Both the position numbers and the translations under genes were made by a program. Shown here piece after piece: positions 1-64,000 of a stretch of 64,000 nt of DNA. Under the pieces are notes generated by a model. The model did not search any database, was not told where the DNA came from, and worked only from the letters and a program-made list of their open reading frames with translations. Numbering within the stretch: the stretch's first letter is position 1; each line of letters starts with the position of its first letter. The DNA comes from Paraflavitalea soli (GTDB lineage Bacteria > Bacteroidota > Bacteroidia > Chitinophagales > Chitinophagaceae), in assembly GCF_003555545.1 (NCBI RefSeq), contig NZ_CP032157.1:2732546-2796545 (forward strand), written 5' to 3'.

Positions 1-812
1 TTTTTTGATAGTCCGACATAGAAAGTGTCTATCATTTTTTGTAGCCGACTTATTTGAGAATATATTACCAATGTATCGTGGATCATGTCTACCCACTGAT
101 CGAAGGTTATAACTCGTATTTGTGAATTAAGGTCATCCTCTATGTAGTTATGTAAATGAATATATCTTCCATAAATAGAATACTGTGAGTGCGCGATTGA
201 GTTGCGTACTTGAGTTCTATAGGCATTTTTAATGGCATTGTATATTAAAGGATATTCAGGTTTGAGGCGATCCCGCACATGCAGTCTGACGATCTCTTCC
301 CGTTTTTTACCCTTGTTCTTCAAATTCACAGATTGTTTGATACGAAAATGCCAATCATATGGTTCTGAATTTGCGATCCGAGTTAGTTGGTATAGCTTCT
401 TTAAGTAACTATCCATTTCCCATATTTTCTGATAGATCAACATTTCGTATTGTATGGAAACAGCTTCATCGTCATGAAGCCGATCAGCTTCTGCAGCACG
501 TTCGGACGTCCACTGAATCAGGTCGAGATAATCTTTGTATGGTTGATCAAATGCAGCATCACGAAGATAATTACCAATGAAGTTATGATGCAAAATCTCT
601 GAATGTCCTTCATCACCGGGGCCAATTAGGTATGGGCTTTGCTGTCCTCCTAAGTTATCCCAAGTGTGAACTTCCGGATGATGAAATCCATTTACGATCA
701 CTAACAGCAGATCGCCATTGTGTGTTTGTCTTAGTAAAGAGTTTTGTAATAGAAGATCAAACTCTTGATATAGTTGTTGGGTTTTGGCGTCGAGTATATC
801 TTTGAAAATCAT
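1..812 (-). CDS. HEPN-like hypothetical protein, C-terminus cut by window edge
   Basis: An open frame runs from an ATG at 812 down to base 1 without a stop, giving 270 residues with the C-terminus outside the window. I do not recognise a named family. Residues 203-208 read RNSIAH, the R-x4-H signature of HEPN-fold ribonucleases, on a segment that looks helical and follows a basic stretch (about 166-182). The ATG is preceded by GAAGGA. An in-frame TGA lies about 50 bases upstream, so the start cannot move far. The gene sits 69 bases after the Abi_C-type gene on the same strand and probably shares its transcript. A HEPN role is inferred from the motif and neighbours only; the ORF itself is clear. 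Confidence 0.7.
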   Translation of the reverse strand, partial: MIFKDILDAKTQQLYQEFDLLLQNSLLRQTHNGDLLLVIVNGFHHPEVHTWDNLGGQQSPYLIGPGDEGHSEILHHNFIGNYLRDAAFDQPYKDYLDLIQWTSERAAEADRLHDDEAVSIQYEMLIYQKIWEMDSYLKKLYQLTRIANSEPYDWHFRIKQSVNLKNKGKKREEIVRLHVRDRLKPEYPLIYNAIKNAYRTQVRNSIAHSQYSIYGRYIHLHNYIEDDLNSQIRVITFDQWVDMIHDTLVIYSQISRLQKMIDTFYVGLSK

Positions 813-881
813 TCCTTCAAATATTTGTTTTATTCGATCTTGTAAAGCTGAGAATAGGATCGGTCATTCACCAAAGCCAGT

Positions 882-1784
882 TTACTTTCTGTGTGTTTCT
901 AACAAGTAAACAGCAAGTGTAGTTGCTGCACCAACTGCTAACCGTGCATGCCGCGGCTGTAGCCCCTTGAATGTTCCATCTTTTCCGTGGCCACTACCAT
1001 ACTCATTCCTAATCTCCCCAATTCCTTGCACGACAGATCCGAGACTGCCAAGAATTTGCTTAATCGATGCCGATGCCTTTGCTTCGTTCGGTATATCATC
1101 CGGGGCTAATTTCAGTAGCTTGGCAGTTTCTTTCATCAATTTTTGCAGGTCCCATCCTTTATCATAATTCTCATTGCGTTCATTGAAGATGGACTTGCAG
1201 CAGGTTTCTATCAACTCCTTCGCTAAACCTATTGCTATATGCGGGGAGTTCTCAATCGATGATTCCATTAGATTTATCTGCTGGAAGACGTATTCTTCAG
1301 ATAGCATCTTCTTTAATTCAGCGGTTTGCCTGATAATACTTGCACCACCAATAATCATCTTCCTCCCAACGAACAGCGGCCTATTAGAAATTCTTGACTT
1401 CTCAATTATTTCAAAACCATCGCTCTTCAAGTTTTGATTAAACATTTGAAGCAACCTATTCACTTCTGACGCATCACCTCTAACGACCGGATGAATCATC
1501 TCACAAAGAAAATTTAGAAGAACAGCATCATCACAGTTTAATAGATTCAACCTGGAATCAGTGAATACCCAGTCATCTGGCCAGTCATAAGGATTATTAA
1601 TCCTATGCTGCCAAATGTCACCCGCCATATTACTGTAGTGATCATCATTTGACTGCATTTTGTTGAGATCGTACATTCTCGACAAAAATTCAGTTTCTTC
1701 AAGCCGACCATTCCATAAAATTCTTTCAATCCGAATAAAATCGAAGATGTTTCGTCGTGTAACGACTGTAATCTTGTTAGCCAT
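882..1784 (-). CDS. AbiJ-NTD3/Abi_C-type abortive infection protein
   Basis: This 300-residue protein resembles abortive-infection proteins that join an AbiJ N-terminal domain (here roughly 1-115, with TRRNIFDFI near the start and a Trp/Asp-rich stretch at 58-72) to the C-terminal Abi_C domain (about 180-298). The Abi_C part carries RNEYGSGH at 259-266, an R-x6-H HEPN ribonuclease signature, followed by the usual helix with the ARLAVGAA stretch. Proteins of this kind are thought to cut RNA after phage infection. The start overlaps the end of the upstream membrane-protein gene by 8 bases, suggesting translational coupling, and the next gene follows after 69 bases. Family assignment is from recognised motifs; anti-phage activity is inferred. 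Confidence 0.75.
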   Translation of the reverse strand: MANKITVVTRRNIFDFIRIERILWNGRLEETEFLSRMYDLNKMQSNDDHYSNMAGDIWQHRINNPYDWPDDWVFTDSRLNLLNCDDAVLLNFLCEMIHPVVRGDASEVNRLLQMFNQNLKSDGFEIIEKSRISNRPLFVGRKMIIGGASIIRQTAELKKMLSEEYVFQQINLMESSIENSPHIAIGLAKELIETCCKSIFNERNENYDKGWDLQKLMKETAKLLKLAPDDIPNEAKASASIKQILGSLGSVVQGIGEIRNEYGSGHGKDGTFKGLQPRHARLAVGAATTLAVYLLETHRK

Positions 1785-2491
1785 TTGCTATTTGATTATG
1801 GTTCCCCGTAAATGCCTTAAAATGTGCTTTATCTCCTTTGATCAATCCTTTTTGTGATAGGTACTCGATCGTTTCGTTTGATAAATCAAAGTACCTTTTT
1901 AGGTAAATGGAAGCGTCGTCATGATGTACTTCAATCCACTCTTTCATTTTACTGGCGATATTTGCATGAACAGACCATAGAATCTTTGAATAGTATAAAA
2001 AGTAGATTCGTGTCATTGTTATAGACTTCTCATCTTCGGACGTAAATATTGTTCGCTTTGCCACCAAAAGGAGATTGCTGTAGTTTGTTAGGAGTGCATT
2101 CAATTGATCAAGTACTGGCTGAGGTTCATGAATAGAATCAAATTTGAATTGAAAGAAAATTTCTATTCCGGAAAAGCCTTTGTAATTCAAATTGTTAATT
2201 TCTGCAACAACGCTATCATAAAGTTGCATCAATCTGTCAACTTTGGCCACGTGTCCATTAGATTGTTCAATACCCAGCTGATGTCTATAAGTCAATATAA
2301 TTATTATAAGGCTTAATCCTGCACAAGATGCTCCAATTAGACCACCAATGTAGCTGCCATATTGAGAAAATCTTTCTCCATCAATATCCCCGCATCAGAT
2401 TGATATTACTGTGCAGTAGAAACGGTAAGCTGGTCAACAGAATTAGTAAAACAGTAACTCCACCGTATCTAAGTAACTTTTTATCGTCCAT
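1777..2491 (-). pseudogene. Two-TM putative phage abortive infection protein, frameshifted
   Basis: An ATG at 2491 opens a frame encoding a hydrophobic helix (residues about 11-27). It ends at a TGA right after a run of four G on the minus strand (plus positions 2388-2391). Removing one G joins it to the downstream frame, which encodes a second membrane helix (GLIGASCAGLSLIIIL) and a soluble helical domain ending at 1777. The joined product of about 237 residues has the layout of putative abortive infection membrane proteins (two N-terminal TM helices, then a cytoplasmic domain); that family match is tentative. The downstream part alone has only a TTG start and lacks TM1. It overlaps the Abi_C gene by 8 bases. 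The shift lies in a homopolymer, so it may be a sequencing error, phase variation or real decay. Confidence 0.6.
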
Positions 2492-2568
2492 AATCTAACA
2501 TACTTAATTATAGCTGATTCCTACAAAGTTCTTTTTTTGTGCCTACGAGTGAAATACAACATCAGCAT

Positions 2569-3456
2569 CTATTGCATCTTTTCCAACCTCTTGGTATCCA
2601 CCCACCCAAATATTGCATGGCAAATACAATTGCAGATTTCAATCATGCAAGCGGTCGCTTCTATTCTTGATTCATTAGTTACTTCATGGTCGAATTTGCC
2701 GAAATAAGTCACCATAGTCATTTTCTTATTCTTGTGAGGAACAGTAGCATTCATTATATGTTTATTGCTGAAATGAATAAACCCAGATGTTTCGTTATAG
2801 ACGTTAGTAATCCAAGGGTAGGTTTCGGCGGCTTTGTCTCGCAAATAGCTATCCGTCATTTTTTTACCATCCCGGTCAGCAATTTTATTAATGGGTGTTC
2901 CTTCCCAAACTTGAGTTGCTATTTTGTGAGGCTCAGTTACCAACCAAAGAGCTGACAATCGGAGGTAATTATCAAGTAAAGTTCTAACCAAATGAGCAGC
3001 AGAAAGGTAGTTTTTTGATTTAATTAAAGTATCAAAACCGAAGATCAGAGATAAGCTTCTGGTCACAACTCCAGAAATATAGAAGTCAATGGGATAAAGA
3101 CCATTCCCTGCTTGCATCATTGCTGCTGCAAGAGCTTTGAACTTATCTTCAAAGCATGAAAGTTTATTTAAATACAGTAATAGAAGGTCAGATAGTTTAT
3201 CGTCGGTGAGATTGGTTGGAAGCACTATTTTTTCTTCCATTAAGGGCATCCAATACGGGCGCGCGGTTATAGCTCTAAAATTGCCATCCTCCGTACATAA
3301 CCAACCAGCGCCATTATGATCATTTGTAAGTATTAGCCGACCAACTCCTGTAAGCATAGTATTGTCTTCTGTCAGTTTTCCTACAAGTACCGAATGTTCT
3401 GGCATAGGTAGCCGGTTTTCGATATGAACCCAGTCTGAGATAGTGTTCATGGTCAT
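2569..3456 (-). CDS. Hypothetical protein with DUF551-like N-terminus
   Basis: This is a 295-residue protein of unknown function. Residues 9-72 resemble DUF551: a tryptophan near the start, LPMPEHSVLVG, then a closing ARPYWMPL. The remainder is mostly helical, with YISGVVTRSLSLIF and HLVRTLLDNYLRLSALWLV segments and a NETSGFIHFSN stretch. It is reminiscent of the helical HEPN-like or DUF5677-like proteins found in defence islands, but no R-x(4-6)-H motif is visible. It is the first gene of a minus-strand run of four that includes the abortive-infection genes, 77 bases upstream of the frameshifted membrane protein. Coding status is good; function is not assignable. Confidence 0.65.
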   Translation of the reverse strand: MTMNTISDWVHIENRLPMPEHSVLVGKLTEDNTMLTGVGRLILTNDHNGAGWLCTEDGNFRAITARPYWMPLMEEKIVLPTNLTDDKLSDLLLLYLNKLSCFEDKFKALAAAMMQAGNGLYPIDFYISGVVTRSLSLIFGFDTLIKSKNYLSAAHLVRTLLDNYLRLSALWLVTEPHKIATQVWEGTPINKIADRDGKKMTDSYLRDKAAETYPWITNVYNETSGFIHFSNKHIMNATVPHKNKKMTMVTYFGKFDHEVTNESRIEATACMIEICNCICHAIFGWVDTKRLEKMQ

Positions 3457-3673
3457 TTTTTATTTAAGTTAAAAGTACAGTTGCTACCACGCAGCCTACT
3501 TGCGCAGGTGAAGAAAAATAGGAAATATGCTTAATTAACTTGGAAAAAGGTATTGCTTATCGATCTATTGATAACTAACTAACATACCTATGTAATTTAT
3601 CAACATCATAAATAACTGAATAGTTAAACAAAGACTGAATACGTTAATTTTAGCAATAATCAATGCTTAAGAT

Positions 3674-4414
3674 ATGATAAATTGGAAATACATAGTTACA
3701 AAGCTGAGTGAAGAATACCATTCTCCTGGATATGGCTTTTGGACAGAAGAGCACCTGCGTCGATCCTGGAAAATTACATTCGACTTTCCGCCGTCCAGGT
3801 TTCACGATCCCAATGATATGCATGGCAACTTTGCTACACTATTTGACTTTCTGGCTACCATTGCCAACTTGGATAATGTAACGGATCAAGAGAAAATTGA
3901 GAAAATGGTCATTCTTCTGGAGAATATAGCAGACAAGATAGATATTACAACTATCAATAAGGTATTAGTAAAAGGCGGGTATGAAGTACCATTGCCGGAA
4001 CCTGATGATTCACTGGCTTCCACATCGGTAAACAGCATGCACCAGCAGGTGATAGCTAATTGTGCAAAGTTCTTCAAGCAAGGCCATTTCTTTACTTGTG
4101 TAAACGAAGCCTGCAAAGCATATAACAAAGCTGTACAGCAAAAAAGCGGTAGCGATAAAGATGGCAATGAACTTATGTTTGCAGTATTGGGTAATAAGGG
4201 GAAACTTCGCTTCAATGCTGGTAGTACAGAAACAGAAAAGAATGAATTTGAAGGTTTTCAATTCATGTCAGCAGGCATTATGAAAATGTTCAGAAACCCT
4301 ACATCACATGAAACCGCTTTGTCAGGGAAAATCAATAAACAGGAGTGCCTGGAAATACTTGGTATCATTTCTTATATGTTTAGACAATTAGACAAGTCAA
4401 CCTTGATTTCCTAA
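3674..4414 (+). CDS. Hypoth_Ymh (TIGR02391) family HEPN-like protein
   Basis: This 246-residue protein has a C-terminal half (about 122-240) matching the Hypoth_Ymh/TIGR02391 family: HQQVIANCAKFFKQGHFFTC, then a GNELM segment, the GFQFMSAGIMKMF helix and RNPTSHE. RNPTSH at 207-212 is an R-x4-H HEPN motif. Family members are scattered in mobile and defence regions and are suspected RNA-targeting or regulatory proteins; the biochemical role is not established. The gene is divergent from the minus-strand abortive-infection run, separated by about 217 bases, and is the last gene before tRNA-Lys. Its base composition is AT-rich like the rest of the island. Confidence 0.75.
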   Translation: MINWKYIVTKLSEEYHSPGYGFWTEEHLRRSWKITFDFPPSRFHDPNDMHGNFATLFDFLATIANLDNVTDQEKIEKMVILLENIADKIDITTINKVLVKGGYEVPLPEPDDSLASTSVNSMHQQVIANCAKFFKQGHFFTCVNEACKAYNKAVQQKSGSDKDGNELMFAVLGNKGKLRFNAGSTETEKNEFEGFQFMSAGIMKMFRNPTSHETALSGKINKQECLEILGIISYMFRQLDKSTLIS

Positions 4415-4474
4415 AACCACCAAAAGGAATACACCAGTGTTCGACACCTTTAAAATAGATGAATTTCTCGAACA

Positions 4475-4512
4475 CAAAAAAAGCCTTCAAATTCAAATGA
4501 ATCTGAAGGCTT
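4475..4512 (-). terminator. Rho-independent terminator after tRNA-Lys
   Basis: A near-perfect inverted repeat (4481-4495 with 4498-4512, one mismatch) is followed on the minus strand by a T run (plus-strand A run 4476-4482). It lies just beyond the 3' end of the minus-strand tRNA. It could also slow transcription arriving from the plus-strand gene. Confidence 0.65.
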
Positions 4513-4522
4513 CTTTATTCCG

Positions 4523-4595
4523 TGATCCCGCTGGGACTCGAACCCAGGGCCCCATCATTAAAAGTGATGTGCTCTACCAACTGAGCTACGAGATC
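4523..4595 (-). tRNA. tRNA-Lys (anticodon TTT)
   Basis: The minus strand folds into a complete cloverleaf. The acceptor arms GATCTCG/CGGGATC pair with one T:G. The D-loop contains AGTTGGTAGAGC, the anticodon stem is CATCA/TGATG with loop CTTTTAA (anticodon TTT, lysine), and the T-arm contains GGTTCGAGTCC. The discriminator base is A and no CCA is encoded. Its 3' end faces the HEPN/abortive-infection island, the usual side for integration of mobile elements. Confidence 0.93.
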
Positions 4596-4658
4596 TCACC
4601 TCCCTTTCTACTTAGTAACTGTCTCATTTTCAGGACCGTTATGTCGTTTTTGGGAGTG

Positions 4659-4688
4659 CAAAAATACGCTAAAAACATATTGTACCAA
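4659..4688 (-). promoter_or_regulatory. Bacteroidota-type promoter of tRNA-Lys
   Basis: The minus strand has TATTTTTG (4666-4659), an exact TAnnTTTG -7 box, with TTG (4688-4686) about 19 bases upstream. This is the typical -33/-7 spacing. The start would fall near 4652, about 57 bases before the tRNA 5' end. Confidence 0.6.
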
Positions 4689-4808
4689 ATTTTTAATCAA
4701 TTTTATTTTCACACCCTGTGGATGAAATGTGCTTGGTTTTCTGAATTACCCGGAAAGTCGCTCCCCACCTGATCAAAGATACCCTACGCCCCTTCCTGCT
4801 CGCTAAAA

Positions 4809-4816
4809 TATTTTTG
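4809..4816 (+). promoter_or_regulatory. Possible -7 box for the FUSC gene
   Basis: TATTTTTG matches TAnnTTTG about 85 bases before the FUSC start codon. No TTG is found at the expected -33 position, so the call is weak. Apart from this box and the tRNA promoter, the 4600-4900 stretch holds nothing I can identify. Confidence 0.3.
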
Positions 4817-4900
4817 CAAACGAATGAGTTACAGAAAATTAAACCGGCCATTTGGCCCATCCCAACAAAAGGGGGTGTAATTTAGTTATGATTACACGCT

Positions 4901-7138
4901 ATGGATTATACCCGGGAATTCAGGAAGTTTATCAGTAGTCAATATTTATACGCCGGCGTTCGCATAACAGCCGGCGCCATCATACCCGCTTTAATACTCA
5001 ATCACTTTGGCCTCCTCAGCTCCATGATGGCCATTCCCCTCGGCGCCCTCGTAGTCAGCACCACCGATACCCCTGGCCCACCCCAACACCGTCGCAACGG
5101 CATGTTGGTGAGCATCCTGCTCAACTTCGCCATGGTGGTGATCGTAGGCTTCAGCCGGGAAATACCCTGGCTCATTGGCCTGGAGATCGTGGCCTTTGGA
5201 CTCTTCTTTTCCCTGGCGGGCGTATACGGTAACCGGGTCAATGCCATCGGCATCATCGCCCTGTTTGTCTTTATCTTCAATATCGACAGCCACCTCGCCT
5301 CACTCAATATCTGGCGTGATGCGGCCTGGTTTACCGTTGGCGGCGCCTGGTATGCCATCCTCAGCCTTACACTCTATTCCCTGCGTCCCTTCAAGCCCAT
5401 TCAGCAATTACTGGGCGAGAACCTGATGGAAATTGCCGATTACCTGCGGGTGAAAGCCGCCTTTTACGATAAAGAACGGGACAATGATCATCTGTACCGC
5501 GAACTGATGCGCCTCCAGGTATCGATGCACCAACACCAGGATGAACTCCGCGAAATGCTGTTCCGCGCCCGGCGCGTGATCACGGAATCGACCAGTAAGG
5601 GCCGCATCCTCATGATGATGTTCCTCGACAGCATGGACCTCTTCGAGCGCATCATGACCACGCAGCAGGATTATGAATCGCTCCACAAAGAATTTGACGA
5701 TACGCAGATCCTCCCCATCTACCACCGCCTCATCATGCAGTCTTCAGATGAATTGCAAAGGATCGGATTGGCGGTACAGGAAGGTCTTCCCTATAAGGAT
5801 GACAATTCATTGGACGCTGCCTACAAGGAAGCCAGTGAAGCCTTTTTTGCGCTGCGGGACCAGCAACTGGGTCCACATACGATTGAAGGCTTTATCAAAC
5901 TCCGGCATATCCTCTACAGCATTGAAGACCTGATAGAACGCATCGGGGTGCTGGCGCATTACTCTACCTACGACCGCAGCATCAGCAAAAACAAAGCGTT
6001 GCCCGACCCCGAACGGCTGGAAGAACAGGATTCGGCAGGTCAGGAGTTTAACGTCCGGCTGCTGCTCGATAACCTCTCTCTTAAATCATCGCATTTCAGG
6101 CATGCCATCCGGGTTACCCTGGCCATGATGATCGGTTATATCATCTCTTTGCTGTACCCCCTGGGCCATGGTTACTGGATATTGCTCACCATTGTCACCA
6201 TTCTCAAGCCGGCCTACAGCATTACCAAGCAACGCAATTTTCAACGTTTGGCAGGCACGCTCATCGGAGCGGCGGTATCCTTTGCCCTACTCTATTTTAT
6301 AAAAGACAATACGGTTCTCTTTATCCTGATGCTGGTGGCCATGATCATGGCCTACAGTTACCTCAAGCTCAATTACCTGATTGGCTCAGTGGGCATCACG
6401 GCTTATGTGGTGATGAGTTTTCACTTCATGAACCCCGATGGATTGGCCATTGTATTGCAGGACAGGATCGTGGATACAGGCATTGGCTCCCTGATCGCCT
6501 GGCTGGTATCCAGTTTTGTACTGCCCTTATGGGAACACGAACAGATCGAGCCCTTTATTCAACAGTTTGTAAAAGCCAACCGCCAATACTTTACAGAGGT
6601 AGCAGCCTCGTTTGTAGGACAGGCTACTGAGATCAAGAATTACAGAACTGCCCGTAAGGATGCCTTTGTGGCCCTGGCCAATATGTCGGATCATTTTCAA
6701 CGCATGCTTTCGGAACCGAAGAACAAACAACCGGGACTGCCGCATTACCACCAGTTTGTAGCCACCAGCCATTTGCTTACTTCACATATAGCTTCCCTAT
6801 CCTATTATGCGCATAGATCAGCCTCTCAATATGCTTCTGCCGATTTTCAACCACTCATCAAACAGGTGGATGATCAATTCCAACAGTCGCTCAACCTGCT
6901 CGACAACCAGGCCATCACGAAGACAGAGTTAAAATCCGGCGATTATCCTATACGCGCCCGCCTCCAGCAACTGCTGGAACAAAGGAGGCAGGAGATGAAT
7001 GCAGGTCCCGGCAACCCGGAGAAATCGGTTCGTAAAACACTCTCCGACCTGAAGGCCATCACCGATCAGTTCCAGCTTATTTACTCCATTACGGGCGAAC
7101 AGGTAAAGATCATCGAGAAATTACACAAGGCTGAATAA
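4901..7138 (+). CDS. FUSC/YccS-YhfK family inner membrane protein
   Basis: This 745-residue protein has two hydrophobic blocks: residues about 17-165 (six or so TM helices) and about 405-530 (LAMMIGYIISLLYP, LLTIVTILKP, then further helices). A long soluble helical region separates them and a helical cytoplasmic tail follows (540-745). This duplicated layout, with the conserved GHGYWILLTIVTILKP and RLAGTLIGA stretches in the second block, is that of the FUSC superfamily (YccS, YhfK, fusaric-acid-resistance-like). Members are thought to be efflux or envelope proteins; the substrate is unknown here. It is transcribed alone, and a strong terminator follows. The size is normal for the family. Confidence 0.88.
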   Translation: MDYTREFRKFISSQYLYAGVRITAGAIIPALILNHFGLLSSMMAIPLGALVVSTTDTPGPPQHRRNGMLVSILLNFAMVVIVGFSREIPWLIGLEIVAFGLFFSLAGVYGNRVNAIGIIALFVFIFNIDSHLASLNIWRDAAWFTVGGAWYAILSLTLYSLRPFKPIQQLLGENLMEIADYLRVKAAFYDKERDNDHLYRELMRLQVSMHQHQDELREMLFRARRVITESTSKGRILMMMFLDSMDLFERIMTTQQDYESLHKEFDDTQILPIYHRLIMQSSDELQRIGLAVQEGLPYKDDNSLDAAYKEASEAFFALRDQQLGPHTIEGFIKLRHILYSIEDLIERIGVLAHYSTYDRSISKNKALPDPERLEEQDSAGQEFNVRLLLDNLSLKSSHFRHAIRVTLAMMIGYIISLLYPLGHGYWILLTIVTILKPAYSITKQRNFQRLAGTLIGAAVSFALLYFIKDNTVLFILMLVAMIMAYSYLKLNYLIGSVGITAYVVMSFHFMNPDGLAIVLQDRIVDTGIGSLIAWLVSSFVLPLWEHEQIEPFIQQFVKANRQYFTEVAASFVGQATEIKNYRTARKDAFVALANMSDHFQRMLSEPKNKQPGLPHYHQFVATSHLLTSHIASLSYYAHRSASQYASADFQPLIKQVDDQFQQSLNLLDNQAITKTELKSGDYPIRARLQQLLEQRRQEMNAGPGNPEKSVRKTLSDLKAITDQFQLIYSITGEQVKIIEKLHKAE

Positions 7139-7161
7139 CAGCACAAGCTGAACATAAACCA

Positions 7162-7200
7162 TACAAAATGGCCCCGGGCTTTGCGCGGGGCCATTTTGTA
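7162..7200. terminator. Bidirectional terminator between FUSC and GH16 genes
   Basis: A perfect 14-bp stem (7162-7175 with 7187-7200) has a GC-rich core, A-rich and T-rich flanks and an 11-base loop. It lies between two convergent genes and can serve both. Confidence 0.8.
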
Positions 7201-7225
7201 TTACAAGGTATCCGGGATCGGATTA

Positions 7226-10200
7226 CTACAACTTAACGATCTTGATCGATGCAGGTGCAGAAGTTCCTTCCAGGTGCAGCATATAGTTGCCGCCGGGCAG
7301 ATTGCCCAGGCTCTTGCTAAACCTGGCATTACCTGCCGGTACATTCCATTGACGAAGCAGGCGGCCATTCATATCCAGCAACTTCATGGTATGATAATGA
7401 TGCCTGCCCTGCTCGATGGTGATCATATCCCTTACAGGGTTGGGATATACCCTGAATGCCAGCGGTGCTTCCGAATCACCGGAGATGGCGCTCTTCATCG
7501 TAAGGGAAGATGCCGTGGTATCAGGCGCCGGCGCTACCGCACAATTATTGATCGCAAACCAGTTGAATTTAAAAGTACCCTGGTACACGATGACATTGGC
7601 ATAACTTATTGCGGGCAATGTCATGGTATCGGTAATAGTTGCCCATTGACCATTGGTATTGGGCAGGCTGATAATGCCGTAGGTGATGCCGGAATTGGCG
7701 AGCTTCACTTTGGCAGGTGCGGTCGTCAATACCCGGAAGCTCACATTGTACTTGCCCCTTACCGGTATAGCCAATACACTGTAACCAAACCAATGGTTAT
7801 AACCCAGCCCCGTAAAGTTTTGTCCACCACTGGTATCCGTAGTAGGTTCCAGGGTAGGCTGGGGAGAACGGGAGGTACTGATCTCCGCTTCATAGCGCTT
7901 ATTAAAAGTGCAGCCATACCCGGTCGTGAAAATAGCCGACCCGCTGATGCTGTCTTTGACTGCTGTAATGGTAAAGGTGCCTGGTTCCATACCGGCCGTC
8001 AGGGCGCCGGCCTGGGTTACACTGTTGCCCGTGCCGCTTACCGACCAGGCAGGACCGGTAAATGCAAAGGCGCTGCCATACTGATCAAATCCCTTGGTGG
8101 TGTATTGCTGGGAAGCGCCAAACGGTACGGTGAGGCTATCCGGCACTACCTTGATGCTGGCCAACTGGGGTGCTGCCAACACTTTTACCTTTCCATAACC
8201 ACTCATGCTATTGTAGGAAGCCTTGACCAGGTAACCACCCGGTGTATAGCTGGCGGTGAACACCCCCTTATAATCCATCACGCCACCAGCAGCAGGCACC
8301 GACCAGGTAAAGGGAATATCAAAACGGCTGCTGTCGCTGCCATAGGCCGCTGCCTTGAACGGTTTCTTTCCGCCCACAAATACACTGGTACTGTCGGGCG
8401 ATACCACAATACGGGAAAGAGAAACGTCTGTAGCCCGCACCACCTTTAGCCAGTTGAAGTTCCAGCCGGAAGTAGCCGCTTGTATCAACAGCGTTTTCTT
8501 ACCACCCGGCATTTGGAAAGGCGCGGAAGTAACGGTGACCCAGTTCTGCCAGCCGCCGCTGGCCGGCAGTGTCATCGTAGTCAGCAAGGTATCACCCATC
8601 ATCACTTTCACGGTACTGGCCGTATTAACAGCTACACGCAGCTGGAGGCGGTAACTGCCCGTCCAGGGCGCTTCGATATCATATTCCATGAAAGAGGTAG
8701 CTCCAATAAAACTGACGTTCAGCACGCCGCTGGTATCCAGCACAGGTTCTGTGCGGGTGGTATTGGAATAATCAAATGCTTCCGCTTCTATCCTTGCAGG
8801 TACCGGTTTGAAATTGGCCACCCTGGTGGTTACATTTGCGGTGGCGGATAAAGTGTCACCATTATAACTAACCGTAGCCGTTACAATACCTGGTGAATGG
8901 ATGCAGGCCAATCCTCCTGCCGTGATGGTATTGCCGCTGCCCGTAATGCTCCATACGGGTGTCAGGCTCATCGGGAAATCATTCTGGTCAAAGATCTTTG
9001 CCGTGTATTGGTATTTCCTGCCGGCTACAATAGCACGGTTGGCCGGACTTACCACGATACTGTCAGGCACCGGCGTGCCCAATCCCTTCTGGTACACCCG
9101 TACATAATCTACCAGCATGCTGTCGGGCCAGTTGGCTTCTGTGATCGCTCCACCCATACCGCCGCCAATGGCCACATTGAGGATGATATGAAATTTCTGA
9201 TCGAAGGGCCAGTCTTTCCAGTCTGTCTTAGGGTTCACATACGTATACACTTTCACCCCATCATAGGTAAAGCGCAGGGAATCCTCACTCCATTCAAGGG
9301 CATATACATGGAATACCGTATCCACATCGGGAATGAGTTTCGACGCGGAAAGATGGCCTCCATTCGTCCAGTTATTGTTTTGCGTATGAACCGTAGAAAG
9401 CACCGTACCGAAATTATTACCTACATGCTCCATGATATCGATCTCTCCGCTCTTGGGCCATGCGCCATACGATTCGGTAGTAGGCATGAGCCAGATGGCT
9501 GGCCAGGAGCCACGTGCCCGGGGCAACCTCGCCCTTACTTCCACCTTACCATAGCGGAAATCGACTTTGTTGCGGGTAATGAGGCGGGCTGAGGACCAGG
9601 GCTCAGTCGTATTGTAATTGGGATAATCCTTTTTACCGGTGATCACCAGGCTGCCGTTGCGTACGCGGGCATTGTCATAAGAGGTATCTGTGTACACCTG
9701 TTGCTCTCCGTTGATCCAGCCTTTGGGACGTGGGTCTACCGTCCATTTGGTAAGATCGGGCAGGCCCGTGCCATTGAAGTGGTCTTCGAAAATAAGCGTA
9801 TAGTTGGGATTGCCTTCAAAAACGACATTGCCCAACGCGAGATACTGCGCAGCGGCAGGACCGGCCAGCTCCGATCCTGCGATGGTAAGCCGGAGAGTAA
9901 AGCGTGAGTAATTGGCCAATGAATTGCCTGCCAGCACTACGTTCACAGTCGTGTCGTTCACTCTTTGCAGACTGTCGATGGTAACGCCGGATGGCAATTG
10001 CGCTGTCCAGTTTGATTTGTTCAATACTGAATCGAACGTATTCTTATGGATGGTGGCCTGGATAACAGCACCCTGCTCCTGCCCCATGACTATCCGCGTA
10101 TCAGCCAGGGTAATATTTACCCGGTCAGGGCTCTGCACCAGGTCGAAATGCAGGATGCCATTGGCCTTCCGGCCATCGATGAATTGCACGACAATCGTAT

Positions 10201-10720
10201 TGAAGTCAGTCCTATTCTTAACGCTTTTAAAATCAAAGACGGCTTCTTCCCAGGTATTGATATTCTTGATGCGATAAGTAAGAAATACCGCTTTGCTGTA
10301 ATTGGTGCCGGGTTGCAGTTTGAACATGACATCTTCTATCACGTTGCTGCGCACCAGCATTTTGAAAACACTGTTGGTGCTCAGGTCAAAGGAGTCGGGC
10401 AGGCTGCAACTGGCCGACATCCATTCAAAGCTGGTGGTGTCTTTGGTAAACCTGGCTACATGCGAACTGGTATTGAGCCCTGTAACAGCAGGATTGGGAA
10501 TATTAAACTCTACTTTACCTGTGGTCGTATTACCGGCATAAAACGTCCACCTGCCGGAGCAGGGGCCATGGCCCTCCATATCATCCAGCAGCAGGAACTG
10601 GGCCTGCCCTTTACTGCACAACAACAGGCAAAACAACAGGAATAAGGTGAACGTTCTGGTGAGCAGGGGCAGCAGTGTAGCGCCTCCCCATATGGGCAAG
10701 TTGATCGTTATCTTTTTCAT
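7226..10720 (-). CDS. Secreted multidomain GH16 beta-glucanase with T9SS sorting domain
   Basis: This 1164-residue enzyme is predicted to cleave beta-1,3 or beta-1,3-1,4 glucans at or outside the cell surface. In order: signal peptide (to about 40), a galactose-binding-like domain (45-200), a linker Ig-like domain (200-300), the GH16 catalytic domain (305-545), a bacterial Ig-like domain (550-632), a CBM6-like domain (640-762), two more Ig-like domains (766-935), a second CBM6-like domain (940-1058), and a Por-type C-terminal sorting domain from VYPNP (1091) to the end. The GH16 signature GEIDIMEH is at 425-432, giving Glu426 as nucleophile and Glu431 as acid/base. It is the last gene of the ECF-FecR-SusC-SusD run, 25 bases after susD, so it is probably the depolymerase of that locus. 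Exact glucan specificity cannot be read from sequence. Confidence 0.93.
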   Translation of the reverse strand: MKKITINLPIWGGATLLPLLTRTFTLFLLFCLLLCSKGQAQFLLLDDMEGHGPCSGRWTFYAGNTTTGKVEFNIPNPAVTGLNTSSHVARFTKDTTSFEWMSASCSLPDSFDLSTNSVFKMLVRSNVIEDVMFKLQPGTNYSKAVFLTYRIKNINTWEEAVFDFKSVKNRTDFNTIVVQFIDGRKANGILHFDLVQSPDRVNITLADTRIVMGQEQGAVIQATIHKNTFDSVLNKSNWTAQLPSGVTIDSLQRVNDTTVNVVLAGNSLANYSRFTLRLTIAGSELAGPAAAQYLALGNVVFEGNPNYTLIFEDHFNGTGLPDLTKWTVDPRPKGWINGEQQVYTDTSYDNARVRNGSLVITGKKDYPNYNTTEPWSSARLITRNKVDFRYGKVEVRARLPRARGSWPAIWLMPTTESYGAWPKSGEIDIMEHVGNNFGTVLSTVHTQNNNWTNGGHLSASKLIPDVDTVFHVYALEWSEDSLRFTYDGVKVYTYVNPKTDWKDWPFDQKFHIILNVAIGGGMGGAITEANWPDSMLVDYVRVYQKGLGTPVPDSIVVSPANRAIVAGRKYQYTAKIFDQNDFPMSLTPVWSITGSGNTITAGGLACIHSPGIVTATVSYNGDTLSATANVTTRVANFKPVPARIEAEAFDYSNTTRTEPVLDTSGVLNVSFIGATSFMEYDIEAPWTGSYRLQLRVAVNTASTVKVMMGDTLLTTMTLPASGGWQNWVTVTSAPFQMPGGKKTLLIQAATSGWNFNWLKVVRATDVSLSRIVVSPDSTSVFVGGKKPFKAAAYGSDSSRFDIPFTWSVPAAGGVMDYKGVFTASYTPGGYLVKASYNSMSGYGKVKVLAAPQLASIKVVPDSLTVPFGASQQYTTKGFDQYGSAFAFTGPAWSVSGTGNSVTQAGALTAGMEPGTFTITAVKDSISGSAIFTTGYGCTFNKRYEAEISTSRSPQPTLEPTTDTSGGQNFTGLGYNHWFGYSVLAIPVRGKYNVSFRVLTTAPAKVKLANSGITYGIISLPNTNGQWATITDTMTLPAISYANVIVYQGTFKFNWFAINNCAVAPAPDTTASSLTMKSAISGDSEAPLAFRVYPNPVRDMITIEQGRHHYHTMKLLDMNGRLLRQWNVPAGNARFSKSLGNLPGGNYMLHLEGTSAPASIKIVKL

Positions 10721-10745
10721 GATGGCAAATTTTAGAAGAACACTG

Positions 10746-12188
10746 TTATAAATGAGGGTTCATCAGGGCATCGGCGCCAGGTATCGGCATCAGGTAATTT
10801 GCTTTGGTGATGGGTTTGGCTGGCGTCAGATCATCGGGATGTTTATTGGCGTTGGCCGCTTCTACCCTTTCCAGGCGAACCAGGTCAAACCAACGGTTCC
10901 ATTCACCGGCAAACTCCCAGGCTCTTTCATCGATCACCGCGTTGATAAAATCATTGCCTGCTAACCCAGCCGGCAGGTCGTTGAGCCCGGCACGCTTACG
11001 CACGGCATTGATTGCAGCATACGCCTCTGTATTGACGCTGCCACTGCGTGCCTGCGCTTCGGCATAGATGAGCAGCACATGGGCATAGCGGATCATAATC
11101 ACGGGATTGTTCGACATGTAAGTAGCCTTGGTACCTGTCTGGATGATAAACTTCTTGTAGTAAGGATGTTTGGTGGTTACATCCTGCCAGGGAATGGTAG
11201 CGCCATTTATTACAAAAGAGGTAGAGAAGGTGGCGTCTTTCCGGCTGCCTTCGGGGAAGTTGTTGAAGAAATTGATCTCCGGGAAAAAGTCGCTCCAGCC
11301 GCCTTCATTTTCAGGCATGGTAGAGAGGCCGTAGAATGAATTATAAGTGATCCATTGTCCCCTTGTGTACAAGGCAAATACATCCTCGTTGGTGCCGCCG
11401 GCAAATATCTTCAGGAAACCACCCTGGTAAAGGTCAAAACCAAAAGCAGTTTTGTTGTCGATCACTTCTTTTGCTTTGGTTGCTGCCAGTGCATATTTGG
11501 AAGCATCGTTGATGGGCCATCCGCCTTGCGTGAGGTACACATCGGCCAGCAGGGATTTTACAGCGCCTTTGTTGGGCCGGCCGGCACTGCGCCGGGCAGT
11601 GGGTACCCAGGCTTCAGCCTTCAACAGATCGGCTTCTACCAGCTTGTACACTTCTGCAACCGGGCTTTTTTTGATCGTGAGGTATTCTGCCTGGTATTGT
11701 TCGGAAGGAATAATGGGCACTTCACCCCAGAAACGGGTAAGCCAGTAATAACACAAGCCACGTAAAAAATAAGCCTCCCCTACAATGGCCTGAACACTTG
11801 CCTCCGTACCATCCTGCACCTTCGTATAGTTGTTGATGATATTGGTAGTGGACTGGATGGTTTTATAACAACCACGCCAAATAGGCAACATCCGGCTGTT
11901 AAGATCAGCCACGCTGAAGCGGTCAAACTCACGGAACTCTTCTTTATTGGAACCAGGATGCGTTGTCAGGTCATCGCCGCCCATCGTCATGGCGATCTGC
12001 GATACCGTAGTGAAGCCGCTTTCCCAGGGCACCTGCAAGCTGCCGTAAGCGCCGGTAAGGGCCGATTCAAGACTGGCCAGGTTGCTGATACCTACAGAGC
12101 CCAACACCAGCCCTTTGGGTTCTTCCGTCAACTGCTTCGAACAAGCAGCAGCGAGGAACAATATCGAAATGAAATAAAGCTTTTGCAT
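10746..12188 (-). CDS. SusD/RagB-family glycan-binding lipoprotein
   Basis: This 480-residue protein has a lipoprotein signal peptide (LAAAC, Cys16), so it is anchored at the outer membrane and probably surface exposed. It shows the SusD/RagB pattern: an N-terminal region starting with LESALTGAYGSL, internal TPR-like helices with EAYFLRGLCYYWLTRFWG, and a C-terminal domain with YAEAQAR and ERAWEFAGEWNRWFDLVRL. It lies 18 bases downstream of susC and 25 upstream of GH16 and should form the lid of the SusCD importer for oligosaccharides released by GH16. Length is normal for the family. Confidence 0.93.
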   Translation of the reverse strand: MQKLYFISILFLAAACSKQLTEEPKGLVLGSVGISNLASLESALTGAYGSLQVPWESGFTTVSQIAMTMGGDDLTTHPGSNKEEFREFDRFSVADLNSRMLPIWRGCYKTIQSTTNIINNYTKVQDGTEASVQAIVGEAYFLRGLCYYWLTRFWGEVPIIPSEQYQAEYLTIKKSPVAEVYKLVEADLLKAEAWVPTARRSAGRPNKGAVKSLLADVYLTQGGWPINDASKYALAATKAKEVIDNKTAFGFDLYQGGFLKIFAGGTNEDVFALYTRGQWITYNSFYGLSTMPENEGGWSDFFPEINFFNNFPEGSRKDATFSTSFVINGATIPWQDVTTKHPYYKKFIIQTGTKATYMSNNPVIMIRYAHVLLIYAEAQARSGSVNTEAYAAINAVRKRAGLNDLPAGLAGNDFINAVIDERAWEFAGEWNRWFDLVRLERVEAANANKHPDDLTPAKPITKANYLMPIPGADALMNPHL

Positions 12189-12206
12189 TTGTAAACGTTT
12201 TAATGG

Positions 12207-15200
12207 TTAAAAGCTAAGCGTACACCCACCTGTAAAAGTCCGGGCATTGGGATAAGAACCATAATCAATACCCTGGCGTATATCACCGGCTGAAGAATTG
12301 GCTTCCGGGTCAATACCTGTATAGTTAGTAAGGGTCCATAGATTGGTGGCGCTCACAAATAGTCGAAGCCCAGCTATATTACCCAGGGCCTTGCGGGGTA
12401 CCTCGTACGAGAGGCTGAGGTTTTTCAACCGCAGGAAATCGGCCTTTTCCAGGAAACGGGTAGACTGCGTAAAGTTCCTGTTCGTAGAACTGAAGGCCGG
12501 AATATCTGAAGTCTCATTGACACCAGGAATATAACGGTACTTAATATCCACATAGGTAGCTTCGCGGGCATCACCGCCAAGATACATGGCAGCAGCTTTG
12601 TTATAATTGAGCTTATCAAAGCCAAGCATGGCGTGAAAGAATACATTGAGGGAAATGCCTTTATAACTAACCGTATTGTTCCAGCCAAAAGTAGTGGTGG
12701 GAACACCAGTACCTATTACACCATAATCACTGGCATCAATTACATTGTCGCTATTTTTATCCAGGTAGCGGGAGTCGCCGGGCCTGGCGCCAAAGGGTCC
12801 TGCTTTACCTTCCTCGCCGGGTTTCCAGGTACCCAGGTAAGTAAGCCCCCAGATAGCGCCCAGCGGCTGACCGGGCATCACCACAAATTCCGATTGGGGC
12901 GACATGCCACCGCCGATCTTGCGGTTGTTGGGATCAAAGATGATGGCCCTTTGCCCACTGGAGATTACGCGGTTCCTGACAAATGAAGCATTGAACCAAC
13001 TGGTCCAGGTAACCGGCCCTTTATCAAATACCGCCGCCTCGATAGCAAACTCAAAACCTTTATTCTGTACTTCACCTGTATTGCGGGTAATGACATTACC
13101 GCCCAGGTACATAGGAAGCGTTTCATCCAGCAACAGGTCACGTGTATCCTTGATGAAGTAATCGGCTGTAAGAGAAATACGTCCATTCAAAATACCGGCC
13201 TCCAAACCAATGTTCTTCTGCTCTGTCGTCTCCCATTTCAGATCAGGGTTGCCGATATTGCCCAATATGATACCCGTCTGCGAAGCACTGTTGGTAAACG
13301 AAGCCACCCGGTTGGAATAAGAAGAAAGCGTGCTGTAGGCCTCCACACCCTGGTTGCCGGTGAGGCCCCAGCTGCCACGGACCTTGAGGGTGCTGAATAC
13401 ATTGAGGTCGCTGATGAAGGATTCGTCCGACAATATCCAACCAACGGAAGCAGAAGGGAAATAACTGTATTTATTATCGTCTGCAAACTTCGAAGATCCA
13501 TCCCGCCTGATGGTAGCAGACAAGAGATACTTATCCTTATATGCATAATTAACCCGGCCCATCAGGGAGAACAAGGCCCATTTGGAATAACCGGAGGAAG
13601 GATTGCCCGGTGTACCCAATCCTATATTATTCCACATGAAGGATTCATAATTGAGATTGGAACTACCCACCGCCATAAAGTTGTAAGTAGACTGCTGGTA
13701 CTCCATAACGGCCGTAGCATCGAGGCTATGTCCGCCAGTGAAGGTCTTGCGGTAGCTAAGCGTATTGGTATTCTGCAACCTCAGCTCTTTGTTGGAACGC
13801 AGGCTGGTAGTAGAGGTATTGGAATTGACCACCTTGCTGGCAAAACCCTTGTTTTCATAACCCATGTAATTGGCGCCAAATTGGAGGTTGAGGTGCAGGC
13901 CCGGAATGATCCGGTACTTGAATCCACCGATCACATTGGCCAGCATACGCTCTGTTACCGTTAACTGATCGGTAGTGAGGGCTACAGGGTTGAAAAAAAC
14001 AGAGCTGACCGGATCGGCGATGGTATAACCACCCATGGATGTGCGCACCGGTACAGTGGGCGACCAGGTGATGGCTTGCGCCAATGGACTGTGCGGACCA
14101 TCAGCAGGAATATCAATATTCTGCGAGGTACTGTAAGAACCCAGTATGTTAAGGAAAGCCGATACTTTTTCGCTTAGCTTGGCATTGATATTGGAGCGGA
14201 GGGTATAGCGTTTGAGAAAGGAATTCCTGATCACGCCATCCTGGTTGAGGTAGTTGCCGGAAATAAAGTAATTGCCTTTATCCGTGCCGCCTGCCAGGTT
14301 GAGCAGGTATTCCTGCGCACCTGCATTACGGAATATCTCATCCTGCCAGTTGGTACCGCCTTTCACTTTGAACTCATCGATCTGCGCGGTAGTAAATGGC
14401 AAGGCAGTACCTGATGCCTGGGCATGTGCATTGACCGTTTCGGCAAACTCTGCAGCATTCAGCAGGTCCAGTTTCTTCAGCACTTCTGCTGAGGAGAAGC
14501 GGGCCGTGAAATTGACTTTCAGACTTCCTTTCACTCCTTTCCTGGTAGTGATGATGATCACGCCATTGGAACCACGGCTTCCATAGATAGCGGTAGCCGA
14601 TGCATCTTTCAACACCTGCAGGCTTTCAATGTCTTCCGGGTTAATGGAAGCAAAGTCAGCTCCCACAAATCCATCTACCACATACAGCGGGCCATTGTCG
14701 CCATTAATGGAGTTGGAACCGCGTATGCGTATACGCACACTGCCACCGGGAGCACCGGTTGCATTGGTCACCTGCACACCAGCCGCACGGCCTTGCAGGA
14801 TCTGGTCGAGCCGGCTCACCGGCTGTTCCCGGAAAGAGGCGGCAGAAACGGTGGTAATAGCGTTGGTCAGTGTACCTTTCTTTTGCTCGCCATACCCGAT
14901 CACTACCATTTCTTTCATGCTGGAAGGAGCAGCCTCCAGGGTCACGGAGATGGCAGTTCTTCCTTTCACCGCTATCTCCTGTTCATCAAAACCCAGGGAG
15001 GAGATGATCAATACCGCATCGCCATTGGCCACAGAGATCTCATACTCACCCTGCTCATTCGTAACTACACCTTTGCCCGTGCCTTTTACCTGGATAGTAG
15101 CCCCGGCTACCGGATCGCCTTTATCGTCCGTCACCCTGCCCTTAATGGTTATATCTTCCGCTATATCCACCGTAGTCACTGCGGTCACTACCGGCGCCTT

Positions 15201-15587
15201 GCGCTTTACAATAATGGTTTTACCACTCATGGCATAAGTAAGCGGCTGGTAGCGGAAACATTGCTCCAATACCTTATCGAGCGGTGCATTTTGCACCTGG
15301 AGCGTCACTGTTTTAGCAATGGATAATTGTTCATCGGTATACAGGAAATTATAGCCGGTCTGTTTCCTGATCTCTTTAAAAGCTTTGTCCAGTGGCGTAT
15401 TGCGCAGGGAGAGCGTTACAGTTTGTGCAATGCCTTCGGCCTGCACCTGCAGCATGGCAATCGTCATCAAAAGCACAGTTAGTTTCATGATCAGTACCGA
15501 TTTTGCAAGTAATCGTGGGTAGTTTTTACCGCTGGGAATCCCGCAAACGCGGGATGGCGCGCTTTGGGAAAAAAGCGTCAAAAGCAT
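12207..15587 (-). CDS. SusC/RagA TonB-dependent receptor with STN signalling domain
   Basis: This 1126-residue outer-membrane importer starts with a signal anchor/peptide, then an STN secretin/TonB signalling domain (about 55-130, VTLSLRNTPLDKAFKEI), a carboxypeptidase-regulatory-like repeat (about 148-215, IKGRVTDDKGDPVAGAT), the plug (from EMVVIGYGEQKKGTL, about 227) and a long beta-barrel ending in Phe. The STN domain fits signalling to the adjacent FecR/ECF pair. Start choice is uncertain: the ATG at 15587 gives a 33-residue extension before MKLTVLL, which begins at 15488 and alone makes a good signal peptide. The extension (LLAKSVLIMKLT) looks like that of related SusC proteins, so I kept it. 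A plus-strand promoter -7 box overlaps the 15587 start codon. Confidence 0.93.
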   Translation of the reverse strand: MLLTLFSQSAPSRVCGIPSGKNYPRLLAKSVLIMKLTVLLMTIAMLQVQAEGIAQTVTLSLRNTPLDKAFKEIRKQTGYNFLYTDEQLSIAKTVTLQVQNAPLDKVLEQCFRYQPLTYAMSGKTIIVKRKAPVVTAVTTVDIAEDITIKGRVTDDKGDPVAGATIQVKGTGKGVVTNEQGEYEISVANGDAVLIISSLGFDEQEIAVKGRTAISVTLEAAPSSMKEMVVIGYGEQKKGTLTNAITTVSAASFREQPVSRLDQILQGRAAGVQVTNATGAPGGSVRIRIRGSNSINGDNGPLYVVDGFVGADFASINPEDIESLQVLKDASATAIYGSRGSNGVIIITTRKGVKGSLKVNFTARFSSAEVLKKLDLLNAAEFAETVNAHAQASGTALPFTTAQIDEFKVKGGTNWQDEIFRNAGAQEYLLNLAGGTDKGNYFISGNYLNQDGVIRNSFLKRYTLRSNINAKLSEKVSAFLNILGSYSTSQNIDIPADGPHSPLAQAITWSPTVPVRTSMGGYTIADPVSSVFFNPVALTTDQLTVTERMLANVIGGFKYRIIPGLHLNLQFGANYMGYENKGFASKVVNSNTSTTSLRSNKELRLQNTNTLSYRKTFTGGHSLDATAVMEYQQSTYNFMAVGSSNLNYESFMWNNIGLGTPGNPSSGYSKWALFSLMGRVNYAYKDKYLLSATIRRDGSSKFADDNKYSYFPSASVGWILSDESFISDLNVFSTLKVRGSWGLTGNQGVEAYSTLSSYSNRVASFTNSASQTGIILGNIGNPDLKWETTEQKNIGLEAGILNGRISLTADYFIKDTRDLLLDETLPMYLGGNVITRNTGEVQNKGFEFAIEAAVFDKGPVTWTSWFNASFVRNRVISSGQRAIIFDPNNRKIGGGMSPQSEFVVMPGQPLGAIWGLTYLGTWKPGEEGKAGPFGARPGDSRYLDKNSDNVIDASDYGVIGTGVPTTTFGWNNTVSYKGISLNVFFHAMLGFDKLNYNKAAAMYLGGDAREATYVDIKYRYIPGVNETSDIPAFSSTNRNFTQSTRFLEKADFLRLKNLSLSYEVPRKALGNIAGLRLFVSATNLWTLTNYTGIDPEANSSAGDIRQGIDYGSYPNARTFTGGCTLSF

Positions 15588-15594
15588 ACATTTG
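15563..15594 (+). promoter_or_regulatory. Plus-strand promoter facing away from susC
   Basis: TTTG at 15563-15566 and TACATTTG at 15587-15594 (exact TAnnTTTG) are separated by 20 bases, the consensus Bacteroidota -33/-7 arrangement. There is no plus-strand protein gene downstream; a terminator follows about 80 bases later. It therefore appears to drive a short RNA. Confidence 0.6.
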
Positions 15595-15599
15595 TTGTA

Positions 15600-15677
15600 A
15601 TTAGGGTTAATAAATGGATTGTCAAGTTTATGGACCCGATCTTAGCCGGGGGTGGTACCAACACTCCCGGTTTTTTT
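15600..15677 (+). ncRNA. Candidate antisense small RNA opposite the susC leader
   Basis: A consensus promoter (15563-15594) and a consensus intrinsic terminator (15646-15677) on the plus strand bracket about 75-80 bases with no ORF, in the fecR-susC spacer. The transcript would be fully complementary to the leader of the minus-strand susC mRNA if that mRNA starts beyond about 15680. Its 5' end would lie only about 13 bases from the susC start codon. Antisense RNAs at this place in ECF/anti-sigma-controlled SusC loci are known from Bacteroides (DonS type), where they repress the locus. The 5' end is estimated from the -7 box and could move by a few bases. Existence is inferred; no expression data are available here. 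Confidence 0.55.
15646..15677 (+). terminator. Intrinsic terminator on plus strand in fecR-susC spacer
   Basis: A 9-bp stem (15646-15654 with 15662-15670, one G:T pair) with a 7-base loop is followed directly by seven T (15671-15677). The T run is only on the plus strand, so it cannot terminate the minus-strand fecR transcript. No annotated plus-strand gene uses it. Confidence 0.75.
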
Positions 15678-15741
15678 GGGCCCTGCGATCATACGTTGTG
15701 CGTTAAGGGCTCATATGGCAGTTTTTAGGTGATAGGTATGT

Positions 15742-17007
15742 TTATGGTGTTACAATGATCTTCCGTCCGCTGATCTCAAAATGGATCTCACCGGTTTGTT
15801 CCATCATGTCCAGCACCTGCGATACAGGTACATTGCTGGATATTCCTCCCCTGAAATGCGCATTGGGAATATTGCCCCGGTATTCCACTTCCACATCATA
15901 CCAGCGCGCAATCATGCGCATGACGGTATAGATATTATTCCCATCGAACTGAATTTGCCCGTTCTTCCAGGCCATCACGGCTTCTACATCAACCGTCTGA
16001 ACCATTATTGGGGAAGATGCATTGTATTGGGAGGATATAGGTACAGCGGCTTGTTGTCCAGGGCTTAGAATTACAGATTGTTGCAGATCAGTGGTCGCAG
16101 CATTATCGATTGCTGATTGCCGACTGCCGACCTTCACCTTCCCTTCCAGCAAGGTGGTCTTGATCGTTGTTTCATCACTATACCCATTGATATTGAAATG
16201 CGTGCCCAGCACTTCTACCTGCATACCGTTGAGATTGACACGGAAAGGCATGGCGGCATTTTTCTCCACTTCAAAATAAGCTTCACCGGTAAGCGTCACT
16301 TCCCTGGTCTTGCCATTGAACGCAGTGGGATAATGCAGGCTGCTGGCAGCATTGAGCCACACGCGGCTGCCATCCGGCAGGGTTACATAGAACTTGCCGC
16401 CATTGGGAGTAGTAATAGTATTATACAAAGTGGCCGTAGGGGTCACGTTGTCCGTTGCTTCATAAGCCAGTTGCCCGTTGGCCAGCTTGACTACCCGGGT
16501 ACTACCTTGCTGGCCCAGTGTACCATTCTGTGCATTCTCCAGGATGATCTTTGAACCATCTGCCAGGATGAGTACGGCTTTGTTGCCGCCCGGCTGTATA
16601 TCGTTTTGGGGGATAGGATTTTGTTGTACGATCGGGGCCTGCGGATTCCCACGGAATAACCACCAGGCGCCAGCCGCCAAAGTAAGTACCAATATAGCAG
16701 CGGCGGCATATTGCCACCAGGGGCGGCGCGATGGCAGGTTAATGACCGTAGTATCGGGGGATGATGTGGCAGGCACTGGGGTCTGCAGCTTTGTCCATAC
16801 TTCTTCAAAAGCAACCCGGGTATTGCTTTCTGCAGTGGCCGGCCCGGCTATCTCCTCTTCATACAGGGAGGCCAGCATTTGATCCAATAATGCGCGGTTG
16901 CGTTCGTCCTGAACAAGCACCCTCAATTGATTGATCTCCGCGGGCGTTAGTTTTTGATCATTGAGGAACTTTTCGAATAATTCCTGGAAGAGGTCCTGTT
17001 TTGACAT
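15742..17007 (-). CDS. FecR-family anti-sigma factor
   Basis: This 421-residue protein is built as a Bacteroidota FecR: a cytoplasmic N-terminal anti-sigma region (1-90), one TM helix (about 97-116, YAAAAILVLTLAAGAWWLF), a periplasmic FecR domain (about 195-290, with TPNGGKFYVTLPDGSRVWLN and GEAYFEV) and a C-terminal DUF4974-like STN-facing domain (about 345-421, ending in a KIIVTP strand). It should hold the upstream ECF sigma factor inactive until the STN domain of the adjacent SusC reports substrate. It lies 51 bases after the sigma gene and 154 bases before susC; that gap contains the antisense RNA candidate. Confidence 0.92.
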   Translation of the reverse strand: MSKQDLFQELFEKFLNDQKLTPAEINQLRVLVQDERNRALLDQMLASLYEEEIAGPATAESNTRVAFEEVWTKLQTPVPATSSPDTTVINLPSRRPWWQYAAAAILVLTLAAGAWWLFRGNPQAPIVQQNPIPQNDIQPGGNKAVLILADGSKIILENAQNGTLGQQGSTRVVKLANGQLAYEATDNVTPTATLYNTITTPNGGKFYVTLPDGSRVWLNAASSLHYPTAFNGKTREVTLTGEAYFEVEKNAAMPFRVNLNGMQVEVLGTHFNINGYSDETTIKTTLLEGKVKVGSRQSAIDNAATTDLQQSVILSPGQQAAVPISSQYNASSPIMVQTVDVEAVMAWKNGQIQFDGNNIYTVMRMIARWYDVEVEYRGNIPNAHFRGGISSNVPVSQVLDMMEQTGEIHFEISGRKIIVTP

Positions 17008-17058
17008 AATGGCCTTGTTAAAAAGTACCCGCTTTAGTGCGGTTACAGCAATCGACTA

Positions 17059-17706
17059 TTACAAGGACGCATAAGAAAGAAGAGGGAGAGCATGCGCTCG
17101 AAAATAAATTTTGACAAGCTCACCTGCCACCAGCATCACCAACAACTGGTCATTATTATATTGGGCCAGGTATTTCCTGATAGCATACAGCGCCCGCACC
17201 ATATAAGATTTTGACGTAATACGGGTAATATTCATGCGCAGGGCTATCTCGGCATGGGTAAGGCCTTCAATCCTGCTTAATCTGAATACCTGCTGCAGCT
17301 GCGGGGGCAGGTTATCGATGGCCCGGTGCATTAGCTTCTCCAGCTCTTTATATTCCGTTTTTTCCTGGGGAGAGATGGCATCGTCGCTAAAGTAGGCAGT
17401 CAGGTAATCCTCATTGCTGGCAGTAAATACATGCTTGCGGAGGTGGTCTATGACCAGGTGGCGGGAAACGGTGAAAATAAAAGCGCTGAAATTGGTGACG
17501 GCCGGCAGCTTATCGCGGTTGTTCCAAATTTTAATGAAGGTTTCCTGGGCGAGGTCTTTGGCCAGTTCGGGGCTTTTGGTGAGGCGCAATCCTATTCCAT
17601 ATACCTTGTCCCAGTAGCTTTCAAATATTTGCCGGTAAGCCTCCTGGTCACCAGCGGCAATGCGGAGCAGTAGTTCCTGTTCGTTGTATGGTTGTACGAA
17701 TGGCAA
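17059..17706 (-). CDS. ECF RNA polymerase sigma factor (Bacteroidota sigma-70 type)
   Basis: This 215-residue protein has sigma region 2 (about 26-95; ESYWDKVYGIGLRLTKSPELAKDLAQETFIKIW) and region 4 (about 143-195; LPPQLQQVFRLSRIEGLTHAEIA followed by the recognition helix). A hydrophobic C-terminal tail, common in this subfamily, ends the protein. With the adjacent FecR and STN-SusC it forms a trans-envelope signalling set controlling the GH16 locus. It is the first gene of the minus-strand run. No clear housekeeping promoter was found upstream; autoregulation through its own promoter type is possible but unseen. Confidence 0.92.
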   Translation of the reverse strand: MPFVQPYNEQELLLRIAAGDQEAYRQIFESYWDKVYGIGLRLTKSPELAKDLAQETFIKIWNNRDKLPAVTNFSAFIFTVSRHLVIDHLRKHVFTASNEDYLTAYFSDDAISPQEKTEYKELEKLMHRAIDNLPPQLQQVFRLSRIEGLTHAEIALRMNITRITSKSYMVRALYAIRKYLAQYNNDQLLVMLVAGELVKIYFRAHALPLLSYASL

Positions 17707-17789
17707 GACGTTTCCAGGGCAGTTAGAAACTCTAAAGTAAGTAAAAATATAGTTTGCCTGAGTGTCTTAAAATATTATGTATTTATTCG

Positions 17790-17817
17790 TTTGCTTGGCC
17801 GGAGGATATTATTTTTG
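17790..17817 (+). promoter_or_regulatory. Promoter of the TPR membrane protein gene
   Basis: TTTG (17790-17793) and TATTTTTG (17810-17817, exact TAnnTTTG) are 16 bases apart, slightly short of the usual spacing. The inferred start near 17824 leaves a leader of about 35 bases before the ATG at 17858. Confidence 0.5.
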
Positions 17818-17857
17818 AGCCGGATCACATCAGCCCCTAATCAACCGTGTCAATAGT

Positions 17858-18595
17858 ATGTTCCCTTTTCTAAGTAATAATTTTTATTATATCACCGGTG
17901 CACTGCAGCTTATATGCGTGCTCCATTGTATCAAAAAAGGCAACCAGAATAAGTGGATATGGATCATTGTGTTTTTGCCCGTGATAGGCAGTATCGTCTA
18001 CATCTTTTCCGAAATATTTACAGGCCGTGAAGTAAGTCAGGTGCAATCAGGCATCAGTTCCCTGATCAATCCATCCGGCACAGTACGTAAATTGGAAGAA
18101 AACCTTCGTTTCTCCGACACCTTCAACAACCGTATTATGCTGGCCGACGCCTACCTGGCTACCGGGCAAACGGATAAAGCCGTGGCATTGTATGAAAGCA
18201 GTTATACAGGCGCTTTTACAGAAAATGAACACCTGCTCAAGCAGCTCATCATTGCTTATTCGCAACAGCAACGTTATACGGAAGTAATACAAAAAGCACA
18301 GAAGTTATATAAAACACCGCAGTTTGCCCGCTCCCAGGCGCATCTCCTGTATGCCATGGCGCTGGAGCATACAGGCAATATAGCCCAGGCAGAAAAAGAA
18401 TTTAAGCTCATGAATGTGCGCTACTCGCATTTTGAAGCACGCTATCAGTATGGCTTGTTCCTGCAAAGGGGCCATCAACAGCAGGAAGCAAAAGCTATCT
18501 TCACAGCCCTCGTAGACGAAGCAAGCCATCTCAGCTCCCGCGAGCGAAGCAGCAACCGGGTGTGGATCAATAAAGCCAAAGAAGCATTAAAGTGA
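17858..18595 (+). CDS. Membrane-anchored TPR protein with PLDc_N-like start
   Basis: In this 245-residue protein, residues 10-22 and 33-55 are hydrophobic helices flanking a KKGNQNKWIWIIVFLPVIGSIVYIF segment typical of the PLDc_N (cardiolipin-synthase-type N-terminal) domain. Residues 75-245 are helix-turn-helix repeats of TPR type (NRIMLADAYLATGQTDKAVALYE, then LLYAMALEHTGNIAQAEKEF). It probably scaffolds proteins at the inner face of the cytoplasmic membrane; no enzymatic motif is present. Transcribed alone, convergent with the LLM gene 18 bases away. Confidence 0.8.
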   Translation: MFPFLSNNFYYITGALQLICVLHCIKKGNQNKWIWIIVFLPVIGSIVYIFSEIFTGREVSQVQSGISSLINPSGTVRKLEENLRFSDTFNNRIMLADAYLATGQTDKAVALYESSYTGAFTENEHLLKQLIIAYSQQQRYTEVIQKAQKLYKTPQFARSQAHLLYAMALEHTGNIAQAEKEFKLMNVRYSHFEARYQYGLFLQRGHQQQEAKAIFTALVDEASHLSSRERSSNRVWINKAKEALK

Positions 18596-18613
18596 TTGGC
18601 ATCCAGCTCCTGC

Positions 18614-19636
18614 CTAAGCATTCACCAACGGCGCCACCTTTGTACCTATCAACTCAATAGACTGCATTAGCTTTTCGTGTAACAGGGATGCCGTATCCAT
18701 CTGGAAGGTGAACCTGGTAACGCCGCCCAGGGCCTCACTATGCCTTATTATCTTCTCAGCTACTTCTTCAGGGCTGCCGATCAGCAAGGCTCCTTCTGCG
18801 CCCATTTGCGCCTCAAAACGCCCCCTGGTCATGGGTGGCCAGCCACGCTCTTTTCCGATATTGGTCATGCTGGCGGCGTAACCGGGATAAAATTCATCAA
18901 TAGCCTGCTCAGTAGTGTTCGACACATAGCCCAGCGAGTGAATGCCCACCTTCAATTGATCCGGTGTAAAACCTGCCTGTTTTCCGGCCTGCCTGTACAG
19001 ATCTATTAACGGACGGAAACGGTGCGTTTCACCTCCGATGATCGCCACCATGAGCGGAAGACCCAGCATACCGGCACGGATAAATGATTCAGGGGTTCCC
19101 CCTACACCGAGCCAGATAGGCAAAGGCTCCTGCACCGGTCTGGGGTATACAGGCTGGTTCTTCAAGGCCGGGCGGAATTTCCCGGACCAGGTTACGAACT
19201 CATTCTTATTGATATTGAGTAACAGATCGAGCTTTTCACTGAACAGCTCATCATAATCGCGCAGGTTAAGTCCAAACAACGGAAAGGCGTCGGTGAAAGA
19301 CCCACGGCCTACCACCATTTCAGCACGCCCCTGTGATATCAGGTCGAGGGTGGCATATTCCTGGAATACCCTTACCGGGTCGGCAGCACTCAACACCGTT
19401 ACAGCGCTGGTAAGCCTGATCTTTGAGGTACGGGCCGCGGCGGCTGTTAAGATCAGTGCGGGCGCCGAATCGAGGAAATCCTTGCGGTGGTGCTCTCCGA
19501 TACCGAATACATCCAGGCCTACTTTATCAGCATGCTCCATGCGCTCGAGCAACTGCGCCATAGCGATCGTATTGTTTCTGGCTGTACCGTTCTGTCCGGT
19601 CATTTCGGCAGCAAAACTGTCTATTCCTAACTCCAT
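18614..19636 (-). CDS. LLM-class (luciferase-like) flavin-dependent oxidoreductase
   Basis: In this 340-residue bacterial-luciferase-like TIM barrel, visible family features are FGIGEHHRKDF at about 44-54, SAVTVLSAADPVRVFQEYATLDLIS at about 77-101, GRAEMVVGRGSF and the LPIWLGVGGTPES strand near residue 173. Such enzymes use reduced FMN supplied by a partner reductase; the substrate is unknown. The start is supported by AAGGAG seven bases upstream and by a TAnnTTTG box about 28 bases upstream. Length is normal for the family. Confidence 0.9.
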   Translation of the reverse strand: MELGIDSFAAEMTGQNGTARNNTIAMAQLLERMEHADKVGLDVFGIGEHHRKDFLDSAPALILTAAAARTSKIRLTSAVTVLSAADPVRVFQEYATLDLISQGRAEMVVGRGSFTDAFPLFGLNLRDYDELFSEKLDLLLNINKNEFVTWSGKFRPALKNQPVYPRPVQEPLPIWLGVGGTPESFIRAGMLGLPLMVAIIGGETHRFRPLIDLYRQAGKQAGFTPDQLKVGIHSLGYVSNTTEQAIDEFYPGYAASMTNIGKERGWPPMTRGRFEAQMGAEGALLIGSPEEVAEKIIRHSEALGGVTRFTFQMDTASLLHEKLMQSIELIGTKVAPLVNA

Positions 19637-19663
19637 AATGTTCTCCTTTTCTTAATTGAAAGG

Positions 19664-19671
19664 CAAAGTTA
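19664..19671 (-). promoter_or_regulatory. -7 box upstream of the LLM oxidoreductase gene
   Basis: TAACTTTG on the minus strand matches TAnnTTTG, 28 bases before the ATG. No good TTG is found at the expected -33 distance. Confidence 0.4.
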
Positions 19672-19781
19672 GAACAATGGATACCAGGTTCCTATTTGTA
19701 AGCAGTATCCAAAAGTATAGCAGGTTTAGAAAAGAAGCCGGATAGTTCTTTATCAGGAGATTATGGTTTAGCGGGCAAACT

Positions 19782-21080
19782 TTAACTTATCTCTTCATTG
19801 AGTTTCGAGGAATGCTTCGTATCTCTCATCAGCACATACACCAACAGCGAGATACCAATACAGCCCGTGATATACCAGTAAAACCAGGATTCGTGGCCTA
19901 TCTTTTTTAACCAAAGCGCGATGTACTCCGCACTGCCGCCAAAAATAGCTACGGTAAGGGCATAAGGCAGGCCCACACCCAGTGCACGTACTTCGGCCGG
20001 GAACAACTCCGCCTTCACCACTGCATTGATGCTGGTATAGCCGCTTACAATGATCAGGGCGGCCATCAATAGCAGGAAGGCGATCCATAAGGAACTGGTA
20101 TGACTTAAGGCCGTAAGCAAGGGTACCGTACAAATAACGCCCAGTACCCCAAATCCTATCAGCAATGGCCTCCGCCCTATCCTATCAGATAATGCGCCCA
20201 GGAAAGGCTGCAACAAAGCAAACAACAACAAAGAAATAAAGGAGAGCATGGTAGATTGTTCCTTGGTAAGGTGTACTGTATTGACCAGGAATTTCTGCAT
20301 GTAGGTAGTGTACGTATAAAAGGCCAGCGTACCACCCAGTGTTAACCCTACCACCGTAAGGATAGCCCTGGGATGTTTGAGCAATTCACGGATCGTACCT
20401 TTTTGTTCTTTTTGCTTCGTTTGCTGCAAAGCAAAGGAAGGTGTTTCCTGCAAACTGCTGCGCAGGTAAAGTGCGATCACCGATAAGACAGCGCCAATAA
20501 TAAATGGAATACGCCATCCCCAGGCATGCAACTGCGCATCAGACAACTGGCTTTGTAATATAAGCTGTATACCCAATGCGATCAACTGACCGCCTATGAG
20601 TGTTACATACTGAAAGCTGGAATAAAAGCCCCGCCGGTTACGGCTGGCCATTTCACTCAGGTAGGTGGCCGATACACCGTATTCCCCGCCCACACTCAAT
20701 CCCTGCAGCAACCGCGCTACCAGCAATACCACCGGCGCCAGGATACCAATGGTTTCATAAGTGGGCGTAAAAGCGATCAGCAATGATCCAAACGACATGA
20801 GCAGCACCGACCAGGTCATGGATTTCTTCCGCCCCGATTTATCAGCTATATGACCGAACAGCCATCCCCCGATCGGGCGCATCAGGAAACCCAGGGCAAA
20901 CACACCCGCTGTATTCAGCAGTTGGGCAGTAGCGTTGCCGGCAGGAAAAAAAGAAGCAGAAAAATACAAGGCAAAAGCAGAATAAGCATACCAGTCATAC
21001 CATTCCACAAGGTTGCCGATAGCACCTCCAACAATGGCCCTTAGCCTGGACAGTGATATTTTCTCAGGTGATTGCGTCAT
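19782..21080 (-). CDS. MFS transporter, metabolite:H+ symporter (ProP/KgtP-like)
   Basis: This is a 432-residue, 12-TM transporter from the ATG at 21080. Signatures of the metabolite:proton symporter family are VGGAIGNLVEWYDWYAYS in TM1, RPIGGWLFGHIADKSGRKK between TM2 and TM3, LLQGLSVGGEYG in TM4 and GALSDRIGRRPLL in the second half. Substrates of the family are small carboxylates or betaines; which one is not readable here. An upstream in-frame ATG at 21140 would add 20 residues, but a TAnnTTTG box (21121-21114) lies between the two starts, so 21080 is preferred. Single-gene unit. Confidence 0.9.
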   Translation of the reverse strand: MTQSPEKISLSRLRAIVGGAIGNLVEWYDWYAYSAFALYFSASFFPAGNATAQLLNTAGVFALGFLMRPIGGWLFGHIADKSGRKKSMTWSVLLMSFGSLLIAFTPTYETIGILAPVVLLVARLLQGLSVGGEYGVSATYLSEMASRNRRGFYSSFQYVTLIGGQLIALGIQLILQSQLSDAQLHAWGWRIPFIIGAVLSVIALYLRSSLQETPSFALQQTKQKEQKGTIRELLKHPRAILTVVGLTLGGTLAFYTYTTYMQKFLVNTVHLTKEQSTMLSFISLLLFALLQPFLGALSDRIGRRPLLIGFGVLGVICTVPLLTALSHTSSLWIAFLLLMAALIIVSGYTSINAVVKAELFPAEVRALGVGLPYALTVAIFGGSAEYIALWLKKIGHESWFYWYITGCIGISLLVYVLMRDTKHSSKLNEEIS

Positions 21081-21113
21081 ATAAGTTTTATCCCTGTTAT
21101 AAAATGTGTAGAT

Positions 21114-21121
21114 CAAACATA
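21114..21121 (-). promoter_or_regulatory. -7 box of the MFS transporter gene
   Basis: TATGTTTG on the minus strand is an exact TAnnTTTG. The inferred start near 21107 gives a leader of about 27 bases to the ATG at 21080. No clear -33 TTG. Confidence 0.45.
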
Positions 21122-21140
21122 ATGAACTTAAAAATAACAC

Positions 21141-21571
21141 GGGAATAATATTATATCCGGCGGTATTGCAAGGAAACTATCTGGCGCTCTACAACAGGTT
21201 AAAATAGCTTACAATTTGGATTATACTATAGAACGTGGAGTACAGGAAAAACTGGTTATTTGTATTATTGTTAACCAAACTTTTTGCGAATGCTATATGT
21301 ATGTGGCGTGCCCATAGACGTCCCTTATCCTGGCCAGCCTGCCTAAGCCATCCATTTCACAACAAACATATTGTCGCTCACTAATACCATCACCTGATGG
21401 TGATATTCATGGCAATTCCGGTAATTCCCGGACCAGGAGTTCTATGCACAATGAATGTGCACCATTAGCGCAGGTGCTTCGCCCTTTGTTGTCTGATACC
21501 CAAAAAGAACAAACGAATTGTTCCTGTTTGCAGCAGTAACAGCCCCTGTTTTATTACATAAACCGATCATC
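21141..21571. other. 431-bp divergent intergenic region
   Basis: This is the spacer between the divergent MFS gene and surface operon. It holds an ACCATCA-CC-TGATGGT dyad near 21387-21402, a possible operator. I see no small ORF with good coding character, no RNA gene and no convincing plus-strand promoter. An in-frame TTG at 21518 could extend the next gene but is unlikely. Confidence 0.4.
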
Positions 21572-24500
21572 ATGCGATTGAAATTGACCCTTCTTTTTTT
21601 ACTGTTTTGCGCTACCACCTGCGTCCATGCCCAACCCCGTAAGTGGTATTGGGTGGGCGGCTACGGCAGCGCCAGCACCAGTATTCAAACTGTTTCCAAC
21701 TGGAACTCCAAACTGGGTGGTGGCACTGGGGGCACCGTCCATCCGGGCGCCAACAATGCGGCTACCTCCATCACCAAGGGCGATACCCTGGTGATCGATG
21801 GCAGCAATATTGGCTTTGGTGTAGTGGCAGGCACGGACACGATCCGTATTCCCATCTTCACCCAAAATGAACCAGCACGTATCCATATTATCAATGGTGC
21901 GCGGGTGCTGTTTCATAAATCCACCGCTACGGGCACCAATACCCTCACCATTACACCCACTGATCCCAATGGATCCAGTGATGGGAAGGATATTTATATT
22001 GATACTACTTCTGGTCTTAATATCCGGCATAACGGCCTGGGTACAGGAGCAGCCGTATTATCCCTCAATGTGAAAGCCAGGGCCCTGATAGAAGGCAACC
22101 TGGCCATCACAGGCGGTGTCAATAACCGCCTGGCCGTGCCAGCCGGCGGTATGATACCTGCGGTAAGGTTTGCACCTGGCTCCACTTTCCGCACGGCCGT
22201 CATCAGTGCATCTGCTTTCAACAATGCAGGGGCTGCCGGATCAGTACTCTTTGAGCCAGGGTCCACGCTCATCTATGATGGCTCGTACTCACCAGAAGGC
22301 AATAGCAGCACGGTGCAATTACTGACCTTCATGCCCGGAAGCAATTATATCATCAACAGCAGTACTACCGGCCAGCCTGGCAGCTTCTTTAATTCAAAAT
22401 CATACGGCAATGTGATCGTAGGCGATGGCGTAAAGACAGTCACTGTGCCAGCAGGCGGCAGCGTTCAGATAGATACCCTCATCGTACGTACGGGCAGCAC
22501 CTTCACCATCAATGGCAGCACGCCTACCACCATCAAAGGCAACCTGACGGTTGATGGAACCTTAGCTGCGGCCGGCACTCAAACCATAACATTTGGAGGC
22601 AATGGAGTAAGGCAGGTAGTTGCAGGCAATGGCGCCATCACGTTTCCCAACCTCACAGTAAGCCCTGCTGCCTGGGTGGCCCTGGCCAGGAATATCACAG
22701 TTACTACCAGCGCTGCTATATCCGGGCGCATTAATTTCGGGACCTTCCAGCTTACAGATAATGGGGCTACCACTGCCACCTTTACTACCACAGCAGGAGC
22801 GGTATTGCAAACAGCCAATACCAATGGTTTTGATCCAATCACCGGCTCTGTAAAGATGCAGGGCAGTAAGACTTATGCGCCACGCACCAGTTACATCATT
22901 GACGCTCCCACCGCAACCCCATTTGGCATCAGTACCCTCCCCGATCCTACCCCATTAACAGTGGGTTATCTGAAACTGAATGCCAGCGGACAGGTAACCA
23001 CCAATACCAGTATACAAATTGCCGATAGCCTGGTGATGCAATCAGGCCTGTTGAATATCCGTACGTCCGAATCGGTGGAACTTGCTGCCGGTGCTTCCCT
23101 GAAAGGCAGCAATTATGGTCCGGCCAATTATATAATAACCAATGTAGACAAGACAAGTGGGGCGCAGGCTATTTTCGCTTATAAAGGTATTGCGGCTCCC
23201 ACAGTGGTGCCTATTGGCAGTGCTGCCAACTACCTGCCCGTCACTTTCCGTCCGGATGGTCCGGTGGATGTGACCATGACGGTATTTGAAGGGGTCACAG
23301 ACAATGCAGCACCCAATGGTCTTTCACTACCTGCTGCTGCACTGGACACCATGGTGAATGCAGTATGGAAGATCAATCGTACAGCTGGAACTGCTAATTG
23401 CGACATCGCCCTGCAATGGACGGCAGGCCTGGAAGGTACCAGCTTCAAAACACTGGCGCTTTCCAATATCGGCATATCATCACTCGATGCCAACCTGCCC
23501 GCATGGCAAACACCATTGGGAACCGGCCTGGCCAATCGGACTGCGCGAGCTATCCTGAATGACCTATCCCCCCTGGTAGTCACCAAATTTGCCGCAGGCA
23601 TGCAGCAGGTGATCTTTGATCCCCTGCCGGTTAAAACCTATGGCGATGCCATTTTTGACCCCGCCGCTATTACCAACACCCCCGCTGTTCCAATTACCTA
23701 TAGCAGCGACAACCAGCAGGTAGCCGTGGTTTCAGCAGGCAAGTTGCAAATTGTAGGAGCCGGTACGGCAACGATCACCGCTTCCCAGGCCGGCGCCACT
23801 TCCCGTACACAAGCACTTACTATTAATAAAGCCTTGTTAACCATTAAGGCCAATGACAGCACCATGCGGCCCAATAATCCCATCACCGGATTTAGCTTTA
23901 CCTACAGTGGGTTTAAATACGCAGACGGTCCTGCCCAATTAACCACCTTACCCGTTGCTACATCCGATGCAACGGTCAATTCACCGGAAGGAGTATATTC
24001 CCTGATACCCGGCAATGCCCAATCACCCAACTATACTTTCCAATATGTGAATGGCGTGCTGAGGCTGGCCAAGGATCCGCAATCGATCACTTTTGCTTCG
24101 GTAGCTGATAAGCTGTATGGTGATGCGGATTTTGATCCCGGCGCGGTAGCTTCCAGTAACCTGCCCGTCCGGTACACCAGCTCCAATCCCGCAGTAGCGA
24201 TCACGGTTGACGATGACCGTAAAGTGCGTGTAATAGGTATCGGCATTACCACCATTACCGCTTCCCAGCCAGGTGATGTAAGTTATACAACGGCTGTGAG
24301 CATCCCCCGCACCCTTCGGGTGAATAAAGCGCCGCTTATTATTCAGCCAGGGGATACTACCAAGGTCCAGGGCCAACCGAATCCCGAATTCAAAACCATT
24401 AAATACACAGGGTTTGTGAATGGAGAAGACCCTTCGGTACTTACCCGCCTGCCCATTCTCAGCACCACGGCAGTATTGACTTCCTTTGCCGGTAATTATC

Positions 24501-24850
24501 CCATTATAGCCAGCCAGGCCACGGCTGTCAATTACAATATTGTTTTTGTTCCTGGTACATTAAAAGTAAGCCCCATTGACGAGAGCAAGGATACCCGCCA
24601 GCTGCAGGCTTATTCCAATAGCCGCAATACCGTAAGGGTACAAATCAAAGTGACCGTACCGGGATGGGCCAATATCCTGCTGTACGATTTACAGGGCAAA
24701 TTGGTAGCCCGCCAGAAAGTGAGGCTCAACCATGCCCAGGGCGTCAATGATTTCGACATCCCTGTTCATTACATGGACCCGGGTATTTATTCCGTGCAGG
24801 TGATCGGTGAAGGATGGAAACTGCAAAAGAATATTGCCATCCTCCCCTAA
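21572..24850 (+). CDS. Secreted MBG-repeat surface protein with T9SS sorting domain
   Basis: The protein is 1092 residues from the ATG that precedes a clear signal peptide (RLKLTLLFLLFCATTCVHA). The first two thirds (about 25-670) are Gly/Thr/Asn-rich strands like filamentous surface proteins, beginning with RKWYWVGGYGSASTS. Residues about 680-1005 contain alternating Ig-like and MBG-type domains, marked by repeated KTYGDAIFDPAA/KLYGDADFDPGA and GVLRL/GTLKV endings. The last 80 residues form a Por-type C-terminal sorting domain (LLYDLQGKLVARQ to the end). It is likely displayed or released through the type IX system, perhaps as an adhesin or matrix protein. First gene of a five-gene unit. Confidence 0.85.
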   Translation: MRLKLTLLFLLFCATTCVHAQPRKWYWVGGYGSASTSIQTVSNWNSKLGGGTGGTVHPGANNAATSITKGDTLVIDGSNIGFGVVAGTDTIRIPIFTQNEPARIHIINGARVLFHKSTATGTNTLTITPTDPNGSSDGKDIYIDTTSGLNIRHNGLGTGAAVLSLNVKARALIEGNLAITGGVNNRLAVPAGGMIPAVRFAPGSTFRTAVISASAFNNAGAAGSVLFEPGSTLIYDGSYSPEGNSSTVQLLTFMPGSNYIINSSTTGQPGSFFNSKSYGNVIVGDGVKTVTVPAGGSVQIDTLIVRTGSTFTINGSTPTTIKGNLTVDGTLAAAGTQTITFGGNGVRQVVAGNGAITFPNLTVSPAAWVALARNITVTTSAAISGRINFGTFQLTDNGATTATFTTTAGAVLQTANTNGFDPITGSVKMQGSKTYAPRTSYIIDAPTATPFGISTLPDPTPLTVGYLKLNASGQVTTNTSIQIADSLVMQSGLLNIRTSESVELAAGASLKGSNYGPANYIITNVDKTSGAQAIFAYKGIAAPTVVPIGSAANYLPVTFRPDGPVDVTMTVFEGVTDNAAPNGLSLPAAALDTMVNAVWKINRTAGTANCDIALQWTAGLEGTSFKTLALSNIGISSLDANLPAWQTPLGTGLANRTARAILNDLSPLVVTKFAAGMQQVIFDPLPVKTYGDAIFDPAAITNTPAVPITYSSDNQQVAVVSAGKLQIVGAGTATITASQAGATSRTQALTINKALLTIKANDSTMRPNNPITGFSFTYSGFKYADGPAQLTTLPVATSDATVNSPEGVYSLIPGNAQSPNYTFQYVNGVLRLAKDPQSITFASVADKLYGDADFDPGAVASSNLPVRYTSSNPAVAITVDDDRKVRVIGIGITTITASQPGDVSYTTAVSIPRTLRVNKAPLIIQPGDTTKVQGQPNPEFKTIKYTGFVNGEDPSVLTRLPILSTTAVLTSFAGNYPIIASQATAVNYNIVFVPGTLKVSPIDESKDTRQLQAYSNSRNTVRVQIKVTVPGWANILLYDLQGKLVARQKVRLNHAQGVNDFDIPVHYMDPGIYSVQVIGEGWKLQKNIAILP

Positions 24851-24908
24851 TACCATGAACATGGGTAAACTATTGAAATATCTATCAGTGCAAAAACAGC
24901 TCTTAATT

Positions 24909-26039
24909 ATGCAAAAGAAATTATTGTGTACCATCCTGCCGGCCATTTGCAGTTTGCTCATGCTGGCCGGTTGTACAAAAGAGGAGACGCCCGTATTTCC
25001 ACCCTCGGGCCATATCGTATTGATCACTTCTACTTTCAACAACAACTACCTGTATGCAGTAGACGCCATGCATGGCAGCCTGTTATGGAGATATACTTTC
25101 ACGCATCCCAATCAGCCTTTACAATCCTTTTCCAGCCCCACCGTGGCCGATAGCCTGGTATTCATAGGCAGCCATACCAAGCGGGTGTACGCCATCAACC
25201 TGTTTACAGGTATACAGAAATGGGAATACCAAACGGGCGATACGGTGCTGTCTACCCCCACGGTATCAAAAGGAGTAGTATTTGTTGGCAGCGGCGATGG
25301 CAAAGTGATTGCGTTGAATGCCGTGAGCGGCACCCGCCGCTGGGAATATGCCACCGGCAGTAAAGTGTATTCCAGCCCTACCCTGAGTGGCCCTACAGTA
25401 TATGCAGGCAACCTCAATGGACGGATAGTTTCCGTGGATTCGGCCAAAGGCACACTCAGGTGGGGTGTTAACACACGGGGTCCCATCTATTCCAGCCCTG
25501 CTGTAGTGGATGGCGTACTATATGTGGGCAGCTTCGACAGCAGCCTGTATGCTATAGATACCCTCAATGGCGCTAAGAAATGGGAGTTCACCACAGCCGG
25601 AAAGATACAGTCCAGTCCCACCGTCAGCAACGGCGTGGTATATGTAGGCAGTTATGATAATAAGCTGTACGCAGTAGATGCCGCTACCGGCACTAAGCTA
25701 TGGGATTTTGCTACCGGCTATGTGATCGCCTCCAGCCCCGTAGTAAAAGACGGCGTAGTATACGTAGGCAGCTATGACAATAAACTGTATGCCATTGATG
25801 CAGCCACGGGCACGCAAAAATGGGCCTTCTCCACAGGCGGCCTTATTGAATCCAGTCCCGCGGTAGCCAATGGCCTGGTATATACCGGCAGCCGTGATGG
25901 TTATCTCTATGCAGTAGATGCCGCTACCGGTATAAAACGCTGGTCCTTTAAAACGGCCGACAGGATTGCCAGTTCGCCCTGTGTGGTAGATGCCACAGGC
26001 GCTGTTATACAATCCGGAATCAATGGAGCTACCCAATAA
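24909..26039 (+). CDS. PQQ-repeat beta-propeller lipoprotein
   Basis: The protein is 376 residues from the ATG at 24909. An earlier in-frame start would overlap the preceding gene and spoil the signal peptide. The lipobox LAGC puts the lipidated Cys at residue 22. The rest is about eight repeats of 40 residues with the pattern VYVGSYDNKLYAVDAATG-x3-W-x-F, the PQQ-like beta-propeller blade. Several blades (25620-25930) are nearly identical in sequence. There are no dehydrogenase catalytic residues, so a BamB-like binding or scaffold role is more likely than enzyme activity. It lies 58 bases downstream of the MBG gene and 57 upstream of susC. Confidence 0.85.
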   Translation: MQKKLLCTILPAICSLLMLAGCTKEETPVFPPSGHIVLITSTFNNNYLYAVDAMHGSLLWRYTFTHPNQPLQSFSSPTVADSLVFIGSHTKRVYAINLFTGIQKWEYQTGDTVLSTPTVSKGVVFVGSGDGKVIALNAVSGTRRWEYATGSKVYSSPTLSGPTVYAGNLNGRIVSVDSAKGTLRWGVNTRGPIYSSPAVVDGVLYVGSFDSSLYAIDTLNGAKKWEFTTAGKIQSSPTVSNGVVYVGSYDNKLYAVDAATGTKLWDFATGYVIASSPVVKDGVVYVGSYDNKLYAIDAATGTQKWAFSTGGLIESSPAVANGLVYTGSRDGYLYAVDAATGIKRWSFKTADRIASSPCVVDATGAVIQSGINGATQ

Positions 26040-26096
26040 TAAAACCAGCGCCCCATGGGGCGTTCTTATATTTTTTCATTGCCCAAAACCTGAATT

Positions 26097-29000
26097 ATGA
26101 TAGAAACTTGTACCATCAAAAGCAAACGCGGCAGGCCCTACGCAATCCTGCTGTCGCTGTTGCTACCCTTGCTGTCGGGCCTGGCTACCGCCCAGGAACA
26201 AAAACCTGGTAACGTGATTAAACTGTCAGGCTCCGTAAAGAGTGATGTTGGCATTGCGCTGTACAATGTAAGCATATCCGTAAAAAACACAAAGCTGGGT
26301 ACTTTTACAGATGCTGCGGGAAAATTCACCTTGAATGTGAGCGACAGCAGTGCCATTTTGGTGATCTCTTCTGTAGGTTATACAGCACAGGAAATAAGGG
26401 TTGGCCAAAGACGGCAATTTGATATTACCCTTGCTGCCACCAATAACAATATGGAAGATGTGGTGGTGATCGGTTATGGTACTGCTAAAAAGCGGGACAT
26501 TACCGGCGCCATTACCTCTATCAGCGCCAAACAAATAGAAGAACGGCAAGCCACTACCCTGGCCGATGCCCTGCAGGGCTTTGCAGCAGGCATGCTGGTG
26601 ATCAACGATGCCGGTAAACCAGGCGCCAGCGGCACCATCCAGATCAGGGGTGGTTCTACGTTTGAAGCGGGCAATGCTCCTTTGTTTGTGGTAGATGGTA
26701 TGTTGCGCGATAATGCAGACGATATCAACCCCAGCGATATTCAATCCGTGGAAGTATTAAAGGATGCTGCTTCTGCTGCCATCTACGGTTCCCGTTCGGC
26801 CAACGGTGTGATCATCATTACCACCAAACGCGGACAGGAATCAAAACCCAGGATCGATATAGCCTACCTGCGCAACTATGGCCAGATAGCCAATAAAATA
26901 CGGCAGGCCAATGCAGCCGAAGTACGGCTCTATCGCCAGATACAGAGCGGCAGCCTTGGATTACAAGGCATGAACGGCGACTCACTCAACCCAACCTATA
27001 ATGGCGATGTAAATTATATCGATGAGCTCACACAACTGGCCGTAAAAGACCAGGCCGACGTGTCTCTTTCCGGAGGTGGACAAAACTTTAGTTATTATTC
27101 AAGTTTGCGGTTTGTAAACGATATAGGCCTCATCATTAATAGCAATGCCAAACTGATGCAAGGCAGGCTCAACATAGACTGGTTTGCCTCCAAAAGAATA
27201 AAGTTTACCAACCAGATCGCTTTTGGCTGGCGCAATGTGAATGAAATTGATGAGGGTACCAGTATAGGACAGGGTTATCAGCGCGACCCGCGTTACCGGT
27301 TGTATACAGCCGACGGGGCCCTGATCCCCAACCTTGGCGGACGAAGAAATCCAGTAGCGGAAGCCTTGCTTCTAACCAGGGATGGCGAACGTTATAATGT
27401 GAACATCTTTAACCAGATGTATGTCGACTTTTCAAAATACCTGAAGTTGACCTCCAACATTAACGTTGACTTCAATAACTCCACCAATATACGGTTCAGC
27501 CCCACGATCCTCAGTACCACCAATGACAACAACAATGGCAGTGAAGCCTGGTCAAAACAATTCAACTGGCAGTTTCAGTCATTCCTCAATTATAGCAGGA
27601 GCTTTAAGGAGCACAGTGTAACCGCCTTATTGGGTACTTCCGTAGAAAACAATAGCAGCCGGAGCATTTCCGTGTCAGGTGTCAATTATGCCACAGAAGA
27701 TGTGCTCACGATGAACTCAGCCGGGCAGATCGTGGTCAGTGGTTCACCGGGCACCAGGTCAGGCGGTACAGAGAATGCCATGGCAGCAGCTTTTGGCCGC
27801 TTGTCATACAGTTATAAAGGAAAATATTCTATTAACGGAACTGTACGTTATGATGGGTCCTCCCGTGTGGGAGCAGATAACCGTTGGGGTGCCTTTCTGG
27901 CCGGTGGAGCAGCCTGGCGTTTTTCGGAAGAAAAGTTCATGGATTGGTCCAGGGGTATATTGGATGAAGGTAAACTACGGGTAAGCCTTGGGCAAAATGG
28001 TAATGAAAGAGGCGGCGATTACAGCGCCCGCCAGAAATACCGTTTTGGCAGCAATAGCTACAATGGCGTGAATGGTCTCATACTGGATAAGACCTTTGGC
28101 AACTCTACCCTCGGTTGGGAAAAGACCGTACAAAAGAATGTCGGTCTTGAACTGCAATTTTGGAAAAGGCGGATCAATGTGACGCTTGATTATTACGTCA
28201 AGTCTACTACCGACCTGCTGTATGCCCAGGAAATGCCGAAAGAAAGCGGTTATAGCCAGGTATATGTAAACGTGGGCGATATTGAGAACAGAGGGGTGGA
28301 ATTGCAGATAGGCGCCAACCTGGTACGGAATAAGAACGTGGAATGGTCTGTGAATGGAAATATTTCCTTTGAGCGCGGCAACATCAAGCGCCTGGCCAAT
28401 GGAGATTTTATCCGGGGCAATGTGGAAGGTACAGGTTCTGCCTCTTACCTGATCACCGAGGGTGGCGCTATCGGAGATTTCTATGGCTGGGTTACCGGCG
28501 GCATCTTTCAATATGATGAATCCAATGCGTTCAATGAAAAATGGGAACAGCTAACCCCTGTATTGGGATCCAATGGCGTATTGGCGGGCTATACATTTAA
28601 TGACAGACCCTATACCGGTAAAGTAAATAGCCTCTACTACCAGGACCGCAAATTAAGAGGCGGCGACAGGTGGTTTAAGAAATTCAATTTCTCCGACAGT
28701 GCCAGCGACGACCGGGATCGTGTAGTGATTGGCAATGCCCGCCCTAAATTCTACTATGCTGTCACCAACGATTTCCGGTATAAGCAATTCCGGTTGACCT
28801 TTACGGTGAATGCCAGCGTAGGTGGAAAAATATACAACTCCTTTGCACAGTCCATGAATGTATACTCTTCCAGCAATGGTATTGCCTTGCCTGCACTGAT
28901 CTATGGCGCCTGGCGCAAACCAGGTGATATAGCTCAATATCCTACCGGCAAGGAATTTAGTTCCACAGGAGGTGGCCGTACCGGCGACTACGCACTGGAA

Positions 29001-29240
29001 GACGGATCATTTGTGCGCCTTGCTTATGTGAGGTTTACTTACAACCTCAATCCACAATCACTCAAACGCATTTTTGCCAAGCGGTTAAGTGCTTATATCT
29101 ACGGAAGCAACCTGATCACCTGGACCGATTATTCCTGGTTTGACCCTGAATTTTCCAGCGGAACCCTTACACCGGGCAATGATAGTGGCCGTTACCCAAG
29201 AAGACGTGAACTGGGCATAGGACTTAACATTGGATTTTAA
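26097..29240 (+). CDS. SusC/RagA TonB-linked outer membrane protein without STN domain
   Basis: This 1047-residue protein has a signal peptide ending near ATAQ (about 33), then a carboxypeptidase-regulatory-like domain (about 40-115, IKLSGSVKSDVGIALYNVSIS), the plug (DVVVIGYGTAKKRDITGAI at about 121) and the barrel, ending in a terminal Phe. Unlike the SusC of the GH16 locus it has no STN domain, and no ECF/FecR pair is nearby, so control must differ. The upstream gene is the PQQ lipoprotein and the downstream gene is susD at 27 bases. The imported substrate is unknown; no glycoside hydrolase is in the operon. Confidence 0.93.
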   Translation: MIETCTIKSKRGRPYAILLSLLLPLLSGLATAQEQKPGNVIKLSGSVKSDVGIALYNVSISVKNTKLGTFTDAAGKFTLNVSDSSAILVISSVGYTAQEIRVGQRRQFDITLAATNNNMEDVVVIGYGTAKKRDITGAITSISAKQIEERQATTLADALQGFAAGMLVINDAGKPGASGTIQIRGGSTFEAGNAPLFVVDGMLRDNADDINPSDIQSVEVLKDAASAAIYGSRSANGVIIITTKRGQESKPRIDIAYLRNYGQIANKIRQANAAEVRLYRQIQSGSLGLQGMNGDSLNPTYNGDVNYIDELTQLAVKDQADVSLSGGGQNFSYYSSLRFVNDIGLIINSNAKLMQGRLNIDWFASKRIKFTNQIAFGWRNVNEIDEGTSIGQGYQRDPRYRLYTADGALIPNLGGRRNPVAEALLLTRDGERYNVNIFNQMYVDFSKYLKLTSNINVDFNNSTNIRFSPTILSTTNDNNNGSEAWSKQFNWQFQSFLNYSRSFKEHSVTALLGTSVENNSSRSISVSGVNYATEDVLTMNSAGQIVVSGSPGTRSGGTENAMAAAFGRLSYSYKGKYSINGTVRYDGSSRVGADNRWGAFLAGGAAWRFSEEKFMDWSRGILDEGKLRVSLGQNGNERGGDYSARQKYRFGSNSYNGVNGLILDKTFGNSTLGWEKTVQKNVGLELQFWKRRINVTLDYYVKSTTDLLYAQEMPKESGYSQVYVNVGDIENRGVELQIGANLVRNKNVEWSVNGNISFERGNIKRLANGDFIRGNVEGTGSASYLITEGGAIGDFYGWVTGGIFQYDESNAFNEKWEQLTPVLGSNGVLAGYTFNDRPYTGKVNSLYYQDRKLRGGDRWFKKFNFSDSASDDRDRVVIGNARPKFYYAVTNDFRYKQFRLTFTVNASVGGKIYNSFAQSMNVYSSSNGIALPALIYGAWRKPGDIAQYPTGKEFSSTGGGRTGDYALEDGSFVRLAYVRFTYNLNPQSLKRIFAKRLSAYIYGSNLITWTDYSWFDPEFSSGTLTPGNDSGRYPRRRELGIGLNIGF

Positions 29241-29267
29241 TTATCCGCAACGCTAAACTTATACAAT

Positions 29268-30710
29268 ATGAAACTTATCTATTTCTTCCTGGCGCTGGTG
29301 CTGACAGCCTCCCTGAGCGGATGCAGCAAGCTACTGGACAAAAAGCCGATCACCGATCTTCCGGCAGAAGAATTCTGGAAGTCGAAGAATGACCTCAAAT
29401 CCGGTATGGCAGGTGTTTATTCCGGCATTCAGCAAATGCTCAGCAACAATTACCTGATCTGGGGAGATATCCGTTCGGACAACCTGGAACAGGGTGGCAA
29501 CAATAATTTCCGGGTACATTTTGTGAATGCCCTGACGGCCACTACCGTGGGCTCCGACTGGACCCCGATATACAGCGCTATCGGCAATATCAATACCGCA
29601 CTCAAATATGTAGCTACTATCCGTAGCCGCGATGCCTCCATCAATGAAACGGAGGTCAATGATAACCTGGCACAGTTGTATGCCATGCGGGCCTACTGCT
29701 ATTTTACCATTATCAGGTTATGGGGTAAGGCGCCTATCTGGACGGAACCGTATGAAGACATTACACAATCGCCGCTGAAGGCAAGAAGTTCCGTAGACAG
29801 TGTAATGAACCTCGTGATCCTACCCGATCTCGCCAAAGCCATTTCTTTATTTGATCCCACTAAAGTAAGGGTGGTCTGGTATGTTAACGCAGGAATGGCC
29901 TACGCCCTGCTCACAGATGTATACATGTGGCGGAAAGAGTATGCCAAAGCGATCGAAGCCTCTCAAAACCTCATTGGCAAGTATGACCTGCTTCCCAAAG
30001 ACCGGTGGAAAGAATTGTTTATAGCGCCCGACCAGGACAATTCCAATAAAGCGGAAAATATCTGGAGCCTGCCCTGGGACTGGAATGTAAATGGTACTTC
30101 AGGTTTGTATAACCAGCTGTCCAATGGCAGCAACAGCGTTTCCTGTGGTATGGATATTGACCTGTATAACCGTTGGGTAGCCGACCGGTATACTGATATA
30201 CGATTCTCTTTAACTACCGATACCAATTCTACCAGCCGGCAGAAGCATCCCAAGTTCATACCCGTCAACCTGGATGCCAATAAAATGCAGATATATCCTA
30301 AGAACGGACAGCAAAATACCCACTATTGCATTTACCGGATGGCCGATATCCTGTTGTTAAGAGCCGAAGCATTGGTACACCTCAACCGGTTTCCCGAAGC
30401 GCAGGACCTGATCAATGCCGTGAAAGTAAGGGCCGGTTTAAAACCCATTATTTTAGGCGGCGGCGATGTAGAGGGCGCCGTGGATATCATTTTGATGGAG
30501 CGTCAAAAAGAGCTTTTCTGCGAATCCAAAAGATGGTACGACCTGGTGCGCAACGACCGGGTACCGACCGTCATGAACCCCATCGTATTCAGAAGGTCCA
30601 ATTTCTTATCAGATTGGGGTACGGACCTGCGCAAGATCTTATGGCCCATCAACCGAACGGTCATGAACAGCAATTCGCTGCTGGAATCCAACCCACCTTA
30701 TTCAGATTAG
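29268..30710 (+). CDS. SusD/RagB-family outer-membrane lipoprotein
   Basis: This 480-residue protein has the lipobox LSGC (Cys19). SusD hallmarks are FWKSKNDLKSGMAGVYSGIQ near the start, QLYAMRAYCYFTIIRLWG at about 142-159, LLRAEALVHLNRFPEAQDLINAVKVRAGL at about 363-391 and ERQKELFCESKRWYDLVRN at about 411-430. It partners the preceding SusC. It is followed after 21 bases by an FAS1-like lipoprotein gene, a common third gene in such operons. Ligand is not predictable. Confidence 0.93.
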   Translation: MKLIYFFLALVLTASLSGCSKLLDKKPITDLPAEEFWKSKNDLKSGMAGVYSGIQQMLSNNYLIWGDIRSDNLEQGGNNNFRVHFVNALTATTVGSDWTPIYSAIGNINTALKYVATIRSRDASINETEVNDNLAQLYAMRAYCYFTIIRLWGKAPIWTEPYEDITQSPLKARSSVDSVMNLVILPDLAKAISLFDPTKVRVVWYVNAGMAYALLTDVYMWRKEYAKAIEASQNLIGKYDLLPKDRWKELFIAPDQDNSNKAENIWSLPWDWNVNGTSGLYNQLSNGSNSVSCGMDIDLYNRWVADRYTDIRFSLTTDTNSTSRQKHPKFIPVNLDANKMQIYPKNGQQNTHYCIYRMADILLLRAEALVHLNRFPEAQDLINAVKVRAGLKPIILGGGDVEGAVDIILMERQKELFCESKRWYDLVRNDRVPTVMNPIVFRRSNFLSDWGTDLRKILWPINRTVMNSNSLLESNPPYSD

Positions 30711-30731
30711 TATATTCAAAAATTGATTGTT

Positions 30732-31412
30732 ATGAAGCATCGTAAATATAAAATGATCCTTTGGCTGCTGGTAGTGCTCACAGCTACGGCAGGTTCGGGA
30801 TGTTATAAAGCACAGAAAAGCTGGGAACACCAACCGGTGATCCTCGATCCCAATATGCATATGAACGCCTGGGAGTTGTTGAAAAGTCGTGGTGTAGGTG
30901 GTTATAAGGACACCTTGTTTGCCCTGATGATGCGGGGCGTGCAATATGCCGGCCTGGAAGAAGAATACAAAAAGGATGACAGGACCTATATATTCCTGCA
31001 GAATGCTGCCATCAGGGGTGGTGTGGATGCCTACTTCACCCAATACCAGGTGGATGATGTGGATCAGTTGGGTATACCGATCACGAGGCCGGGCACCGCG
31101 TGGGAGGAATACCCTGTAGAGCAGGTAAAGAACTATTTCCTGGGTATGATCATTGCCGGGAAATATACCTACGAAAATGTGGGGTCTAATAACATTTTTG
31201 TGAAAACCCTGTTACCGGAAGGGGCTGACCCCAATAATCCCACCAGTGAAATGGGTATCCGCAACTATCCCGGTCCCCAAAGCACCGACCTGCGCAATAC
31301 CAAGTTATGGCTCAATGCCTACCTCAATGCGCCGCGTCCTATTGAAGTGGTGGCCGGTGGATTTATTTGCACCAACGGGCCTGTGCATACCGTACAAAAA
31401 GCACCCTGGTAA
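30732..31412 (+). CDS. FAS1 (fasciclin)-like lipoprotein
   Basis: The protein is 226 residues from the ATG at 30732, with a lipoprotein signal (lipid Cys at about 24). The body looks like a divergent single fasciclin domain: NAWELLKSRGVGGYKDTLFALMMRGVQYAGL matches the FAS1 start, YIFLQNAAIR the first FAS1 box, and the C-terminal ICTNGPVHTVQKAPW the closing NGxxH box. FAS1 domains mediate surface and matrix adhesion. It is the last gene of the operon and is followed by a terminator-like hairpin. The fold call rests on these three motifs; the middle is too divergent to place. Confidence 0.65.
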   Translation: MKHRKYKMILWLLVVLTATAGSGCYKAQKSWEHQPVILDPNMHMNAWELLKSRGVGGYKDTLFALMMRGVQYAGLEEEYKKDDRTYIFLQNAAIRGGVDAYFTQYQVDDVDQLGIPITRPGTAWEEYPVEQVKNYFLGMIIAGKYTYENVGSNNIFVKTLLPEGADPNNPTSEMGIRNYPGPQSTDLRNTKLWLNAYLNAPRPIEVVAGGFICTNGPVHTVQKAPW

Positions 31413-31436
31413 AGAGAGCGTTGATCTGGTTTTGAT

Positions 31437-31471
31437 AAAAGGGGTTGTGGCGAAGCTGCAATCCCTTTCTT
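31437..31471 (+). terminator. Probable terminator of the MBG-PQQ-SusCD-FAS1 operon
   Basis: AAAAGGGGTTG (31437-31447) pairs with CAATCCCTTT (31459-31468), with one G:T pair, and is followed by CTTTAT. Confidence 0.5.
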
Positions 31472-31529
31472 TATGTTAGGTGGAACCATAAACAGCGCTT
31501 TTTGCCACCCTACAATGTCGCTTTTACCC

Positions 31530-31561
31530 TTGCCGGGTATGAGAGATAGTCAATAAGTTTG
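31530..31561 (+). promoter_or_regulatory. Promoter of the DUF4287 gene
   Basis: TTG (31530-31532) and TAAGTTTG (31554-31561, exact TAnnTTTG) are spaced by 21 bases. The start would lie around 31567, leaving a leader of only about 14 bases. Confidence 0.6.
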
Positions 31562-31580
31562 TGTTATAAAATTGTAACCC

Positions 31581-31799
31581 ATGTCATTCCAGGCTTACCT
31601 CGACAACATCAAAGCAAAGACCGGCAAGAAACCCGAAGAGTTTGTGAAGCTGGCAGAAAAGAAGAAGTTCATTCAAAAGGGCGTGCTCGACCCCAAAGTA
31701 AAAGCCGGCCAGATCGTACAATGGCTCAAGGATGATTTTAACCTAGGTCATGGTCACGCCATGGCGATCGTAGCCTATTTTAAGGGTAAGCGGGATTGA
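31581..31799 (+). CDS. DUF4287 small protein
   Basis: This 72-residue protein matches DUF4287 over its whole length: SFQAYLDNIKAKTGKKPEEF at the start, a lysine-rich middle and the diagnostic WLKDDFNLGHGHAMAIVAYF near the end. Family function is unknown; it is a small cytoplasmic helical protein. It is transcribed from its own consensus promoter and lies convergent to the leu operon, whose terminator separates them. Confidence 0.88.
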   Translation: MSFQAYLDNIKAKTGKKPEEFVKLAEKKKFIQKGVLDPKVKAGQIVQWLKDDFNLGHGHAMAIVAYFKGKRD

Positions 31800-31826
31800 G
31801 TAACTAAAGTTTGCATGTCCGCCTCA

Positions 31827-31864
31827 TAAAAAATGGCTAAACAATCAACAGACAGCTTAGCCAT
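31827..31864 (-). terminator. Terminator of the leuCD-cimA-leuB operon
   Basis: ATGGCTAA (31833-31840) and TTAGCCAT (31857-31864) form an 8-bp stem. It is followed on the minus strand by a T6 run (plus A run 31828-31833). It lies 20 bases after the leuB stop. Confidence 0.65.
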
Positions 31865-31883
31865 TCCTATCAATTCTATCTCC

Positions 31884-32957
31884 TTACAGGTATTTCAACA
31901 CTGCTGCACCCATCGCTTCTGTGCCGAGTATCTTATCGGCAGGCGTGGCAGCATCAGCTATATCGCGCGTCCGGAAACCAGCTTTCAATACTTTATCAAC
32001 AGCGCTGATAACGAGTTCAGACTCGGCCTTCAGACCAAATGAAATGTCCAGCAGCAAAGCAGCTGATAAAACTGACGCCAGGGGATTGGCTACTCCTTTG
32101 CCTGTGATATCATGCGCCGAACCGTGGATAGGCTCATACACGCCCGTACCATCGCCAATAGAGGCCGATGCCAGCATACCCATGGAACCAGCGATCTGTG
32201 ATGCTTCGTCCGTAAGAATATCACCAAAGAGGTTGGCAGTCACCACCACATCAAAACGGCGCGGGTCTTTGATGAGCAGCATAGCTGCAGCATCTACAAA
32301 CTGGTGTTCTACTTCAATATCAGGATACTCCAGGGCCACTTTCTGCACCACTTCTCTCCACAGCCTGGACGTTTCAATGACGTTGGCTTTATCTACAGAA
32401 CACAGCTTCTTACCGCGGGTGCGGGCTGCATCAAATGCTTTGCGGGCAATGCGCTCTACTTCATAGCGGCTGTATTCAGCAATATCATAAGCCGTGTCGC
32501 CATTATTCTTCCTTCCTTTTTCTCCAAAATAAATATCACCGGTCAGTTCACGGAAGAACAGGATATCAGCACCTTTTAATATCTCGGGTTTGATGCTGGA
32601 AGCGCCCAGCAGCTCATCAAATAATTTGATGGGGCGCAGGTTGGCGTACAAACCCAGCTCCTTGCGCATTTTCAGCAATCCTTGTTCCGGTCTTACTTTG
32701 GCTGAAGGATCGTTGTCATATTTTGGATGGCCTACTGCACCAAACAATACAGCATCCGACTTTTTCATCTTTTCCAATGACTCATCCGGTAAAGGAACAC
32801 CTGTTGCTTCAATAGCAACATGCCCGATGAGGGTTTCATCATAGGTAAATGTATGTCCGAATTTTGCAGCAATAGCATCCAATACTTTTTTACCAACTGC
32901 TGTTACTTCCTGCCCTATTCCATCGCCTGGAACAATTAAGATATGCTTTGTAGCCAT
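31884..32957 (-). CDS. leuB: 3-isopropylmalate dehydrogenase
   Basis: This 357-residue NAD-dependent beta-decarboxylating dehydrogenase has ILIVPGDGIGQEV at the start and FGAVGHPKYD, FFRELTGDIYFGEKGRK and the substrate/metal motif NLFGDILTDEASQIAGS, followed by EPIHGSAHDITGKGVANP. It oxidises 3-isopropylmalate in leucine synthesis, and in a citramalate pathway also 3-methylmalate to 2-oxobutyrate. Last gene of the leuC-leuD-cimA-leuB run. A long hairpin in the 130-base gap before it could influence its expression. Confidence 0.96.
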   Translation of the reverse strand: MATKHILIVPGDGIGQEVTAVGKKVLDAIAAKFGHTFTYDETLIGHVAIEATGVPLPDESLEKMKKSDAVLFGAVGHPKYDNDPSAKVRPEQGLLKMRKELGLYANLRPIKLFDELLGASSIKPEILKGADILFFRELTGDIYFGEKGRKNNGDTAYDIAEYSRYEVERIARKAFDAARTRGKKLCSVDKANVIETSRLWREVVQKVALEYPDIEVEHQFVDAAAMLLIKDPRRFDVVVTANLFGDILTDEASQIAGSMGMLASASIGDGTGVYEPIHGSAHDITGKGVANPLASVLSAALLLDISFGLKAESELVISAVDKVLKAGFRTRDIADAATPADKILGTEAMGAAVLKYL

Positions 32958-33007
32958 TAGAGATTGTTATGATTTAGATATTCTGATTGGAAAATTTACC
33001 GTAGACT

Positions 33008-33061
33008 AAGGTGAGTCGCCCTGTAGCGCTGCAAGTGCCGTGCGGCAGGGCGGCCCACCTT
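33008..33061. repeat. Long inverted repeat between cimA and leuB
   Basis: AAGGTGAGTCGCCCTG (33008-33023) pairs with CAGGGCGGCCCACCTT (33046-33061) over 16 positions, with one mismatch and one G:T, around a 22-base GC-rich loop. No T run follows on either strand, so it is not a simple terminator. It may be a REP-like element or an mRNA processing or stability hairpin within the operon. Confidence 0.6.
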
Positions 33062-33087
33062 TTCAGTTGCCGGCAAAAGCAATTGCC

Positions 33088-34608
33088 TCAAATTTGATTC
33101 AACATTTTTTGAGTAGCCTTGATCGCAGACACCGTCTGGTCACTATCAAGCCCCCTTGTAATGAATTCCTTACCATTATAGCTCCAGGTGATGACCGTTT
33201 CGCACAAGGCGTCACTTTTACCACCGGGCGGTATACGCACCGCATAGTCAGTAAGGGAAGGCAATTCCTGCTTGCGCTTCTTATACACTTTCTTCAGTGC
33301 ATTCATGAAGGCGTCATATTGACCATCACCTTGCGCATGTTCTTCAAACAGCTCTCCTTCTATGGATATCTTCAGCGTTACCGAAGGGTTGAGGTTCTTG
33401 GAATGCGTGAGCACATAGTTCTCAATCGTCACCTTCTCTTCAATGGTATTGCTGTTCAGTACATCAGAAATGATATACGGCAGGTCGGCCTGCGTTACCA
33501 CTTCCTTCCTGTCGCCCAGTTCAATAATACGCTGCGTTACCTTCTTCAGATCGGGGTCCGACAGGTGCAGCCCCAGTTGCGCCAGGTTATTTTCAATATT
33601 GGCCTTACCGCTTGTTTTGCCGAGTGCATATTTACGCTGGCGGCCAAACCGCTCAGGCATCAGGTCGCTGAAATACAGCTTGTTCTTTTTATCTCCATCC
33701 GCATGGATGCCGGCTGTTTGCGTAAATACATTCTCCCCTACTACCGGCTTGTTGACAGGGATACGGAAACCGGAAAAGGTTTCCACCAGCTTGCTCACCG
33801 TATACAATGATTTTTCTACCACCGAAGTTTTGACCGTTGGCAGGAAATCGTTCAGCACTGCAATGGCGCTCGCCAGCGGCGCATTGCCGGCTCTTTCTCC
33901 CATACCATTGATGGTAAGGTGAATACCATGCGCACCCGCCTTGATGCCTTCCAGCACATTGGCAGTACCCAGATCATAATCATTGTGGGCATGGAAATCG
34001 AAATGAAGACCGGGATATCGTTGAACTATGGAAGAGATAAACTCATATACTTCTGAAGGGATCAGTACACCCAGTGTATCCGGCAACATCACCCTTTTCA
34101 CAGGTTGGTGCTGCAGGAAATCCAGGTATTGGAACACATATTCCCTCGAATGCCGCATACCATTGCTCCAGTCTTCGAGGTATACATTACACTCCAGCCC
34201 TTTTTTCCTGGCCAGGGCTATCACTGCGGCTACTTCCGCAAAATGTTGCTCTGGTTTCTTCTTAAGTTGATGGGTAAGGTGATTGAGCGAGCCCTTCGTA
34301 AGCAGGTTCATTACTTTGGCCCCCGCCTTTTGCATCCACTGTACCGATACATCACCATCCACAAAAGTGAGTACTTCCACTTTATGAAGAAGTCCCTTGG
34401 CCTTAGCCCATTTGGTAATGGCTTTTACCGCAGCAAATTCACCATCCGATACCCGGGCAGAGGCAATTTCGATCCGGTCAACTTTTACATCCGTCAGTAA
34501 AAGCTGGGCAATGGTTAACTTTTCCGATGCCGTGAAAGAGACCCCGCTGGTTTGCTCACCATCCCGGAGGGTAGTGTCCATTATTTCAAGATACCTGGAA
34601 GAAGACAT
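33088..34608 (-). CDS. cimA: (R)-citramalate synthase-like enzyme with LeuA dimer domain
   Basis: This 506-residue member of the 2-isopropylmalate/citramalate synthase family has an N-terminal TIM barrel with DTTLRDGEQT (Arg15, Asp16) and the metal-binding HAHNDYDLGTAN, a linker with GENVFTQTAGIHADGDKKNKLY, and a C-terminal LeuA_dimer regulatory domain (about 375-506) containing YAVRIPPGGKSDALCET. Over its length it closely resembles Leptospira citramalate synthase. Leu80, Leu103 and Tyr143 occupy the places of that enzyme's pyruvate-pocket residues Leu81, Leu104 and Tyr144. I therefore favour pyruvate plus acetyl-CoA to citramalate (isoleucine route) over leucine-specific LeuA. It is commonly auto-annotated as alpha-isopropylmalate synthase. 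It lies 20 bases after leuD. Confidence 0.75.
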   Translation of the reverse strand: MSSSRYLEIMDTTLRDGEQTSGVSFTASEKLTIAQLLLTDVKVDRIEIASARVSDGEFAAVKAITKWAKAKGLLHKVEVLTFVDGDVSVQWMQKAGAKVMNLLTKGSLNHLTHQLKKKPEQHFAEVAAVIALARKKGLECNVYLEDWSNGMRHSREYVFQYLDFLQHQPVKRVMLPDTLGVLIPSEVYEFISSIVQRYPGLHFDFHAHNDYDLGTANVLEGIKAGAHGIHLTINGMGERAGNAPLASAIAVLNDFLPTVKTSVVEKSLYTVSKLVETFSGFRIPVNKPVVGENVFTQTAGIHADGDKKNKLYFSDLMPERFGRQRKYALGKTSGKANIENNLAQLGLHLSDPDLKKVTQRIIELGDRKEVVTQADLPYIISDVLNSNTIEEKVTIENYVLTHSKNLNPSVTLKISIEGELFEEHAQGDGQYDAFMNALKKVYKKRKQELPSLTDYAVRIPPGGKSDALCETVITWSYNGKEFITRGLDSDQTVSAIKATQKMLNQI

Positions 34609-34628
34609 AATCGTTAGAGCTGTTTTAA

Positions 34629-35225
34629 TTAATAGAGGCTTTTCGCAGCAAATGACTGGATCTCCGTTTTCATAGCCTGTAAGTAATCAATATCATCATA
34701 GCCATTGATCATGTTGTCCTTCTTATAGCCATTGATATCAAATGATTCCTGCTCTCCTGTAGCCAGGATCGTAATGGTTTGCTGGGGAAGGCTCACCTCC
34801 AGCTGGGTATTGGGATCGGCTTCTATAGCCTTGAATATCTTATCCAGGAATTCAGGACTCACCTGCACTGGCAAAATGCCGACGTTGAGCGAGTTATTTT
34901 TGAAGATATCTGCAAAAAAGCTGGATACCACACAGCGGAAACCATAATCATAGATGGCCCAGGCAGCGTGTTCACGGCTGCTGCCGCTGCCGAAGTTGCG
35001 GCCGCCTACCAGTATCTTACCGGAATAGATGCTGTTGTTTAAAACAAAATCCTTTTTAGGGGTGCCATCGCCATTGTAACGCCAGTCGCGGAAAAGATTG
35101 TCCCCAAATCCTGTGCGTTCCGTTGCCTTTAAGAAACGTGCCGGAATGATCTGGTCAGTATCTACATTTTCTATCGGCATGGGAACCGCTGCACTTGTCA
35201 AAACGGTGAATTTATCGTAAGCCAT
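34629..35225 (-). CDS. leuD: 3-isopropylmalate dehydratase small subunit
   Basis: This 198-residue aconitase-swivel subunit has [40 protein letters not shown] and [17 protein letters not shown] in the expected order. With LeuC it isomerises 2- to 3-isopropylmalate, and citramalate to 3-methylmalate in the citramalate route. It starts 126 bases after leuC, in a spacer carrying two short heptanucleotide repeat tracts, and precedes cimA by 20 bases. Confidence 0.96.
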
Positions 35226-35233
35226 GTTGTATA

Positions 35234-35265
35234 AGCTGCGAGCTGTGAGCTTCGAGCCACGAGCT
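35234..35265. repeat. Heptanucleotide tract NNGAGCT in leuC-leuD spacer
   Basis: After an initial AGCT, four 7-base units follow directly: GCGAGCT, GTGAGCT, TCGAGCC, ACGAGCT (35238-35265). The period is 7, not 3, so it is not coding. Confidence 0.65.
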
Positions 35266-35322
35266 CTTGTTGATGAATGTTGTTAATGATCTGTATACTT
35301 CCGATTACTGTACTCCCAATCC

Positions 35323-35346
35323 TGTATTCTTCTGTATTCTGTATTC
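35323..35346. repeat. Second heptanucleotide tract CTGTATT in leuC-leuD spacer
   Basis: Three copies of CTGTATT are present (35323-35329, 35333-35339, 35340-35346); the first two are separated by CTT. It ends just past the leuC stop region on the minus strand. Confidence 0.6.
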
Positions 35347-35351
35347 TTTCC

Positions 35352-36755
35352 CTACAGCAACTCCCTGGGATCTGTCACCACGCCTGTTACAGCAGCGGCG
35401 GCGGCCACCAAAGGACTTGCCAGCAGGGTTCTGGCACCAGGTCCTTGTCTTCCTTCAAAGTTGCGGTTGCTGGTACTCACCGCATATTTGCCGGCGGGAA
35501 TTTTATCATCATTCATGGCCAGACAGGCTGAACATCCGGGCTGACGCAGCTGGAATCCCGCTGCTGTCAAAATATCCAGGATGCCTTCTTCTTTGATCTG
35601 TGCTTCTACAATATGTGAACCTGGTACGATCCAGGCAGTGATATGCTCGGCTTTTTTACGTCCTTTTACCACAGAGGCAAAAGCACGGAAATCTTCAATA
35701 CGTCCGTTGGTACAGCTGCCGATGAATACATAATCCACTTTCTTGCCCAGCATTTCCTCGTCTTCATGGAAGCCCATATAGTCGAGTGACTTATCGTAGC
35801 TGGCCTTGCTGCCACCTACCTGCTGTGCAGTGGGAATATGTTTGGTGATGCCCATACCCATGCCTGGATTGGTACCATAAGTGATCATCGGTTCAATATC
35901 AGCTGCATCGAAATGATGTTCCAGGTCGAAGGCGGCGCCTTCTTCCGTCTTCAATGTTTTCCAGTAAGCCAGCGCTTTATCCCAGGCTTCGCCGTTGGGC
36001 GCTTTTTCACGGCCTTTGATATAAGCAAACGTGGTTTCATCCGGAGCGATCATACCGCCACGGGCGCCCATTTCAATACTCATATTGCAAACCGTCATAC
36101 GGCCTTCCATCGTCATGCTTTCAAATACTTCTCCGGCAAATTCCACGAAATAACCGGTAGCACCAGCGGCAGTGAGTTTGGAAATGATATAGAGCACTAC
36201 ATCTTTAGGGGTAATACCCTTGCCCAGTTTACCATGCACGTTGATGCGCATTTTCTTAGGCTTGGGCTGCATAATACACTGTGAAGAAAGCACCATTTCC
36301 ACCTCTGAGGTACCGATACCGAAGGCGATAGCGCCAAAAGCACCGTGGGTGGAAGTATGGGAATCACCACACACAATCGTCATCCCCGGCAGGGTAATGC
36401 CATTTTCCGGTCCTACCACGTGTACAATACCATTCTTGGGATTGCCCAAACCCCAGTGAGAAATACCATATTTGGAAGAATTAGACTCCAGGGCCTTCAG
36501 CTGGTTGGCCGAAAGAGGGTCCTGTACCGGCAAATGCTGGTTAATGGTGGGCGTATTATGATCGGCTGTAGCAAATGTCTTTTCGGGAAAGATCACCTTC
36601 AAACCCCGGGCTTCCAGGCCCAGAAAGGCCACCGGACTGGTCACTTCATGAATAAAATGGCGGTCAATAAAGAACACATCAGGGCCATCTTCAATTTTCC
36701 TGACTACATGGGAATCCCATACCTTGTCAAATAATGTAGCGGGCGTTTTGCTCAT
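35352..36755 (-). CDS. leuC: 3-isopropylmalate dehydratase large subunit
   Basis: This 467-residue aconitase-family [4Fe-4S] enzyme has cluster cysteines in [12 protein letters not shown] and [12 protein letters not shown]. Other hallmarks are [12 protein letters not shown] at the N-terminus, [25 protein letters not shown] and the C-terminal [20 protein letters not shown]. First gene of the minus-strand leuC-leuD-cimA-leuB unit. The 158-base gap to the divergent Clp_N gene must contain both promoters, but I see no clean TAnnTTTG box for leuC and no leucine-rich leader peptide or T-box. Confidence 0.96.
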
Positions 36756-36913
36756 TTTGTATATTTTAAAACGGAAGTGCGAATTTCTTAAAATATATCC
36801 GGATAATCAGGAATTTAAAGCGTTTTTTTCTAATATTAGGTCAATATAGATGAACAACTGTTAGTTCTCTGCTAAATCAACCCGCACAAGGGTCCTTAAC
36901 TTTACAGCTCATT

Positions 36914-37609
36914 ATGAACCAATTGGATAGCGCTGACCTCAAAGAGGTTATCAACGAAGCAAAGAACCTGGCCATTGATTACAGGCACGGATTTATACAC
37001 ATCGACCATTTACTGGTCGCCATGCTCACCACCGGCTGCACCACCCCCAAATACCTGGCAGCTTTATCGTTGGAAGATTGCCAAAACTGGCTCCGCGATC
37101 GCTACCCCGCTACCTCCACCGCTACCGATGAAGATCTGTTGGACCTGTCCGATGAAGCCTCCAGGATCGTCTGGCATGCCACCTACCTGGCCCATCAGCA
37201 AAAAGAACAGGAAGGCACCAATAGCCTCCACCTGTTACTGGCCATACTGAGCTACGAAAACCATGTAACAGCAAAAGCCAAACAGGCAGGCGTGACCTTT
37301 GAGGGTATTGCTGCTGCTCATTATAAGGAGCCCGTTCCCAGGAAAGGCCCCGAAGTCAAACGGAAGCATTTTAAAAAGCCTTCAGCCCTCGCCCGCTGGC
37401 TGCGACTGTCCCCATCTACAGATGAACTGAGCGAAGAGCTGCACCACCACGCGCAGGAATTATGGCAGTTTCAGCAATATGAGGATTGCATCACCGTTTG
37501 CCAGGAAGGCCTGAACCTGCTGCCTGCATTCGACCGGCTGCAGATCCTGCTGGCCGATTGCCATGCCGCTTTACAGAAAAAAAGAAAAACATTCCCCATT
37601 GTGCAGTAG
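36914..37609 (+). CDS. Clp N-domain protein without AAA ATPase
   Basis: In this 231-residue protein, residues 1-130 form a Clp_N-type double repeat (LKEVINEAKNLAIDYRHGFIHIDHLLVAML, then EASRIVWHATYLAHQQKEQEGTNSLHLLLAIL), the substrate or adaptor-binding domain of ClpA/ClpC. No Walker motifs follow. Instead a basic linker (145-160) leads to a helical hairpin region (175-222, ELWQFQQYEDCITVCQEGLNLLP) that looks like one or two TPR-type repeats. It could act as an adaptor or decoy for a Clp chaperone; this is inference. The ATG at 36914 begins the domain directly. Followed 9 bases later by a NIPSNAP gene, so probably co-transcribed. Confidence 0.8.
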   Translation: MNQLDSADLKEVINEAKNLAIDYRHGFIHIDHLLVAMLTTGCTTPKYLAALSLEDCQNWLRDRYPATSTATDEDLLDLSDEASRIVWHATYLAHQQKEQEGTNSLHLLLAILSYENHVTAKAKQAGVTFEGIAAAHYKEPVPRKGPEVKRKHFKKPSALARWLRLSPSTDELSEELHHHAQELWQFQQYEDCITVCQEGLNLLPAFDRLQILLADCHAALQKKRKTFPIVQ

Positions 37610-37618
37610 ATTTATTCT

Positions 37619-38365
37619 ATGAAAACCTTGCCAATCATCTTATCCCTGCTTTTTATGCAGCAGCTGGCTACAGCCCAGGTAAAAGACACCCGCTTATTCG
37701 AACTGAGGATCTATTACTGCCATCCCGGTAAATTGAATGACCTGAAAGCTCGTTTTGCCAATCATACCACCCGTATTTTTGAAAAGCATGGCATGACCAA
37801 TATTGGTTATTGGCTGCCTGTGAACAATACGGACAGTGCCCTCTATTACGTGTTGGCCTATCCCAATAAAGAAGCCCGGGATGCCTCCTGGAAAGCATTT
37901 GGCGCCGATCCGGAATGGAAACAGGTGAGTTCCAAATCGGAAGAAAATGGCAAGATCGTAGCCAAAGTAACTTCCATTTTCATGGAGGCAGATGCGATAT
38001 CTCCCATCATCAAACCATCCCAGCAAACTCCAGAACGCGTATTTGAACTACGCACCTATACCTGCAACCCCGGCAAACTGCCCACCCTCATCACCAGGTT
38101 CAGAGACCATACGCTAAAATTGTTTGAAAAGCACGGCATGACCAATATCGCTTACTGGACCACCATCGAAAAAGACAGTACCCAGCCAAAGCTGATCTAC
38201 ATCCTGGCCCACAAAAGTGAAGAGGACGGAAAGAAATCATTCGCCTCCTTCGTTGCTGATCCTGCCTGGATAACAGTCCGTGACAATTCGGAAAAAGAGG
38301 GGAAGATCATTGAGAAACTGGAGTCCGTCGTGATGAGACCACTACCCTTTTCAGCCATTAAATAA
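37619..38365 (+). CDS. Secreted tandem NIPSNAP-family protein
   Basis: This 248-residue protein has a signal peptide (KTLPIILSLLFMQQLATAQ). Two NIPSNAP domains follow: about 24-127, starting RLFELRIYYCHPGKLNDL, and 141-243, starting RVFELRTYTCNPGKLPTL. Each contains FEKHGMTNI-x-YW. NIPSNAP is a dimeric ferredoxin-like (Dabb-like) fold of unknown role in bacteria; the two copies here would form the dimer in one chain. Periplasmic or outer-membrane location is inferred from the signal. Spacing of 9 bases to the Clp_N gene suggests an operon. Confidence 0.9.
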   Translation: MKTLPIILSLLFMQQLATAQVKDTRLFELRIYYCHPGKLNDLKARFANHTTRIFEKHGMTNIGYWLPVNNTDSALYYVLAYPNKEARDASWKAFGADPEWKQVSSKSEENGKIVAKVTSIFMEADAISPIIKPSQQTPERVFELRTYTCNPGKLPTLITRFRDHTLKLFEKHGMTNIAYWTTIEKDSTQPKLIYILAHKSEEDGKKSFASFVADPAWITVRDNSEKEGKIIEKLESVVMRPLPFSAIK

Positions 38366-38417
38366 GCGCCTGGCAAATTCAGATTGCTAAATAATTTATC
38401 ATTTCCACAGAGATGCG

Positions 38418-38425
38418 TAAATTTG
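38418..38425 (+). promoter_or_regulatory. -7 box directly before the DUF763 start codon
   Basis: TAAATTTG matches TAnnTTTG and ends 4 bases before the ATG at 38430. Transcription would begin at or next to the start codon, implying a leaderless message. No -33 TTG at the usual distance. Confidence 0.35.
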
Positions 38426-38429
38426 CAAT

Positions 38430-39632
38430 ATGAAACGCTCGGGGGCGGCGGATCTTCCGCTGCATTATGGATATGTGCCGAAGTGGCTGGCGGAACGGAT
38501 GGCTAAACTGGGCCTTGCGGTCACAGAAGCTATTCTCACTGAGTATGGTAAAGAAGAGGTATTGCGCCGCCTGGCCGATCCCTTCTGGTTCCAAAGTTTC
38601 GGTGCAGTCATGGGCATGGACTGGCATTCCTCGGGCATCACTACTTCCGTCATGGGCGCTTTAAAAAGGGCCATCAATCCACACGCTAAAGCACTGGGCA
38701 TTTATATCTGCGGCGGCAAAGGAAAATTCTCCAAAGAAACACCGGCAGAACTCCTTAAGCTGGCCGACAGTACCGGCCTTAATGGTACAGAACTGGTACG
38801 CTGCAGTAAACTCAGCGCCAAAGTAGACAATACCGCTGTACAGGACGGCTTCCAGTTGTACACCCATAATTTCATTGTGAGTAATGATGGTCAGTGGACA
38901 GTCATACAACAGGGAATGGATCCGCTCAGCAAAACGGCCAGGCGTTATCATTGGCATTCTGATACAATACGCTCTTTTGTTGATGAACCACATACCGGCA
39001 TCTGTGGCATTAACCAGGGCGCCATCTTAAACCTGACAGCTACTGAAGCAGGCACTACCCGCAATGGTATCCTGCAGATCACGGAAGAAGACCCGCTTCA
39101 CCTAATCAAGGATTTTCAACGCCTCCTTATGCCTGCTCATCACGAAGTGCACGAAGGTGATGTAAATCTTAAACGACTGGGTGCTGTATTGTGGCTGGCA
39201 CACGAACAAAAACCCGAGAACTTTGAAGAATTATTATTACTGCAGGGTGTAGGTCCAAGAACATTGCAATCACTCACCCTGGTAAGCGAAGTGATCCATG
39301 GAACTCCCTCCCGCTTCAAAGACCCCGCACGCTTTTCTTTTGCCCATGGCGGTAAAGACGGACATCCGTTTCCCGTTCCTACCAAAGTCTATGATGAGAC
39401 CATTGCTGTATTGCAAACCGCAGTGCACAAAGCTAAATTGGGCAATAGTGATAAAACTGAAGCGATTAAGAAACTACAGGAAATAGCAGCCCGCGCAGAA
39501 GATAATTTTATTCCCAATGCCAACTTTGATGCATTGATCCAAAAAGAAAGAGAAGATTCCTGGAAGCATGGCGGAAGAACTGTATTCGGCAAAGCCAAAC
39601 CGCCAAAATCTGATCAATTATCCCTGTTCTGA
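38430..39632 (+). CDS. DUF763 protein ending in a beta-clamp-binding motif
   Basis: This 400-residue protein matches DUF763 throughout: KRSGAADLPLHYGYVPKWLAERM at the start, FGAVMGMDWHSSGITTSVMGALK, GIYICGGKGK, and a helix-hairpin-helix-like LQGVGPRTLQSL at about 271-282. Family function is unknown; it is frequent in thermophiles and archaea, and the HhH element suggests DNA contact. The last five residues, QLSLF, are an exact bacterial sliding-clamp-binding pentapeptide, on a flexible Lys/Pro-rich tail, which points to replication or repair. The start is fixed by the conserved N-terminus. Confidence 0.88.
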   Translation: MKRSGAADLPLHYGYVPKWLAERMAKLGLAVTEAILTEYGKEEVLRRLADPFWFQSFGAVMGMDWHSSGITTSVMGALKRAINPHAKALGIYICGGKGKFSKETPAELLKLADSTGLNGTELVRCSKLSAKVDNTAVQDGFQLYTHNFIVSNDGQWTVIQQGMDPLSKTARRYHWHSDTIRSFVDEPHTGICGINQGAILNLTATEAGTTRNGILQITEEDPLHLIKDFQRLLMPAHHEVHEGDVNLKRLGAVLWLAHEQKPENFEELLLLQGVGPRTLQSLTLVSEVIHGTPSRFKDPARFSFAHGGKDGHPFPVPTKVYDETIAVLQTAVHKAKLGNSDKTEAIKKLQEIAARAEDNFIPNANFDALIQKEREDSWKHGGRTVFGKAKPPKSDQLSLF

Positions 39633-39657
39633 TACCTGTCACCTGCAACAGGCTTCC

Positions 39658-40377
39658 TTACCTGCTAATAACTGCTTCAGGAGCCAGGAAGCCAGGTCTG
39701 TTCCTGGCGCCCATGATCAATAACCACAGGCAGGTGCCTATTTCGCCCAGGCTGGCAGGCCTGGTGATATAACGTGCAATGAACATTTCACCAAAGTCTG
39801 GAATGAGCACCCGGCCGAAGAAATTGATCAGGTAACCGAAACAACCCAATACCAGCAATACACCCCATACTTTGGGCAGCATGCCTGAATGATACACCAG
39901 GAAACCAAAAGGCAATAACCACAATCCCCAGAATACGGTGACGATCAACAGGCCATCATCATAGGCACTCAGCTGCGCCATCACCTGCGAAGCGATCTGC
40001 ACACTGTCGAATATCTGGAGGTGCTCGGCGCCTTTGATGAGCGTGAGCACTTCAAATTTGTGCTGCATGTTGAGGAAAGAAATGGGAACACTTACGATGG
40101 CCAGGATCACCATCAGTTTTGCAGCCTGTTCATGAACAGGCTTCAACAACTGGTATAAAGCAAGTGGCAATCCCAGGAAAGCAATATAACAAAGTATACT
40201 GCTGGCAATGCCCCATCGGAACAAAGATTCGGAAGCAGTGATCTGTTGCACTGTTTTGGCAGCATCTTTCCAATCGATCAGTTTGGAAGGCACATAGGCT
40301 AAACTAAAGATCCCGGTCACTACAACTACTAAATAGATCAATCCGGCAAGTCTTGCGGTCCTTTTGATTGAATACAT
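39658..40377 (-). CDS. DUF4386 membrane protein
   Basis: This 239-residue protein has about six to seven TM helices. The N-terminal KRTARLAGLIYLVVVVTGIFSLAYVPSKLI and the GLWLLPFGFLVYHSGMLPKVWGVLLVLGCFGYL stretch are diagnostic for DUF4386. Function unknown; located in the cytoplasmic membrane. It lies 52 bases downstream of the GH95-like gene on the same strand, but a functional link is not evident. Confidence 0.88.
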   Translation of the reverse strand: MYSIKRTARLAGLIYLVVVVTGIFSLAYVPSKLIDWKDAAKTVQQITASESLFRWGIASSILCYIAFLGLPLALYQLLKPVHEQAAKLMVILAIVSVPISFLNMQHKFEVLTLIKGAEHLQIFDSVQIASQVMAQLSAYDDGLLIVTVFWGLWLLPFGFLVYHSGMLPKVWGVLLVLGCFGYLINFFGRVLIPDFGEMFIARYITRPASLGEIGTCLWLLIMGARNRPGFLAPEAVISR

Positions 40378-40429
40378 GGCTTATTATTTAGGGGAAACAC
40401 CCGCCCAACACTTAGTCGTATCCAGCCCC

Positions 40430-42724
40430 TCAAATGGAAACAACCACGATCATTTCACCCACGCCTGTAGTGAAACGCACCGCAGCCCCACGCAGCACTT
40501 CGGCTTTCTTCCCATTCCTTACCAGTTGGATGCTCTTGCCCGGCCAGGGATTGGCCAGCACGCAGACACGCCCTTTTTCACTGAGCAGGTGCACGTACTC
40601 CACACTCCCTTTGCGCAGGCGGCTGCTCACCAGAAAAGCGCCATAGGCCCTTAACTGATCAAACTGTGCGTCTTTGGAATGATCCCAATTAGGGAAAATG
40701 CGCACCACTCCTTCATAGCTCTGCAATAACATTTCATTGATGGTAAGCGGTACAGCCGCCAGGGTTTCAATACCTCCTCCGCCCTGCGTGATCCACCAGT
40801 TGGACAAAGATTGCCGGGCAATGCGTTCCTTCAGGTATTGCAATATTTCACCGGGATCATAACCAACACGCACAGCGCCGGGGAAGCAGGTCTCGATACC
40901 GTTATTCAACGTATTGCCCCATTCGGCGCCCGATTTCATTTTATCTTTCCAATGACTTACATCATCCAATAAGATCTTGTTGAAGGAGGAGTCTGTTATC
41001 GGCCCGGCTACGCCAGCGGGCACAAGCAGCCCATGAATAGACACCCGGTTCAGGCCTGCCGGTTTTTCATAACCCCAGGGCCTTTTCTCGACACTCTGCA
41101 GGCTGCGCCTTCCATCTGCATCGCCTACCGGAAACTGGCTGAGGTGCGTAAGTATGTGCGTCCATGTTGACTGCCGGCCCTGGTCCTTGCCCAGGTAAGT
41201 GCTCATGTCCACCACGCCTTTGAACAGCATCTTCACCAGCCCTAGTGAAAGGGTGGAATTGAAATCTCCCAGGCGGTCGCGCCAGTTGCCGGTACTGCCC
41301 AGCCGGGGCATGATCTCATTAAAGTGATCCATATAGATCACGTATCGCCCTTCTTCATACTTCAGGTAGTCTTCCCAGAAATCGGCACAGGCTACCAGGT
41401 AAGGATATACCCGCAACGCATAGGACGAATCGTAGGTACTGTAAAAGCGCATCAGCATATTACCTACGCTAAACACGGCGTTGATCTTTTGCCCCAGGAA
41501 CTTAAAGCCATCATCGATCGTATTCTCCCGTGTGCCATAGCGCTTTTCCATCTCCTCCGGCGTTAATGGCCAGCGGGTGGTCACGAGGCCACGTGGCCCG
41601 ATCCCCACGGGGTAATAAATACCGCGTACGTTCAATAAGCTGCGGGCATGCGCAACACCTTTGGGCATATAATCCAGCAAAGGCTGATCAAAATTATTGG
41701 TAAGGTCAATCTGGTTGGAAGAGTAAGCCGCCCAATACGGCGCCTGGTAATTATAATTGAGATGATAATCACCTCCCCAGGCAGTAGAGTCTTTCGTAAT
41801 AAAAGGGCCCCAGATGCCGGGCGCAAACTTATCGCCCCTCGACGAACAGGCCAGCAGGTATTGCGAGGCATAATAGTATTGTTCCAGGTAAGGATCACCG
41901 ATCCTTACGGAAGACCTTAACCAGAATTGTCGCCACCAGGCTTCATGTTGGATACGCATGTTTGCAACTGATACGGCAGTGAGGGCACCGGCCTCCCGGA
42001 TGGCCTGTTCTTTCCATTGCGGCTGATCAAAACTGGTATACAGGGTGAGTGTGATAGTGATCTTTTTACCGGGCAATAGTTCTATATAGTTGTTTTGATC
42101 CACTACCGCGCCCAGGGTCTTCATAGCAATGGCCACATGACAGGGCCATTCCTGCAAAGCAGTATCGTTGAAGGAGCGCGTTACCCACTGCACCTGGTTG
42201 GTGACTCCGGCACCATTGACAGCCGTATTCCCTTCCGGAGCCCATAATTTCAATTGCAACCGGCAAGCCTTGTTGGAGATGAACTCAACCACCACAGTAT
42301 TGTGTGTGGCAGCTACCCAGGCAGTGAGTGATACACTTGTATTGCCTTTTGTAAAGCGGCCTTTGACAACCGCTTTGTCCATTACCTGCTCCGCATACCA
42401 GGAAGCGCCTTTGAGAGCCTCACTGCTCACCTGCAAAGCACCGGGAAAAGCGATACCGCCACCCGGATACACCGGCCAGGCCCTCCAAAAATCATTTTTA
42501 CCCAGGTAAAAGCATAAGTTATCAGGGCTTCCCCCCAGGGTAAGCCCAATATCGCCGTTGCCAGCCAGGGGTGCATCCGGTACTTTGGAAGTAGGCACCA
42601 TGCGGGGCGCTTCGTTAAAGATAGCCTTGTAGCGCCCGGCATATATTTCCTGGGCAGCAGCAGAAAAAGCAGCAAGAGAATACAACAACAAGCAGGTGAT
42701 CCTTACAAAAGCAACCGGTCGCAT
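40430..42724 (-). CDS. Secreted GH95-like glycosidase (divergent)
   Basis: This 764-residue protein has a signal peptide (to about 24). The N-terminal beta-sandwich starts with PLAGNGDIGLTLGG, as in GH95 alpha-fucosidases. The (alpha/alpha)6 part contains WGGDYHLNYNYQAPYW at about 316-331, equivalent to the GH95 HLNINxQxxYW motif with the two base-activating Asn residues (Asn323, Asn325). The C-terminus has the GH95-type EMLLQSYEG-x-VRIFPNW block. The usual C-terminal GWSxAW...ARL motif of GH95 is not seen, and the acid/base region (DHFNEIMPRL) is unusual. It may cleave fucose, galactose or another sugar, or have changed chemistry. No SusCD gene adjoins it. Confidence 0.75.
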   Translation of the reverse strand: MRPVAFVRITCLLLYSLAAFSAAAQEIYAGRYKAIFNEAPRMVPTSKVPDAPLAGNGDIGLTLGGSPDNLCFYLGKNDFWRAWPVYPGGGIAFPGALQVSSEALKGASWYAEQVMDKAVVKGRFTKGNTSVSLTAWVAATHNTVVVEFISNKACRLQLKLWAPEGNTAVNGAGVTNQVQWVTRSFNDTALQEWPCHVAIAMKTLGAVVDQNNYIELLPGKKITITLTLYTSFDQPQWKEQAIREAGALTAVSVANMRIQHEAWWRQFWLRSSVRIGDPYLEQYYYASQYLLACSSRGDKFAPGIWGPFITKDSTAWGGDYHLNYNYQAPYWAAYSSNQIDLTNNFDQPLLDYMPKGVAHARSLLNVRGIYYPVGIGPRGLVTTRWPLTPEEMEKRYGTRENTIDDGFKFLGQKINAVFSVGNMLMRFYSTYDSSYALRVYPYLVACADFWEDYLKYEEGRYVIYMDHFNEIMPRLGSTGNWRDRLGDFNSTLSLGLVKMLFKGVVDMSTYLGKDQGRQSTWTHILTHLSQFPVGDADGRRSLQSVEKRPWGYEKPAGLNRVSIHGLLVPAGVAGPITDSSFNKILLDDVSHWKDKMKSGAEWGNTLNNGIETCFPGAVRVGYDPGEILQYLKERIARQSLSNWWITQGGGGIETLAAVPLTINEMLLQSYEGVVRIFPNWDHSKDAQFDQLRAYGAFLVSSRLRKGSVEYVHLLSEKGRVCVLANPWPGKSIQLVRNGKKAEVLRGAAVRFTTGVGEMIVVVSI

Positions 42725-43205
42725 ACAGTAGATTAAGCATTACAAAAGCCTGAGCCCTTGCAAGCTACCTATCATTTACTGTTTGATACCGTACATGTAT
42801 TTGCTATCCAGTAAGTTATTTTGTCAAACAACAGCATGCCCACATCACCCCTCGTTCCCACCCATGGCTTGATATTCGCCCCCTGGGCCAGGGATTAGTG
42901 ACAAAAATTGACCACAAAACACCCATAAATAAATAATAATCAATTAATCATAATACATTCTTATCAAGGTTAATTGCACTGACTTTTACAGCCACGGAAT
43001 CATATACCGGCTAACTATGCTGATAATCTGCAGGTTATCTGTAGTCCATTTACTCTCCGATTTTCACCGACTTGCACTGGTCCCCTATACTCAGTGCAAG
43101 TCGTAGGCTATTGCAGTGCAATTACTATGGGGCGATCAGGCAGTGTGGGAGCCTACGGGGTTGGGATCAGCATGGACCCCAGGACCATTCCAGGCCTGGC
43201 AGTTT
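42725..43205. other. 481-bp intergenic region between graspetide cluster and GH95-like gene
   Basis: No ORF with coding character, RNA gene or consensus promoter is visible. It contains a perfect 12-bp inverted repeat (43068-43103, listed separately) and AT-rich sequence around 42900-42970. Confidence 0.4.
43068..43103. repeat. Perfect 12-bp inverted repeat downstream of graspetide genes
   Basis: CGACTTGCACTG (43068-43079) and CAGTGCAAGTCG (43092-43103) are perfect complements around a 12-base loop. A further CAGTGCAA occurs at about 43114. It lacks a T tract on either strand. It could be an mRNA 3' stabilising hairpin for the ligase transcript or a protein-binding site. Confidence 0.55.
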
Positions 43206-44198
43206 TTACCGGCGCGGTGCCGTCCCCATCAGCACCGCTGATATCTGCCGCGAAATAGCATGATCGCACAAGCGGTCCAGCCAGAAGTATTCGCCCGCAG
43301 CGTTTATTTCGAGAAAGTAATACCTATCATCCGGGGTCAGGATCAGGTCAATGGCGCCGTAATTCAAACCATAATCATCCATGAACGACAATATTTTTTT
43401 ATGGATATCCTCCGGCAAAGTATAGGGCTTCCAGTCATTTATCATATTCACTCCTTCTTTTCGCCAGTCTACCTGTGCATTAGCTACCTGCTGGGAATCG
43501 ATACTGAAAGCAAAGACTTCCCTGCCCACGACCGTCACCCGCAACTCCAGTTGTTTGGCGATCTCCTGCTGAAATACCATGGGGCAATAACGCAGGGTAT
43601 CCAGTTCCTGCAGGTGCTCGTCAGTTACAGCATTGGTAAATACCACCTGCTCTTCCGCACCCTGGTAAATGGCAAAGGAACTTTGCATTTTACTCACTAC
43701 CCTGCCGCCCTGCCGCTCAACGAAGGCACGCACCTGCGCCGGATCATTGCTGATACAGGTATCGGGAATGAGCAGTCCGTGGCGTACAGCCATTTTCAAT
43801 TGTTCCTCCTTACTGTCCAACCGGCGGTAAACGCTGTACCTGCCCAGGTGAAAACAATGCAATCCTTCCAGCATGCCGATCAGCGTGCGCTTTACTTCTT
43901 CGATGGCAGCAGGCAGGTATTCTGCTCCAATGGCCTCTTGCAGGCCCTTGCCCAGGTTATGACTTCTCCGGTACCATACGCCTGTTACATCATCCAGGTC
44001 ATGGATGGCAGTGCCCGTATCCAGTGTGATGCGCCAGCGATTATCAACGAAAGCGGTAGTGAGGCCCGTCGTCATCGGATAACCGTCTACGTTCAGCCGG
44101 ATGGCTTCCCCACCCGACTGCCGGATATAATCAATAACAGTTTGCGTGCTGGTGTTATCCAAACTATGTGTAACGATCAGTATTTTTTGTTTAGCCAT
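43206..44198 (-). CDS. MvdD-type ATP-grasp graspetide ester ligase
   Basis: This 330-residue protein has an N-terminal pre-ATP-grasp domain (ILIVTHSLDNTSTQTVIDYI; GVWYRR at about 73-78) and a C-terminal ATP-grasp fold ending in YYFLEINAAGEYFWLD, whose Glu and Asn bind magnesium. In microviridin pathways the MvdD/MdnC enzyme forms the two ester bonds from core Thr and Ser to acidic side chains. The Ser/Thr-Gln-x-Val pattern at the N-terminus fits this type better than MvdC. It overlaps the preceding ligase gene by 8 bases, indicating tight coupling. Assignment of ester versus amide activity is by similarity only. Confidence 0.85.
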   Translation of the reverse strand: MAKQKILIVTHSLDNTSTQTVIDYIRQSGGEAIRLNVDGYPMTTGLTTAFVDNRWRITLDTGTAIHDLDDVTGVWYRRSHNLGKGLQEAIGAEYLPAAIEEVKRTLIGMLEGLHCFHLGRYSVYRRLDSKEEQLKMAVRHGLLIPDTCISNDPAQVRAFVERQGGRVVSKMQSSFAIYQGAEEQVVFTNAVTDEHLQELDTLRYCPMVFQQEIAKQLELRVTVVGREVFAFSIDSQQVANAQVDWRKEGVNMINDWKPYTLPEDIHKKILSFMDDYGLNYGAIDLILTPDDRYYFLEINAAGEYFWLDRLCDHAISRQISAVLMGTAPRR

Positions 44199-45153
44199 TT
44201 TGTATATGTGTTATCAATTTTTCGGCAATAGTTTCAGCAATGGGATAATGCAGGTATTTTTGCAGCATGCCCCATTCTCCCTGGGGATTGACCTCCAGGA
44301 ATACGTAATCGCCATTGGTATGCCTGATCATATCAATAGCGCCAAAAACAAGTCCCAGGTTCTTCATCAGTTTACTTATCTTTTGCTGCACTGGCGCCGG
44401 CAATATATAGGGCTGCCATTGTCCCGGGTTGCCACTCAGCGTACGCCAGTCTGTTGGTACAGCCTCCTGAGCATGGACAATCTGGCCCGTAAAGCATTCA
44501 CCATCCACATAGGCAATCCGCAGTTCATAAGCTTTGGGAATATATTCCTGGAATATCATGGGGCAATAAGCCAGCAGGTGTACCTGCTCCAGATCAGCCT
44601 CCGTTAATCTGGTGGTAGGAAAGAAAGCGCCATCGCCCTTCATACTTTTAGAGAGGGCATTGTGCAGCTTCATCACTACCTGGTTATTACAGCGCTTAAA
44701 AAAGTCGCGGATAGCAGCCGGATCGTTGGTAAATATGCTGGCAGGAATAGTGAGCCCTACTGCATACGCTACCCGCAGCTGCTGCAGCTTGTCATTGCAT
44801 ACAGCATGATCGGCCTGCAGGGGGTTCATCCACGGCACGCGCTGCAGGGCATTGAAAAAGAGATCACGGAAGGTGAGGTATTCCCGGGTAAAGACAGGCC
44901 GGTAAGCCGGATCGAGGTCCTCCGGCATTTTCAGGTCCCACAACTTGCGGTACCACACGGCATTGATCTGTGTATCGGTGATGTACTGGCCCTTGCCCGA
45001 CAAGCAATATTGCTGCACGGTATAGTTGATGACATACCCGGTTGCAAATTCATCAACATTCAACCGGAAAGAAGGAACACCCATTTTATCCAGGTGTTGC
45101 TGTACAAGATCGATAGTATAATAGTCGTTGGAATGGGTTATGCATAAGACCAT
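44191..45153 (-). CDS. MvdC-type ATP-grasp graspetide amide ligase
   Basis: The protein is 320 residues from the ATG at 45153. A TTG at 45174 is in frame but lies inside the terminator hairpin, so I rejected it. The N-terminus VLCITHSNDYYTIDLV and INAVWYRK match MvdC; the ATP-grasp end reads YVFLEVNPQGEWGMLQKY. In microviridins MvdC/MdnB closes the Lys-to-Glu/Asp amide ring after the esters. It is downstream of both precursor genes and overlaps the second ligase by 8 bases. No GNAT acetyltransferase, protease or ABC exporter is adjacent, unlike cyanobacterial clusters. Confidence 0.85.
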   Translation of the reverse strand: MVLCITHSNDYYTIDLVQQHLDKMGVPSFRLNVDEFATGYVINYTVQQYCLSGKGQYITDTQINAVWYRKLWDLKMPEDLDPAYRPVFTREYLTFRDLFFNALQRVPWMNPLQADHAVCNDKLQQLRVAYAVGLTIPASIFTNDPAAIRDFFKRCNNQVVMKLHNALSKSMKGDGAFFPTTRLTEADLEQVHLLAYCPMIFQEYIPKAYELRIAYVDGECFTGQIVHAQEAVPTDWRTLSGNPGQWQPYILPAPVQQKISKLMKNLGLVFGAIDMIRHTNGDYVFLEVNPQGEWGMLQKYLHYPIAETIAEKLITHIQNG

Positions 45154-45162
45154 GGCAATAGT

Positions 45163-45195
45163 AAAAACAAGCAATAGCCGGTTGACTATTGCTTG
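45163..45195 (-). terminator. Hairpin/T-run between precursor and ligase genes
   Basis: CAAGCAATAG and CTATTGCTTG (plus 45168-45177 and 45186-45195) form a perfect 10-bp stem with an 8-base loop, followed on the minus strand by TTTTT (45167-45163). It ends 10 bases before the MvdC start codon. As a partial terminator it would give more precursor mRNA than ligase mRNA. Confidence 0.7.
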
Positions 45196-45232
45196 CTTGA
45201 TTAGAATGAATTAATCGGGTAATAAGAAAAGC

Positions 45233-45406
45233 CTATACTTCATCTCCATCGGAAGGATACTTCAGCGTATGCTCCATATCCAACCAGGGCTTTGTAATGA
45301 TAGACTCGAGGTCTATATAGTTTTCGCCGGAGGTTTCCTGTGTGCGTTTTTGCCCTTCGAGGAACTGGGCAAAGAAAGGTTGTTTTCCTGCTTCCTGCTG
45401 TTGCAT
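45233..45406 (-). CDS. Microviridin-type graspetide precursor 1
   Basis: This 57-residue peptide has the leader motif PFFAQFLEGQ at residues 10-19, the alpha-helical docking site for microviridin ATP-grasp ligases, and the C-terminal core HTLKYPSDGDEV. Threonine 47, Lys49, Ser52 and Asp53 occupy the canonical TxKYPSD positions. The Trp-Glu-Glu of cyanobacterial microviridins is replaced by Gly-Asp-Glu. The product would be a small polycyclic, probably protease-inhibiting peptide after leader removal. It lies 60 bases downstream of precursor 2 and 80 bases upstream of the MvdC-type ligase. Confidence 0.85.
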   Translation of the reverse strand: MQQQEAGKQPFFAQFLEGQKRTQETSGENYIDLESIITKPWLDMEHTLKYPSDGDEV

Positions 45407-45465
45407 AAGAATAGCATTTAAAATGATAAGGTAGTTTTTGCTTTTACGATGATAATGGCCGGCCG

Positions 45466-45651
45466 TTATTTTGTTGGCAGGTCATCGTCCCCGTCGGAGG
45501 GATACTTCATGGTATGGTCAAAATCAAAGATGGGAATAGACACACCAGGCCAGGCTTGCTCATGCGTTTCGGCTGAGCGCTGCTGTTGAGTCTTTTGAGA
45601 CTCCAGGAACCGGGCAAAGAAAGGCTGCCCTGTTTGCTCGTTTTGTTTCAT
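45466..45651 (-). CDS. Microviridin-type graspetide precursor 2
   Basis: This 61-residue peptide has the leader motif PFFARFLESQ at residues 10-19, a Gln/Glu-rich middle and the core HTMKYPSDGDDDLPTK. Thr47, Lys49, Ser52 and Asp53 match the TxKYPSD core. The acceptor positions for Ser and Lys are Asp55 and Asp56 rather than Glu, and a five-residue LPTK-type follower extends past the usual end. It is the first gene of the cluster; the two leaders are clearly paralogous. No confident promoter was found upstream: only TCATTTTG, one base off consensus. Confidence 0.88.
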   Translation of the reverse strand: MKQNEQTGQPFFARFLESQKTQQQRSAETHEQAWPGVSIPIFDFDHTMKYPSDGDDDLPTK

Positions 45652-46051
45652 AACGATAAAAATTTAAGGTTAACAAAATGATACCTCACTAAATGTAACG
45701 AAAAACGACAAGCGCCCAAAAAACTCATATCCACATTGCTTTAAGTTTTCCTCTTCATGACAACCATGTACTGAAAGCCCTACACAGAAATACTTAACCA
45801 AGCGTTAACTCACGGAAAGGCATATATTGTTTACCCTTACCGGGCAACCCGTCGTTGATTGTCCTTAATCCATCCTTCATATACCCTGGCAGGCAAATCA
45901 GTCTTCCGCCCAATTACGTCACCCGTTCTATAGAGGCGCCCGGCATGGTTTGAATTTTGCAAGAAATGCTTTGCATTATGCAATGCACTGTTTGAACATT
46001 CACTGTTTCAGCCTGTTATTTTTATCTACACACATTTAAAATGTAAGAAAG
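45652..46051. other. 400-bp divergent intergenic region, graspetide cluster and AKR gene
   Basis: No small ORF with coding character. It contains the AKR promoter candidate (45991-46024) and a TTGCAT-T-ATGCAA dyad at 45971-45983 just upstream of it, possibly an operator. Nothing else is identifiable. Confidence 0.4.
45991..46024 (+). promoter_or_regulatory. Promoter candidate for the aldo/keto reductase gene
   Basis: TTTG (45991-45994) and TATTTTTA (46017-46024, one base off TAnnTTTG) are separated by 22 bases; the ATG follows 27 bases later. A TTGCATTATGCAA dyad (45971-45983) lies immediately upstream and may be a regulator site. Confidence 0.4.
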
Positions 46052-46897
46052 ATGAGCACAAAGACTATTACAACAACCTGGAACCTGGGCGGTGATCTTA
46101 CCATCAACCGTTTAGGATATGGCGCCATGCAATTGGCGGGCAAAGGCGTTTTTGGCGAAGCCAAAGACCGCGAAGGAGCAAAAAAGGTATTACAAGCTGC
46201 TGTAGCAGGCGGCGTCAACTTTATTGATACGGCCGAAGCGTATGGGCCTAAGCTCAACGAATCGCTGATAGCCGACGCATTACATCCTTACCCCAAAGGG
46301 CTGGTTATTGCTACCAAGGGTGGCTTCGACAGGCCGGGTCCCGATCAATGGATACCCAACGGTCATCCCAACCATATCCGTGAAAACATTGAAGGCAGTT
46401 TAAAGAGACTGAAGGTAGATACCATCGACCTGTGGCAATTGCACCGCATTGACAGCAAAGTGCCCGTAGAAGAGACCCTGGCGCCGGTAGCGGCCGCCGT
46501 AAAGGCAGGCAAGATCCGCCATGTGGGACTATCCGAGGTCAACATTGAACAGATTGAAAGGGCCGAAAAGGTAGTACCCATCGTATCGGTTCAAAACCTG
46601 TACAACCTGGGCAATCGTCAATGGGAAAGTGTACTGGACTATACCGTAAAACGTAATATAGCCTTCATTCCCTGGTTCCCCCTCGCCTCTGGTCCGGATA
46701 CCCTGGCCGATAAGATCAAGGGCATTGCAGCCGCCCACAATGCCACTGTAGCGCAAATAGCGCTGGCTTGGCTGCTGAAACGGGCTGATAATATCCTGCT
46801 GATCCCGGGCACCAGTTCCCTAAGCCACTTACAGGAAAACCTGGAAGCAGGTGACATCATATTGACCGATAAAGAGTTTGAAGCTTTGTCCAAATAA
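46052..46897 (+). CDS. Aldo/keto reductase
   Basis: This 281-residue NAD(P)H-dependent (beta/alpha)8 oxidoreductase shows NFIDTAEAYG at about 55-64 (catalytic Asp and Tyr), VIATKGGF at about 85-92 (catalytic Lys), LWQLHRID at about 127-134 (catalytic His), GLSEVNIEQIERA and a C-terminal cofactor motif IPGTSSLSHLQENLEA. It reduces an aldehyde or ketone; the substrate is unknown. Single-gene unit with its own promoter candidate and a strong terminator. Length is typical of short bacterial AKRs. Confidence 0.93.
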   Translation: MSTKTITTTWNLGGDLTINRLGYGAMQLAGKGVFGEAKDREGAKKVLQAAVAGGVNFIDTAEAYGPKLNESLIADALHPYPKGLVIATKGGFDRPGPDQWIPNGHPNHIRENIEGSLKRLKVDTIDLWQLHRIDSKVPVEETLAPVAAAVKAGKIRHVGLSEVNIEQIERAEKVVPIVSVQNLYNLGNRQWESVLDYTVKRNIAFIPWFPLASGPDTLADKIKGIAAAHNATVAQIALAWLLKRADNILLIPGTSSLSHLQENLEAGDIILTDKEFEALSK

Positions 46898-46920
46898 GTT
46901 AGAAAGGTGCATTAAGTCTA

Positions 46921-46952
46921 AGGCTGTTCCCACCGGGACAGCCTTTCTTTTT
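46921..46952 (+). terminator. Terminator of the aldo/keto reductase gene
   Basis: AGGCTGTTCCC and GGGACAGCCT form a stem around ACC, followed by TTTCTTTTT. Confidence 0.8.
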
Positions 46953-47130
46953 ACCCGAAGGATGCTATGCTTGTGTAAATTATTGGGTTAGAGGAGGCCG
47001 CACAAAAATAAAACTACGAACTTCACCGCCAGGTCAAAACAAAATCAGTTCGTAAACCGTTGTAACGGAACACCTTTGGTACGAAATCGCCGAAATGTTT
47101 GGTTTTTAAAGCATCCTATTTAGTCATAGC

Positions 47131-48138
47131 ATGAAGGGAAGTTACTGGTGTTTAATGGTCGGCCTTGCAGTTTTGCCGTTTTCAGCGATTGTTGCCCAGC
47201 AACAACCGGGCAACCGGTATATGTTCCGGGTATATGAGGACAATGATGCTATGAACCTGTACGAACTGGGCAGCGACAAAGGGTATACCAATGGCACCCG
47301 GCTCGACTTTTTCTGGCAGCAGCAAAAAAGGTCTTTTCTCAACAAGCTGCTGCCCCAGGCAGGCTCCAACAGCATCAATACCCATGGCTGGGGCCTGATG
47401 CAGGTGATCATCACTCCCGATAATATCCTGCGGCGCAGACCCGATCCTGCGGACTATCCCTATTCAGCAGCCATGTTTGTCACCCGCAGCCTGCACTCCT
47501 CCAATCCCGTTAAGAAGTTATCCTTTCAATCAGAAATAGTACTGGGTGTGATGGGACCGCCGGCGCTGGGCGAAGAAACACAAAAGCTGATCCACCGCAT
47601 TATACAGGCCCAGGCTCCCCGGGGATGGGATTACCAGAAGCCTACGGACCTGCTCCTCAATTATCATTTTACAGTCAACAAACAACTGGCCCAACTCGAT
47701 CATTGGGCTGAGTTGATCGGCAGCGGACAGGTATTTGCCGGTACCATGGTCAACGGTGCGGCGGTATATACCACGCTCAGGCTGGGCAAAATGAATCCGT
47801 ATTTTGATGGCCTCATACAACAGTTTAGTTCCGATAAGACAAATACAAACCGCTGGCAGTTCTATTTTATCGTGCAACCGGCAGCAGAATTGGTCCTTAC
47901 CAATGCCTTGCTGGAAGGAGGCGTATTCAACCACAACGAAAAGTTGCCCGTCTCCACTACCGGAGAGACCGGCGTACCTGATCTGAAGAGACGCAGGGTG
48001 ATCACCCGCATCGACTGGGGCGCTGTATTGTCGCATGGCAACGTGGCTGTTTCTTTCACGCAAAAGAGTTCCTCCGCTCTATACAAAGGATTTACCCGTC
48101 AGGAAGTGGGTAATATTTCCCTGCATGTAGCCTGGTAA
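47131..48138 (+). CDS. LpxR-like outer-membrane lipid A deacylase family protein
   Basis: This 335-residue protein has a signal peptide (to about 22). The DUF2219/LpxR hallmark appears at about 35-62: EDNDAMN, then DKGYTNGTRLDFFW. It is followed by a GWGLMQVIITP strand and alternating amphipathic strands to a C-terminal aromatic residue (VAW), as expected for a 12-strand outer-membrane barrel. LpxR removes the 3'-acyloxyacyl chain of lipid A in a calcium-dependent reaction; activity here is inferred from the Asn-Asp and Thr motif positions. Single gene, no clear promoter box. Confidence 0.82.
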   Translation: MKGSYWCLMVGLAVLPFSAIVAQQQPGNRYMFRVYEDNDAMNLYELGSDKGYTNGTRLDFFWQQQKRSFLNKLLPQAGSNSINTHGWGLMQVIITPDNILRRRPDPADYPYSAAMFVTRSLHSSNPVKKLSFQSEIVLGVMGPPALGEETQKLIHRIIQAQAPRGWDYQKPTDLLLNYHFTVNKQLAQLDHWAELIGSGQVFAGTMVNGAAVYTTLRLGKMNPYFDGLIQQFSSDKTNTNRWQFYFIVQPAAELVLTNALLEGGVFNHNEKLPVSTTGETGVPDLKRRRVITRIDWGAVLSHGNVAVSFTQKSSSALYKGFTRQEVGNISLHVAW

Positions 48139-48235
48139 CAGACACGATCCAGCAAACCTTGAAACCTTAACACCGTCTTTCCAACTCCACAACGATTCTA
48201 ATATCATTCTAAGATGCCCTGCCGGCAGGCCGGTG

Positions 48236-48243
48236 TATCTTTG
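48236..48243 (+). promoter_or_regulatory. -7 box of the CPA1 antiporter gene
   Basis: TATCTTTG is an exact TAnnTTTG. It lies between an in-frame upstream ATG (48214) and the ATG at 48277, supporting the latter as the true start. No -33 TTG is visible. Confidence 0.4.
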
Positions 48244-48276
48244 CTCCTTTTATTTTGTACCGTTTTAACGCATGCT

Positions 48277-49524
48277 ATGGAGCTTTACTATTCGTTTTCG
48301 GTTTTGATCGTGCTGGCCTCATTCTTTTCTTATATCAACCTGCGGGTATTGAAATTGCCGTCAACCATTGGCGTCATGATCATTGCCATGCTTACCTCCA
48401 TCCTGCTGGTAATTAGTGGTCACCTGTTTCCCAAATTCTTTACCCACTTCTCCACCCTGCTGATGGATGTTGATTTTACTGAGGTGCTGATGGGCGCCAT
48501 GCTCAACTTCCTGCTCTTTGCGGGCGCTATCCATATTAACCTGAAAGACCTGCGCGAACAGAAATGGCCCATTGTTGTATTCTCTACCGTAAGTGTATTG
48601 ATCTCCACCTTTGTTATTGGCGGTATCCTGTACTATATTTTTAATGTATTGCACATAGACCTTCCTTTTATATACTGCTTGTTGTTTGGTGCGCTGATCT
48701 CTCCTACCGATCCCATTGCTGTGATGGGCATTCTGAAGAAAGCCAACGTAAGGAAATCACTGGAAACCAAGGTTGCCGGAGAATCCCTGTTCAATGATGG
48801 CGTGGCCGTGGTGGTCTTTTCTGTGATCCTTCAACTGGCACAGGGTTCTGATATCGACATGTCGCTGGGCAATATCAGCTGGCTGCTGGTGAAAGAGGCC
48901 CTGGGAGGATTTGTATTGGGGGCATTACTGGGGTTGGGTGCTTCCAATGCCATCCGGAAGATCGACGATTACAATGTGACTGTACTGATCACGTTATCGG
49001 TAGTAATGGGTGGATACCTGATCGCGCATACCCTGCACATGTCAGGACCGCTTACCATGGTGGCGGCTGGTATAGTCATTGGTAATTATGGCAAAAGAAC
49101 AGCCATGTCAGCCACCACCAAAGATTACCTCAACAAGTTCTGGGAACTGATCGACGAGATCATGAATGCCATCCTCTTCCTGTTCATCGGGTTTGAACTC
49201 TTACTCATCCGCGATCTCAACAACTACTGGCTCATGGGTGGCATTGCCATCCTGGTGGTATTGCTGGCCAGGTTCATTTCCATCTGGATACCTGTACGGC
49301 TGATCCCATTCCGCAACAAGTTTAGCAGCGGCACCATCAAAATACTCGTATGGGGCGGCTTGCGGGGCGGTGTTTCTATCGCACTGGCCCTGTCGATCGA
49401 CAATGGTCCTTATAAACAGGCCATTATTGCCATCACCTATTTTGTAGTGGTATTCTCCATTGTAGTGCAGGGACTTTCCATCGGGAAAGTAGCCAATAAG
49501 GTATTATCAAAAGAAGAAGTGTAA
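48277..49524 (+). CDS. CPA1-family Na+/H+ antiporter
   Basis: The protein is 415 residues from ATG 48277, with about 12 TM helices. CPA1/NhaP hallmarks are [19 protein letters not shown] and [16 protein letters not shown] (the ion-binding Asn-Asp pair), and a late [15 protein letters not shown] helix. It exchanges sodium or potassium for protons across the cytoplasmic membrane. A longer reading from 48214 adds 21 hydrophobic residues, but the -7 box lies inside that segment and [17 protein letters not shown] is the normal first TM. The sulfatase gene follows after 39 bases. Confidence 0.92.
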
Positions 49525-49563
49525 AGGATAGAGATAAAAGATGTTTTCCCTATAAATTGCAGC

Positions 49564-50877
49564 ATGAAGTTAAGATCATTACTGGCTGCAGGTTTATTGT
49601 TATTACAAACAGCCCATGCACAGGATCGCCCCAATATCATCCTGGTGTTGACAGACGATATGGGGTATAGCGACCTCAGTTGTTTTGGAAGCCCCCTGAT
49701 CAAGACACCTTTCCTCGACAAGATGGCTTCCCGTGGCATCAAGGGCACCAATTTCCTGGTGGCTTCCCCTACCTGCACTCCTTCCCGCGCTTCCCTGCTC
49801 ACCGGGCGTTATGCCACCCGCATGAACCTGCCGGTACCCATTGGGCCGGGCGCTCCCAATGGCCTGCCCGATGAAGAAGTAACGATAGCCGAAATGCTGA
49901 AAAAGGTGGGTTATCGTACGGCCCTTATTGGTAAATGGCACCTGGGCGATACCAAGCCTTATTATCATCCCAATGCACAGGGCTTTGACCAGTTTTTCGG
50001 CACCCTTTACAGTCATGATTACAGGAGCCCTTATGTGAAGACAGATACCGTCATGAAAATATTCCGCAACCGGGTGCCTGCTATCATTAAACCAGCCGAT
50101 ACAACGCTTACCAACCTGTATGCACAGGAAGCTATTCACTTTATCAATGCACAAACAAAGCAACAGCCTTTCTTTTTGTACCTGGCGCAAAATATGCCCC
50201 ATTTGCCACTGGCCGTGCCGGCCAAATGGAAAGGACATTCTGCCGGTGGGCTTTATGGAGATGTGGTAGAACAATTGGATGAGAGTCTGCAACGCATCTG
50301 GCAGGCGCTGGAAGCAAAAGGGATGGCTGATAACACGCTGTTTATTTTTACGAGTGACAATGGTCCCTGGATCGGTTTCCCCGACAGGATGTTGGGCGAT
50401 GGATATACGAAACCCTGGGATGTGGGTACTACCGGCATTTTTAAAGGACAAAAAGCAAACACCTACGAGGGCGGCCACCGCGTACCATTTATCCTATACT
50501 GGAAAGGACATGTACCTGTAGGCGCCACGATCACTGATCCCATATCATCACTTGATATGTTGCCCAGTATTGCCCAATGGTTGAGGATACCCCTACCCAC
50601 TGGCAGATCATTGGATGGGGAATCGGTGGTACCCTTGTTATCCGGCCAACAGGCCCACTTTACCCATCGGCCCATTTATTATATACACAACCAGGCACAG
50701 GCAGTACGTGACGGCCAATGGAAATTACGGGTAACTGGTACAGGCACTACTGCTGCCACTGAACTTTTTGATATGGTTACCGATCCCGGTGAGCATTATA
50801 ACCTGGCGGCCAATTATCCGGATATAGTAGCGCGGCTGGAGAAACTGTTGCAGGCTTTTCCCGGCATGACACCCTGA
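49564..50877 (+). CDS. Secreted Cys-type sulfatase
   Basis: This 437-residue arylsulfatase-family enzyme has a signal peptide (to about 20). [21 protein letters not shown] (22-42) carries the metal-binding Asp pair. The activation motif [12 protein letters not shown] at 71-82 has Cys71 to be converted to formylglycine. IGKWHLG and FTSDNGPW are also present. It probably desulfates a carbohydrate or aryl sulfate in the periplasm. No formylglycine-generating enzyme is in the window. It lies 39 bases after the antiporter gene and ends one base short of the convergent SnoaL-like gene. Confidence 0.93.
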
Positions 50878-50878
50878 G

Positions 50879-51238
50879 CTACATATAGAACTGTTCCTGT
50901 ACAATTTTGCCATCTTTTACCTGGTATACGCATAGTTCTTTCATGTTCATGCGACCGCCTTCCTTCATGGTGACGTCCATATCAAGAATGCAGGCAAAAG
51001 AATTAGGAGCAACAATGGGGGCCGACATGGCAATGGAATGCATGGTTTGGACCATACTATCAAACTTCTTGCCCTTCTCAATAATAGCCGCCAGTCCTTT
51101 GGTTTCTTTATCAAAGGCTGGCGTGGCTTCGGGTTCTATACTCACGGCATTCTCTGCATACAATTCTTTTTGTGCTTTTGTCCAATCGCCTGAACGGCAG
51201 ATGGATACCAGCTTGTCGGCAACTTCTTGTGTAGTCAT
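50879..51238 (-). CDS. SnoaL-like (NTF2-fold) small protein
   Basis: The protein is 119 residues from the ATG at 51238; an upstream ATG at 51265 adds a basic nonapeptide and is less likely. The cone-like alpha+beta NTF2 pattern is visible: TTQEVADKLVSICRSGDWTKAQKELYAENAVSIEP, a central variable part and a closing ELCVYQVKDGKIVQEQFYM pair of strands. This resembles the SnoaL-like family; the ligand or reaction is unknown and many members are non-enzymatic. It converges on the sulfatase gene with essentially no gap. Confidence 0.78.
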   Translation of the reverse strand: MTTQEVADKLVSICRSGDWTKAQKELYAENAVSIEPEATPAFDKETKGLAAIIEKGKKFDSMVQTMHSIAMSAPIVAPNSFACILDMDVTMKEGGRMNMKELCVYQVKDGKIVQEQFYM

Positions 51239-51352
51239 AGCTCGTTTTTTGGGGAATAACGGCAAAAAGCGGGCCGGGGCATGACCTTATCTTGGGTCTA
51301 TAATACATAATCTTGACGGGGCATCGAATAGATACCTGGATTTCTAATAAAA

Positions 51353-52357
51353 CTAATGTAGGTGTTGCTGCCGCTTGGCCATGGCCTGGGCAATGACACT
51401 GACAGCGATTAGTTGGAGTGCGTGGTACAGCATAATGGGCAATAGCAGGATACCGGTAAGCGGGCTATTCATAAAGATCACTTTGGCCATCACCGTACCA
51501 TGGATGATAGACTTTTTGGAGCCGCAAAAAGTGGCCGTCACCCTGTCCTCCCGGTTGAAATGCAGTAACCGGGCAATATAACCAATGATAAAATATACCG
51601 CAAAGAATAAGACCATCATACCAGCGCCCAGCAACAGCAGTTCTCCCACACCCAGGTTGCTGAACATATGCTTGTCAAATGATTCACTGAAAGCAGTATA
51701 CACGATGGCCAGGATCGTGAGCTGATCAAAATATTTCAATTGCTTATTATATTTACCGGCTACCTTTCCGAGATTCGTTGGATTGAGCAGCAAACCCAAT
51801 ACGACCGGCAACAGTATCTGCAATACCAGCTTCAGCATAATATCTCCCATGTCGATGCTGTTGTGGTTGCCACCTGTTACCAGGCTCATCCAGATGGGCG
51901 TAATGAAGATCCCCAGCAAACTGGAAATACTGGCATTGAAGATAGCAGCCGGAATATTGCCATTGGCAATGGATACCATCACCACGGAAGAAGAGACCGT
52001 AGAAGGCAATGCCGCCAGGAAGAAAGTACCCAACCAAAGAATATGCAGATCGTCCCTGTCAAGCCAAAAGCGCAGGGCCAGCAAGAGCAAAGGGAAAATA
52101 ATAAAAGTACTGGTCTGCACCAGGATATGCAGCCGCCAGTTACTAAGGCCGGCCACCAGTTTACTCCTGTTGAGCTTCAGCCCATAAAAAAAGAAGATGA
52201 AGGATATACCAATATTGGCAATAGATGAAATGGAAAAGGGCCCATCAGCAACACCCGGACCCGGAAATTGCGAGGCCAGTACGATCACACCAATAAGGGA
52301 GAGTATAAACCAGTCTAATCCAAATCTTGCCAATAGCTGGAATACCTTATTTTCCAT
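51353..52357 (-). CDS. SBF-like bile acid:Na+ symporter family protein
   Basis: The protein is 334 residues from ATG 52357 (a TTG three codons earlier is possible), with about ten TM helices. Typical features of the SBF_like (PF13593) branch are FFFYGLKLNRSKLVAGLSNWRLH, LAALPSTVSSSVVMVSIANGNIPAAIFNASISSLLGIFITP and FCGSKKSIIHGTVMAKVIF. Members are putative sodium-coupled organic anion transporters; the substrate is unknown. Single gene. Confidence 0.9.
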   Translation of the reverse strand: MENKVFQLLARFGLDWFILSLIGVIVLASQFPGPGVADGPFSISSIANIGISFIFFFYGLKLNRSKLVAGLSNWRLHILVQTSTFIIFPLLLLALRFWLDRDDLHILWLGTFFLAALPSTVSSSVVMVSIANGNIPAAIFNASISSLLGIFITPIWMSLVTGGNHNSIDMGDIMLKLVLQILLPVVLGLLLNPTNLGKVAGKYNKQLKYFDQLTILAIVYTAFSESFDKHMFSNLGVGELLLLGAGMMVLFFAVYFIIGYIARLLHFNREDRVTATFCGSKKSIIHGTVMAKVIFMNSPLTGILLLPIMLYHALQLIAVSVIAQAMAKRQQHLH

Positions 52358-52412
52358 AGCCTGCAAGATACGATGCCAGGGTGTATGCGTTGTGATCTTA
52401 AAAACTCCTCAT

Positions 52413-52835
52413 CTATTTTAATTTAATGACAACACCCTCCTTGCCTGATACTACCTCAAAGACAGCCTCTTCATATCTGGGCGCCCGCATAGCAGGAGAA
52501 GGATTATTGGAAAACCCATATCGCTCTTTGGGTATACCCAGGAAATTCTTGTCGATGATGCCATTCCCATTCTCATCCAAATAAACGGCCACAGCATATT
52601 TACCAGGCGGGATGGCCTCGAAAGGCACATGTACTTCGTTTTGGCCGCTCACTTTAATTGATTTCATAAAAGCAGCCTTTTGCTTACTGGCAAAAGCAGT
52701 CGCACTATTGTACCAGGCAATATAAATCTGACCGCTTTTCCCTTCCAGGTTTTGGACGGTGACTTTAGGCCCGGTATCCTGGGAATAACCTGCAAGCTGG
52801 GTCAACAAACCAATCAATATTATTGTACATTTCAT
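52413..52835 (-). CDS. Secreted DUF2141 protein
   Basis: The protein is 140 residues from the ATG at 52835, which begins a clean signal peptide (KCTIILIGLLTQLAGYSQ). DUF2141 pattern: VTVQNLEGKSGQIYIAWYNSATAF, then PPGKYAVAVYLDENGNGIIDKNFLGIPKERYGFSNN near the end. It is a small beta-sandwich periplasmic or extracellular protein of unknown function. It lies 11 bases after the frameshifted DoxX gene, downstream of a Crp/Fnr regulator. Confidence 0.88.
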   Translation of the reverse strand: MKCTIILIGLLTQLAGYSQDTGPKVTVQNLEGKSGQIYIAWYNSATAFASKQKAAFMKSIKVSGQNEVHVPFEAIPPGKYAVAVYLDENGNGIIDKNFLGIPKERYGFSNNPSPAMRAPRYEEAVFEVVSGKEGVVIKLK

Positions 52836-52846
52836 AGAGGGGTATT

Positions 52847-53325
52847 TTATTTTTTGATCAGGAGGTCCTCCGCCATATTGCTTACTGAAAAGTAATAAAG
52901 CCAGCCAATAAAGATGAGTTGCAAGGGTACTCTTATCCACAGATAGCTAAGCCCAGGCCCGTCAAAAGTCCCTTTTTCATAATTGACCTTAAGAGCGGCC
53001 GCATAAATATTAGCAGGCAATAGCAATACCAGTAAGATGATCAAGGCAATGCCGGCATAAGTCCTCACGGAAGGAAAAAGCAATGCAATGCCCAGTATGA
53101 TCTCAACGATGCCTGTCAGGTAAATGAGTTCCCTTTTTAAAGGAATAAAGGACGGTATCATCATTGTCATCCCCTTGGTAAACAGAAAGTGCCCCAGGGC
53201 TGTGAACAAAGCATGAACGCCATTGCCAGGTTGCCGCCAAACGGCCAGTTCCAATGGCCGGTGATAAGTCTCGAAATACCGGTGCTTAGTACAAACACGG
53301 CCAATAATAAATAAAACGGTTTCAT
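52847..53325 (-). pseudogene. DoxX-family membrane protein gene with a single-base frameshift
   Basis: The ATG at 53325 opens a reading that is a normal DoxX-like start (KPFYLLLAVFVLSTGISRLITGHWNWPFGGNLAMAFML). It then runs into an unrelated tail and stop. The rest of the protein (LFTALGHFLFTKGMTMMIPSFIPLKRELIYLTG to the end) is in the next frame. Inserting one T in the TTT run on the minus strand (plus 53208-53210) restores an uninterrupted protein of about 160 residues with four TM helices. Either the gene is broken or the base is missing from the assembly. It is upstream of DUF2141 and downstream of a Crp/Fnr gene. Confidence 0.8.
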
Positions 53326-53389
53326 TGTTGAATTGCGATTATTAGAAGGCAAAGGTCAACATTACAGGGGTGCACAAAAATGATGTATG

Positions 53390-53971
53390 TTAGCTTCTCA
53401 CATGCAATTTCCGGATCCGGCTCAGGCTTTCCGGCTGAATACCCAGATAGGAAGAGAGGTGTTTAACCGATATTTGCTGGATCAATTGGGGATTTTTCTC
53501 CATCAGTTGCACATACCTTTCTTCGGCGGTATAGGAAAGAAAATCCATTTCTTTCCGTAATCTTCTTACATATTGGGATTCTGCCATCAACCGGCCGATC
53601 TTCTCGCCACTATGGTATTCCTTGTAAAATTGGGTCAAGGTCTGGTGGGAAATCTCTACCACTTCTGCCTCTTCCAGCCATTCAATAAAGACAGAACTGG
53701 GTTCCCGGGTAATGAATGAATAATAGGCGGTCACAAAATCGCCCTTGAACTGGAAATCCACGGTAAATTCTTTTCCGTCCTTTAAGAAGTAATTGCGCGT
53801 AGATCCCTTATTGATGAAATAGATGGCATTTTCAACCTGCCCTTCCCTGATGAGATAATCTCCCTTCTTAAAGGTCTTAACCTGTAGTTTACCGGCAAAC
53901 GCGGTCCACTCCACTTCGCTCAGTACATGCAACTGACCTATCGCCTGCCTGATGGCCTGAAAATCATCCAT
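53390..53971 (-). CDS. Crp/Fnr-family transcriptional regulator
   Basis: This 193-residue protein has a cyclic-nucleotide-binding beta-roll at about 15-115 (KTFKKGDYLIREGQVENAIYFINKGSTRNYF) and a C-terminal helix-turn-helix at about 150-190 (QISVKHLSSYLGIQPESLSRIRK). The canonical cAMP-binding Arg/Ser residues are not evident, as in many Bacteroidota members. It precedes the DoxX and DUF2141 genes on the same strand by 64 bases and probably controls them. Confidence 0.9.
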   Translation of the reverse strand: MDDFQAIRQAIGQLHVLSEVEWTAFAGKLQVKTFKKGDYLIREGQVENAIYFINKGSTRNYFLKDGKEFTVDFQFKGDFVTAYYSFITREPSSVFIEWLEEAEVVEISHQTLTQFYKEYHSGEKIGRLMAESQYVRRLRKEMDFLSYTAEERYVQLMEKNPQLIQQISVKHLSSYLGIQPESLSRIRKLHVRS

Positions 53972-54083
53972 GGTAAAATATTAAATACCTGACAAGGTAA
54001 GAACTTCCGGGCAAGATCATAGATGTCCGTTGAAACAAGTGGTTATCGGAAATACACTAATTTTAAAGCCAGGTATTATAGCC

Positions 54084-55028
54084 ATGAAGACAGACAACAA
54101 AGTATTGCTCGACGATTATACGTCCCGCATCAACCGGGTGACGGATTATATGGACGCCAACATTGAAAAACCGTTAACGCTGGAAGAACTGGCCACGGTT
54201 TCGCATTTTTCCAAATTCCACTTCTCCCGCATATTTTGGGGTTATACCGGAGAAACGCCTTTTGAATACCTTACCCGGTTACGCATGGAAAAGGCCGCTT
54301 CCCTATTGAAGATATACATACATGAGCCTATAATACAAATAGCCCTGAAATGCGGCTATACGGATAAATCAGTTTTCTCCCGCAACTTCAGATCGCACTT
54401 TAAAGTTGCTCCTTCCCTATACCGGAAATCCAAACAACACAATAGCAATAATAGTCAACTGCACAGCAACAGCAGTCAACCTGTTGACGCCACCTCCCAA
54501 TACTTTTGTGATGAAACACAAACATTAAAAAGGAGGCCAATTATGGAACTTATTCACCAGGTGGAAGTAAAACAGCTGCCAGCCGTTACGCTGGCTTATC
54601 TCAGACACACAGGTCCTTTTCAGGGAGATGGGGCACTATTTGAAAGGTTATTCAATAAGATCTTTGCATGGGCAGGGGCACGTGGGTTATTAAAAGGCCC
54701 CGACATTACCTCTTATGCCATTTATCATGACGACATCAGTGTAACAGATCCACAAAAGGTAAGGTTGAGCATTTGCGTACCGGTATCGCCCGATACCAAG
54801 GTAGACGGCGAAATAGGCAAAATGGAGCTCAATGGCGGAAAACATGCGATTGCCAGTTTCACATTAACCCCTCCGGAATTTCCGGAAGCCTGGCGCTGGT
54901 TCTTCGGCACCTGGTTTCCTACCAGCGGATACCAACCCGACGACAGTTATTGCTTTGAAATGTATTATGGAGCGCCTAAAAATGGAGAACTCACCGTGGA
55001 TATTTGCGTACCGGTAAAACCATTGTAA
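54084..55028 (+). CDS. AraC-type regulator fused to a GyrI-like effector-binding domain
   Basis: The protein is 314 residues from ATG 54084; an in-frame TTG at 54030 would add an unsupported extension. Two AraC helix-turn-helix elements occupy about 10-110 (LTLEELATVSHFSKFHFSRIFWGYTGETPFEYLTRLRMEKAASLL; IALKCGYTDKSVFSRNFRSHF). After an Asn/Ser/Gln-rich linker (about 120-140), residues 155-314 form a GyrI/SbmC-like SOUL-type small-molecule-binding domain (VEVKQLPAVTLAYLRHTGPF). It resembles Rob/BltR-type multidrug or stress sensors. Divergent from the Crp/Fnr gene. Confidence 0.92.
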   Translation: MKTDNKVLLDDYTSRINRVTDYMDANIEKPLTLEELATVSHFSKFHFSRIFWGYTGETPFEYLTRLRMEKAASLLKIYIHEPIIQIALKCGYTDKSVFSRNFRSHFKVAPSLYRKSKQHNSNNSQLHSNSSQPVDATSQYFCDETQTLKRRPIMELIHQVEVKQLPAVTLAYLRHTGPFQGDGALFERLFNKIFAWAGARGLLKGPDITSYAIYHDDISVTDPQKVRLSICVPVSPDTKVDGEIGKMELNGGKHAIASFTLTPPEFPEAWRWFFGTWFPTSGYQPDDSYCFEMYYGAPKNGELTVDICVPVKPL

Positions 55029-55040
55029 AACTTTAATCTG

Positions 55041-55078
55041 TAAAATGCTGAAGCAGCGCCTACTGCTTCAGCATTTTA
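55041..55078. terminator. Bidirectional terminator overlapping the hydrolase stop codon
   Basis: A perfect 16-bp stem (55041-55056 with 55063-55078) has a 6-base loop and A/T-rich ends on both strands. The right arm encodes the last residues of the minus-strand hydrolase (KMLKQ). Confidence 0.85.
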
Positions 55079-55785
55079 TCTATCAACAGGGAATAATCCT
55101 TTTTCATCGACGGGGAAATAGCATGTTTTACACCGGGATAAGTAGATAGTTTTAATGTAAGTGTAGTCCCCAGTTTTTTTACTGCTTCCCGCGTATAATC
55201 AACAGCAATGATCGGATCTGCTTCTCCCTGGTATACATAAATGGGCACCTTATTGACCGGTCGCTGTAATACCTCATCAAAGGACTGCCGGTGAATAAAT
55301 GCTGCAAAAGGGAAAGCAGCCTTGCACAATGCCGGATAGTAAATGGCCAGCAACCATGCAAGGTCACCACCTTGTGATATACCACTTACTACAGCGCGGG
55401 CATTATAATCCGTTTCTATCGCCTTTACAAAAACAGCTATACTATCCAGGGTTTTCCTGGATAGTTTCACTTGTGTAGCACTGTCTTCCTTGTAGTAATT
55501 TACCGGGAAGTAAGAATTACCTGCTCTTTTGGCATAATTACCCCTGGGAATAATGACCCTTACCGGCGTTTTCAGGCTGTCATAATCTGCGATGGTTTCT
55601 TCCGGCTTTCCACCGGAATAATGAAAAGCTATCAGCAATGGATATGCCTCATTGGCTGCCACTTTTCCCTTTACGATCTCCAGGTAGTGAAAGCCGGCCA
55701 GGAAGCGATATACCGGTTTGGCTGTTTGCGCCATGGTAGTATTGGCCATCATTAGCAGTATAGAGCAATAGAATAATTTAGACAT
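55060..55785 (-). CDS. Secreted alpha/beta hydrolase (esterase/phospholipase-like)
   Basis: This 241-residue protein has a signal peptide (KLFYCSILLMMANTTMAQ). The alpha/beta-hydrolase core has the nucleophile elbow GISQGG at about 135-140, GEADPII with the catalytic Asp at about 190, and KHAISP with the catalytic His at about 220. The short, dienelactone-hydrolase or carboxylesterase-like layout, with a PLLIAFHYSGG oxyanion strand, suggests an esterase of the phospholipase/carboxylesterase or LpqC type. It is probably periplasmic. The 3' end of the gene is built into the terminator shared with the AraC-GyrI gene. Confidence 0.82.
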   Translation of the reverse strand: MSKLFYCSILLMMANTTMAQTAKPVYRFLAGFHYLEIVKGKVAANEAYPLLIAFHYSGGKPEETIADYDSLKTPVRVIIPRGNYAKRAGNSYFPVNYYKEDSATQVKLSRKTLDSIAVFVKAIETDYNARAVVSGISQGGDLAWLLAIYYPALCKAAFPFAAFIHRQSFDEVLQRPVNKVPIYVYQGEADPIIAVDYTREAVKKLGTTLTLKLSTYPGVKHAISPSMKKDYSLLIDKMLKQ

Positions 55786-56135
55786 ATGGTTATTTTAAAG
55801 CAGGTACCGAATGTAGTAAAGAATATTCTTTTCCCGGCAGCCGCAACCTGTTTTCTGTACTCCCGGAATGCCACATAGGTTTGTCCGGTGCACAACATGT
55901 ACGTCGCAAACTGTCATCTGTAATACTTTGCCAGCTTTTTGGACAGCGCAATTAATTATTCACATGCAATCCGGCAGCACCTTGTACACAGGAAACACAA
56001 TCATATATCGCTGAATCTGTTTTAAAGCGCATTATTTTACATATGTACATGTAAGTTACTAATAATCGCTGTTACAACACAGTTACTGATTTTCATTTTC
56101 TGTTTTTACCTACATTCATACTAAATATCTTTTCC
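55786..56135. other. 350-bp divergent intergenic region before the ubiquitin-like gene
   Basis: AT-rich with no coding character. Isolated TAGGTTTG (near 55879) and TATCTTTT (just before the ATG at 56136) resemble -7 boxes but lack -33 partners. A TACATaTGTAcATGTA-like palindromic cluster lies near 56038-56053. Nothing else is recognisable. Confidence 0.35.
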
Positions 56136-56477
56136 ATGAAAAAATTACTTCCATTGATCATTTCCTGCCTGTTGCTGGCAACAGGTTTTGCGACACCCAC
56201 TTCTGCTTTGGCGCCTGCTGTACCACAGCCTGTATTGAGCGGTGAGCCGGAACCGCATCCCAACAACATTTATGTGAAGCTGAAAGTAAACGGGCAGACC
56301 AGGATCATTTGGGTGCTGGCATTTCCCGACGATACGGTGGGAGATGTTAAAAGCAGCGTAGAAGGCATTGTAGGCTTCTCCATCAATTATTTGTCTTACA
56401 AAGGACAGGTATTGGATGAGGAGGCTACCCTGGCTTTTTATGGCATTGGAAGCAATGTAACGCTGAATGCTTATTAA
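56136..56477 (+). CDS. Secreted ubiquitin-like (beta-grasp) protein
   Basis: This 113-residue protein has a signal peptide (about 1-24), a short Pro-rich linker, and a domain from residue 44 to the end that aligns with ubiquitin. IYVKLKVNGQT matches the first hairpin and DDTVGDVKSSV the main helix start (ubiquitin SDTIENVKAKI). YLSYKGQVLDEEATLAFYGIGSNVTL matches the segment [25 protein letters not shown]. The chain stops at NAY with no diglycine, so conventional conjugation is unlikely; the place of Lys48 holds Gln. Secreted ubiquitin homologues are known in Bacteroides (BfUbb), where they act against kin. Function here is unknown. It is followed by its own terminator, and no E1, E2 or JAB genes are nearby. 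Confidence 0.75.
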   Translation: MKKLLPLIISCLLLATGFATPTSALAPAVPQPVLSGEPEPHPNNIYVKLKVNGQTRIIWVLAFPDDTVGDVKSSVEGIVGFSINYLSYKGQVLDEEATLAFYGIGSNVTLNAY

Positions 56478-56497
56478 GCAGCGGACCATGTAACCAG

Positions 56498-56531
56498 AAA
56501 ACGCCGCCGGTTTACACCAGCGGCGTTTTTG
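56498..56531 (+). terminator. Terminator of the ubiquitin-like gene
   Basis: AAAACGCCGC (56498-56507) pairs with GCGGCGTTTT (56520-56529), and the T run continues beyond. Confidence 0.85.
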
Positions 56532-56717
56532 TTTTCCGGCAGTAGCAAGTTCTTATCATGACAGGCTTACCTGAGGATACATAGCTGTACAGGGACGCAC
56601 AGTATATGTAACAAAAACGAACAGACCGGCTCCCCCGCCCAACTCTAATCCACTGACATACAATATCCTGCAAAAATGGTATCCTTTTAGTTCGGTTTAG
56701 CCATCAAGCATCCTCTT

Positions 56718-59096
56718 ATGATAAAAAACTTCCTTAAGATAGCCTGGCGCAACCTGGCGCGCAATAAATCGCTGTCCTTCATTAATATTTTCGGACTGGC
56801 TGCGGGCATTACGTTTGCCTTGCTGATCGGCCTATGGATACAATATGAAACCAGTTATGATGCTTTTCACAGCAACAAAGACCGCATAGCCCTGGTATTG
56901 AAAAACACGCTGTACAACAACCAAAAAAATACCCAGGAGCCTACTCCCCTGCCCCTGTATGATGAATTAAGGAACAACTACCCCGAGGTAAAACGGGCCA
57001 CGCGCATTACCTGGGCTTTTCCCCACAGCCTCGTTACCGGTGACAAAAAGCTCAACCGCAAAGGCAGGTATGTAGATCCTGCCTTTCTTGATATGTTCTC
57101 CTTTCCCCTGATCGAAGGCAATACCACTACTGCCTTAAAGGATCCCAATTCGATCATTCTTTCCGCCTCCCTCGCCAAAGCGTTGTTTGGATCGGAAGAT
57201 CCCATGGGCAAAACGATCAGGTTGAGTAATGCCAATGATGTGAAAGTAACAGGTGTTGTAACAGATGTACCCCATCAGTCAACCATCGATTTCGAGTTCC
57301 TATTGCCTTTCGAATACCTGATCGCACATGATGAGTGGATAAGGAATAACAGGGCCGACTGGAGTAATAACTTCCTGATGAATATGGTGGAGTTGAAAGA
57401 AGGGGTATCTATGGAGGCATTTTCAAAGAAGATCAGTACGCTCAATACACAAAAAGATGCGCGGTTAAAAAATCTATTCCTGTTCCTGCACCCGCTCTCC
57501 AAATGGCATTTGTACAATGATTATAAAAACTGGGTCAATACAGGGGGAAAAATAACTTATATCTGGTTATTTGGCATTATTGGCATTTTCGTATTACTCA
57601 TTGCCTGTATCAATTTCATGAACCTGTCTACAGCCCGTTCTGAGAAAAGAGCCAGAGAGGTGGGCATCCGAAAAGTGATGGGTTCACACAAAGCGCATCT
57701 TATTTTCCAATTCCTCAGCGAAGCGGTATTGACCGCCTTCCTGGCTTTTGTACTTTCGATTATATTGATACAAATATTGCTGCCTTTCCTGAAAGACCTG
57801 GGCTTTGAAAATATCAGGTTTGATCTCAGCAATATCTACCTTCTGCTCATCGGATTGGGTGTTTGCCTTATTACAGGATTACTGGCTGGCAGTTATCCTG
57901 CTTTTTACCTGTCGTCCTTTATACCCGTGAAAGTATTGAAGGGCGCTTTTAAACAGGGACAGGGCCCTGCGCTTTTCCGGAAAGCATTGGTCGTATCTCA
58001 ATTTACCATTTCGGCGGCATTGATCATGAGCACCATTATTGTGTTCCGGCAAATTGATCATGCCCGGAATCGTTCTATCGGCTACAATCCCAATAATATG
58101 ATCAACATTACTGCCAGTCGTGACCTGGCAGTTAACTACGATGCCCTGAAACAGGAACTGCTGAACACCGGTTACTTTGCTTCTATCTCCAAAGCTTCCC
58201 AGCCACTTACCGCTATTTATAATCAATGGAGTGATTTCTCCTGGGAGGGCAAGGATCCGTCTGCAGACCTGGCGCTGGATGCGATTCTGGCTGATTGGGA
58301 TTTTGAAAAAACAGCGGGTCTGCAATTCACACAGGGGCGCGCTTTCTCACGCGCCTTCCCTACAGATTCCAATGCCATCATCCTCAACGAAGCTGCACTA
58401 CAGTTAATTGGCTACAAGGACCCTATTGGCAAAACCATGAAATCGGGCGACCAGGTGAAAACCATCATCGGCGTAGTGAAGAACATTGTATTGACAGATC
58501 CATTCAAAGCGGTAGGTCCCCTCGCCATTATTTTCAACCGCAGTAAAACAGATGCTGTCAATAACATCTTTCTCCGGCTTCAGCCAACAGCCGACCTGAA
58601 CAAAACGCTGACCACTATCAAACCCATTTTTGATAAATACAACCCTTCGCTACCATTTGAGTATAACTTTGCAGACGAAGAGTTTGGTAAGAAATTCAAG
58701 GTAGAAAACCAAGTAGGTAAACTAGCCTCCATTTTCGCCGGGCTCACCATATTCATATCCTGCCTGGGATTATTTGGGCTGGCCATGTTTATGGCCGAAC
58801 GCAGGATCAGGGAAATTGGCATCCGCAAGGTATTGGGGGCTTCCGTAGTGAACCTCTGGTTCCTTTTATCCAGGGAGTTCATGGTACTGGTGCTGATTGC
58901 CTGTGTGATCGCTTCGCCGCTGGCCTTCTGGCTGATGCATGACTGGCTCAACCAATATGATTACCGGGTCAATATCAGCCTTTGGATATTTTTGGCGGTA
59001 GGCATCCTGGCTTTAGCGATCGCCCTGTTCACAGTCAGTGCGCAGGCTATCAAAGCAGCTTTGGCCAATCCCGTCAAGAGCTTAAAAACAGAATAA
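56718..59096 (+). CDS. FtsX/MacB-type ABC transporter permease
   Basis: This 792-residue protein has the duplicated MacB_PCD/FtsX layout common in Chitinophagaceae. TM1 is near 20-40 (FINIFGLAAGITFALLIGL), with a periplasmic domain to about 280 and three TM helices with a SEKRAREVGIRKVMGSHK coupling motif at about 303-320. A second periplasmic domain (about 430-660) precedes the last three TM helices with RRIREIGIRKVLGAS. No ATP-binding gene is adjacent, so it must borrow one encoded elsewhere. Such proteins are predicted to act in lipoprotein or peptide export or envelope signalling rather than import. Confidence 0.9.
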   Translation: MIKNFLKIAWRNLARNKSLSFINIFGLAAGITFALLIGLWIQYETSYDAFHSNKDRIALVLKNTLYNNQKNTQEPTPLPLYDELRNNYPEVKRATRITWAFPHSLVTGDKKLNRKGRYVDPAFLDMFSFPLIEGNTTTALKDPNSIILSASLAKALFGSEDPMGKTIRLSNANDVKVTGVVTDVPHQSTIDFEFLLPFEYLIAHDEWIRNNRADWSNNFLMNMVELKEGVSMEAFSKKISTLNTQKDARLKNLFLFLHPLSKWHLYNDYKNWVNTGGKITYIWLFGIIGIFVLLIACINFMNLSTARSEKRAREVGIRKVMGSHKAHLIFQFLSEAVLTAFLAFVLSIILIQILLPFLKDLGFENIRFDLSNIYLLLIGLGVCLITGLLAGSYPAFYLSSFIPVKVLKGAFKQGQGPALFRKALVVSQFTISAALIMSTIIVFRQIDHARNRSIGYNPNNMINITASRDLAVNYDALKQELLNTGYFASISKASQPLTAIYNQWSDFSWEGKDPSADLALDAILADWDFEKTAGLQFTQGRAFSRAFPTDSNAIILNEAALQLIGYKDPIGKTMKSGDQVKTIIGVVKNIVLTDPFKAVGPLAIIFNRSKTDAVNNIFLRLQPTADLNKTLTTIKPIFDKYNPSLPFEYNFADEEFGKKFKVENQVGKLASIFAGLTIFISCLGLFGLAMFMAERRIREIGIRKVLGASVVNLWFLLSREFMVLVLIACVIASPLAFWLMHDWLNQYDYRVNISLWIFLAVGILALAIALFTVSAQAIKAALANPVKSLKTE

Positions 59097-59116
59097 TTTA
59101 GCTCCATATAATAGGA

Positions 59117-59149
59117 AAGCGCTGCACAGGCTCGACTTGTACAGCGCTT
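59117..59149. terminator. Terminator between the permease and the small TM protein gene
   Basis: AAGCGCTGCACA and TGTACAGCGCTT form a 12-bp stem with one mismatch and a 9-base loop. It lies between convergent genes and is followed by CTTCC on the plus strand, so it is only moderately T-rich. Confidence 0.55.
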
Positions 59150-59174
59150 CTTCCTGTAACGTCAATAACATTTG

Positions 59175-59492
59175 TCAAATAGTGATATCAAGATTTCGCT
59201 GTATCCATCCGGTTGCAAAACCAGTAATGATCAGGGCAATCAGTAACAATATTATTATAAAGCCTGCGCCTATTCCTCTTGACCGGGTACGGACCGGCGC
59301 ATAGTTAGGAACCGTTTGTAACTCACTGGAATTAGGTTTCCTTGCTTTAATGAGCAGTCCCGTATGCCGGGAAGTGAACATATCAGCTTCTGATTGGTTG
59401 TATACTACCTGCTCCGCAACAAAAAGATCTTCACTGCCCGAGGGCTGATACGCCTGTATCACCACGGGAAACTCTTGTGGCTGGATTGTCAT
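59175..59492 (-). CDS. Small single-TM hypothetical protein
   Basis: This 105-residue protein is not recognised. Residues 1-65 are polar, with a possible strand-rich domain (FPVVIQAYQ, LFVAEQVVYNQ, HTGLLIKAR). A basic stretch TRSRG (68-72) precedes one strong TM helix (73-94, GIGAGFIIILLLIALIITGFA) and a short tail. The basic residues before the helix suggest an N-in membrane protein. Alone between a convergent permease gene and a divergent AraC gene. Coding call rests on uninterrupted frame and composition. Confidence 0.6.
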   Translation of the reverse strand: MTIQPQEFPVVIQAYQPSGSEDLFVAEQVVYNQSEADMFTSRHTGLLIKARKPNSSELQTVPNYAPVRTRSRGIGAGFIIILLLIALIITGFATGWIQRNLDITI

Positions 59493-59613
59493 AGTTAAGA
59501 ATTAAATGAACAATGGTTTTCTGTAAAGGCCACAAATCCATTGCCACCAGCCCGCCTCAAAAACAGGTGAACAAAGCCCCATTTTGGAACATTCTTTCCT
59601 CAAAATCCCTACC

Positions 59614-59621
59614 TATCTTTG
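59614..59621 (+). promoter_or_regulatory. -7 box immediately before the AraC gene
   Basis: TATCTTTG matches TAnnTTTG exactly and ends 6 bases before the ATG at 59628. No TTG at the expected spacing. Confidence 0.35.
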
Positions 59622-59627
59622 CCTTCC

Positions 59628-60482
59628 ATGAAATTTTTCTACAAACACGCCCCCTCCGGCGGGGAACTATTACTGACCGACAAGGAAGCACAATTTGACC
59701 GTTTCTTCTTTACGCGCGACCGGCAGCACAAATACCTGACCATTGCCTGGAACCAGGGAGCTGACCAGGAGATCGTGATAGACGAGGTTTCCTATACCTT
59801 TCCTGCACACAGTATCCTCCCGCTGGTGATCAGCCAGTCATTCCGGTTTGAAAGACCGGAGCATATTGTCGCCTGGCAGTTCAACCGCGACTTCTATTGC
59901 ATAATGGACAATGATAAAGAGGTGAGTTGTGTGGGGTTTATCTTCCTGGGCAGCACGGAGAATATGTTTATCCGGCTTGATGAAAAAGAACTGCACAAAT
60001 TCTCTTTGCTATTGGAAGTATTTAAAGACGAGTTGCAGGACCAGGACGATGTGCAGGGCAGTATGCTGCGCACCTTGCTGGTAAGGCTGATCATCAAAGT
60101 AACCCGGTTGGCCAGGAAACAGTACCTTCATCCTTCCATGCTGGAAGAAAATAAAATAGATATTGTCCGTCAATTCAACCTGCTTGTCGAAAACCATTAT
60201 AAGAAGGAACACCAGGTACAGTTCTATGCCCAGGCACTGAATAAATCACCTAAAACCCTGTCCAACTTATTCGCCCTATATAACCATCAATCTCCTTCAC
60301 AGGTAATACAGGAAAGGGTTGTGCAGGAGGCCAAAAGGCTGTTTCATTATACTGATAAATCGGCCAAAGAAATTGCGGCTGAGCTGGGTTTTGAGGATGC
60401 CGCCCACTTTAACCGGTTCTTCAAAAATCAAACGGGCATTCCACCCGGGGAGTTTAAAAGATCCTTTCAGATAAAGGCTTAA
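59628..60482 (+). CDS. AraC-family transcriptional regulator
   Basis: The protein is 284 residues from ATG 59628. An exact -7 box (59614-59621) ends 6 bases earlier, so the message may be leaderless. The N-terminal cupin-like sensor occupies about 1-150. The C-terminal AraC domain (about 180-284) reads VQFYAQALNKSPKTLSNLFALYNHQSPSQVIQERVVQEAKRLF for the first HTH and AKEIAAELGFEDAAHFNRFFKNQTGIPPGEFKR for the second. It lies 135 bases upstream of a carboxymuconolactone-decarboxylase-family gene on the same strand, which is its likely target. Ligand unknown. Confidence 0.92.
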   Translation: MKFFYKHAPSGGELLLTDKEAQFDRFFFTRDRQHKYLTIAWNQGADQEIVIDEVSYTFPAHSILPLVISQSFRFERPEHIVAWQFNRDFYCIMDNDKEVSCVGFIFLGSTENMFIRLDEKELHKFSLLLEVFKDELQDQDDVQGSMLRTLLVRLIIKVTRLARKQYLHPSMLEENKIDIVRQFNLLVENHYKKEHQVQFYAQALNKSPKTLSNLFALYNHQSPSQVIQERVVQEAKRLFHYTDKSAKEIAAELGFEDAAHFNRFFKNQTGIPPGEFKRSFQIKA

Positions 60483-60617
60483 AAGCCTACGTTCTCCTAT
60501 AAATCCCTGGTCCGGGAAAAATCGTCAACTCTTCGGGAAAAGCATCCATTTTTACAGGACGTAAACGGTTGCATTTTTACATCGTCAACAACGACAGTAA
60601 AAATAAAAACAATAAAA

Positions 60618-61151
60618 ATGAACCAGTTTACAGTTCCCACCAGAGAAGAAGTATCACCCGCCAACCAGGTATTATTCGACAACCTGAAAAAGGCTATAGG
60701 AAAAACACCCAACTTGTATGCTACCATGGCTTATTCACAAAATGCCCTGGGCACCTACCTCACCTTACAAAATGCCAAAACCTCACTGAGAGCCAAAGAA
60801 AAAGAGGTGGTCAATCTGGTGGTGAGCCAGATCAATGATTGTGAATATTGCCTGGCTGCCCATACAGCCATTGGCAAATCAAATGGTTTTACAGATAACC
60901 AGCTATTGGAGATCCGGACAGGCGCTGCATCATTCGATCCTAAATTGAATGCGCTGGCAGCCCTTACCAAAAGCTTTGTTCAACAACAAGGCAAGCCTGA
61001 TCCTGTTGTAGTAAACAACTTCTTTGAAGCAGGTTATACGAAGGAGAGTCTCGTGGATACCATCGTATTGATTGGTGATAAGATCATAACCAACTATCTC
61101 CACGGCGTTACAAAAGTGCCGGTAGATTTTCCGGCCGCTCCTATTGTTTAA
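60618..61151 (+). CDS. Carboxymuconolactone decarboxylase (AhpD-like) family protein
   Basis: This 177-residue all-helical protein has a CEYCLAAH motif at about 74-81, the CxxC plus His of AhpD-like peroxidase-type members, and a preceding LRAKEKEVVNLVVSQIN helix. The reductive disulfide chemistry (alkylhydroperoxidase-type) is more likely than aromatic decarboxylation. It is preceded by an AraC-type regulator, suggesting oxidative or electrophile stress control. Its 3' end overlaps the convergent RES-toxin gene by 11 bases. Confidence 0.93.
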   Translation: MNQFTVPTREEVSPANQVLFDNLKKAIGKTPNLYATMAYSQNALGTYLTLQNAKTSLRAKEKEVVNLVVSQINDCEYCLAAHTAIGKSNGFTDNQLLEIRTGAASFDPKLNALAALTKSFVQQQGKPDPVVVNNFFEAGYTKESLVDTIVLIGDKIITNYLHGVTKVPVDFPAAPIV

Positions 61152-61593
61152 TACGAACATCGTAAATAAAATCCTGTACTGCCACGATATCGAAGTTGGT
61201 GCTTCCGGCAAAAACAGGGTTGAGTATATAGTTAAATTCATCGGGAATGATAGTGGAAGGCACCCTGATGACCGAGGCATCATTTTTCAACAGGCGGGTA
61301 CCAAAATCTTTGGTGGAGGAAGGTGCCGGCGCCGATCTCCAGTCTCCTGGCAGGTTGGCTGTTATAATGCGTAAAATTTCATAATCGGGTATCTCATACG
61401 TAGTGATACTAAGCGCCCGGGGCACATCATCGATATTGATATTGACCGTATACTCCAGCACAGCCAGGGCACGGCTTTCAGAAGTATAAATACAGGGAGT
61501 AAGTTTATGATTCCAGCGCCCTCCGTGCAACTTGGCGCCTTCACCTGTCAGGTCTCTGGCAAACTTAGTTTTTGCGATCCGGTAAACGATCAT
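61141..61593 (-). CDS. RES-domain toxin (NAD+-degrading)
   Basis: This 150-residue protein is almost entirely one RES domain: VYRIAKTKFARDLTGEGAKLHGGRWNHKLTPCIYTSESRALAVLEYTVN at the start, with the conserved Arg, Tyr, Glu and Ser residues, and the closing LNPVFAGSTNFDIVAVQDFIYDVR. RES toxins of Res/Xre (ParT/ParS, MbcT/MbcA) systems phosphorolyse or otherwise destroy NAD+. It follows its antitoxin gene by 12 bases, the usual order. The last bases overlap the opposing AhpD-like gene. Confidence 0.92.
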   Translation of the reverse strand: MIVYRIAKTKFARDLTGEGAKLHGGRWNHKLTPCIYTSESRALAVLEYTVNINIDDVPRALSITTYEIPDYEILRIITANLPGDWRSAPAPSSTKDFGTRLLKNDASVIRVPSTIIPDEFNYILNPVFAGSTNFDIVAVQDFIYDVRIKQ

Positions 61594-61605
61594 AAGATAT
61601 TGGGT

Positions 61606-62220
61606 CTATGAATAAACGCCGTAATCAATTCTTCCAATGATATCCCGCACCTCTTCCCTGCCAAACTGGCTATCCATTAGATCATAAGGTGCCTGGCCCC
61701 CCAATGCTTTATTGGGGCGGAACATCCATTGATTGAAGCGGGCTTCATCTTCAAAAACCTCATATCCGTAAGAATAAAGACTGGCAAGATCAAGAATACG
61801 CTCGCTGAGAGGTGCATTGAATTTTTCTGTACCCTTTTTATTGATAAGGGTGGCTCTTGTAACAGCCAATGCCAAAGCAAGCTTATCGTAATCGAGGGTA
61901 GTTTTTTCTTTCAGGCTCTCAAGATCTTTTTTGCTGATGCCATCGCGAACTATACCCACTTTTTCAAGAGGTGTCATTTGGCTTTCGGGCTTATTAGCAG
62001 CATCGGAAAGAATGACAGGACCGCTATGCATAGGTATGTATTTACTATTATTATCGATAAGCATTTTCCCTCCCACTTTATTACCATAAGATACCGCCTC
62101 TTCTTTCAATTCATATTGGGGAGGAGCCTCTGTAGAATAAGGCTTCGCCTTGATCTTTCTGGAGCTTTTTTGGGGAGAAGCCTTCGGGCCCTGCCTGGTA
62201 GATTTAGTACCTTTAGCCAT
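61606..62220 (-). CDS. Xre/MbcA/ParS-type antitoxin with a basic N-terminal extension
   Basis: This 204-residue antitoxin partners the RES toxin. The C-terminal MbcA/ParS toxin-binding domain is seen at about 145-204 (LSERILDLASLYSYGYEVFEDEARFNQWMFRPNKALGGQAPYDLMDS), and an Xre-like helical domain precedes it (about 80-140, TPLEKVGIVRDGISKKDLESL). The first 35 residues are Lys/Ser/Gln-rich and look disordered, making it longer than the usual antitoxin of about 150 residues. Antitoxin-first, 12-base spacing. Expected to autoregulate through its own promoter, which lies upstream in an AT-rich gap. Confidence 0.92.
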   Translation of the reverse strand: MAKGTKSTRQGPKASPQKSSRKIKAKPYSTEAPPQYELKEEAVSYGNKVGGKMLIDNNSKYIPMHSGPVILSDAANKPESQMTPLEKVGIVRDGISKKDLESLKEKTTLDYDKLALALAVTRATLINKKGTEKFNAPLSERILDLASLYSYGYEVFEDEARFNQWMFRPNKALGGQAPYDLMDSQFGREEVRDIIGRIDYGVYS

Positions 62221-62316
62221 AGTTCAATAATTTACTAGTTTCAATATAAATTTACACCACTCCTGCGTATCTACAAAATATTTTTATAATATGTTATTCA
62301 CATACCCAATATACTT

Positions 62317-62351
62317 AAAAGGGCCACCTCAAGTACACTTGAGGCGACCCC
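62317..62351 (-). terminator. Terminator of the MopE-repeat gene
   Basis: GGGCCACCTCAAGT (62321-62334) pairs with ACTTGAGGCGACCCC (62337-62351) with minor mismatches. It is followed on the minus strand by TTTTAAGT. Confidence 0.7.
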
Positions 62352-62381
62352 TTCTTTATGCAGATGAATTTTAGTCCTTCC

Positions 62382-64000
62382 TTAGAGCCTGATGAGCTTG
62401 ACCTGCTGCTTGTTCTTTCCCTGCACGGCTTCCAGTATATAGTATCCTTTCGCATAGTTGCCACCGAGGTGGATCCTGCTGCCGATAGTAAGATTGTTCC
62501 TCACTTCTACCAGTCTTCCTACCTGGTCATATACACGGATAATCACTTTTTCCAACGGTGCCCCATCCTTCAGGTACACGGTGAATTCGTAATCACTTGG
62601 CATGGGTGTTATCACTACATTCAGTACTCCTGTTGTATTGGCACTTTCATCGGTCAGTTTGCTTGCGCGTCCATCGGCACCTTGCGTAATAGTAATGAGT
62701 TGCTCATCTACCCGGCCATCGCAATTGTCATCGCGACCATTCTTCACTTCTGCAGCACCCGGATATACAGTTGCATCAAAATCATTGCAATCTCCACCCA
62801 ATATTACATAACCTGCTAATGGTATCGCAGACAACCTTGAACCAGCTTCCCGTCCATAACCATCTTTGTCTACATCCTGGTAATACCTTACCATGGGCAA
62901 GCCCTCATCTGCCTGGCCATTACAGTTGTCATCACGACCATTGGCCAGTTCAGGAGCACCGGGATAAATAGTAGCATCAAAGTCGGCACAATCGCCATTC
63001 AACAGCACATAACCTGCCAACGGAATGGCAGAGAGCTTAGCATTCTCATTGCGTCCAAAACCATCTTTATCCACGTCGAGGTAGTACCACTTCATGGGCA
63101 AGCCTTCATCAACCTGTCCGTTACAATTGTCATCACGACCATTGGCCAGTTCAGGAGCACCAGGATAAATAGTAGCATCAAAGTCAGCACAATCACCATT
63201 CACCAGTACATAACCCGCCAATGGAATAGCTGACAATTTAGAATCCTCATTCCGTCCAAAGCCATCCTTATCTACATCGAGGTAATACCGTTGCGTTGGT
63301 AAACCTTCGTCTACCTGACCATTACAGTTGTCATCACGACCATTGGCCAGTTCAGGAGCACCCGGATAAATAGTAGCATCGAAGTCGGCACAATCACCGC
63401 CCAGCAATACCCAGCCAGAAATTGGTTTATCAGACAACCTGGAGCCTTCGGGACGGCCATAACCGTCCTTGTCAACATCCTGGTAATACCGGCTTATCAC
63501 CGCAGTATTGTTCAAACGGTATATGCTGATGGTACCGCTGATCTCATTGGCCACGAGGATATAATGTTTACCATCGGGGCTGGCGGTATTGGAGATATGA
63601 ATGATTCCTTCAGGACCATTGTCACCTCCGTAAGTAGCGACGCTGCGTGGGTTTTTATAATCTACGAATTTCACATCAGCGGGATTGGTGATATCGTATA
63701 CCATTACCCCGCCCTGCCTTTCGAGGCTTACAAAAGCATATTGTTTGCCTTCGATCGCTGCAAGCACCAACCCTTCAGGTTCAGGTCCTTTGGAAGTACT
63801 GCGGCTCTTGCGGGAATTGCTCTCATGATCGGTATTGAAAATGGGTTCACTCGCCGGCGTTTTAGCCAGGTATTGTTCAAAGTCGTCCTTGCTATCGAAA
63901 GCCACTGATTTGGTGGTAGTATTCCAGATGGCGAAGGAACGGCCACCGATGAGGTGTATTTCATCGAAGTCACCGTCTCCATCAGTATCACCCGAAGAAG
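62382..64000 (-). CDS. Choice-of-anchor-I/MopE-repeat T9SS surface protein, N-terminus off edge
   Basis: The open frame continues past the right edge of the window; a GTG at 63905 is in frame but internal. The visible 538 residues start with a choice-of-anchor-I beta-propeller end (GDTDGDGDFDEIHLIGGRSF; ISNTASPDGKHYILVANEISGTISIY). Four tandem repeats of 67 residues follow, each with DVDKDGFGR, a calcium-loop-like DxDxDG, and GDCADFDATIYPGAPE plus GRDDNCNGQVDE, the MopE putative metal-binding motif. A Por-type C-terminal sorting domain (VIIRVYDQVGRLVEVR to IRL) follows. It is a secreted, probably metal-binding surface protein exported by the type IX system. The central repeats are nearly identical at DNA level. 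Confidence 0.9.
   Translation of the reverse strand, partial: SSGDTDGDGDFDEIHLIGGRSFAIWNTTTKSVAFDSKDDFEQYLAKTPASEPIFNTDHESNSRKSRSTSKGPEPEGLVLAAIEGKQYAFVSLERQGGVMVYDITNPADVKFVDYKNPRSVATYGGDNGPEGIIHISNTASPDGKHYILVANEISGTISIYRLNNTAVISRYYQDVDKDGYGRPEGSRLSDKPISGWVLLGGDCADFDATIYPGAPELANGRDDNCNGQVDEGLPTQRYYLDVDKDGFGRNEDSKLSAIPLAGYVLVNGDCADFDATIYPGAPELANGRDDNCNGQVDEGLPMKWYYLDVDKDGFGRNENAKLSAIPLAGYVLLNGDCADFDATIYPGAPELANGRDDNCNGQADEGLPMVRYYQDVDKDGYGREAGSRLSAIPLAGYVILGGDCNDFDATVYPGAAEVKNGRDDNCDGRVDEQLITITQGADGRASKLTDESANTTGVLNVVITPMPSDYEFTVYLKDGAPLEKVIIRVYDQVGRLVEVRNNLTIGSRIHLGGNYAKGYYILEAVQGKNKQQVKLIRL
62685..63488 (-). repeat. Four tandem 201-bp repeats encoding MopE-type units
   Basis: The spacing of matching bases (for example GGGCAAGCC at 62895 and 63096) is exactly 201. 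The first and last copies are more diverged. The middle copies share long identical stretches, pointing to recent duplication or conversion within the gene. Confidence 0.85.

What the first reader, a model, noticed from the sequence alone, without database searches (positions are those of the whole stretch)
15563..15677. Antisense small RNA in the fecR-susC spacer of the GH16 locus
Seen: on the strand opposite susC, TTTG-N20-TACATTTG (a full Bacteroidota promoter, 15563-15594) is followed about 52 bases later by a 9-bp hairpin and seven T (15646-15677), with no ORF between. The predicted RNA of about 77 nt would pair perfectly with the susC leader next to its start codon. Known: Bacteroides PULs with ECF/anti-sigma control can carry such antisense RNAs (DonS type) that repress susC. 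Inference: the same logic operates here in a Chitinophagaceae-like genome, where I know of no described case.
Basis: partly seen in the sequence, partly recalled or inferred. Interest (0 to 1): 0.82.

Follow-up and report, generated by a model that had tools for sequence, protein, structure and literature searches.

The report
Antisense RNA brake on susC
Beside the start of a sugar-transporter gene, the opposite DNA strand carries what looks like a small two-hairpin RNA gene that probably turns that transporter down; the same layout stands beside many such genes in related bacteria and resembles a regulator known from gut Bacteroides.

Summary
Observation confirmed: TTTG-N20-TACATTTG (15563-15594, +), then hairpin plus T7 (15644-15677), between fecR and susC. 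It is not chance. In 103 fecR spacers of this genus a strict detector finds stem plus T tail antisense to susC in 43, sense in 2; upstream of 165 long control ORFs, 0 antisense. The -7 box lies on the susC start codon in 34 of 47 hairpin loci, 10 of 56 others, 1 of 168 control ORFs. The terminator keeps its distance to that box (predicted RNA median 94 nt; here 79), not to fecR. All 7 orthologues in 3 genera keep -7 box and terminator. Between them a second hairpin (SL1) has arms that match their own partner better than swapped ones (0 of 2000). The layout also occurs in Bacteroidales, including Bacteroides, where DonS-type antisense RNAs are reported. Best reading: a cis-encoded antisense RNA that masks the susC translation start, working like DonS. 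Expression and repression are inferred. The -33 box is kept in orthologues but in only 6 of 53 loci overall. Trans action gets little support. The family name Chitinophagaceae is an inference.

The parts
15563..15566 (+). antisense -33 box TTTG (complement of susC codon 8 and the first base of codon 9)
   Evidence: TTTG at N20 in 6 of 7 orthologues, CTTG in the seventh (read by eye); in the wider set TTTG at N19 in 5 and at N20 in 1 of 53 loci
15587..15594 (+). antisense -7 box TACATTTG; its first T is the complement of the A of the susC ATG
15599..15677 (+). predicted antisense RNA, about 79 nt (start taken as 12 nt after the first base of the -7 box, plus or minus a few nt)
   Evidence: inference; over 63 loci median 94, range 70-147 nt
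15604..15637 (+). SL1, 5' stem-loop of the antisense RNA
   Evidence: arm swapping over 59 loci; the window's own SL1 segment taken alone is weak (z -1.1)
15644..15672 (+). SL2, terminator stem-loop, 11 bp with two G.U pairs that exist only on the + strand
15671..15677 (+). seven-T tail
12207..15587 (-). susC (STN, CarbopepD_reg, Plug), the target; ATG 15587-15585
15588..15741 (-). susC leader / fecR-susC spacer, in part complementary to the RNA
15742..17007 (-). fecR anti-sigma factor
17059..17706 (-). ECF sigma factor
10746..12188 (-). susD
7226..10720 (-). GH16 enzyme with CBM6/CBM35 and secretion tail

Best explanation
A small antisense RNA gene. A housekeeping-type Bacteroidota promoter, whose -7 box is laid over the susC start codon, fires away from susC and makes an RNA of about 79 nt that ends at an intrinsic terminator in the spacer before the end of fecR. 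The RNA folds into two hairpins (SL1, SL2) and is fully complementary to the susC mRNA leader from about 12 nt upstream of the ATG. It most likely pairs with its own susC mRNA beside the start codon, blocks ribosome entry and/or triggers decay, and so keeps the GH16 locus low until the ECF sigma/FecR pair makes enough susC mRNA to outrun it. Shown by computation: promoter-like box, terminator, fold, strand polarity, conservation. Inferred: that the RNA is made, its exact start, pairing in the cell, repression, and the threshold logic.
For: Stem + T tail on the antisense strand in 43 of 103 fecR spacers, sense strand 2 of 103 (strict detector; Fisher 3e-13); other genera of the family 21 against 0 of 48; upstream of 165 control ORFs of 300 codons or more 0 antisense, 5 sense. 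Non-Watson-Crick pairs in these stems are G.U on the T-tail strand more often than A.C: 36 to 8, 12 to 1, 14 to 2 (pooled 62 to 11); terminator-like hits elsewhere in the genome 17 to 9. YRAANNTATG (the -7 box on the ATG) in 34 of 47 hairpin loci, 10 of 56 without, 1 of 168 control ORFs. Terminator distance follows the start codon (sd 15 nt, slope 0.08 on spacer length), not fecR (slope 0.92; n 63). 7 of 7 orthologues, picked by SusC protein alone, have -7 box, hairpin and T tail, 0 of 7 a sense one; fecR lies upstream in 7 of 7. SL1 region: median z -2.28 antisense, -1.09 sense; antisense fold the more stable in 51 of 59; its arms pair better with their own partner than swapped, 0 of 2000 permutations, internal control 196 of 2000. 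Both-sided changes: 8 of 9 SL2 pairs in 24 loci, 4 of 11 in 7 orthologues, 6 of 20 pairs (5 in SL2, 1 in SL1) in 5 orthologues, reached by 1 of 500 shuffles. Precedent: DonS family, 78-128 nt cis-antisense RNAs that lower susC expression (PMC7366714, passages); PUL-associated antisense RNAs of B. thetaiotaomicron now 32 in all, repression validated for one in B. fragilis (PMC10994844, passages).
Against: No transcript data for this organism. The -33 box is not general (6 of 53 at N19-N20). 60 of 103 spacers of the genus lack a strict hit. A looser, energy-based scan of the 39 own-genome loci gives, at -13 kcal/mol or better, 19 antisense but also 4 sense hairpins (L027, L028, L029, L040; my count), so the near absence of sense ones partly reflects the strict detector. 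The window's own SL1 segment taken alone is not striking (z -1.1; whole RNA z -2.8 to -3.6), and SL1 has only 1 of 9 pairs with a both-sided change in the orthologue count. The sense arms of SL1 also beat swaps (z -4.8, 0 of 2000). The leader element AACC[ACT] is common without hairpin too (29 of 56; 33 of 161 control ORFs), so part of the 5' conservation belongs to translation initiation. A pattern of box plus 5' end is not enriched over 296 genomes of the class. In B. thetaiotaomicron both correlation and anti-correlation with susC are reported (PMC10994844 legend).
Confidence: 0.78

Rival explanations
1. The RNA itself does nothing; the hairpin only stops antisense transcription that starts inside susC, shielding the fecR/sigma operon. 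(The rivals listed here overlap, so their odds are not exclusive.)
For: Antisense hits lie in the spacer, none in the last 200-400 nt of fecR that was at hand (151 loci).
Against: The terminator keeps its distance to the susC start (sd 15 nt), not to fecR (slope 0.92 on spacer length). SL1 arms covary and the -7 box goes with the hairpin; a shield needs neither.
Confidence: 0.1
2. The structures work in the sense RNA, as a folded susC mRNA leader; the T run is chance.
For: Mirror-image hairpins can form in the leader; sense arms of SL1 also pair above swapped ones (z -4.8, 0 of 2000).
Against: T tail mostly on the antisense strand (43 to 2; 19 to 4 in the looser scan of 39 loci); G.U over A.C polarity; antisense fold the more stable in 51 of 59 loci and 7 of 7 orthologues.
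Confidence: 0.05
3. Transcriptional interference: the convergent promoter, not the RNA, lowers susC expression through colliding polymerases.
For: A promoter-like box on the start codon firing against susC transcription.
Against: Fixed RNA length and covarying fold are not needed for collision.
Confidence: 0.15
4. TACATTTG is no promoter but the complement of a translation start context (CAAANNTATG) of susC genes.
For: The box sits exactly on the ATG; the -33 box is mostly absent; 10 of 56 loci without a counted hairpin also have the context; 19 of 37 Bacteroidales loci with it have no detected hairpin.
Against: The context goes with the hairpin (34 of 47 against 10 of 56; 1 of 168 ORFs); terminator distance is set from it; TTTG at N20 is kept in 6 of 7 orthologues.
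Confidence: 0.1
5. A family of trans-acting RNAs with a common 5' end that hit many susC genes (FopS-like).
For: Conserved 5' end GTTTTGGTT; pairing with non-cognate susC leaders is slightly better than with control leaders (Mann-Whitney p 0.0003; 21 of 210 reach the 5% control threshold, about twice the expectation).
Against: The shift is small: median -16.8 against -15.8 kcal/mol, cognate -76.4; the 5' end is inside a stem.
Confidence: 0.07

Closest known systems
DonS family of Bacteroides (cis-encoded antisense RNAs of PULs; Cao et al. 2016, not held, known from other papers' passages)
   Different: Other taxonomic family; no expression or repression data; no comparison with DonS itself was possible (paper not held; no B. 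fragilis locus fetched).
FopS / GibS sRNAs of B. thetaiotaomicron (with RbpB)
   Same: Small RNA with 3' terminator hairpin; FopS acts at the susC translation start (PMC11697453, passages).
   Different: FopS act in trans with a single-stranded 5' seed; here the 5' end lies in a stem (SL1) and non-cognate pairing is only slightly above control.
Antisense attenuators of the pT181 type (recalled)
   Same: Hairpin antisense RNA over a leader.
   Different: They need a terminator in the sense leader; the strict detector finds one in 2 of 103 and 0 of 7 loci, the looser one in 4 of 39, of which only L027 also has the counted antisense hairpin.

Membership tests
DonS-type PUL antisense RNA | encoded on the strand opposite susC, at its 5' region | tested here: met
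DonS-type PUL antisense RNA | length 78-128 nt | tested here: met
   predicted 79 nt; range quoted from PMC7366714; both ends are predictions
   Pfam
DonS-type PUL antisense RNA | same gene layout as in Bacteroides | tested here: met
   B. acidifaciens: antisense hairpin in 4 of 21 spacers, 3 of them with the start motif; that these are DonS-type RNAs is itself inferred
DonS-type PUL antisense RNA | RNA is expressed | not testable with these tools
   no RNA-seq at hand
DonS-type PUL antisense RNA | represses its susC | not testable with these tools
   needs mutants
DonS-type PUL antisense RNA | descent from DonS itself | not tested
   DonS sequence not available; a recalled B. thetaiotaomicron 16S pattern found nothing
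FopS/GibS trans sRNA | shared seed that pairs with several susC mRNAs | tested here: inconclusive
   small but significant shift, 21 of 210 pairs at the 5% threshold
FopS/GibS trans sRNA | hit by an Rfam model | tested here: inconclusive
   no hit here; whether FopS is in this release was not checked
pT181-type attenuator | intrinsic terminator in the sense leader | tested here: not met
   none in the window locus or its orthologues

The most novel reading that the evidence does not exclude
An old, class-wide device: the antisense promoter is built into the start codon of the transporter gene, so that each of many paralogous sugar transporters carries its own private two-hairpin RNA brake (own pairing about -76, foreign about -17 kcal/mol), and the brake evolves with the gene in Chitinophagales as in Bacteroidales.
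Probability: 0.5. Interest if true: 0.72.

Novelty: new member of a known kind. Interest (0 to 1): 0.6.

Why it matters
In the papers seen here, antisense control of susC is described for B. fragilis and B. thetaiotaomicron. If it also runs at about four in ten of the sampled fecR-linked transporters of another family of the class, it is a general layer of glycan-use control rather than a gut speciality. The anatomy (box on ATG, SL1 with covarying arms, terminator giving about 94 nt) offers a search rule and clear mutations to test, and would explain how dozens of paralogous loci can be silenced one by one.

Tried and rejected
Rfam at gathering threshold and at E up to 5: nothing credible at the locus. 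DNA search of relatives with the whole spacer: 4 of 29 genomes, own included, mostly short pieces; it gave the first hint that terminator and promoter recur. Pattern of box plus 5' end over 296 genomes of the class: 56 matches in 43 genomes, but the reversed control pattern matches more often (about 94 by my count of the table); dropped as a marker. Of 29 of its 30 fetched matches that the script printed, 3 open a frame flagged as SusC-like and one more looks like one; the 3 matches in the window's own genome are all in fecR-susC spacers. Trans network: small significant shift only. A MAFFT/RNAalifold alignment of 24 diverse loci recovers SL2 only, since SL1 varies in length; SL1 was therefore tested by arm swapping. 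The loose terminator and sigma-70 scan is uninformative here. The first Bacteroidaceae-like sample was not enriched: 2 of 26 antisense, 2 of 26 sense, GU 1 AC 1; the layout there was then found among relatives of the one clear case, a sample biased towards it.

Rows dropped: of 44 FecR_C hits in the own genome 39 were used (one without next gene, four in SusC-sized frames not fetched); 64 of 208 hits in the four genus mates, from the upper part of the list with some skipped; in the wider family 49 loci (29 given by the search, 20 picked by hand), one too short; of 30 Bacteroidaceae-like loci 27 were given and one failed; of 80 Bacteroidales loci 61 were used (start region or upstream DNA missing in 19); of 30 B. 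acidifaciens loci 7 SusC-sized frames were left out and two were cut by contig ends, leaving 21. Four of the 47 hairpin loci (L015, L024, L032, L043) come from the energy-based scan, not from the strict detector (43). Four further antisense hairpins with weak T tails (L013, L020, L044, L047) were not counted. Start codons were chosen with preference for the motif, which inflates the logo; one search applied the same rule to all groups. Loci fetched as stretches hold only about 200 nt of fecR.

Full report
What is there. On the minus strand run an ECF sigma gene, fecR, susC, susD and a GH16 enzyme. Between fecR (ends 15742) and susC (starts 15587) the plus strand carries TTTG-N20-TACATTTG and, about 50 bases on, a GC-rich stem with seven T. 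The first T of the -7 box is the complement of the A of the susC ATG. The start at 15587 is supported by orthologous proteins that keep this N-terminal extension with in-frame length changes.

Is it chance. I collected FecR_C hits with the DNA downstream: 39 in the own genome and 64 in four genus mates. A strict detector that rewards only Watson-Crick pairs and treats every mismatch alike finds a stem with T tail on the strand antisense to susC in 43 of 103 spacers and on the sense strand in 2; random genome stretches give 52 in 800,000 strand-bases. A looser energy-based scan of the 39 own loci, at -13 kcal/mol or better, gives 19 antisense and 4 sense (my count). Upstream of 165 control ORFs of at least 300 codons there are 0 antisense and 5 sense ones. 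[quoted passage not shown] Over 151 loci no antisense hit lies in fecR, of which 200-400 nt were at hand. Non-Watson-Crick pairs are G.U on the antisense strand more often than A.C, 62 to 11 pooled, against 17 to 9 for terminator-like hits elsewhere in the genome, as expected if the antisense RNA is what folds.

The -7 box. YRAANNTATG at an in-frame start, the complement of TAnnTTYR on the ATG, occurs in 34 of 47 hairpin loci, 10 of 56 loci without and 1 of 168 control ORFs (Fisher 3e-8 and 1e-27). The classical -33 TTTG is found at N19 in 5 and at N20 in 1 of 53 non-redundant loci, so a full promoter as seen in the window is the exception.

Length. Taking the start 12 nt after the first base of the box, 63 loci predict RNAs of 70-147 nt, median 94, quartiles 86 and 103; the window's is 79. 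Spacers vary from 95 to 422 nt, yet the start-to-terminator distance has sd 15 nt and slope 0.08 on spacer length; the terminator-to-fecR distance takes up the rest, slope 0.92. The terminator belongs to the box, not to fecR.

Orthologues. A search with the first 150 residues of SusC over 195 genomes of the family gives seven clear orthologues, the window's own included (E at most 6.1e-44, next 6.8e-33), in three genera. All seven have fecR upstream (44-100% identity), TA(C/T)ATTTG on the ATG, an antisense stem with T tail and no sense one by the strict detector. TTTG stands at N20 in six, CTTG in the seventh. In the terminator 4 of 11 pairs show changes on both sides. In five gap-poor orthologues 6 of 20 pairs do, 5 of 11 in SL2 but only 1 of 9 in SL1, reached by 1 of 500 shuffles; slid structures fall to 29-49% paired (the structure was derived from these sequences, which favours it).

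A second hairpin. All seven orthologues fold into two stem-loops on the antisense strand, and more stably than on the sense strand. Over 59 non-redundant loci the segment before the terminator has median z -2.28 antisense and -1.09 sense; the antisense fold is the more stable in 51. For the window alone that segment is weak (z -1.1). Its 5' arm, the complement of the susC translation start region (consensus GTTTTGGTT), pairs with a stretch just before the terminator: own partners -9.65, swapped -6.79 kcal/mol, 0 of 2000 permutations as good; an internal control segment gives 196 of 2000; the sense arms give a weaker effect of the same sign (-6.25 against -5.10, 0 of 2000). This covariation does not depend on an alignment.

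Beyond the family. A sample of 26 spacers from Bacteroidaceae-like genomes (so named from recalled 16S letters) was not enriched (2 antisense, 2 sense), but one case there had the full layout. Its SusC N-terminus found 80 named Bacteroidales loci; of 61 usable ones 37 have the start motif, and the antisense hairpin is in 18 of these 37 against 2 of 24 without. The 18 include Bacteroides, Dysgonomonas, Alistipes, a Tannerellaceae and a Prevotella member. In the B. acidifaciens genome 4 of 21 fecR spacers have the antisense hairpin, 1 a sense one, 6 the motif. Predicted RNAs of 20 such loci are 74-134 nt (median 88.5), with a structured segment before the terminator (median z -2.21, sense -0.58, 16 non-redundant loci). 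That overlaps the size range quoted for the DonS family, 78-128 nt (PMC7366714, passages).

How it most likely works. The RNA is fully complementary to the susC leader next to the start codon (duplex of the first 45 nt with the own leader about -76 kcal/mol, with foreign susC leaders -16.8, with control leaders -15.8; the last difference is small but significant, p 0.0003), so I expect mainly local action: pairing blocks translation start and may bring decay. FopS sRNAs show that pairing beside a susC start codon stops translation (PMC11697453, passages). The strict detector finds no terminator in the sense leader of this locus or its orthologues, which speaks against attenuation. Collision of polymerases cannot be excluded but does not need the covarying fold or fixed length. 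That ECF sigma activity overcomes the brake is inference only.

Known or new. Antisense RNAs of this kind are known in Bacteroides: DonS, ten further ones in B. thetaiotaomicron in 2020, raised to 32 in 2024 (PMC7366714, PMC10994844, passages). The founding paper (PMC4999932) is not held. A Flavobacterium study reports 287 transcribed regions antisense to genes and cites that paper; the passages read name no susC antisense RNA (PMC9723704). Searches with Chitinophaga, antisense RNA, susC and related terms listed no paper on the subject (listings of an open library only, only the first 20 and 15 rows). I file it as a new member of a known kind by layout, with expression and repression untested.

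Noticed in passing
window 8807-8838 +: A second exact TTTG-N20-TACATTTG lies antisense inside the GH16 gene; probably chance.
   Followed up: no
window 15526-15591 -: ATGTATG: a second, out-of-frame ATG 4 nt upstream of the susC ATG opens a 21-codon frame; the ATGTATG overlap is kept in 6 of 7 orthologues (read), perhaps only because TACATTTG is.
   Followed up: partly
susC codons 8-9, window 15561-15566: Gln8 of the variable SusC N-terminal extension is kept in 7 of 7 orthologues, followed by Ser in 5 (read); its codon plus the next base is the complement of the -33 box, so the antisense promoter may shape the protein.
   Followed up: no
window 15614-15706 +: An ATG inside the predicted RNA is present at the same place in 5 of 7 orthologues (read) and opens a frame through the terminator; taken as non-coding, not tested.
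   Followed up: partly
L106 and L170: In these loci the hairpin has T runs on both sides and could stop transcription in both directions.
   Followed up: no
L030, L122, L126: Three genomes of the genus keep the 5' segment and the terminator of this RNA nearly unchanged, while the stretch between changes its letters and still folds as a hairpin.
   Followed up: no
own genome hits near 8374017, 7812574, 955537, 4059831: The Pfam FecR_C model also hits SusC-sized frames close to fecR hits, probably their STN domain.
   Followed up: no
susC leaders in the genus: AACC[ACT] upstream of an in-frame ATG is common in these leaders with and without antisense hairpin (35 of 47, 29 of 56) against 33 of 161 control ORFs; perhaps a translation enhancer.
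   Followed up: partly

What the first reader, a model, noticed from the sequence alone, without database searches (positions are those of the whole stretch)
15563..15677. Antisense small RNA in the fecR-susC spacer of the GH16 locus
Seen: on the strand opposite susC, TTTG-N20-TACATTTG (a full Bacteroidota promoter, 15563-15594) is followed about 52 bases later by a 9-bp hairpin and seven T (15646-15677), with no ORF between. The predicted RNA of about 77 nt would pair perfectly with the susC leader next to its start codon. Known: Bacteroides PULs with ECF/anti-sigma control can carry such antisense RNAs (DonS type) that repress susC. Inference: the same logic operates here in a Chitinophagaceae-like genome, where I know of no described case.
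Basis: partly seen in the sequence, partly recalled or inferred. Interest (0 to 1): 0.82.

Follow-up and report, generated by a model that had tools for sequence, protein, structure and literature searches.

The report
Antisense RNA opposite a susC leader
Opposite the start of a sugar-uptake gene, this bacterium appears to encode a short folded antisense RNA that probably controls that gene, and the same arrangement recurs beside many similar genes across the Bacteroidota.

Summary
A Bacteroidota promoter (15563-15594) and a terminator hairpin with seven T (15644-15677) bracket a predicted 79-nt RNA (15599-15677, +), antisense to the susC leader in an ECF sigma/fecR/susC/susD/GH16 gene row. 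In this window alone the promoter is no better than chance; comparison makes the case. 22 of 24 susC orthologs keep the -7 box and the hairpin (3 of these 22 with a decayed T run). The terminator stem covaries and folds better as antisense than as sense RNA in 22 of 23. A covariance model from the orthologs hit 49 of 147 Chitinophagaceae genomes; all 30 fetched hits lie antisense between fecR and susC. These RNAs share two hairpins; the arms of the long-range one co-evolve (0 of 10,000 permutations). Antisense terminators also mark fecR-susC spacers in a phylum sample (19 of 41; sense strand 2 of 41) and in four genomes of Bacteroidales or near kin (21 of 28; sense 1 of 28). The -7 box overlaps the probable susC start codon. 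This is the DonS kind of PUL antisense RNA known from Bacteroides, here extended to Chitinophagaceae and other lineages. Transcription and repression of susC are inferred, not shown.

The parts
15563..15566 (+). -33 element TTTG of the antisense promoter
   Evidence: at a spacing of 17-22, TTTG in 12 of 18 and TTG in 18 of 18 orthologs with box and terminator, but it overlaps susC codons; elsewhere not clearly enriched (TTTG in 2 of 10, 3 of 19 and 4 of 15)
15587..15594 (+). -7 element TACATTTG, overlapping the probable susC start codon (ATG at 15587 on the - strand)
   Evidence: kept in 22 of 24 orthologs, where only the two free positions of TAnnTTTG vary; broken in L018 and L019, which also lack the terminator
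15599..15677 (+). predicted antisense RNA, about 79 nt (start placed from the -12 to -5 geometry of the box)
   Evidence: geometry from a passage of PMC9723704
15604..15637 (+). hairpin H1: 5' arm GGGTT.. with GACCC.. just before the terminator
   Evidence: arms co-evolve across 29 RNAs, 0 of 10,000 permutations
15644..15677 (+). hairpin H2, intrinsic terminator: 11 pairs, loop GTACCAA, T run to 15677
   Evidence: change on both sides in 5 of 11 pairs, 0 of 500 shuffles; antisense fold more stable in 22 of 23
12207..15587 (-). susC (TonB-dependent receptor with STN, CarbopepD_reg_2 and Plug), the presumed target; start at 15587, or at 15488 if the N-terminal extension is not used
15742..17007 (-). 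fecR-type anti-sigma factor gene
17059..17706 (-). ECF sigma factor gene
10746..12188 (-). susD
7226..10720 (-). GH16 glycoside hydrolase with CBM6/CBM35 and a Por_Secre_tail domain

Best explanation
It is the gene of a cis-encoded, structured antisense RNA of the DonS kind. Shown by comparison: an RNA element on the + strand, opposite the susC leader, with a promoter -7 box laid over the probable susC start codon, a conserved two-hairpin fold and an intrinsic terminator; found at fecR-susC junctions and, in this genome, rare upstream of susC genes without fecR. Inferred: the housekeeping sigma factor transcribes it when the locus is not induced; the RNA pairs with the susC leader from about 12 to 90 nt upstream of the start codon; pairing begins between the 7-nt terminator loop and the complementary loop of the leader; the duplex blocks translation or exposes the mRNA to cleavage and so lowers SusC/SusD until the ECF sigma factor, freed by FecR signalling, raises the sense transcript.
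For: Orthologs: -7 box and hairpin in 22 of 24, joint loss in L018/L019. Terminator covariation. Strand: antisense fold more stable in 22 of 23 terminators and 29 of 30 whole RNAs; in H1 54 G-U of 328 pairs on the antisense strand, 4 of 224 on the sense strand. Co-evolving H1 arms. Covariance model: 49 of 147 Chitinophagaceae genomes, up to 19 matches in one; 30 of 30 fetched hits antisense between fecR and susC, 28 of them not in the model. Own genome: antisense terminator in 14 of 30 fecR-susC spacers, sense 3 of 30, and 2 of 21 susC without fecR nearby (Fisher p 0.005). Phylum sample 19 of 41 against 2 of 41; Bacteroidales and near kin 21 of 28 against 1 of 28. Start-codon box of at least 5/6 in 15 of 19 phylum spacers with terminator, 5 of 20 without (p 0.0009), and in 1 of 21 susC without fecR. 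Published DonS-type RNAs: 78-128 nt, cis-antisense, negative effect on susC (PMC7366714, passage).
Against: No expression data. 16 of 30 own fecR-susC spacers show no antisense terminator by my filter, and 98 of 147 family genomes have no model hit at E 0.001 under fast filters, so it is not universal. The -33 box is not clearly enriched outside the orthologs. Three orthologs (L012, L013, L025) have a decayed T run and -33 box, two (L018, L019) have lost the RNA. The model includes the promoter stretch, so part of its aim at susC starts may come from that. Outside Chitinophagaceae H1 is seen in only part of the copies (9 of 19, 10 of 14, 12 of 18, no control). Exceptions to the strand test: L003, L241. 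B. thetaiotaomicron shows positively as well as negatively correlated pairs (PMC10994844).
Confidence: 0.72

Rival explanations
1. The antisense RNA is real but acts otherwise: as transcriptional interference (a promoter firing across the susC leader against oncoming polymerase), or as an activator that opens an inhibitory leader structure.
For: The promoter lies at the probable susC start; some B. thetaiotaomicron asRNA-PUL pairs correlate positively (PMC10994844); the mechanism of DonS is stated to be unknown (PMC11697453).
Against: Pure interference would not select RNA structure, yet H1 and H2 co-evolve.
Confidence: 0.18
2. The RNA acts mainly in trans on other susC leaders; the copies share the GTTTGGGTTAA-like 5' end and similar loops.
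For: Shared 5' motif and fold among copies.
Against: Each of the 30 fetched hits sits opposite its own susC; trans pairing was not computed.
Confidence: 0.06
3. The conserved element works in the sense mRNA (leader riboregulator, attenuator or translation signal), and the antisense promoter is a by-product.
For: The element lies in the susC leader; the -33 box is coding and the -7 box overlaps the start codon; the complementary sense hairpins also fold, less well, and sense arms also beat permuted ones.
Against: G-U pairs occur on the antisense strand (54 of 328) and hardly on the sense strand (4 of 224); the T run follows the stem only on the antisense strand.
Confidence: 0.03
4. Chance promoter and terminator, or transcriptional noise.
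For: The promoter alone is at chance level in the window; some antisense start sites in B. thetaiotaomicron are suspected to be spurious (PMC7366714).
Against: Conservation, covariation and 30 of 30 placement of model hits.
Confidence: 0.01

Closest known systems
DonS family of PUL-associated cis-antisense RNAs (Bacteroides fragilis, B. thetaiotaomicron)
   Same: Antisense to susC at PULs, similar length. Described in PMC7366714, PMC10994844 and PMC11697453 (passages read). The same anatomy as in the window was found here in four genomes of Bacteroidales or near kin.
   Different: Host is a Chitinophagaceae genome. A conserved two-hairpin fold and a -7 box on the start codon are described here; whether DonS itself has them was not compared, since no DonS sequence was at hand and the founding paper (PMC4999932) is not held and was not read.
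Plasmid copy-number antisense RNAs such as ColE1 RNA I (recalled, no call)
   Same: Fully complementary cis-antisense RNA with stem-loops whose 7-nt loops could start pairing.
   Different: Target is an outer-membrane transporter mRNA, not a replication primer.
Type I toxin-antitoxin antisense RNAs such as Sok (recalled, no call)
   Same: Short RNA near a start region; U-turn-like loop in the target.
   Different: The target is a large SusC transporter, not a small toxin.

Membership tests
DonS family (PUL cis-antisense RNAs) | Encoded opposite the 5' region of a susC homolog | tested here: met
   30 of 30 fetched related hits in the same position
DonS family (PUL cis-antisense RNAs) | Length 78-128 nt (PMC7366714) | tested here: met
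   predicted 79 nt here; related predictions mostly 70-130 nt, a few shorter; prediction only
DonS family (PUL cis-antisense RNAs) | PUL under ECF sigma/anti-sigma control (recalled for DonS) | tested here: met
   ECF sigma and FecR genes directly upstream; 14 of 30 fecR-linked spacers against 2 of 21 susC without fecR
DonS family (PUL cis-antisense RNAs) | Own promoter and intrinsic terminator | tested here: met
   the -33 part is weak outside orthologs
DonS family (PUL cis-antisense RNAs) | Detected transcript | not testable with these tools
   needs strand-specific RNA-seq or Northern blot
DonS family (PUL cis-antisense RNAs) | Represses its susC | not testable with these tools
   needs a mutant
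DonS family (PUL cis-antisense RNAs) | Common descent with the B. fragilis DonS sequence | not tested
   no DonS sequence at hand; the same anatomy seen in other Bacteroidales and near kin
Any Rfam family | Match at or near a gathering score | tested here: not met
   only a tRNA in the window; two matches far below their cut-offs at 15450-15800; none in ten related loci

The most novel reading that the evidence does not exclude
FecR/ECF-linked susC genes throughout the Bacteroidota carry an ancient built-in antisense gene. Its promoter -7 box is written into the susC start codon and its product is a two-hairpin RNA. Its 7-nt terminator loops follow an anticodon-loop-like pattern (S-U-N-N-N-A-A), complementary in form to the leader loop, so that sense and antisense loops can kiss. 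It would be a phylum-wide RNA brake on glycan uptake, with a dozen or more copies in one genome.
Probability: 0.5. Interest if true: 0.78.

Novelty: new member of a known kind. Interest (0 to 1): 0.62.

Why it matters
The papers I saw call the mechanism of DonS unknown (PMC11697453) and ask for functional study of this class (PMC10994844). A conserved fold, a fixed position relative to the start codon, natural loss variants and a searchable covariance model make direct tests possible, and carry the question from gut Bacteroides to environmental Bacteroidota. On print: Chitinophaga with small RNA, antisense and TonB gave 0 papers in the held library. In the rows listed (20 of 50 papers; 25 of 95; 10 of 10; 21 of 21) I saw, by title, no described case in Chitinophagaceae; one row is a Niabella species description (PMC9558575), not opened. 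Subscription papers are mostly not held.

Tried and rejected
Sense-strand leader element: rejected as main explanation by the G-U asymmetry and the T-run position. Noise: rejected by conservation and covariation. Ordinary translation-start context as the source of the -7 signal: T at -1 is common in susC genes without fecR too (15 of 21) and carries little weight; AAA at -6 to -4 is not (0 of 21, against 7 of 15 own-genome spacers with terminator). A full -33/-7 promoter at every copy: not supported. A sense-strand (ECF) promoter motif between fecR and the RNA: a simple 6-mer count without control gave mostly A-rich words and CCCTGA; nothing usable. Known RNA family: none. Model R2 from the MAFFT alignment of all copies did not contain H1, because the 5' ends were misaligned; H1 was tested by permutation instead, where the sense strand also gave 0 of 10,000, as complementary arms must, so the permutation shows pairing and not the strand.

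Counts set aside: one search indexed the start codon one base off, and its box scores are void (redone). Searches misplaced the end of fecR in some own-genome and ortholog records (over-long spacers seen: L017, L030, L086, L103, L111), so own and ortholog terminator counts are taken. One search had a stricter terminator filter (12 of 30), replaced. Own genome: 44 FecR_C matches; 40 places were fetched, 4 matches inside susC-sized frames were not fetched for themselves. L125 repeats L094. Loci without both genes and spacers under 60 nt were dropped, leaving 30. The 21 susC without fecR are those among the 30 fetched of 56 listed matches with no fecR in the flank held; 57 of the 78 loci had fecR upstream by the script's rule; 69 loci given, chosen from the listed matches; 64 pairs found, 41 with spacers of 70 nt or more (a few long ones such as L180 and L184 are doubtful); 30 loci given, 29 pairs, 28 long enough. 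One search used 29 of the 30 RNAs (L242, near-identical to L240, left out). Note 2 says 27 hits outside the model; the recount is 28.

Full report
Observation. The + strand carries TTTG-N20-TACATTTG at 15563-15594 and a hairpin plus seven T at 15644-15677. It lies between fecR (15742-17007, -) and susC, in the gene row ECF sigma (17059-17706), fecR, susC, susD, GH16. Alone, the promoter is at chance level; the fold of 15600-15677 is not (z -3.68). The genome belongs to the same family as Chitinophaga tropicalis: G010 is marked 'same family', and the contig of its susC hit has the length and position of the C. tropicalis record.

Start codon. susC could start at 15488 (MKLT) or at 15587 (MLLTLFSQ...). 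In the 23 orthologs the frame is open through the extension, whose length differs among them, so the upstream start is likely used. The antisense -7 box then overlaps the start codon and the predicted RNA starts about 12 nt upstream of it, using the rule that the TAnnTTTG box sits at -12 to -5 (PMC9723704, passage).

Orthologs. One search returned 78 loci, of which 23 (named Chitinophaga, Filimonas or Flavihumibacter) are 67-73% identical; one search added L003, 82%, same genus. Alignments. The -7 box is TACATTTG, TACTTTTG or TATATTTG in 22 of 24; L018 and L019 have TACGGTCG and TACAATTG and also lack the terminator. L012, L013 and L025 keep box and hairpin but have a broken T run. In 19 distinct terminators, 5 of 11 stem pairs change on both sides (0 of 500 shuffles reach this; sliding the partners destroys it). 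L003 has a largely rewritten but still paired stem.

Which strand. G-U pairs fold only on the strand that is the RNA. The terminator is more stable as antisense RNA in 22 of 23 sequences (exception L003), the whole RNA in 29 of 30 (exception L241). In the long-range helix H1 the antisense strand has 54 G-U among 328 pairs, the sense strand 4 among 224.

Search without gene context. A covariance model of promoter plus RNA of window and orthologs found matches in 49 of 147 Chitinophagaceae genomes (37 of 100 genera), up to 19 per genome; 98 genomes had none at E 0.001 under fast filters. Of the 30 fetched hits (one genome each, best first), 30 have susC on the opposite strand at their 5' side and fecR on the opposite strand at their 3' side; two of these (L225, L227) are sequences of the model itself. 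Because the model includes the promoter stretch over the susC start, part of this aim may come from there. The window RNA and the 29 others fold into H1 (GTTTGGGTTAA-like 5' end with its complement just before the terminator) and H2 (terminator) (30 of 30). H1 arms pair better within a copy than between copies (mean -11.7 against -9.3 kcal/mol, 0 of 10,000 permutations, n 29).

How general. Antisense terminators in fecR-susC spacers: own genome 14 of 30, sense 3 of 30, and 2 of 21 for susC without fecR nearby; loci with fecR upstream 42 of 57 against 2 of 57, the positives including Pedobacter, Dyadobacter, Runella, Larkinella, Spirosoma, Belliella, Algoriphagus, Arenibacter and Massilibacteroides; phylum sample 19 of 41 against 2 of 41; four genomes of Bacteroidales or near kin (two Massilibacteroides, one Bacteroidales MAG, one Prolixibacteraceae MAG) 21 of 28 against 1 of 28. 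These records are related by descent, so the sign-test values overstate certainty. The -7 box in register with the start codon reaches 5 of 6 in 15 of 19 phylum spacers with terminator against 5 of 20 without (p 0.0009), in 18 of 21 against 3 of 7 in the Bacteroidales set (p 0.04), and in 1 of 21 susC without fecR. Predicted lengths are mostly 70-130 nt. H1 with at least 5 long-range pairs is seen in 18 of 18 orthologs, 6 of 9 own-genome copies, 10 of 14 phylum copies, 12 of 18 of the Bacteroidales set and 9 of 19 distant loci (no shuffled control), so the two-hairpin fold is secure in Chitinophagaceae and only partly seen beyond.

Loops. Of 59 distinct terminator loops, 23 are 7 nt long; in these, position 2 is U in 17, position 6 A in 20 and position 7 A in 17, a pattern like a tRNA anticodon loop (recalled). 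Its complement has the same form. YUNR motifs are in excess in the sense loops (0.41 against 0.20 in shuffles, 0 of 2000) and less so in the antisense loops (0.22 against 0.13, 69 of 2000). I read this as a hint of loop-loop pairing; it is an inference.

Mechanism. A short stable RNA would cover the susC leader up to the translation start. The simplest reading is repression in cis when the ECF system is off, as reported for DonS (PMC7366714, PMC11697453, passages read). Neither transcription nor repression is shown here, and published data for B. thetaiotaomicron are mixed (PMC10994844).

Relation to the known. In position, size, linkage and signals it behaves like the DonS family, and the same anatomy appears in Bacteroidales. 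The founding paper (PMC4999932) was not held, so I cannot say whether its authors already described the start-codon overlap or the fold. Hence 'new member of a known kind', with a wide extension of range.

Noticed in passing
window 15703-15714 (-): A three-codon frame ATG-AGC-CCT-TAA (M-S-P-stop) lies between the fecR stop and the 3' end of the antisense RNA. M-S/G-P-stop is found in 20 of 24 ortholog spacers, using all four Pro codons and two stop codons, as if translated; it could also be part of the ECF promoter.
   Followed up: partly
L018 and L019, 320 bases upstream of susC: Orthologs that lack the terminator and have a broken -7 box, while fecR and susC remain adjacent: natural knock-outs of the antisense RNA.
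   Followed up: partly
window 15489-15587 (-): SusC frames downstream of FecR often carry an extension of some 25-40 residues (MQK..., MKK...) before the MKLT-like signal sequence, kept in frame although variable in sequence.
   Followed up: no
window 8807-8838 (+): A second exact TTTG-N20-TACATTTG lies inside the GH16 gene, antisense to it; probably chance.
   Followed up: no
own genome, loci L085-L155: One genome holds 44 FecR_C matches and at least 56 SusC/RagA matches, a large set of uptake systems.
   Followed up: no
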